Shown here: piece after piece, positions 1 to 21,801 of the stretch
How the letters are laid out: every line of letters starts with the position of its first letter
Numbering within the stretch: position 1 is the stretch's first letter
Virus record (IMG/VR): IMGVR_UViG_3300032282_004166
Coordinates: 1-21,801 of that record
Reading direction: 5' to 3' (one strand)
Source of the DNA: a virus
DNA length: 21,801 nt
Position numbers and translations under genes: made by a program
The notes under the pieces: model-generated
Told to the model about the DNA's origin: nothing
Seen by the model: only the letters and a program-made list of their open reading frames with translations
Databases searched by the model: none

Positions 1-380
1 CCAGAAGTGTTAGCGTAAAGTGCCCGATACCCCACGCCAACATTTTCGGCAGTGGTTGTTGAGTTAAGAGCTTCATATCCAATAGCAGTAGCACTACCTG
101 TATTGGTCTTTCCATAAACAGTACCCAATGCAGTAGGCGTAGCAGCAGAGCCACCACTTGCGGGTGTTGCCCATGTGGGAGCCGAGCCTGAACCCGCAGA
201 AGTCAATACTTGACCGTTTGTTCCAGTTGAATTGCCAGAACCTACACCCACAGCGCCAGAAGTATTGAGCGTGAGTGCAGTTGTGCCGTTGTTGACCTGC
301 AGCGCTAAAACACCAGAGGCATCGCCAGTCTGAATCAGGCCGCTAGTTGCCCCGTTACTTGCGTTGATTGTCGATGCCAT
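1..380 (-). CDS. Tail fibre-like protein, partial (3' end beyond window)
   Basis: The frame is open from an ATG at 380 to the left edge with no stop, giving 126 visible residues. The start has a good ribosome-binding site, AAGGA with a 6-base spacer, and that site contains the TAA stop of the preceding gene. The N-terminus (MASTINASNGATSGLIQTGD) resembles that of the 298-residue fibre at 2811-3707: each has a STGD/QTGD step, then LALQ/LVLQ, a TNGTT/NNGTT step and a VGVG step. From about residue 50 it matches the 626-residue fibre at 612-2492 (GTNGQVLTSAGS, APTW, ATPTALGTVYGK) and enters the same TAIGYEAL-type 17-residue repeats. It therefore looks like a hybrid of the two neighbouring fibre genes. 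I infer a receptor-binding or fibre role. Whether it also ends in an S74 chaperone cannot be seen. Confidence 0.8.
   Translation of the reverse strand, partial: MASTINASNGATSGLIQTGDASGVLALQVNNGTTALTLNTSGAVGVGSGNSTGTNGQVLTSAGSGSAPTWATPASGGSAATPTALGTVYGKTNTGSATAIGYEALNSTTTAENVGVGYRALYANTS
108..143. repeat. Direct repeat, copy 1 (pairs with 2295-2330)
   Basis: This 36-base stretch matches 2295-2330 at 35 positions, and the last 26 bases are identical. In both fibre genes it encodes the ATPTALGTVYGK linker just before the 17-residue repeats. It is long enough to support recombination between the two genes. The match was found by eye. Confidence 0.85.
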
Positions 381-389
381 AGTTGTTCC

Positions 390-602
390 TTATGCCGATG
401 CTGTACGCAGTGGTGTCAAGTCTTCGGTTGTCCAGAAGTCTTTAGCCAACATGATTTTCAAATGTTCTTTGTTGCGTGATAGGCAATCAGCCCAATCAGC
501 ATCAGTCATAAAATCTGGCTTCCCGCCATTGATTAGGTTGACGCTATCCATTGCGGCAGAGTAGTGTTGTGCAATTTGTGCGGGGGTTTGTGTATCAATC
601 AT
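390..602 (-). CDS. Small conserved phage protein between fibre genes (70 aa)
   Basis: The product is a soluble, mostly helical 70-residue protein (starts MIDTQTPAQIAQHYSAAMDS, then NKEHLKIMLAKDFWTTEDL). It has no signal peptide or membrane segment. From memory, similar short proteins lie beside fibre genes in environmental tailed phages, but I know of no assigned function. The start at 602 has AAAGGA with a 5-base spacer. The TAA of the fibre gene upstream is part of that site, so translation is probably coupled. Its own TAA overlaps the ribosome-binding site of the next fibre gene (380). A fibre-assembly helper is possible from position alone. Confidence 0.8.
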   Translation of the reverse strand: MIDTQTPAQIAQHYSAAMDSVNLINGGKPDFMTDADWADCLSRNKEHLKIMLAKDFWTTEDLTPLRTASA

Positions 603-611
603 AATTTTCCT

Positions 612-2492
612 TTAAAGGTTAGCGGCATCCAAACGTGCCTTGAGAGAATTGTTTTCGGCTTTAAGTTCTTTAATTGCGTTAATCATGTACCAAGTTAAGT
701 TATCTGCATCAACAGTCATCACGCCTGTGGATTCTGTCTTTACGCATTCAGGCAAAACAACTTGCAACTCTTGAGCAATTACGCCAAGTTGAACGCCTGA
801 TTTTTTAATTGCATCAGTTGGCTTGAGTTCTGCATCAACTTCTTCTGGCAAACGATACTCAAAGTTACGCACTTGAATGGCGTTAATTTTGTCTAAGCCA
901 ACATTATTGTCAATAATGTTCTTTTTAAGACGTTGGTCAGAAGTTTGTGACCAAGTAGATGAGTTGTTGCCTTGATAAACTCCACCACTTTGTGGATTTA
1001 TAAATCCAGTTGAATTGCCTTTGCTTATGCTATTTTGCCCAACAACAATTGCAAAAGTTTCTGCCGCTGATGCCGCGGCCGCATTAGTTCCAACATAAAT
1101 ATTGTTGTAGCCAGTTGTTATAGGCGTTGAATAGTTTCCAGCGTTATGACCAATAAAAGTATTAGAAGAACCAGTCGTTACAGCACGGCCAGCTTGGTCA
1201 CCAAAAGCAGAATTGGCCGAACCTGTAGTAAGAGCTAAAAATGTTAAATACCCACAGGCCGTAGTAGCATCTGCTGTCGTACTAACATAACTTGACGCAT
1301 ATCCTATGGCAGTATTGTTATTGGCAGTAGTATTACCCTGAAGCGCATAAGCACCTATTGCAACACTGCTAGTAGCTGTTGAATTCCTAAGAGTATCAAG
1401 ACCTATTGCTACATTGTAATTTCCTGTAGTGTTATTTAAAAGTGAGTCATGCCCAATGGAAATATTATGAGTGGCAGTCGTGCCGCTATTTCCTGCTCGA
1501 TAACCAACGGCTACATTACCGCTACCTGTGGTGTTGGAAAGTAAAGCCCTGTATCCAACGGCAGTAAGATTTCCTCCTGTAGTGTTAGCATTAAGTGCTT
1601 GCACCCCAAAAGCGACACTGGTTAATCCAGTTGTGTTATTTTGCAAAGAGCCATAGCCCGTGGCAGTGTTATTGTCACCCGTGGTATTTGAGTAAAGTGA
1701 TAATCCACCTACGGCAGTATTGGTTGCGCCAGTTGTGTTGGCTTGAAGAGCATAATGACCAGCGGCGGTATTGTTTGATGCCGTGGTGTTGGCAACAAGT
1801 GCGCCATAGCCAATTCCAACATTGTTAGTTCCCGTGGTCTGAAGTGCAAGCGCATATGCTCCAACACCTACATTATAATAGCCTGTAGTGGTAGCCCCTA
1901 ACGCATTAAAACCAACAGCAGTATTTTCAGTTCCCGTTGTATTTGCATCTAATGCTTGATAACCTATTGCAGTTCCACCAGATGCTGTGGTGTTTGCTCT
2001 CATTGCATAATGACCTACAGCAGTGTTTGACCCGCCAGAAGTCGTATTGAACAATGCAGAAGTGCCAACAGCAGTATTATAAGAAGAAGTTGCATAATAT
2101 AAAGAACTAGCACCAACAGCAACATTATCACTTCCAGTTACCACAGTAGAAAGAGTCTCATCACCTATGGCAGTATTTGATGCGCCAGAAGTTAATGAGG
2201 CAAGTGCTAACTGCCCAAATGCAGAATTATAATTACCCGTAACTGAAGAAGCGGCATTGTATCCAATAGCAGTTAAATATGCGCCTGTCGTTTGCTTTCC
2301 ATACACAGTACCCAATGCAGTAGGCGTAGCGGCGGACGGAGATGGTGAAGCTACCCATGTAGGAGCAGAAGCGCCATTGCTTTGCAGAATCTGACCAGAA
2401 GTACCAGCCGCTGTTGTGGCGTAGGTTGTCCCGTCACCGTATGTGACGCCGCCAGCCGTTGGCGTGTTGTTACCTGTGATCGTTACTGGCAT
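612..2492 (-). CDS. Tail fibre with 17-residue repeats and S74 self-cleaving chaperone (626 aa)
   Basis: This is a trimeric-fibre type protein. Residues 1-73 form a linker with a GTSGQILQSNGASAPTW segment. Residues about 74-490 are some 24 copies of a 17-residue unit of the form TAxGxxALxxNTTGxxN, like the beta-roll repeats of YadA-type adhesin heads. Residues about 517-626 match the peptidase S74 intramolecular chaperone of endosialidase: TSDQRLKKNI, then a GVIAQEL segment, a late DADNLTWYMINAIKEL segment and a terminal coiled coil. In that family cleavage is just before the Ser of SDxRLK, here Ser518, which would release a chaperone of about 109 residues after trimer folding. The start at 2492 has GGAG with a 6-base spacer. 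The protein probably binds the host surface. The chaperone call is firm; the receptor is unknown. Confidence 0.92.
   Translation of the reverse strand: MPVTITGNNTPTAGGVTYGDGTTYATTAAGTSGQILQSNGASAPTWVASPSPSAATPTALGTVYGKQTTGAYLTAIGYNAASSVTGNYNSAFGQLALASLTSGASNTAIGDETLSTVVTGSDNVAVGASSLYYATSSYNTAVGTSALFNTTSGGSNTAVGHYAMRANTTASGGTAIGYQALDANTTGTENTAVGFNALGATTTGYYNVGVGAYALALQTTGTNNVGIGYGALVANTTASNNTAAGHYALQANTTGATNTAVGGLSLYSNTTGDNNTATGYGSLQNNTTGLTSVAFGVQALNANTTGGNLTAVGYRALLSNTTGSGNVAVGYRAGNSGTTATHNISIGHDSLLNNTTGNYNVAIGLDTLRNSTATSSVAIGAYALQGNTTANNNTAIGYASSYVSTTADATTACGYLTFLALTTGSANSAFGDQAGRAVTTGSSNTFIGHNAGNYSTPITTGYNNIYVGTNAAAASAAETFAIVVGQNSISKGNSTGFINPQSGGVYQGNNSSTWSQTSDQRLKKNIIDNNVGLDKINAIQVRNFEYRLPEEVDAELKPTDAIKKSGVQLGVIAQELQVVLPECVKTESTGVMTVDADNLTWYMINAIKELKAENNSLKARLDAANL
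1023..2273 (-). repeat. Tandem array of about 24 units of 51 bases
   Basis: This is the DNA behind residues 74-490 of the S74 fibre. The unit is 51 bases (17 residues), with small indels giving 16-20 residues in a few units. Copies are diverged rather than identical, with conserved TA.G, AL and NTTG..N positions. Such arrays can change copy number by recombination and so change fibre length. Boundaries are approximate. Confidence 0.85.
2295..2330. repeat. Direct repeat, copy 2 (pairs with 108-143)
   Basis: This is the second copy of the 36-base near-identical repeat, again encoding ATPTALGTVYGK. The single mismatch to copy 1 is at 2304 against 117. Confidence 0.85.
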
Positions 2493-2504
2493 GATTTACT
2501 CCGT

Positions 2505-2762
2505 TTATATCCGAGCCGCTTGTGCCGCAGCCTGTGCCGCTTCATAAGCCGCAACCACTTCAGCAGTCCAAGCCGCATTGCAGATAGCCACAACATTAGC
2601 GGGAACGCCAGTTAAGTCTTGTGCGGGTGTAAGGCTTGAACGATGATAGGTTTGGCTGATTTGATTGCCATCTTCCATGATGCGTGTAGCTTCACGATAG
2701 AGAACTGTGCCGTTCTCTGTTACTGTAATTTGGTCAATGACCACTTGTTTTGTTAAAGACAT
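2505..2762 (-). CDS. Conserved hypothetical protein between fibre genes (85 aa)
   Basis: The first half looks beta-rich (VVIDQITVTENGTVLYREAT, then ISQTYHRSSL). The second half is an alanine-rich helix (AEVVAAYEAAQAAAQAARI). It has no signal peptide or membrane span. From memory, short proteins of this pattern often sit next to tail-fibre genes in uncultured aquatic phages; no function is known to me. The start at 2762 has AAGGA at a rather long spacer of about 9 bases. The stop lies 12 bases upstream of the S74 fibre start. A fibre-attachment or assembly role is only a guess from its neighbours. Confidence 0.75.
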   Translation of the reverse strand: MSLTKQVVIDQITVTENGTVLYREATRIMEDGNQISQTYHRSSLTPAQDLTGVPANVVAICNAAWTAEVVAAYEAAQAAAQAARI

Positions 2763-2810
2763 TTTAATTTCCTTTGGTTAAAGTCCGACCTGATAATCCA
2801 ATCAAGTTAA

Positions 2811-3707
2811 TTAAACATTGTATGAAGTCATAAAAGTAAAATTGGCAGTATTTGTAAATTGCGTCTCTGTCATGTAAGCGTCTGACATCCTAAAGTAAGC
2901 AAAAGTAGAAGACCCTTGTGGTACTGCTGATGCGTAATAAGTACCCGAAAGAGTAACATCAGTAAAGATAGAAAAAGCTGCTGCTGCATTAGACCCTGCT
3001 AAAAGTGTAAATGGAAACCCACTTAACTTAGCAATACCAGAGCCAGAGCCATTATTTGTAAAAGTAACTTGGCAACGCAAAGTAACTTGCCTACCTATTT
3101 TTTCGTATGTTCCAACTTGTGTTGAATAAGTAATCCCTGTCGTATCATTGCCAAATGACATTTCTGGTGTCCAAGTACCTTCTTCATAGTCGTCCAAAGT
3201 GTTAGCGTTTGTAGATGCTGATTGAGTTGCGGGGAATGTGATGCCTGTGCCTGTTTGAGGTGTTGCACCTTGAAGTGCAAGCGACTTATCTTTTTCAAGT
3301 GCTAACGCTTGAGTAAAAGTAATAGCATTTCCCGCTGTGCCTGATGCCGCTATATTGAATAGGAAACCATCTTGAAAGTTAATTGCACTTGCAATATCGC
3401 TAACATCATAAATGTAACTAGAAGTTGTTGTTGTAGACCTAAAGTTATAGCCAACTTGAGGATAACCACCACCAGAAATACCACCATATAAAGCCATCAA
3501 CTTAAATGACCTTGCGGCATTAGTTGCAAAATTTCCCGCCTGAAGCAAGAAGTTACCACTTGGAGTAACACCCACACCCACATTCTGTGATGTATCAATA
3601 GTGACGGCTGTTGTAGTCCCGTTGGTCTGAAGAACCAATGCGCCCGTTGTATCCCCTGTGCTAACCAGCGCAGTTGTCGTTGTTGTTCCTGCTGCAATCG
3701 TGCTCAT
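2811..3707 (-). CDS. Tail fibre-like protein (298 aa)
   Basis: The protein is Ser/Thr/Gly-rich and low in charge, as expected for a beta-structured fibre. Residues 1-50 (STIAAGTTTTTALVSTGD, then LVLQTNGTTTAVTIDTSQNV) are a module also present at the N-terminus of the fibre starting at 380. The middle contains DDYEEGTWTPEMSFG, a short motif that, from memory, marks the link between repeats and a C-terminal beta-sandwich in many phage fibres; it is followed by IGRQVTLRCQVTF. An in-frame GTG lies at 3719, but I chose ATG 3707: its ATGA overlaps the TGA of the preceding gene and a GGTGG ribosome-binding site sits just upstream. There is no S74 domain here. The protein is probably virion-attached and part of the receptor-recognition set. 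Confidence 0.8.
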   Translation of the reverse strand: MSTIAAGTTTTTALVSTGDTTGALVLQTNGTTTAVTIDTSQNVGVGVTPSGNFLLQAGNFATNAARSFKLMALYGGISGGGYPQVGYNFRSTTTTSSYIYDVSDIASAINFQDGFLFNIAASGTAGNAITFTQALALEKDKSLALQGATPQTGTGITFPATQSASTNANTLDDYEEGTWTPEMSFGNDTTGITYSTQVGTYEKIGRQVTLRCQVTFTNNGSGSGIAKLSGFPFTLLAGSNAAAAFSIFTDVTLSGTYYASAVPQGSSTFAYFRMSDAYMTETQFTNTANFTFMTSYNV

Positions 3708-4165
3708 ATAACCACCCACCTTTGACCGCTTGGTACTGTAAATGCCGACCCAGAACTGATTGTAATAGGCCCAACACTGAAACCATTCTTGCCGGGTGTC
3801 AGTGTATACGTGCCTGTAAATGTGGTGAAGTTCTCAGTGACCGCGCCAGCAGCCGCAAATGAAGACATCTCTGCTGGGTACGTTACAAATACGTCTTTAG
3901 TACCTGAACTAAAGTTGACTAGAGAACCTGAGTTGCTTGAAGAAAATACGGTTGTGCGGGCTAATGTTGTACCAGAAGATGTATACGTACCAATACCAAC
4001 TTCCCACTCAGTACCGGATTGAGCCGCAATTGTGTAGTAAGTTGTGTTGCCGTTGCCAACAGCAGCAAAAGATTGAAACCCCGTGGATGCGCCAAGCAGA
4101 GTCACTGTACCCGTACCAGTCGTGGTGGTGGTTTCTTTTACTCGGTCTGCTACAACAAAAGCCAT
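3704..4165 (-). CDS. Tail-associated structural protein (153 aa)
   Basis: The N-terminus, MAFVVADRVKETTTTTGTGT, followed by FQSFAAVGNGNTTYYTI, EWEVGIGTYTSSGTTLART and VFVTYPAE, is a pattern I recall from many tailed-phage structural proteins located just before fibre genes. The C-terminal VGPITISSGSAFTVPSGQRW is a segment often seen where a fibre attaches. No enzymatic motif is visible. The start at 4165 has AAGGA with a 7-base spacer that includes the TAA of the upstream gene. The last bases overlap the next fibre start (ATGA). A baseplate- or fibre-connecting role is inferred from position and composition. Confidence 0.82.
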   Translation of the reverse strand: MAFVVADRVKETTTTTGTGTVTLLGASTGFQSFAAVGNGNTTYYTIAAQSGTEWEVGIGTYTSSGTTLARTTVFSSSNSGSLVNFSSGTKDVFVTYPAEMSSFAAAGAVTENFTTFTGTYTLTPGKNGFSVGPITISSGSAFTVPSGQRWVVI

Positions 4166-4174
4166 ATTATGTCC

Positions 4175-5032
4175 TTACACAACCATCTCAACTTCAACCC
4201 AGTTAGGCGTCTGTGAGTCGTCTATATTTTGCCAAGCTGGTGTTTGTGAATTGGCTATATTTTGCCAGTTTGCAGTCTCGCTGTCATCTATTGTTGTCCA
4301 ATAAAAATAATTCACTGTCCCAACTTGACCCCTAGCCGAAACACCGGTCAATGCTACCACTCTATTAGAGCCAACTGATCCAACACTACCTATAGCCTGT
4401 ACGCCATCTTCGGTTGGATTATTTGTTTCTGTAACATCACCAACTGCGCCAGCCGCTTGAACACCAGTCAGGGCAACAAAACGTTCCCCCATCCCAACAG
4501 TACCAACGCTACCAATAGCTACAACACCCGTTTCGGTTGGATTATTAGTTTCAACAACATCACCAACCGCGCCAGTGGCACTTACACCCGTCAGTGCAAT
4601 ATTTCTTGCAGCAACTGATACTGTACCAACCGAACCTGTTGCGCTTACTCCAGTTAATGCTTTGGTGATTGTGCCAACAACCGTACCAACTGCGCCAACG
4701 GCGCTAACTCCTGTAAGCGCAATACTTCTTTCTGCAACAGCCACCGTGCCAACTGCACCCGATGCTTGAACTCCTGTAAGCGCCTGTGATTCTGAACTTA
4801 CTACTGTACCGACTGCTCCAGAAGCTGCAACCCCAGTTAACGCAATACTTCTTTCTGCAACTGCTACTGTACCAACTGCCCCAGCGGCTGAAACTCCAGT
4901 AAGTGCTGGAGCTATCACACCCGTTACTGTACCTACCGCGCCAGATGCCTGAACGCCGGTAAGAGAAACTACTACCGTTTGCCCCGCAAGCGAGGCGAAT
5001 GGCGCTTCGGCAAAGGCGGAGATACCAAACAT
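4175..5032 (-). CDS. Repeat-rich fibre-like protein (285 aa)
   Basis: The N-terminus (MFGISAFAEAPFASLA) resembles a start I recall in other phage structural proteins. Residues 24-240 are eleven copies of a 20-21-residue unit of the form LTGVxAxGAVGTVxVAxxxxA, rich in Gly, Val and Ala and likely beta-structured. Residues 247-281 are three copies of an 11-residue unit (IDDSQTPNWQN-like, with an invariant Trp), probably a different fold at the tip or a docking tail. Two adjacent repeats (the ETNNPTE-bearing pair) are themselves duplicated. The start has only a weak GGA at a 7-base spacer. It lies between two beta-structured virion proteins and the tail-associated 153-residue protein. I infer a tail spike, fibre or whisker component. 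Confidence 0.8.
   Translation of the reverse strand: MFGISAFAEAPFASLAGQTVVVSLTGVQASGAVGTVTGVIAPALTGVSAAGAVGTVAVAERSIALTGVAASGAVGTVVSSESQALTGVQASGAVGTVAVAERSIALTGVSAVGAVGTVVGTITKALTGVSATGSVGTVSVAARNIALTGVSATGAVGDVVETNNPTETGVVAIGSVGTVGMGERFVALTGVQAAGAVGDVTETNNPTEDGVQAIGSVGSVGSNRVVALTGVSARGQVGTVNYFYWTTIDDSETANWQNIANSQTPAWQNIDDSQTPNWVEVEMVV
4190..4294 (-). repeat. Three 33-base repeats encoding a Trp-containing 11-mer
   Basis: The units encode IDDSETANWQN, IANSQTPAWQN and IDDSQTPNWVE at the C-terminus of the repeat-rich protein. Trp is conserved in all three. Boundaries are approximate. Confidence 0.8.
4313..4963 (-). repeat. Eleven tandem repeats of 60-63 bases
   Basis: The array encodes eleven LTGVxAxGAVGTV units of the fibre-like protein. 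Some neighbouring units share long nucleotide identity, for example the AVAERSIA-encoding stretches near 4719-4746 and 4840-4867. This points to recent internal duplication. Confidence 0.85.
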
Positions 5033-5064
5033 GGCTATTCCGGTGAGTTACCCCACCGACCCTA

Positions 5065-5565
5065 TTAGGTTGTAGCCAAGCGGATCAGCGCAGTCGTAGT
5101 CGTATTCGATGGCATCGTCAATGTAAACGTACCAGCCGTAATAGTCTGTGAACCAAAGGTGTGAACGCTAACAGCGGTGTTACCTTGAGTAGAGTTATAG
5201 AGCAATACTGTATCAAACGCGGTAGTCACAGTAAGAGCCGACCATGAAAAACTAGCAGAAGGTGTCCAATAAGCTACGCCCGCCGTTACAGACGAATTTG
5301 TTGCAGTAACAGCATTGCCGTTGGTTACCGTTACACCACCAGCCGTATACCCTGTACCGGAAGTATTGGTCACTTCGCCAGTAGTAGAGTAAACCGTAGT
5401 AGAAGCGTTAACAGTTGCGGATGCAAAATACAATGCCGCCTTAAACGTATCGGTAGTAGGTGCTGTCAAACTTGTACGCGAAGTAAGCGTAATAGTTCCA
5501 AATTGGTGCCCGCCATTGAGCAACTGCCCCATAAATGATGTGCACATCGCTTGTGTATTTGCCAT
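5065..5565 (-). CDS. Beta-structured virion protein, paralog of 5779-6195 (166 aa)
   Basis: The protein is Thr/Ser/Val-rich with no charged clusters. It aligns along its length with the 138-residue protein two genes upstream: both have QLL.G.H.F, DTFK.ALY..SA, TTVYS...EV and SGTGYTA.G near the N-terminus and FG.Q....FT...P.N...ALIR at the C-terminus. It is longer because of insertions after GT (about residue 24) and around NTSGTGYTA. The start has AAGGA with a 6-base spacer and the site contains the TAA of the 64-residue gene. The pair probably forms related subunits of one tail or neck structure. Function is unproven. Confidence 0.78.
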   Translation of the reverse strand: MANTQAMCTSFMGQLLNGGHQFGTITLTSRTSLTAPTTDTFKAALYFASATVNASTTVYSTTGEVTNTSGTGYTAGGVTVTNGNAVTATNSSVTAGVAYWTPSASFSWSALTVTTAFDTVLLYNSTQGNTAVSVHTFGSQTITAGTFTLTMPSNTTTTALIRLATT

Positions 5566-5574
5566 GATGTTTCC

Positions 5575-5769
5575 TTATTCAAAAGAAGCTGCTTCAGCGA
5601 ACAGCGGAGGGGATGTTTTTAAACGAACATGGGCAGAGCGATGAACTAATTCACCCTCTAGCCAATACTCAACCCAAGTTGTGTATTCAATGTCATTATC
5701 TAATGAACCTTCTTTTTTCTCAAGAAGAGAATCGTCCATTTCGCCTTTGGTGGTTGTGACCAATGCCAT
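5575..5769 (-). CDS. Conserved hypothetical protein (64 aa)
   Basis: This is a small acidic protein starting MALVTTTKGEMDDSLLEKKE and containing TTWVEYWLEGELVHRSAHV. From memory, close relatives occur in the same position in uncultured aquatic phages, but no function is assigned. There is no membrane segment or signal. The start at 5769 has AAGGA with a 6-base spacer, and the TAA of the upstream paralog forms part of that site. Lying exactly between two paralogous virion genes suggests that a duplication took place around it, or that it was inserted between them. Confidence 0.78.
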   Translation of the reverse strand: MALVTTTKGEMDDSLLEKKEGSLDNDIEYTTWVEYWLEGELVHRSAHVRLKTSPPLFAEAASFE

Positions 5770-5778
5770 ATTTATTCC

Positions 5779-6195
5779 TTACGTTATTCGGATAAGTGCG
5801 TTTTCGGGATCATTCGTGGGCAACTGAATCGTAAATGATTGACCCAACATTGTTTGATCAATACCAAAGTTCAATACACCTACTGATTTATTGCTTTTGG
5901 TAACGTTATAAATTAACGCACCACGCGTAGCAAAAGTGGCTCCTAACCACTCCGGGTTAGTGAAACTAACATATGCAATCCCTTGCCCTAAATTTACGGT
6001 GACGTTTGTCAACACCAATCCTGTAGCGGTGTATCCCGTTCCCGATACTTCGTTTGTGCTGCTATAGACCGTTGTTGTTGGACCTAAGTCGGCGCTAGAA
6101 GTATACAGAGCAATCTTAAATGTATCTGTTGAAAAATCATGCACTCCAAGCAGCAACTGCTGCTTGAAACTGTTGGTGAGTCCTGCTGTAATCAT
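5779..6195 (-). CDS. Beta-structured virion protein, paralog of 5065-5565 (138 aa)
   Basis: The sequence starts MITAGLTNSFKQQLLLGVHDF and continues with DTFKIALYTSSA, TTVYSSTNEVSGTGYTATG and a FGIDQTML...FTIQLPTNDPENALIRI ending. This is a recurrent pattern among phage structural proteins found downstream of head-tail adaptors. It is the shorter of two paralogs in this window. The start at 6195 follows the TAA of the adaptor gene by three bases and has only a weak GAG, so re-initiation after the adaptor is likely. I infer a tail or neck structural subunit. Confidence 0.78.
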   Translation of the reverse strand: MITAGLTNSFKQQLLLGVHDFSTDTFKIALYTSSADLGPTTTVYSSTNEVSGTGYTATGLVLTNVTVNLGQGIAYVSFTNPEWLGATFATRGALIYNVTKSNKSVGVLNFGIDQTMLGQSFTIQLPTNDPENALIRIT

Positions 6196-6198
6196 GCG

Positions 6199-7041
6199 TT
6201 ATCTCACAGGTAGTTTGACTTGACCATCACGATAAGCATCGCCACGCTGCTTGCCATCACCCAAGTTCTTTAACAGGCCTAGCGCTTCTTGGTATTTCCC
6301 GTTGTACAGCGCCAACATATCCTGCTCACCCTTCATGTAGGTATATGCTTCAACCAAGCAGCCATAGAGTAGCGCTGTGTCAAAGTTGTCACCTAACCAA
6401 GAAGTACCTGCCGTCACAATGGACGGTGGGTAGTAATAGAAATGCAATTCTGCTAAGTAACTTGCATCAGGTGTCGGGCCCACAATAAATGTCAGTTCAT
6501 CTATGTTGGAAATATTAGGGCCAAACAGTGCATAGTACTTTGGCTGGGCACGGTAATTAGCTGCGGGATACACTTCACGAATAAAGTTGACATCCTTGTT
6601 TATCAGGTATGTGTAATCGCCTTGTATAGCCATTGTGCCCGACACTGTGCCGCTATTTGCAACAGACAATGTCAATGTTGTGCCATTAATCACCGTAATT
6701 GCAGCGGCTGTACCAATTCCAGTACCTGTAACATATTGCCCCACTGCTAGGCCAGAAGCACTAGACACCACAATCGTAAACGCACCTGAAGTGCCCGTAG
6801 CAGTAGGGGTGTTGTAAGGGTAAACGGCTAACGAGTAAGCAGACAAGAAGTCCTCAGGGCAAGCAATATATTTATTGCCCGCCTGCAAGTTTCCCGTCAT
6901 GTTTTTGCGCAAATTAGAAATCTGCACTGAGTTATAGATGCGTTGCTCTGCCTGCTTTGTAAAAGTGGCAAGATTAGTTGCACCGAAACTGGTGTTTTCA
7001 GTGTAGGCTTGAATAGCAGCAACAAGTTCCGTGTATGTCAT
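6199..7041 (-). CDS. Phage adaptor protein with an inserted beta domain (280 aa)
   Basis: The N-terminal helical part (MTYTELVAAIQAYTEN, then FTKQAEQRIYNSVQISNLRK) and the C-terminal part (LTFIVGPTPDASYLAELHFY, then NFDTALLYGCLVEAYTYMKG) fit the phage adaptor family of the neck region, comparable to T7 tubular protein A (gp11). Between them, at residues about 78-140, lies a Gly/Thr-rich stretch (SGLAVGQYVTGTGIGTAAA...TLTLSVANSGTVSG). It looks like an immunoglobulin-like or fibre-type beta domain, and the adaptor sequence resumes right after it with DYTYLINKDVNFIREVYP. The start overlaps the previous stop (ATGA), indicating coupling to the zinc-ribbon gene. The protein likely forms a ring below the portal. 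The family call is good; the role of the insert is unknown. Confidence 0.82.
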   Translation of the reverse strand: MTYTELVAAIQAYTENTSFGATNLATFTKQAEQRIYNSVQISNLRKNMTGNLQAGNKYIACPEDFLSAYSLAVYPYNTPTATGTSGAFTIVVSSASGLAVGQYVTGTGIGTAAAITVINGTTLTLSVANSGTVSGTMAIQGDYTYLINKDVNFIREVYPAANYRAQPKYYALFGPNISNIDELTFIVGPTPDASYLAELHFYYYPPSIVTAGTSWLGDNFDTALLYGCLVEAYTYMKGEQDMLALYNGKYQEALGLLKNLGDGKQRGDAYRDGQVKLPVR

Positions 7042-7367
7042 GTGATGCTCGTCTTAACAGGGGATAGCACTGCAGCAACCCACAAGGGCTTTGCATACGG
7101 CATCGGCATCATTCCGATACTAGCAAACGAAGTATCAGCCGTGAACCCGACGTAGACGGTAACCCCAAGTCTACTCTCTGGACGAGGCTGTTGCAAGGCC
7201 TGTGGCTCATTTATCGTGCGCTTTGGTTCTAACTGTGGGTGCTTGGGCTCATAGCACTCAGGACAAACCTTAAAGCCTGTCCATTCCTTGATAAGCGTAT
7301 TGAGTTTGTACCGTTGGCCACACCTGTCGCACAGCGCAATTGCAAACTTGCCTGATACATAGGCCAT
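7038..7367 (-). CDS. Zinc-ribbon protein (109 aa)
   Basis: Residues 13-38 carry a CxxC...CxxC zinc ribbon: Cys13-Asp-Arg-Cys16 and Cys35-Pro-Glu-Cys38, with YKLNTLIKEWTGFKV between. The rest is a Pro-rich linker (EPKHPQLEPKRT) and a hydrophobic, Pro/Met-containing C-terminus that could be beta-structured. From memory, similar CDRCG...CPECY proteins lie between adaptor genes in many uncultured tailed phages; function is unknown. The start has AGAGG with a 6-base spacer and the stop is shared with the next start (ATGA). Its position between two adaptors suggests a virion or assembly role rather than transcription control, but the ribbon alone does not decide. Confidence 0.85.
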   Translation of the reverse strand: MAYVSGKFAIALCDRCGQRYKLNTLIKEWTGFKVCPECYEPKHPQLEPKRTINEPQALQQPRPESRLGVTVYVGFTADTSFASIGMMPMPYAKPLWVAAVLSPVKTSIT

Positions 7368-7370
7368 CTC

Positions 7371-8048
7371 TTACCTCTGCGTGTACGTAGGTACCACAAA
7401 GAAGCCCGAACGCTCACGGTCCTCGGAAGCTGCACGTGCAAATTCTTCTTCGTACATCTGCTTAAGCAACATGACACGGTCAGGCGCTTTTTTCACTGCT
7501 AAGTAGTAAGCCAATGCGGCTGCCAAACAAGGCAGGAAACGGAAAGAGATGTCTGCGGTATTTGTAAATGCGCCCGCATTGTCCATGCGAAGAATCGCAT
7601 AGTAGACAAGTGTCCATGTTTGCGTTGCATCAGGAGAAGGGTACAAGAACACCTTAGACGGCACAGTGCGCTGAATGTAGTACTGAGCAGGGCGTGACTG
7701 GGTTAGCTTGTTAGGCACATGGAGCCACTCAGCGCGGCCTATGCGGTCAATTGTGATGTCCTGCTGGGTAGACTGGCCTGCATTGGTCCGAATCACGGCT
7801 GAGAGGCCATCAATCGTGTCTGAAGGCAACTCATACTCATACACCCCGGGCGTCAGCACCTGTTGGCGCTGCTCAATCGTCCACAAATTCAAACCACGGT
7901 TAGCCCACTCTGCAAAAATCAAATTAACAGAGCGAAGCGCCGTCTTCATGTCGTAACCGTCGCGCACCTCGATGCCGCAGCGCTCATATGCCTCTGCTAT
8001 GAGGTCATCAAACTGCAGATCAAAGTTAGTTACGCCAGAAGTGGTCAT
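7371..8048 (-). CDS. Head-tail adaptor, gp4-like or tubular-A-like (225 aa)
   Basis: The pattern of a helical N-terminus (DLIAEAYERCGIEV), then ALRSVNLIFAEWANRGLNLW, then a beta part (VLTPGVYEYELPSDTIDGLS) and a helical C-terminus (FLPCLAAALAYYLAVKKAP, then LLKQMYEEEFARA) fits the head-completion and adaptor proteins that stack on the portal in podoviruses (P22 gp4, T7 gp11 type). The start is one base after the TAA of the upstream gene (TAAAATG) with no clear ribosome-binding site, so it probably relies on coupling. Its partners would be the portal and the 280-residue adaptor. The family is inferred from pattern, not from an alignment. Confidence 0.75.
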   Translation of the reverse strand: MTTSGVTNFDLQFDDLIAEAYERCGIEVRDGYDMKTALRSVNLIFAEWANRGLNLWTIEQRQQVLTPGVYEYELPSDTIDGLSAVIRTNAGQSTQQDITIDRIGRAEWLHVPNKLTQSRPAQYYIQRTVPSKVFLYPSPDATQTWTLVYYAILRMDNAGAFTNTADISFRFLPCLAAALAYYLAVKKAPDRVMLLKQMYEEEFARAASEDRERSGFFVVPTYTQR

Positions 8049-8049
8049 T

Positions 8050-8400
8050 TTAGTAGATCATTGCTGTGCGGGCACGGGCTGCACCAACACCACGGACGGC
8101 AACTTTGTCGCCTTCCATTTTTTTAACGTTTTGGTTCAAGGTTTTACCTTGTGACTGGCCCATACCAGCAACCATACCGCCTTTAGCAAAACCTTTTTTA
8201 GCAATGCCCTCGCCTTTTTTAGCAAGACCGCCTTTGTTGTAACAGTTTTTCATTTCGCCACCTTCTCTGAATTTTTTGCCTTTACTGGCCTTACTAAAAT
8301 CCATCGCCACAGATTGTGGGATGCCAACCTTCTTTGCAAATGCAGGATTGTGTGCTGCTGCATCCATCAACTGCTTTTGTTTTTTACTGACTGCGGGCAT
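8050..8400 (-). CDS. Small basic protein with xGGx motifs (116 aa)
   Basis: The N-terminal third (MPAVSKKQKQLMDAAAHNPA, then KKVGIPQSVAMDFSKASKGKKF) is a helical module I recall from many small phage proteins. The rest is Lys/Gly-rich with REGGEM (45-50), NKGGLA (55-60) and AKGGMV (72-77). The C-terminus, RGVGAARARTAMIY, closely resembles that of the 60-residue protein at 8889-9071. The start at 8400 has GGGAG with a 6-base spacer and overlaps the end of the upstream gene by 17 bases. High positive charge would suit DNA or capsid-interior binding, but that is inference; function unknown. Confidence 0.75.
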   Translation of the reverse strand: MPAVSKKQKQLMDAAAHNPAFAKKVGIPQSVAMDFSKASKGKKFREGGEMKNCYNKGGLAKKGEGIAKKGFAKGGMVAGMGQSQGKTLNQNVKKMEGDKVAVRGVGAARARTAMIY

Positions 8401-8632
8401 TTGCTGCTCCCATTAAACGGTCTAACTTTTCGTCCAACCTATCTAGTCTATCTAAAACACGGTTGATATCTGCATGGACTTCGGCTTTAGTCACATATTC
8501 CTTGGCAATTTCTTCGCGGGTGCGATTGAGCAGGATCTGAAGACGATTAATCTCAGATGCCTTGTCGCGCAATACCCAACCCACGAATCCTATACCTGCC
8601 GTTAGGATCATGTTCCAAACAACGCCTTCCAT
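8384..8632 (-). CDS. Membrane-anchored coiled-coil protein, possible lysis gene (82 aa)
   Basis: Residues 6-21 (WNMILTAGIGFVGWVL) form one hydrophobic membrane segment. It is followed by a positively framed turn (RDK) and a long coiled coil (about 24-75, ending INRVLDRLDRLDEKLDRLM with clear heptads). This architecture resembles XhlA-type and inner-membrane spanin-like lysis accessories, though no diagnostic motif is present. No canonical holin or endolysin lies next to it; the only muralytic domain in the window is in the 1420-residue protein. The start directly abuts the previous stop (TAAATG), with GGAAG 6 bases upstream. A lysis function is a hypothesis; a virion membrane-contact role is also possible. 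Confidence 0.75.
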   Translation of the reverse strand: MEGVVWNMILTAGIGFVGWVLRDKASEINRLQILLNRTREEIAKEYVTKAEVHADINRVLDRLDRLDEKLDRLMGAANARSQ

Positions 8633-8887
8633 TTAGCACTTCCATTTCCGTAAGCTCTTGTTAATCCGGCTATCTGGATCCTTGGCGGTCTTCTCGCTTG
8701 TCAACTTCTTTTTCATGCCTTCCATTCGGGCACAGAAGCTGTCTTTACGAGAACCTCCCTCTGGCTGCGGGGCCTTTAATCCGGGTTTACCCGGATTGGC
8801 CTTGTTATAAGAAGCACGGCCCTTGGCGTTTAATCCGCCACTAGCACTTTTGCCCTCTTTCCGCTGCCAAGCAGGAGACTTAGCCAT
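8633..8887 (-). CDS. DUF6321-like small basic protein (84 aa)
   Basis: The pattern SPAWQRKEGKSASGGLNAKG, then ASYNKANPGKPGLKAPQPEG, then SFCARMEGMKKKL and a final SLRKWKC matches my recollection of the short phage family DUF6321, common in cyanophages and other aquatic tailed phages. Function is not established. It is Lys/Arg/Gly-rich with no membrane span. The start is one base after the TGA of the previous gene (TGAAATG) and only a weak AAG-rich site precedes it, so it is probably translationally coupled. It is one of four small genes in the same cassette. Confidence 0.82.
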   Translation of the reverse strand: MAKSPAWQRKEGKSASGGLNAKGRASYNKANPGKPGLKAPQPEGGSRKDSFCARMEGMKKKLTSEKTAKDPDSRINKSLRKWKC

Positions 8888-8888
8888 T

Positions 8889-9071
8889 TCAGTACATCTT
8901 GCAGGGCTTATTACGAGCCAAACCTACACCACGCGGCGTAGTGGAGCCAGAAGGAGCCACTGTTTTGCGGGGGGTCTGCTTAGCGCCACCTTTAGCCATG
9001 TCTTGCTTCTGAGCACCGGGCTGAACTTCACCCTGATAGTTAGGGTCTTCCATTTTTGTTGCACGTCCCAT
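8889..9071 (-). CDS. Small basic protein sharing a C-terminal tail with the 116-aa protein (60 aa)
   Basis: This is a Lys/Gly/Pro-rich, apparently disordered peptide with one MAKGGAK motif. Its C-terminus, RGVGLARNKPCKMY, aligns without gaps to the C-terminus of the 116-residue protein (RGVGAARARTAMIY), keeping RGVG, AR and the final Tyr. The start at 9071 has AAGGAG with a 6-base spacer, and the TAA of the preceding gene lies inside that site, so it is surely a translated gene rather than a chance frame. Function unknown. A virion-packaged or processed peptide is one possibility. Confidence 0.78.
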   Translation of the reverse strand: MGRATKMEDPNYQGEVQPGAQKQDMAKGGAKQTPRKTVAPSGSTTPRGVGLARNKPCKMY

Positions 9072-9081
9072 TTTGAACTCC

Positions 9082-9585
9082 TTATCCGTAGAAAATTGTG
9101 ATACCAGTCTGGTTGCTTAACTGCGCATAAATACCGTTTCGGGCAACGATGCCATCTCCGGGGATTAACAAAGGAACAACATCAGAAGTAGCGTTGGTGT
9201 CCAAAGACATCATCCAGCGCGTACCTTGAGTTCCTGCTGCACCCGCAGTGATAGAGCCACTATTAATATCGGTGATGGTATAAGTATCTGCGCCAGTCCG
9301 GGTAATTGTGTAATTACCATTTGTGGCTGTACCGCCTGTGCCGGTAGCAAACGTCAAACCCACCACATCACCTGTTACAAGACCGTGAGCAACCTTTGTA
9401 ACGGTCACTGTAGTACCTGAACGACCGTATGTGATTGCCACTGGAGCAGTGGTAGTGTCCCAAATGTTTACAGTACCCGCAGTACCTGTACCGATTTGAA
9501 TCAGCGCTTTTAAACGCGAACGACCGCCGACAAGCTGGCCACTTGAATTTAAATGCGCCGATAGTACGTCAAATTGAAAACCCAT
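9082..9585 (-). CDS. Beta-rich virion protein with a HGL-TGD module (167 aa)
   Basis: Residues about 50-130 carry VTVTKVAHGLVTGDVVGLTF, then NGNYTITRTGADTYTITDIN. This small beta module recurs in phage head and tail proteins and is often reported as similar to the FCCH fold. The flanks (MGFQFDVLSAHLNSSGQLVG and a C-terminal IYAQLSNQTGITIFYG) are also beta-like. The start has AAGGAG with a spacer of about 7 bases. It follows the capsid cluster and the 172-residue protein. I infer a head-decoration, head-fibre or tail structural protein; the exact part is unknown. Confidence 0.78.
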   Translation of the reverse strand: MGFQFDVLSAHLNSSGQLVGGRSRLKALIQIGTGTAGTVNIWDTTTAPVAITYGRSGTTVTVTKVAHGLVTGDVVGLTFATGTGGTATNGNYTITRTGADTYTITDINSGSITAGAAGTQGTRWMMSLDTNATSDVVPLLIPGDGIVARNGIYAQLSNQTGITIFYG

Positions 9586-9604
9586 AATTAATCTCCTTGT
9601 AAGC

Positions 9605-9620
9605 GGGGACCAAGGCCCCC
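9605..9620. other. Intergenic GC-rich hairpin
   Basis: GGGGACC and GGCCCCC flank AA and can pair with one G-T wobble in the 43-base gap between the 172- and 167-residue genes. No U-run follows on the minus strand, so it is not a standard terminator. It may be a transcript-stabilising or processing hairpin. Confidence 0.45.
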
Positions 9621-9628
9621 TAGATCAA

Positions 9629-10147
9629 TTAAGCAGTACGGGTAAACACGTAGGCTGTTGCGCTTGAGAACATGATAGTGAAACGGGCAAGGCCAGTAAC
9701 ACCCGAAGCAACTGTCAGATCACCAAAAGAAGCAGCAGAGTCTGCGGCAGCAGTAGACAAAATACCGTTGACTGCAACAGCAATCGTCACTGTGCTTGCA
9801 CCACCCGTGTTGTCAATGTACAGGTCCAACACTGTACCTTTAGCAGCGCCAATAGCAGCGCCAAGCAACGTGCCTGTGGGCAACGTGATGGTTGTAGCGG
9901 CGGCAGATGTGGAAGTGATGTAACCCGTTGCAACCTGTGCTGCAGTGGCTGTAGCCGTAGCGTTAATCGCTGCAGTTGTGGGGTGGTTTTGATCAGTGAA
10001 AACCAAATTTGATGTGGTCAGGTTGGTTACGCTGGTGGTAGCACCAAATGTAGCGTTGACCGTGACTGCGCCAGTGGTAGCGCTTTTAGAGATAGATTGA
10101 AAGCCATTTAGGGAACGAACTGGTCCCGTGAATGTGGTATTTGCCAT
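9629..10147 (-). CDS. Ala/Thr-rich virion structural protein (172 aa)
   Basis: MANTTFTGPVRSLNGFQSIS is followed by a long Ala/Thr/Val-rich sequence of short beta strands (ITLPTGTLLGAAIGAAKGTV, then LYIDNTGGASTVTIAVAV, then a final YVFTRTA). No charged catalytic motif is seen. From memory, similar proteins follow the major capsid gene in uncultured aquatic phages. The start has AAGGAA close to ATG. This is the first gene after the capsid terminator, so it needs either read-through or its own promoter in the 150-base gap. A head-decoration or head-fibre role is inferred. Confidence 0.75.
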   Translation of the reverse strand: MANTTFTGPVRSLNGFQSISKSATTGAVTVNATFGATTSVTNLTTSNLVFTDQNHPTTAAINATATATAAQVATGYITSTSAAATTITLPTGTLLGAAIGAAKGTVLDLYIDNTGGASTVTIAVAVNGILSTAAADSAASFGDLTVASGVTGLARFTIMFSSATAYVFTRTA

Positions 10148-10171
10148 GGTATTTCCTTACATACAAGTGGA

Positions 10172-10216
10172 GGTGCATTATTCTGTATGTCGTCAGCCGG
10201 GACTGTTTAATGCACC
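10172..10216. promoter_or_regulatory. Inverted repeat in the post-capsid gap
   Basis: GGTGCATTA (10172-10180) and TAATGCACC (10208-10216) form a perfect 9-base inverted repeat with a 27-base spacer. It lies upstream of the 172-residue gene and downstream of the capsid terminator. It could be an operator, part of a promoter region or an RNA stem. The core GTGCATTAT recurs at 13921. I could not identify convincing -35 and -10 boxes. Confidence 0.5.
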
Positions 10217-10252
10217 GGATAACCCCGGAGTGATTGCAATATACACCAAATA

Positions 10253-10277
10253 AAAAGGGAGCACAAGGCTCCCTTTT
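10253..10277 (-). terminator. Rho-independent terminator after the major capsid gene
   Basis: On the minus strand AAAAGGGAGC, loop CTTGT and GCTCCCTTTT form a perfect 10-base-pair stem; the T-run continues one base further, then ATTT. It sits 20 bases after the capsid stop codon. Because the stem is flanked by A and T runs it could act in both directions. Partial termination here would raise capsid mRNA relative to the genes that follow. Confidence 0.85.
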
Positions 10278-10297
10278 CAAATATTTCCGAAGAAATA

Positions 10298-11209
10298 TTA
10301 TGCGCCGGGCGAACCGTAAGCGCCACGTGGGTCAGACCAGCCGAAGCTATAACGCTCACGAGCTTTGTAACGAACGTTACCTGTGTCAAAGTCGCCTTCA
10401 AAGGCTGTTTTGATAGGTGAGCGCTCGAACATTTTCAAGCCGTTAGGTGCATCAGTGATGATGAACCAAGCATTGACGTCTGTCAAGTAGTGGTTTACAG
10501 AGTAGCCTTCTGGGAGCATGCCCATAGACTTGATGGCGTTGACATCATTGTCAGCAGTGCCAGTGCGCAAAGTGCTCTTCATCAGGCGCTCTGCAGTGAA
10601 CTGCAGTTCCTTAGGAACAATCATCTTGCGGCCAGTCAAAGCGACCTTCAAACCACGCTCGTCGATGAACGCGGCGATGTCGATCAAAGCCTGCTCCAAC
10701 GATGTCTCATTCAAATCTGCAGGCACTGCGGGAGTGTTTGCATAGTTGGAAGACAAAGCAGTTGGGTGATCGGTTGCGAACAATGCAACGCCGTCGCCGC
10801 CGGCATAGTTGCCTGCAGTGAAACCGTTGTTCAACACAGAAGCAGCTTTTACTTGCTTTGTGAAGCTCATTGAACGAGCCATAGCCTTGGTGTAACGACC
10901 TGACAAGCGGTCATACAAGTTATCTTCCACAGCTTCCTCTGTCAACGCGAAAGCCATAGCAACGGTTTCGTGTGTGTAGCGGGCTGTGAAGGATTCCAGT
11001 GCTGTGTCGTACTGAACGCCGGCACCCTCAGTTTTCACTGGAGCAGAGCCGAAGCCAGTCAACATGACCTCTTCTTCAAATGCACGGTCTGATGTCTCAA
11101 TAGAGAAAATCTGCTCGTGCTCGTTTTCGTAACGCTTGTACTCTAAGCCGAACAATGCGTTCAGGCCGGGCTCAAGTTCTTTTACCAGTTGGGAACGTGT
11201 AATAGCCAT
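10298..11209 (-). CDS. Major capsid protein, Mu gpT / HK97-fold type (303 aa)
   Basis: The protein starts MAITRSQLVKELEPGLNALF and has the features of the Mu-gpT-like major head subunit: an E-rich segment before VMLTGFGSAPVKTEGAGVQY, a DTALESFTARYTHETVAMAF strand pair, the spine-helix region EEAVEDNLYDRLSGRYTKAM, then VALTGRKMIVPKELQFTAER and a C-terminal RYKARERYSFGWSDPRGAYG. Length fits an unprocessed capsid subunit with no N-terminal delta domain, which agrees with a separate scaffold gene at 12298. The start at 11209 has GGAG with a 7-base spacer. A strong terminator follows, as is common for the most abundant virion protein. Confidence 0.92.
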   Translation of the reverse strand: MAITRSQLVKELEPGLNALFGLEYKRYENEHEQIFSIETSDRAFEEEVMLTGFGSAPVKTEGAGVQYDTALESFTARYTHETVAMAFALTEEAVEDNLYDRLSGRYTKAMARSMSFTKQVKAASVLNNGFTAGNYAGGDGVALFATDHPTALSSNYANTPAVPADLNETSLEQALIDIAAFIDERGLKVALTGRKMIVPKELQFTAERLMKSTLRTGTADNDVNAIKSMGMLPEGYSVNHYLTDVNAWFIITDAPNGLKMFERSPIKTAFEGDFDTGNVRYKARERYSFGWSDPRGAYGSPGA

Positions 11210-11211
11210 GA

Positions 11212-11793
11212 TTATGCTCCGTCAGCAGCAACGCCTGTACTACCGTACTGGTGTTGATTAAGTTTAACAACAACCACAGCGTATGCACCTAAAGAATTAT
11301 CAGCTTGATCGCTCAAACCAACAATCTTCATAGTCAATGCAGCAGTCTTCGCGGGAGTGCCCAATGTACCGTTAGAAACACCAGTCGTTGTGCTACCAGT
11401 TGTGGAAGCGGTGGGATCAGCGTTTTTACCGATATCGGCTTGAGCAATAGTACCAGCAGCTTGGATCAAGAACAGTTGGTTGGGATCATCCAACACTTCG
11501 CAAACGATCTGGCCTGAGGTGATATCAACACTACCGGGGTAGAAGTTTTTCCATGTGGGCTTGCCCGCACGGGTTGGGTCATTGTACTGGCAACCGTTGA
11601 ACACGCCTGTGGGGGCGGTGTGCGTAGCTGCGTCATACTTAATGATGTAACCGTCGTATACGACGACCAAGTCGCCTTGGTAAATTGCTCCGGACTGATT
11701 ATCCGCAATTTGATAACCGTACTGCTTCTGGGCACCAGTAGCAGAGAGGTTACCAATGGGACGCAGGCCAAAAGGCTTATTAACGTTTGCCAT
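11212..11793 (-). CDS. Putative capsid decoration / minor head protein (193 aa)
   Basis: MANVNKPFGLRPIGNLSATG is a start I recall from proteins located directly upstream of capsid genes in many uncultured phages. The body looks beta-barrel-like: IYQGDLVVVYDGYIIKYDAA, then IVCEVLDDPNQLFLIQ, then a C-terminal ALTMKIVGLSDQADN. A Ser/Thr/Gly linker (TASTTGSTTTGVSNGTLGT) interrupts it. The start has AGGAG with a 6-base spacer, and the stop is two bases before the capsid start. Position and fold impression suggest trimeric decoration of the capsid surface; no homolog was checked. Confidence 0.7.
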   Translation of the reverse strand: MANVNKPFGLRPIGNLSATGAQKQYGYQIADNQSGAIYQGDLVVVYDGYIIKYDAATHTAPTGVFNGCQYNDPTRAGKPTWKNFYPGSVDITSGQIVCEVLDDPNQLFLIQAAGTIAQADIGKNADPTASTTGSTTTGVSNGTLGTPAKTAALTMKIVGLSDQADNSLGAYAVVVVKLNQHQYGSTGVAADGA

Positions 11794-11828
11794 TTGTAGC
11801 TCCTACAAAAATTTGAAGTATCAACATT

Positions 11829-12293
11829 TTACTGTTGACGGAATGTTGTGCGCGAACTCCTCTCGGGGTTCTGAATCCGCATTGTAGAGTGTGCGTTCTC
11901 TCGCATCATCTCGTTGTCAACGGCATGTAACTGTTCCTGAGCCTTACGGCGGTAATACTCGTTGCGCTCTGCAATAGTCTCATCAGGAACTCTTGCAAGC
12001 AAAAGTCCACCTACAGAAACCACTCCAGCATGCTTACCGTCATCAACGGTAGGCATCATGCCTTGATATTCTTCTGGCAACTCTTCAAGACGGACTAGTT
12101 CATAGCCCTCACGAAGACGTCCGTAGACGTTTTGTTTATCCAGATGGCCATTCACTTCGGCACGGATCCAACGATGCTTAAACCCTTCGGGGGCAGGAGG
12201 CGCGTCAAGACGTGAGGGAGGGGTCCAAGGACGGCGACGTTTTTCCGTATCGCGTGTTGCGCGAGGGGCTTTGTCGATAGTAACTTTAGTCAT
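11829..12293 (-). CDS. Conserved hypothetical protein between scaffold and decoration genes (154 aa)
   Basis: The protein is highly charged with a basic, Pro-rich N-terminus (RDTEKRRRPWTPPSRLDAPP). A small folded centre follows (FKHRWIRAEVNGHLDKQNVY, then EGYELVRLEELPEEY, then AGVVSVGGLLLARVPDE), and then a long amphipathic helix (NEYYRRKAQEQLHAVDNEMM). I chose ATG 12293 over an in-frame upstream start because TTAAGGAG lies 7 bases before it and the upstream gene ends at 12298. From memory, this LEELPEEY-type protein is conserved next to the scaffold in environmental phages. A head-assembly role is inferred; function unknown. Confidence 0.78.
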   Translation of the reverse strand: MTKVTIDKAPRATRDTEKRRRPWTPPSRLDAPPAPEGFKHRWIRAEVNGHLDKQNVYGRLREGYELVRLEELPEEYQGMMPTVDDGKHAGVVSVGGLLLARVPDETIAERNEYYRRKAQEQLHAVDNEMMRENAHSTMRIQNPERSSRTTFRQQ

Positions 12294-12297
12294 TGTT

Positions 12298-13206
12298 TCA
12301 CTCCTTAACATACTTGGCATACTCTTCAAGAGGAACGCCCAGTTTTTTTGCTATAGCAACCTGACTCGGCGAAAGCCGGACAGTACGGCGCGCACTATTA
12401 ATTCCCGAACTACGGGCGGCAGGGGCAACAGCAGGCGCGGAACGCTGTTGTCTGGATTGGCTAAACTTGTCTGGAAATGTACTCCGGACACGTCTGTCAA
12501 GTTCAGTATAGTACTCCTCTGAGTTAGGGTCAACACCTTCTTGTTCAACAAGTGTTTGGTGTATGCCCCAAGCAGCATAAGTCATGACGCGGTCTTGGCC
12601 AAACCAAGAGTTTTGTTCTGCCCAGTCTTCTGCACGAGGGTTAGGTTGAGGACGCGGTTGTACAGGAGCCGCTGCTGGTTGTGATTGCTGGTAGCTCTGC
12701 TGCTGAACAGCTTCTTGCTGCGTTTGCAACCAACCTGCTACTTGACGCTGCTCACCGCTTAGCGCAGACAAACGCTCTTGTGCTTCCAACTCAGTGTTGA
12801 CATCGTTTTCTTCACGTGCCTTGGCAATGATCTGGCGCAACTGCAACTGCTGTGTCTCAAGCCTAGTCTTAGCTTCGTTCAAGCGGCTGTAATCCGTCTG
12901 TACAAGCTTTTGCTGGAGGTTCTGCGTCTGGTTCTGCAATCCTTTGGCGTACTCAAGGGCTGCCTGCTCCCGGCGCTCGGCCTCGCGCATGCGCGCAGTG
13001 AGTTTGGAGATGCGTTTTTGCACACCTTCACTGATCTCATCTAACTCATTCTTAGGCGCAGCATCTTCTTTTTGAAAGATCTTAGCCTCTGGTTCAGGCG
13101 CGGCAGGACTCTCGTCGCCCTCAGGTCTGTCAAAAGTTACGTCTGTAGCTTTTTCTCCATCCCCAAGATCAAACTCAAGCTGCGAATCGTTCATTACTTG
13201 TGTCAT
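12298..13206 (-). CDS. Scaffold-like protein (302 aa)
   Basis: The N-terminus is acidic and disordered (to about residue 45). A long Gln/Glu/Lys-rich coiled coil follows (about 60-170, including KNELDEISEGVQKRISKLTA and RLETQQLQLRQIIAKARE). Then comes a Pro/Gln linker, a short folded segment (AEDWAEQNSWFGQDRVMTYA) and a basic helical C-terminus (TVRLSPSQVAIAKKLGVPLE). This build (acidic start, coiled coil, basic helix-turn-helix end that contacts capsid) is typical of phage scaffolding proteins, and it lies upstream of a capsid gene lacking a delta domain. The start at 13206 has AAGGA with a 5-base spacer overlapping the GroES-like gene's TAA. I infer that it directs procapsid assembly and is then removed. 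Confidence 0.83.
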   Translation of the reverse strand: MTQVMNDSQLEFDLGDGEKATDVTFDRPEGDESPAAPEPEAKIFQKEDAAPKNELDEISEGVQKRISKLTARMREAERREQAALEYAKGLQNQTQNLQQKLVQTDYSRLNEAKTRLETQQLQLRQIIAKAREENDVNTELEAQERLSALSGEQRQVAGWLQTQQEAVQQQSYQQSQPAAAPVQPRPQPNPRAEDWAEQNSWFGQDRVMTYAAWGIHQTLVEQEGVDPNSEEYYTELDRRVRSTFPDKFSQSRQQRSAPAVAPAARSSGINSARRTVRLSPSQVAIAKKLGVPLEEYAKYVKE

Positions 13207-13214
13207 ATGCTTCC

Positions 13215-13673
13215 TTACATGTGCAGAATGTCTTCTGGATCGTTAATACGAGCCAGAATTTCATCGTCATTGAGAATACGGATTTCTCCACCATTGATGC
13301 CCATTCGTGCGCCCGCGTAACGGCCAAAAATGATCCAATCGCCTTCTTTACACCAAGGACCGTCCGGAAACTTGTCGGTGTCTTTGTAAGCGAGTGGGCC
13401 AACGGCCAAAACGTATGCACAAGTGGTAGTGAGTTGCTGTCGTTCCAAGGTTTCTTCGGCTAATTCAATACCGCCCTTGGTTTTCTTAGCGCCTCTGTAG
13501 GGCAACACCACAACACGCCAGCCAGTTGGCTGTGGGAGGTGATCCTTGATGTTTTCAATACGCTGCTCTTCTTCTGCCTCTTCCATCTTGGCAACTTCAG
13601 CAGCAGCGGCTTCAGCGGCGGCTTTTTCAACCGCTTCCTCAGCCCATCGCTTCTCTAATGCAGTCATTTCCAT
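13215..13673 (-). CDS. GroES-like co-chaperonin with N-terminal extension (152 aa)
   Basis: Residues about 50-143 follow the Cpn10 pattern: PTGWRVVVLPY (first strands), KKTKGGIELAEETLERQQ (mobile loop that would contact GroEL), AYVLAVGP (the GxVxAVG strand), WCKEGDWIIFGRYAGARM (GDxVxF strand) and EIRILNDDEILARI (final strand). Residues 1-45 are an added, highly charged Ala/Glu helix (EKAAAEAAAAEVAKMEEAEE) absent from bacterial GroES. Phage Cpn10 proteins such as T4 gp31 replace GroES for capsid folding; its place just before the scaffold and capsid genes supports that role here. The start at 13673 has AGGA with an 8-base spacer. An alternative ATG lies at 13667. Confidence 0.9.
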   Translation of the reverse strand: MEMTALEKRWAEEAVEKAAAEAAAAEVAKMEEAEEEQRIENIKDHLPQPTGWRVVVLPYRGAKKTKGGIELAEETLERQQLTTTCAYVLAVGPLAYKDTDKFPDGPWCKEGDWIIFGRYAGARMGINGGEIRILNDDEILARINDPEDILHM

Positions 13674-13685
13674 CTATTGGGTCCT

Positions 13686-13871
13686 TTAATGATCAGAGTT
13701 CCTGTTCAAGACATCCTGTATGGCTTCCTGAACAAACGTATAACCCTCTAACCGGCCCATCAAATGTTTGTACTGCTCCATCGATTTGACATTGCCGCTG
13801 CTAACGAAGTCTTTAGTCTCGTTTTCAAGCCTGCGAATGGCAAATATGACTTTCTCTGCAAATTCAAGCAT
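13686..13871 (-). CDS. Small helical protein (61 aa)
   Basis: The protein starts MLEFAEKVIFAIRRLENETK and continues with MEQYKHLMGRLEGYTFVQEA, reading as two or three amphipathic helices. I recognise no family. A TTG start at 13883 would add four residues, but its own bases form GGAG with a 6-base spacer to ATG 13871, so 13871 is the likely start. Its TAA precedes the AGGA site of the GroES-like gene (TAAAGGA), implying coupled translation. Position between portal and chaperonin suggests a head-assembly accessory, without direct evidence. Confidence 0.75.
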   Translation of the reverse strand: MLEFAEKVIFAIRRLENETKDFVSSGNVKSMEQYKHLMGRLEGYTFVQEAIQDVLNRNSDH

Positions 13872-13918
13872 GGATAACTCCAATGAAGCAGACAGATAGA
13901 CCCCTGTCCGAAGGTTAC

Positions 13919-13935
13919 GTGTGCATTATGCACAC
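13919..13935. promoter_or_regulatory. Inverted repeat GTGTGCA-TTA-TGCACAC
   Basis: This is a perfect 7-base inverted repeat with a 3-base centre. It starts 2 bases after the stop of the 47-residue mini-gene, in the 66-base gap before the 61-residue gene. It lacks a U-run, so it is not a standard terminator. It contains GTGCATTAT, also found in the other large gap at 10173-10181. A protein-binding site or RNA-processing hairpin is possible. Confidence 0.5.
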
Positions 13936-13937
13936 TA

Positions 13938-14081
13938 TTACGCTATTTTTACCTTTTTAAATGCATCTTTTCGGTAAACATACGTTACACGTGGATCATT
14001 TTGTGGTGTTTTTACACTTTTTGGCGCTCCGGACATCTCCTTGGGCGCTTTTTTAGGCGTTTTTGTTGCTTTGGTTTGCAT
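13938..14081 (-). CDS. 47-residue basic mini-protein overlapping the portal gene end
   Basis: ATG 14081 is preceded by a perfect AAGGAG with a 6-base spacer. The frame runs 47 codons to TAA at 13938-13940. The product begins MQTKATKTPKKAPKEMSGAP and ends VTYVYRKDAFKKVKIA. It has about a dozen Lys and few acidic residues, with a Pro/Lys-rich disordered front and a short YVYRKDAF segment. The first 29 bases overlap the portal's last codons in another frame. The ribosome-binding site, the fit to an otherwise empty gap and the strand support a real gene. Function unknown; nucleic-acid or capsid-interior binding would suit the charge. Confidence 0.7.
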   Translation of the reverse strand: MQTKATKTPKKAPKEMSGAPKSVKTPQNDPRVTYVYRKDAFKKVKIA

Positions 14082-16440
14082 TTTTTGCTCCTTGTTGGGC
14101 ATTTCGTATGGCATCTTGCGAATTCTTCTGTGCAGCAGCCTGTTGTTGCAGTGCTAAACGCGCAGAATCAAACTGAACATCGTTTTGTTCCTTCTGTTGA
14201 TCAAGGCCAATGCGTTGTTGATCCACTTGGAGCTTAGCTTGGTCGTTTTGAGCGTTCTGAGCGATCTCTTTTTCTTTCAACTTGACCAAAGGATCGTCCT
14301 GTGGGGGGCCCATCAATTGTGTCTGCAAGGCTTTGACTTCTTGATAGCCTTGTGCAACCTTCATTGCAACCATTCCTTCGCGCTGCAGTGCAGATATGAT
14401 GCCTTCAGGGTCAGTTCCGTAATGCTGGAACAACTCGGCTTCCACTTCCTCTTCCGCCTTGATGCGGATGTGCTCAAAGATGTGTTTCTGCATCGTAATT
14501 GCCACGTTAGGCATCGACTGCATCATTGGGCTCAAACCAAACATGATGTGCGTCATGATGTGCGCATCGTGCTGCTGGCCAGCAAAAGCTTTGAGTGGTG
14601 AGCCGTCCAAAGCCTGTGCGTTCTCGCTTGCAGGGTCCTTTGGCTTATCCACGTTCTGTGAGTTGAGGATGGAATCAATGTCTCGCACACCAATGGCCTC
14701 ATACATGCGGTAGTAGGCCTCGTACATGTTGTGCATCTGCGGTGCGCTCTGCGCCAGTTGCAACTGAGTCTGCGCCATCGTAATACGCTGAGCAACAGAA
14801 AAGATGTTGGGGTCAGAAACAGGCAAGACATCGATGCGGTCATCAAAGTCTTTTGCCTTGATCTTGCGGCTCTCACCGGGCACATCGTATGGGTACTCAG
14901 CAGGCAGATAATCTGCAAAACCTTTGGCCAATAATTGGAATTCCATGCGTTGGCTGTAGTGCAAACGCTTGTGAATTGCCGACATCACTGCACTGCCTTT
15001 TTCAAGCAATGCAATCGTCGTTCCCACAGCAGCATTCTGGTTGCTGTCACCAACTTGCATGTCGGTAATGCTTGCCAAACGGCGACCAGCATCTACGCAG
15101 AAACCTAAGAGCGCAAACAGCGTCTGGCTAGGCTCTTTGTATGGCAGTGGCAACAGCGATGCAGACAACTCCGCACCACCTGCGTCCATGTCCCTGAACT
15201 CACCGGGTGACAAAGGTGTATCGTCGTTTGCAATCCGCGCACCTTTAGCTTTAAAGCCTGCAGGCAAGTTTGCCAGCGTTCCAGCGTCCACCAATTGCTG
15301 CAGTGCAGAAGTAGCAGTCTTTGTAAGGCCGCCAACCAAGTGCAAGAAGCCCAAGCCATAAGCACCGGGGCCCTGCACAAGCAAGTAATGCACGTAGTAC
15401 TGCTTGCGGGCAAACAGAGGATCGCCCTCTTTCCAGTTACGGCGCACACCCACAACAGACTGAGAGATTTCATCAATCGTTACGATGTATGGCAGCTTGA
15501 TGCCTGTCTCTTCGCCGTCTTCATCCTTGTGCTCAAAGCCGCGGATGTCTAGATCAACCAAGAACTCAAGCAAACAAATTTCTTCTTCCACACCAGTAGG
15601 GTCAACACCTGTTGTGCGGTCTGTTTCCTTCTTGATAATGCTCTGGCCAGTCTCTGCCGCAGTCGTCATCTGCGCTGTATCCAAGTACTGACCACGGATC
15701 ACTGCTTTGCGGTAATCGTTGGTGGACATCGGAACGCGGTGCGTGATCCGCTGGCATTCGCTCATCACCGATGAGCCCGTATACGGTATATACAGATTAT
15801 CAGGCAGCACCAAAGCGCTTACCATGCGGCCTTTGGCCTCGTCGTAATAGACTTTCTTGAAGGCTGAGCCACCAAAGCCAACATAGAACAGCAACTGATC
15901 AAAATCAGGCGTGTACTCTTCCATCACCGTGGTAATTTGGTAGTTCATGAAGTCCTTGACGCGGTCTGCCTGCATCAACTTCTCACGTGTTTCCTTGCCC
16001 AACACTTGCGTGCGCACAGGACCGCCCGCGGGCATCAATTCTTTGAGCGCTTGGGCTTGAAACTGAACAATACTCTCTGTCAAAAGTGGGTGCTGCACGC
16101 CGCACGCGCCCTTGAACGGCTTGGTACGCTCTTCAAACGTGAAGCCCAGCATCTTCATGCCCTTGCTGTACTGCTCTTCCCACTCTTTGCGTGAAGATTT
16201 GTCAGCATCAAACAACGACATCAAGTCAGAAGAGATAAGCTGCAAGACATCAGGCTCAATGATCTCGGCTAAGTTGCTGTCATAGGCAACATCGTCGTCT
16301 TCTGCGCCAATATTGATAACTACCGCACCAGTTTCTGCATCAAACTCAATGTCAATATCTGAAGGCAACTCGTCTTCCATCTCAATGGACACATCGCCCT
16401 CAGGCAAGTCGTCGATTGTCATGTTCTTTTCAATTGGCAT
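14053..16440 (-). CDS. Portal protein, probably P22-like (795 aa)
   Basis: Residues 1-60 are acidic and disordered. The body has typical portal features: SSDLMSLFDADKSSRKEWEE, then QHPLLTESIVQFQAQALKEL, then VKDFMNYQITTVMEEYTPDF, a GFGGSAFKKVYYD strand and LVLPDNLYIPYTGSS. A later helical crown and barrel region includes YYRMYEAIGVRDIDSIL. The C-terminus (about 715-795) is a Gln/Asn/Ala-rich coiled coil (QNDQAKLQVDQQRIGLDQQK), reminiscent of the barrel extension of podovirus portals. Length and gene position (after terminase, before scaffold and capsid) fit the P22-type portal family. The start at 16440 has AAGGA with a 6-base spacer containing the TAA of the preceding gene. It would form the dodecameric DNA channel at one capsid vertex and dock the terminase during packaging. 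Confidence 0.88.
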   Translation of the reverse strand: MPIEKNMTIDDLPEGDVSIEMEDELPSDIDIEFDAETGAVVINIGAEDDDVAYDSNLAEIIEPDVLQLISSDLMSLFDADKSSRKEWEEQYSKGMKMLGFTFEERTKPFKGACGVQHPLLTESIVQFQAQALKELMPAGGPVRTQVLGKETREKLMQADRVKDFMNYQITTVMEEYTPDFDQLLFYVGFGGSAFKKVYYDEAKGRMVSALVLPDNLYIPYTGSSVMSECQRITHRVPMSTNDYRKAVIRGQYLDTAQMTTAAETGQSIIKKETDRTTGVDPTGVEEEICLLEFLVDLDIRGFEHKDEDGEETGIKLPYIVTIDEISQSVVGVRRNWKEGDPLFARKQYYVHYLLVQGPGAYGLGFLHLVGGLTKTATSALQQLVDAGTLANLPAGFKAKGARIANDDTPLSPGEFRDMDAGGAELSASLLPLPYKEPSQTLFALLGFCVDAGRRLASITDMQVGDSNQNAAVGTTIALLEKGSAVMSAIHKRLHYSQRMEFQLLAKGFADYLPAEYPYDVPGESRKIKAKDFDDRIDVLPVSDPNIFSVAQRITMAQTQLQLAQSAPQMHNMYEAYYRMYEAIGVRDIDSILNSQNVDKPKDPASENAQALDGSPLKAFAGQQHDAHIMTHIMFGLSPMMQSMPNVAITMQKHIFEHIRIKAEEEVEAELFQHYGTDPEGIISALQREGMVAMKVAQGYQEVKALQTQLMGPPQDDPLVKLKEKEIAQNAQNDQAKLQVDQQRIGLDQQKEQNDVQFDSARLALQQQAAAQKNSQDAIRNAQQGAKNANQSNKNA

Positions 16441-16449
16441 GTTGTGTCC

Positions 16450-19400
16450 TTACAGATATCTGCGGTTATCGTCGTTTTTGCGTTCAACCATTCCACCCTT
16501 TTTGAATGGAATGCCTTTCTCCAATGTCTTGGCTGCAGTCTCTGGTGACCACACCACGCCCCAAACAGTTGGCTCCGTTCCACCGGGATTTGGCAGTGTA
16601 ATGGGTTTAATGTCGAATCCTGCTTTCTCGCCACCTAAATCTTTTACGGCCTGCTTTAAGTTTGGCAGAACTTTCTCATACAACGCTGGTCTGGCGGACT
16701 CCTTACCGGGGAAGGTTACAAAGTCTTGGCCTGCACGCATTGTGGACTGAATTGCGTTTTTCATCAACAACTGCATTTCTACAGAAGGGCTTGTCTCAAA
16801 GCCCGCAAACGGTTGATCTAAAAAGTACTTGCCCGGAGCAGTAACTGTTATCCGTCTCTCTAAGGTATCTTTCCGTTGGTCTAGTTTTGCTTTTTCTAAT
16901 GCCTGTGACGGATCAAGCTCGTCAATGCCTGCAAGTTTGCTCTTTAACGTTGCTAACTCTTCACGATCTTTTTCCAAAGATCGATTTCTAGGACCAAGCT
17001 GCTTGACATCTTGCGCAAGGTCAGACTGCAACTCATGCACGTGACGGCCATTTAACTGTTTGCCGTTCATGTCCACTGCATGTTCTGTGTAGCGAGAGAA
17101 TCCAATTGGATTAATTTCTTTGTTGGTCACGCTTTCATGCTGGCCTTTGTAGCCGGTGTAGGGGCGCAAATCGTCATATACCTTGTCGTAAACGGTGTGA
17201 ATGTTTTTCCTGACTTGTTTCATAGCGGCATCAATCCCTTGACTAATAGGGGTTGCGCTATTTTTTAATTGTTCTTTTAATATATCGTCGCTTCCACCCG
17301 CTAAATTTGGGCTTGGGTTGTTTGCGTGTCGTTGCACAAACGACGCTACATCAACTGGGTCTCCCCCCATTGCAACCAATCTGTCAGAACCTTTTTGCAT
17401 TAACTCTTCTACAAGCTTTAATTCTTGTTGTCTTTGTAACGGATAAAAGGAAGTAGACCTTTCAACTGGCGTCATGCCTTCCATCAAAGGCTTCATACGA
17501 TTGGCAATTTCTTTATGGAAATTAAATCCATTTTCACTGTAAAGTAGTGGATATTGAATCATGTACTCGGCATGACCTAATTCATTTTGCATTTTGCCAA
17601 ACTTTGTGTACGCAGGCAACGCGGCTTCCATTCTGTCTATTAAGGTATTTATTTCAGGAACTTTGGCAGTAAGCGGATTGTTCCTTAAAGACTCAACGGC
17701 AAGGTTAATATCTTCAGGCTGGCGGCCATACAAAACTTTTTCTGCCGCTTTTTTAACTGAAAGATAATTATCATAAAGGGCCGCTGTCTCAGGAGTCTCC
17801 TTTAAATACAAATTCATTGACCCAACAATAGATTTGTTTCCTGTAAAAATGTTGTCATGTGCGTTGTACATTCCACCAGTCCCGGCAGGAACATCCACAG
17901 ACCTAAACCTGCTTGGTGAATACGTATTAGCCAACGATTCTTGCAACAGGGCCGGCGTTACCTTGTCTTTTGGACCCAATCCAGACAGCGCTTCTTCAAG
18001 GCGCGCTACATCATGCTCACGGAATTTGCCCTTGACCTGATTGATCAACTGCTCCTTCTGTGCAGGGCCTTTCATTCCTGCAGCAAACTCATCCAAGCGA
18101 CCAACAAATGGAAACTCTGCACTAATTTGCACTGGTGGGGCAACCATAGCAGGTGGTTCCGGTGCTACCGCTGGTGTAGGGTTTTGACGCCTGATTGCAA
18201 CGGGACGCGGACGAGCCGCAGTTTCTTGGAACAAGCGTAACTGCTCTTGCGCATCCGCCGGCAATCTAGCAATGTTTTGTTCTGCTTGAAGTAGCTCAGG
18301 CCTTGGAGCAAGAGATTGCGGCAGTCTTCCTGCGGCTACGTCTGCTGCAATCTGTCGTTGATTAACACCTTCAATGTTATCAAACACAGCATTGATAGCG
18401 CGCTGCTCGGCTTCTTCTTGCGCAACCGTTCTTGTTGGCGCTTCAAATCTTTGACCCGTCATTAAGTCGGTCATCCCGGGTCTCTCGGATTTGTATCCTG
18501 CCTTAAAGCCAGCTAACGCATCCGCTGCTGCGCCCTTCAAAGCCTGCGCACCTTGAATGATCTTGCCGGGAGCCAACATCCCCGCACCAAACTCACCAAG
18601 GTGATGAAACCCCTTGAGTGTCGGATCTTCGGGCGTGGGCCTGCGAATGCCCACATCCGTAGCTTTTTCTTTTAAATATTCGCTACCCAAAAAAGGTTTT
18701 TGATTACTGTAACCAAATGGCCTCATCACCATGGTTGTCAAATCAACAGGCAAGCCCGCAAGATCGTAAGGCACGTCTGCTGTGCCTTGAGCCATGGCTG
18801 GATATGCTGTTCCGCTGTTCAAAGCACTGGATATATTCCCAGCTTTGCGACCAATACCGGACTTTTGGGCAATAAAAGCAGGGGTGTTACTCTCCATTGC
18901 CAAACGTTCAATCTGTTGCGGAGTCAAACGCTCACCCTCTTCCGGACTGCCGTCTGCACGATTGACAGGAATACGAATATTAACTTCTGGGCCCTTACTG
19001 CCTATGTAAGCCCTGCCCAATTCACCCGCCAAATCACGTGGGCTAAAACCACCTTTGACAAACTCCGTCAAAGCATTCTTGGCAGACTTTACAAACTTCT
19101 CGCCACTGCCCATCTTCTCGTACTCCGCGACCCGCGGTCCGTGGAAATCGTACCTGTCTGAAATGACAGTGCTGCCATCCGGCATTTGCTTGTACTGAAA
19201 ACCACCCAACGTATTCCTAATGTCCACGTACCCCGGACCGATCTCATTGCCTGTTGGGTAGTCCTGATAATCTACACGGCCATTACCGCCTCTCGCCTGA
19301 CTTTTTTTTACCGCATCCATCATGGCCATCTGTTCCTTGGCCGTGAAGTCTTTTCCAGTAATAGGCTCGCGCCGGCCCGTCATGACATCTACAAAAGTTC

Positions 19401-20712
19401 TTGACGCAGCATCAAAAAATGGCTCGTCTTGCCTTACTTCACCACCGTCCGCGAACCGCTTGCTATATTGCAAATTCAACTGGGGCGAACCCATTGTTCC
19501 ACGTGGAACATTTAAGTTTGCATTGAACTGACCACCCTCAACAGGGCGCTCATATCCCAACGAATACGCCTGATTACCATGCATGCCGGCCGATACACGG
19601 CCTTCCCCAACAGGAAGTGATCCAATAAGATTAGCCATGGCCGGAGCGCCTTGGGGCTTGACAACATTTGCAGTAAACCCCAATCCTTCAGGGTCCTGTT
19701 GCGTATACGCCAACATCAAAGCACGCGCCGTCTGCAGTTTCTCATCCTTGCTCATGTTGGCCATGTTCAAACCAGCCATGACAGAGCCCTCACCAGCCTT
19801 GGTCCGCGCGCCAAGCATCACGGAATCCGTCGTAACTCCGCGGTCCTTCATCCGATTCACATTGCTAAAGTACTTGATGTCGTCAGGGCGCTTTTCCTCC
19901 GCATCAACTTCTCCACCATCAGCCATCATGACAGGCGTAACACCTAGATCAAGGGAAGCCAAATGATTAACAGGCTTGTAATCCCGCATCAACTTTTCTG
20001 ACTCGGTTTCCTTGTTCTCGTTATAAACCCTGTCATCCTCTTCGTCCTGCGCATCAGCCAAAGCCGCTAAAGCAAAAGCGGCCTGATAACTGGCGGGCAT
20101 GCTCTTGACATCAGGCATACCCTTCATCATTGTTCCACGTGAAACACTGGCAGTTGTTCCGGCAGGAAGGGCCTTGGTCATGATCTCCTCGGCAGGAGTA
20201 GGTTCGGTCTTGGCTTGCTTTGTTTCACGTGAAACATTGGATGCCGGAATCTTTAACTTGCCCTCAAGCTGCGCCAATACTTGACCCGCCGTTTTACCCT
20301 GCAAATTAGGATTGGCCGCCAAGACCTTTTCCGAAAACAATTGTTTTGCCGGGGTATCAGGCGCTGCAGTCAAAAACTTCTGCGCTCCCGTTGCGCCAAA
20401 ATAATGCGCCGCATACACTTCCTTGGGGCTCGGATCACGGCCAAGGAATCCCTTTAAACTCTGCACATTCTTGGAAATAATATCCGTGCCCACACGAATA
20501 TTTTCATCCGGATCAAACTGCTTGCCGGGCGCTCCCTTGTTCCCGGACCACGTATTATTCAATATCTGAAACAGGCCCGCTGCCGTGGAACTCTTCGCCT
20601 TAGCATTTGGATCAAAACCACTCTCCGCCCTCGCAATACTCACCGCAACTTCAGGATCTACACCCTTTGCCTGAGCAGCAGCACGTATCTTTTCAATTAA
20701 ATCTTGGGCCAT
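16450..20712 (-). CDS. Giant virion protein: lytic transglycosylase plus polyvalent-type domains (1420 aa)
   Basis: Residues about 5-120 are an SLT lytic transglycosylase: catalytic Glu30 in IARAESGFDP, then SSTAAGLFQI, and a C-terminal VYAAHYFGATGAQKF. Residues about 280-425 are Gly-rich short strands (SVMAGLNMAN, VSAGMHGNQAYSLGYERP, LNLQYSKRF). Residues about 480-750 and 750-1200 are mixed helical, with ADVPYDLAGLPVDLTTMVMR. The end (about 1180-1390) holds GRHVHELQSDLAQ (near 1225), like the E(L/I)QSD module of phage large polyvalent proteins. ADGGEV occurs near 263 and 420, and FKKGGMVER at the end. A role as an internal virion protein ejected to cut peptidoglycan during DNA entry is inferred. 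Its position between terminase and portal is unusual. Three parS-like sites lie inside it. Confidence 0.85.
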   Translation of the reverse strand: MAQDLIEKIRAAAQAKGVDPEVAVSIARAESGFDPNAKAKSSTAAGLFQILNNTWSGNKGAPGKQFDPDENIRVGTDIISKNVQSLKGFLGRDPSPKEVYAAHYFGATGAQKFLTAAPDTPAKQLFSEKVLAANPNLQGKTAGQVLAQLEGKLKIPASNVSRETKQAKTEPTPAEEIMTKALPAGTTASVSRGTMMKGMPDVKSMPASYQAAFALAALADAQDEEDDRVYNENKETESEKLMRDYKPVNHLASLDLGVTPVMMADGGEVDAEEKRPDDIKYFSNVNRMKDRGVTTDSVMLGARTKAGEGSVMAGLNMANMSKDEKLQTARALMLAYTQQDPEGLGFTANVVKPQGAPAMANLIGSLPVGEGRVSAGMHGNQAYSLGYERPVEGGQFNANLNVPRGTMGSPQLNLQYSKRFADGGEVRQDEPFFDAASRTFVDVMTGRREPITGKDFTAKEQMAMMDAVKKSQARGGNGRVDYQDYPTGNEIGPGYVDIRNTLGGFQYKQMPDGSTVISDRYDFHGPRVAEYEKMGSGEKFVKSAKNALTEFVKGGFSPRDLAGELGRAYIGSKGPEVNIRIPVNRADGSPEEGERLTPQQIERLAMESNTPAFIAQKSGIGRKAGNISSALNSGTAYPAMAQGTADVPYDLAGLPVDLTTMVMRPFGYSNQKPFLGSEYLKEKATDVGIRRPTPEDPTLKGFHHLGEFGAGMLAPGKIIQGAQALKGAAADALAGFKAGYKSERPGMTDLMTGQRFEAPTRTVAQEEAEQRAINAVFDNIEGVNQRQIAADVAAGRLPQSLAPRPELLQAEQNIARLPADAQEQLRLFQETAARPRPVAIRRQNPTPAVAPEPPAMVAPPVQISAEFPFVGRLDEFAAGMKGPAQKEQLINQVKGKFREHDVARLEEALSGLGPKDKVTPALLQESLANTYSPSRFRSVDVPAGTGGMYNAHDNIFTGNKSIVGSMNLYLKETPETAALYDNYLSVKKAAEKVLYGRQPEDINLAVESLRNNPLTAKVPEINTLIDRMEAALPAYTKFGKMQNELGHAEYMIQYPLLYSENGFNFHKEIANRMKPLMEGMTPVERSTSFYPLQRQQELKLVEELMQKGSDRLVAMGGDPVDVASFVQRHANNPSPNLAGGSDDILKEQLKNSATPISQGIDAAMKQVRKNIHTVYDKVYDDLRPYTGYKGQHESVTNKEINPIGFSRYTEHAVDMNGKQLNGRHVHELQSDLAQDVKQLGPRNRSLEKDREELATLKSKLAGIDELDPSQALEKAKLDQRKDTLERRITVTAPGKYFLDQPFAGFETSPSVEMQLLMKNAIQSTMRAGQDFVTFPGKESARPALYEKVLPNLKQAVKDLGGEKAGFDIKPITLPNPGGTEPTVWGVVWSPETAAKTLEKGIPFKKGGMVERKNDDNRRYL
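19302..19309 (-). other. A8 slippery run (A AAA AAA) in the transglycosylase gene
   Basis: On the coding strand the codons are GTA AAA AAA AGT (residues 468-471), a classic slippery heptamer. A -1 slip would add six codons and stop at TAA, giving a product of about 476 residues that keeps the transglycosylase and beta-strand region. No stimulatory structure was established, so this is only a candidate site. Confidence 0.35.
19495..19510. other. parS-like palindrome, site 3 (TGTTCCACGTGGAACA)
   Basis: This is a perfect 16-base palindrome. It equals the ParB-site consensus TGTTNCACGTGAAACA except for one A to G change that restores symmetry. It encodes NVPRGT at about residues 400-406 of the transglycosylase protein. 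Confidence 0.7.
20131..20146. other. parS-like site 2 (TGTTCCACGTGAAACA)
   Basis: This is an exact match to the bacterial chromosomal parS consensus TGTTNCACGTGAAACA. It lies 90 bases from site 1 and 636 bases from site 3 (start to start). It encodes VSRGT at about residues 189-194. Confidence 0.8.
20221..20236. other. parS-like palindrome, site 1 (TGTTTCACGTGAAACA)
   Basis: This is a perfect palindrome and an exact match to the consensus parS bound by ParB/Spo0J proteins. It encodes NVSRETK at about residues 158-164 of the transglycosylase protein. No ParA or ParB gene is visible in the window. Confidence 0.82.
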
Positions 20713-20757
20713 GGTCCGAGGTCCTCGTCAAATATTTACCACATTTTATGCGGCATT

Positions 20758-21801
20758 TCAATAATACTCAACCGGTGTTGTATCAGGCTCGTCTTCTGTA
20801 TCGTCGTCCGAGGCCAACGCAATAAAGTTGCCAGCACGAAATCTCGTCCAAGCCATCACCGCGGTATCCACTTGGTCGTCATTGTTCCCATTAGGAAAAG
20901 CCGCGCATTCCTCTACAAGGTCCTCGGCCCACTCCTTACCTTCAGGATACCAGATCATGCCGGACTCTAAGAGCGGTGCAACAGCATTGGCCCGTGAGAC
21001 TTTGTCCTGACCAGACTTACGACCGCCGGGCGAGAACATCGTGACAGGGATGCCCATTTTACGCAGTTCCTGCTGCAAGGGCGTGCCAGTAGCTTTCGCC
21101 TCAATCAAAACATTATCAGGCTTCCAGTACATGTATTCATCCTTGGCCATGCGCTTTAGCTCAGGAAAATCCCAACGGCCCTTGCGCACATTAAGCAGCA
21201 TCAGATTTGCACCCGAGTCAGCATCAGGATAGAACACGCCCCACGTACTGATAACAGAGAAGTCAGCAGTCTCTTTCTTTGAGTATGCCGTGTCGTATAC
21301 CTGAATCAGATACTCACACTCCGGTGGATCATCGTACTTCCACTTGCGCCACCAGTTACGCTTCAGAATCGCACCCTCATCATTCGTTGGCTGTTGCTGC
21401 CACTGGGCGTTCCACTTCTTCAAGCCAATAGATACCTTGACCTTTTCTAACTCATCAAGGCTCCAGTAGTCAGGCCACAAGGGTTTACCACTAGGCAGGA
21501 TGGCAGGGAACTCCAAGATCTCCCACTGGTCAGACTTTAAATAGCCCTGCTGCTTGAGCAAGCGCCCCGACAGATCGTCTGTTTTCCATCTCGTATTAAT
21601 AACAATAATCGCACCACCCGGCTGCAATCGCTGCCGAGGACCGGACGTGTACCACTCCCACGTGTTCTCCATCGCAGTTTCAGACACAGCATCCTGCTCG
21701 TCCAAAATATCATCCAGCACGACAACATTACCACCACGGCCCGTCATCGCACCGCCCTTACCAATGAAGAACGCTTCACCGCCTTGGGCCGTGTTCCACC
21801 G
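20758..21801 (-). CDS. terL: Terminase large subunit, partial (5' end beyond window)
   Basis: The frame is open to the right edge (347 visible codons), so ATG 21747 is internal and the true start lies outside. The visible part begins inside the ATPase domain: a GRGG turn and VVVLDDILDEQ (Walker B with acidic DD), then the coupling motif INTRWKTDDLSGRL. The C-terminal RNase-H-like nuclease has its three acidic positions in VYDTAYSKKETADFS, LIEAKATGTPLQQEL and NNDDQVDTAVMAW. The Walker A P-loop is upstream of the window. The enzyme translocates DNA into the procapsid through the portal and cuts it. It ends 45 bases before the transglycosylase gene. The C-terminus is acidic (ASDDDTEDEPDTTPVEYY). 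Confidence 0.95.
   Translation of the reverse strand, partial: RWNTAQGGEAFFIGKGGAMTGRGGNVVVLDDILDEQDAVSETAMENTWEWYTSGPRQRLQPGGAIIVINTRWKTDDLSGRLLKQQGYLKSDQWEILEFPAILPSGKPLWPDYWSLDELEKVKVSIGLKKWNAQWQQQPTNDEGAILKRNWWRKWKYDDPPECEYLIQVYDTAYSKKETADFSVISTWGVFYPDADSGANLMLLNVRKGRWDFPELKRMAKDEYMYWKPDNVLIEAKATGTPLQQELRKMGIPVTMFSPGGRKSGQDKVSRANAVAPLLESGMIWYPEGKEWAEDLVEECAAFPNGNNDDQVDTAVMAWTRFRAGNFIALASDDDTEDEPDTTPVEYY

Follow-up and report, generated by a model that had tools for sequence, protein, structure and literature searches.

A DNA-conserved linker as a probable recombination seam in the tail fibre genes of environmental phages

Introduction

Fibre mosaicism is general among phages (PMC10684548). 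T-even phages swap parts of their adhesins between conserved motifs (Tetart 1998, as cited in excerpts of PMC7468147). In P2, P1, Mu and lambda, tail fibre genes are common to unrelated phages, and crossover sites linked to invertases have been described (Haggard-Ljungquist 1992, Sandmeier 1992/1994, as cited in excerpts of PMC3945230); the citing study, on temperate phages, attributes the formation of mosaics to Rad52-like phage recombinases acting by relaxed homologous recombination. The pan-genomes of cryoconite phages contain exchangeable host-recognition genes (Bellas 2020, excerpts of PMC7468147).

The joints within fibre genes usually show up merely as points at which two sequences cease to be alike. 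In this work we describe a joint which can be named base by base and counted in public data. It was found in one linear IMG/VR contig of 21,801 bases, the whole of which is the stretch of DNA analysed here and is referred to as the window. An earlier note, made from the letters of the window alone, had pointed to a near-identical repeat in its fibre genes and proposed a host-range module that duplicates and shuffles.

Results

Three fibre genes and a repeat at the left edge of the window

The minus strand of the window encodes a large terminase (PF17289 in a profile search of the window), a portal and a capsid protein. Small tail genes come next, followed toward the left edge by three fibre genes (Table 1). 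That edge is the contig end and lies within repeat-coding DNA. Among phage records the terminase matched Phage DSL-LC04 best (65%), followed by phage 023Pt_psg01 and Pelagibacter phage HTVC027P (57%). The gene between those for the terminase and the portal (16450-20712, minus strand) encodes 1420 residues and has an SLT transglycosylase domain at the N-terminus of its product. A protein of short repeats (ALTGVxASGAVGTV...) is encoded at 4175-5032 on the minus strand, with DNA repeats of period 63/123; its length is 285 residues in the window and 375, 373 and 332 in homologues from loci L103, L104 and L090, so the number of repeats seems to vary.

Table 1. Features of the fibre locus at the left end of the window
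Feature	Position	Strand	Basis
5' part of third fibre gene: module A' (residues 1-79), linker, first YadA-head-like repeats, truncated at contig end	3..380	-	open ORF
Seam copy 1, GCTACGCCTACTGCATTGGGTACTGTTTATGG, encodes ATPTALGTVYG	112..143	-	pairwise match and peptide search
70-residue gene g70, fibre companion, predicted three-helix protein	390..602	-	homologues behind linker fibres, alignment, structure model
626-residue fibre: module B (residues 1-48), linker, YadA-head-like repeats, C-terminal S74 chaperone	612..2492	-	Pfam PF13884
Seam copy 2, GCTACGCCTACTGCATTGGGTACTGTGTATGG, encodes ATPTALGTVYG; commonest form among copies	2299..2330	-	pairwise match and copy counts
85-residue gene, PHROG 6228	2505..2762	-	phrog_6228, E 4.6e-20
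298-residue fibre with N-terminal module A, without linker copy	2811..3707	-	phrog_17970, E 1e-14

The earlier description of these fibres was borne out. The 36-base stretches at 108-143 and 2295-2330 are identical at 35 of 36 positions; they lie in direct orientation with a spacing of 2187 nt, and a longer alignment of the two covers 53 nt with 85% identity. The truncated fibre had been said to combine an N-terminus like that of the 2811-3707 fibre with a second half like that of the S74 fibre, and both resemblances were recovered (37% over ~100 residues, E 3e-9, and 59% over 68 residues, E 1e-13, respectively), the latter match running from GQxLxSxGxxAPTW via the linker into the repeats. The assignment of S74 to the 612-2492 fibre also holds (PF13884, residues 518-585, E 3.3e-11), the domain scoring 43.7 bits against a curated cut-off of 22. 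The phage records closest to this fibre align mainly from residue 68 onward, directly past the linker; a sequence comparison of the fibre with the PDB gave no match at E 0.01. The fibre repeats carry NTAxGxxAL motifs, which we take to be YadA-head-like (the name is our own), and their PHROG matches are tail or virion proteins. We infer a role in host range solely from the class of these proteins.

The linker peptide is widespread among uncultured phages

We searched IMG/VR with a pattern which fixed the peptide ATPTALGTVYG and left its synonymous bases free, and which was thus blind to codon choice. The peptide was present in at least 100 stretches, at the same place in tail-fibre genes that are otherwise unlike, and all linker sequences compared here come from metagenome assemblies. 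None of 84,980 species genomes of bacteria and archaea contained the pattern. A DNA search for the seam in 50,697 phage records returned one weak partial match only, a protein search of phage records with the linker and downstream part returned no match, and the peptide was not found in the text of the open-access papers searched.

When an 18-base piece of the seam was searched for with no frame imposed, it occurred in 65 stretches, comprising 60 that were already known and five that were new. Four of the five encode close variants of the linker; in L264 the word falls on a different peptide of a repeat protein, which looks like chance. Similarity to the terminase of the window was detected in 3 of 28 linker contigs, many of them partial, at 31-53% identity. 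Four linker-like copies in L063 (G015) and three in L077 (G016) are divergent in their DNA, and these two records may not belong to the main pool of exchanging phages.

Similarity between contigs ends at the linker in both directions

We collapsed alleles and extended matches between loci without gaps, a procedure in which indels can mimic breaks. Of 85 pairs (43 loci) sharing at least 100 nt upstream of the linker, 68 lost the match no more than 10 nt past it; where at least 100 nt were shared downstream, the upstream match was lost within 32 nt in 35/35 pairs. We also ran a gapped check with control anchors, in which pairs were not collapsed for relatedness, and here 69% of pairs sharing one or both sides broke at the linker, in both directions. 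Control anchors inside conserved domains broke in 1% (GVIAQE) and 9% (TLTAGxxxTITN) of cases. Breaks also occurred at other module edges, namely the S74 start (28%), LPVANGGTG (51%) and the first head repeat (48%), and the linker is thus the sharpest boundary and not the sole one. In one such pair, L007 and L064, a 3.9-kb block of 94% identity finishes at the final base of the linker. In another, L016 and L027, identity is 90.5% until shortly beyond the linker; the repeats are then unlike, and similarity returns ~10 nt after the fibre stop.

Breakpoints therefore lie at the motif from both sides, as in a homologous-recombination seam. The shuffling put forward in the earlier note stands with respect to the linker, as relatives showed the opposite of the purely vertical divergence that would have spoken against it. 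Its duplication does not: both flanks of the two copies differ, and no fewer than 100 further stretches contain this DNA. We therefore reject a private duplication within this genome as the origin of the repeat and consider it more likely that each copy came from a shared pool.

Breaks of this kind could conceivably be produced during assembly, if unrelated contigs were joined at a common short word. In favour of this, the data are all metagenome contigs, and the seam is a word that occurs repeatedly, with one copy close to the end of the window. However, a shared word must pre-exist for such joining to occur, its 42 nt are shorter than a typical short read, and the same junctions recur under different sample numbers (L010/L036, L016/L030, L009/L031, L017/L100 and L024/L047). 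We consider chimeras of this origin extremely unlikely.

The fibres of the window have different partners on either side of the linker

The best comparator for the window was L090 (86.5% identity over window positions 3605-4575). A comparison of fibre order with relatives had been suggested from the start, and in L090 the N-terminal modules were found in the same order, with the S74 part and g70 behind a different module. L090 has a module A fibre, a 102-residue gene, a module B fibre with another ending, and then module A' with linker, repeats and S74, followed by g70. The window has a module A fibre, the 85-residue gene, module B with linker, repeats and S74, then g70, and finally module A' with linker and repeats, where it is cut.

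Gene by gene, the 2811-3707 fibre is 97% identical to L090 over its first 103 nt and then unlike it until a common LDDYEEGTW motif, and module B of the 612-2492 fibre is 96.5% identical over 144 nt to the differently ended gene in L090. The upstream part of the fragment at 3-380 is 85% identical to L090 over 158 nt, with background identity (50%) to L097; for its downstream part, of which 111 nt are available, identity is 93% with L097 and 89-90% with L050. In L090 an N-terminus of this type is followed by S74, which suggests that the complete gene of the fragment may have S74 too. L103 and L104, which are close relatives by their tail gene, have similar neighbouring genes and other fibres without the linker, so they only show fibre turnover. 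The 85-residue gene recurs at 84-91% DNA identity in many other fibre loci (e.g. L246, L088 and L102) and may be another mobile companion between such loci.

Linker DNA is conserved beyond codon usage

The commonest 32-mer was found in 45 of 107 linker copies. We reduced these to 58 copies so that neither flank is shared, and redrew codons from each gene's own codon usage as a null model. An identical 32-mer was present in 20 of the 58 copies, the largest identical class, compared with a null maximum of 2. Codon agreement per pair in the same set was 6.50/10, against 3.30 (sd 0.10) expected, and rare codons were kept (ACG, 0.72 against 0.11 expected; GTG, 0.79 against 0.11 expected). The same-codon excess was 0.27-0.35 across codons -4 to +10 around ATPTALGTVYG (~42 nt) and 0.02-0.10 in the flanking blocks. 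It was 0.083 in the S74 domain, 0.207 in g70 and 0.07-0.14 in other conserved peptides of the same genes, with the exceptions of TSDQRLKKN (0.23) and SDQRLKKNI (0.19). Codon bias as a cause of linker uniformity is ruled out by the own-gene codon null, and general DNA conservation of these genes by the control peptides and the S74 domain. The motif is thus conserved as DNA beyond the constraint on its protein, and with this held far beyond codon usage in 107 copies, the repeat in the window is not a product of chance.

The peptide at the S74 start, TSDQRLKKN (loci L003-L102), had the highest synonymous excess beyond the linker, and 28% of pairs break just before it. From these alignments, the S74 start is a possible second, weaker seam. 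Seams of the majority form had one-sided partners more often than other copies (64/80 v 16/27, P = 0.04), a difference confounded by relatedness.

Recency might account for such uniformity, if one successful fibre cassette had lately passed through a pool of related phages by ordinary, non-localised recombination and the linker protein simply tolerated no change. Many copies differ by just 0-2 bases, the entire fibre locus is mosaic and g70 also has some synonymous excess, as would fit a recent spread. Yet the flanks of identical linkers are mutually unlike while the synonymous sites of the linker are kept, and S74 peptides conserved as protein do not keep their codons, which makes a recent spread distinctly unlikely. 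We also consider it unlikely that the linker DNA is kept for a function at the transcript level (codon-timed pausing, an internal start or RNA structure), with exchange merely coinciding at a domain boundary. Pausing would be natural at such a boundary, and two of the conserved codons, ACG and GTG, are rare in these genes. However, common codons are conserved as well as rare ones, no RNA structure was found (z +0.5 to +1.5), GTG is not universal, copy 1 of the window having GTT, and conservation ends where DNA similarity breaks.

Recombination functions in the linker contigs

The seam could instead be the target of a site-specific recombinase, as in Mu, P1 and p15B, whose invertase systems act on tail fibres and have crossover sites within fibre genes that recur in unrelated phages. 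Such systems look alike in having short conserved DNA in fibre genes with variable 3' parts (Sandmeier, as cited in excerpts of PMC3945230). The dyad symmetry of the seam was no better than that of shuffled sequences, however, and where one record holds several linker copies these are always direct and never inverted. Profile searches in which controls were detected found the resolvase/invertase family PF00239 in 0 of 26 linker contigs and no tyrosine recombinase (PF00589) in the same 26, many of which are partial. Thus, the serine recombinase of a Gin/Cin/Min-type invertase switch was not found in these contigs, nor were inverted crossover sites with a dyad found among the linker copies, and we regard a site-specific target as very unlikely. 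ERF-type annealing proteins were encoded in 5/26 linker contigs and YqaJ in 2/26, counts which are suggestive only; the profile search of the linker contigs found no RecT-type recombinases, and no recombinase was identified within the window.

g70 as a candidate right-hand anchor

A homologue of g70 lies immediately behind 65 of the 97 complete linker fibres, at -9 to +18 nt from the stop. Of 132 informative swapped pairs, 77 regain DNA similarity once the fibre has ended. These figures, together with a codon excess in g70 above that of the S74 domain (0.207 v 0.083), make g70 a candidate for the right-hand anchor of many swaps, where it may form a looser, softer edge than the linker. The structure model of g70 has three helices (pLDDT 92.8), and a fold search of the PDB with it returned nothing significant. 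Our guess would be that g70 helps in fibre assembly.

Discussion

We consider it probable, at roughly 0.72, that the repeat in the window is a copy of a ~42-nt recombination seam, conserved as DNA, at which an N-terminal module for attachment meets a receptor-binding part that can be exchanged. Comparison of contigs showed that seam DNA is shared beyond codon usage and that similarity stops there from either side, and exchange of modules at the seam is strongly supported by these sequence comparisons. The reason why the seam is conserved as DNA we infer from the same patterns.

The exchangeable receptor-binding part would consist of the YadA-head-like repeats, usually with an S74 chaperone. 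With two phages in one cell, identical seams would recombine by strand annealing or RecA-type recombination, catalysed by phage annealing proteins (ERF type) or host RecA, and would thereby couple the N-terminal module of one phage in frame to the receptor-binding part of the other. The cassette swap would then be completed by another exchange on the right-hand side, in many cases at g70 behind the fibre. Copies with the majority sequence would recombine more and travel with new host-range variants, so that the DNA would stay uniform; uniformity would be maintained because only matching copies exchange well. In this genome, recombination between the two direct copies, which are 2.2 kb apart, might also remove the S74 fibre and g70 or give them new partners; no deletion between the copies was observed.

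A broader and more tentative reading, to which we give somewhat less than even odds, is that one short DNA sequence, kept uniform through its use in recombination rather than by its protein, couples fibre halves across a diverse pool of environmental phages. If this were true, any N-terminal anchor could acquire any receptor-binding part in frame. A seam that keeps its synonymous sites makes it testable whether phages retain short homology for the sake of exchange. As a single sequence tag, it could also be used to track fibre trading in uncultured phages and to assign fibre halves to lineages. In the open-access literature we found no description of one and the same joint that many environmental phages retain at the DNA level, although an existing account may have been missed.

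Several described systems resemble this one in part. Cryoconite phages, like the linker phages, are environmental and have a constant core with tail-fibre variants swapped by recombination; variable islands are described for them, and no shared DNA joint is named in the excerpts of PMC7468147 that bear on them. The 612-2492 fibre is like the fibres with an S74 (endosialidase-type) intramolecular chaperone in having a C-terminal S74 domain by Pfam; the seam itself does not belong to that family. The fibres of P2, P1, Mu and lambda, like the linker fibres, are mosaic genes with joints inside the gene and are shared across phage types. Unlike the invertase systems of P1 and Mu, the linker had no inverted copies and no dyad, and no invertase was found in 26 linker contigs, many of them partial. 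The proposed exchange would work like adhesin swapping of the T4 type, in which short conserved motifs in or beside the adhesin gene likewise provide the homology for exchanging a hypervariable part. The motifs in T4-type swaps are glycine-rich and lie inside the adhesin of one phage group. Unlike that single group, most linker contigs lacked a match to the terminase of the window (3 of 28 had one, and many contigs are partial), and in place of such motifs there is here one ~42-nt linker, conserved as DNA, between the N-terminal module and the repeats.
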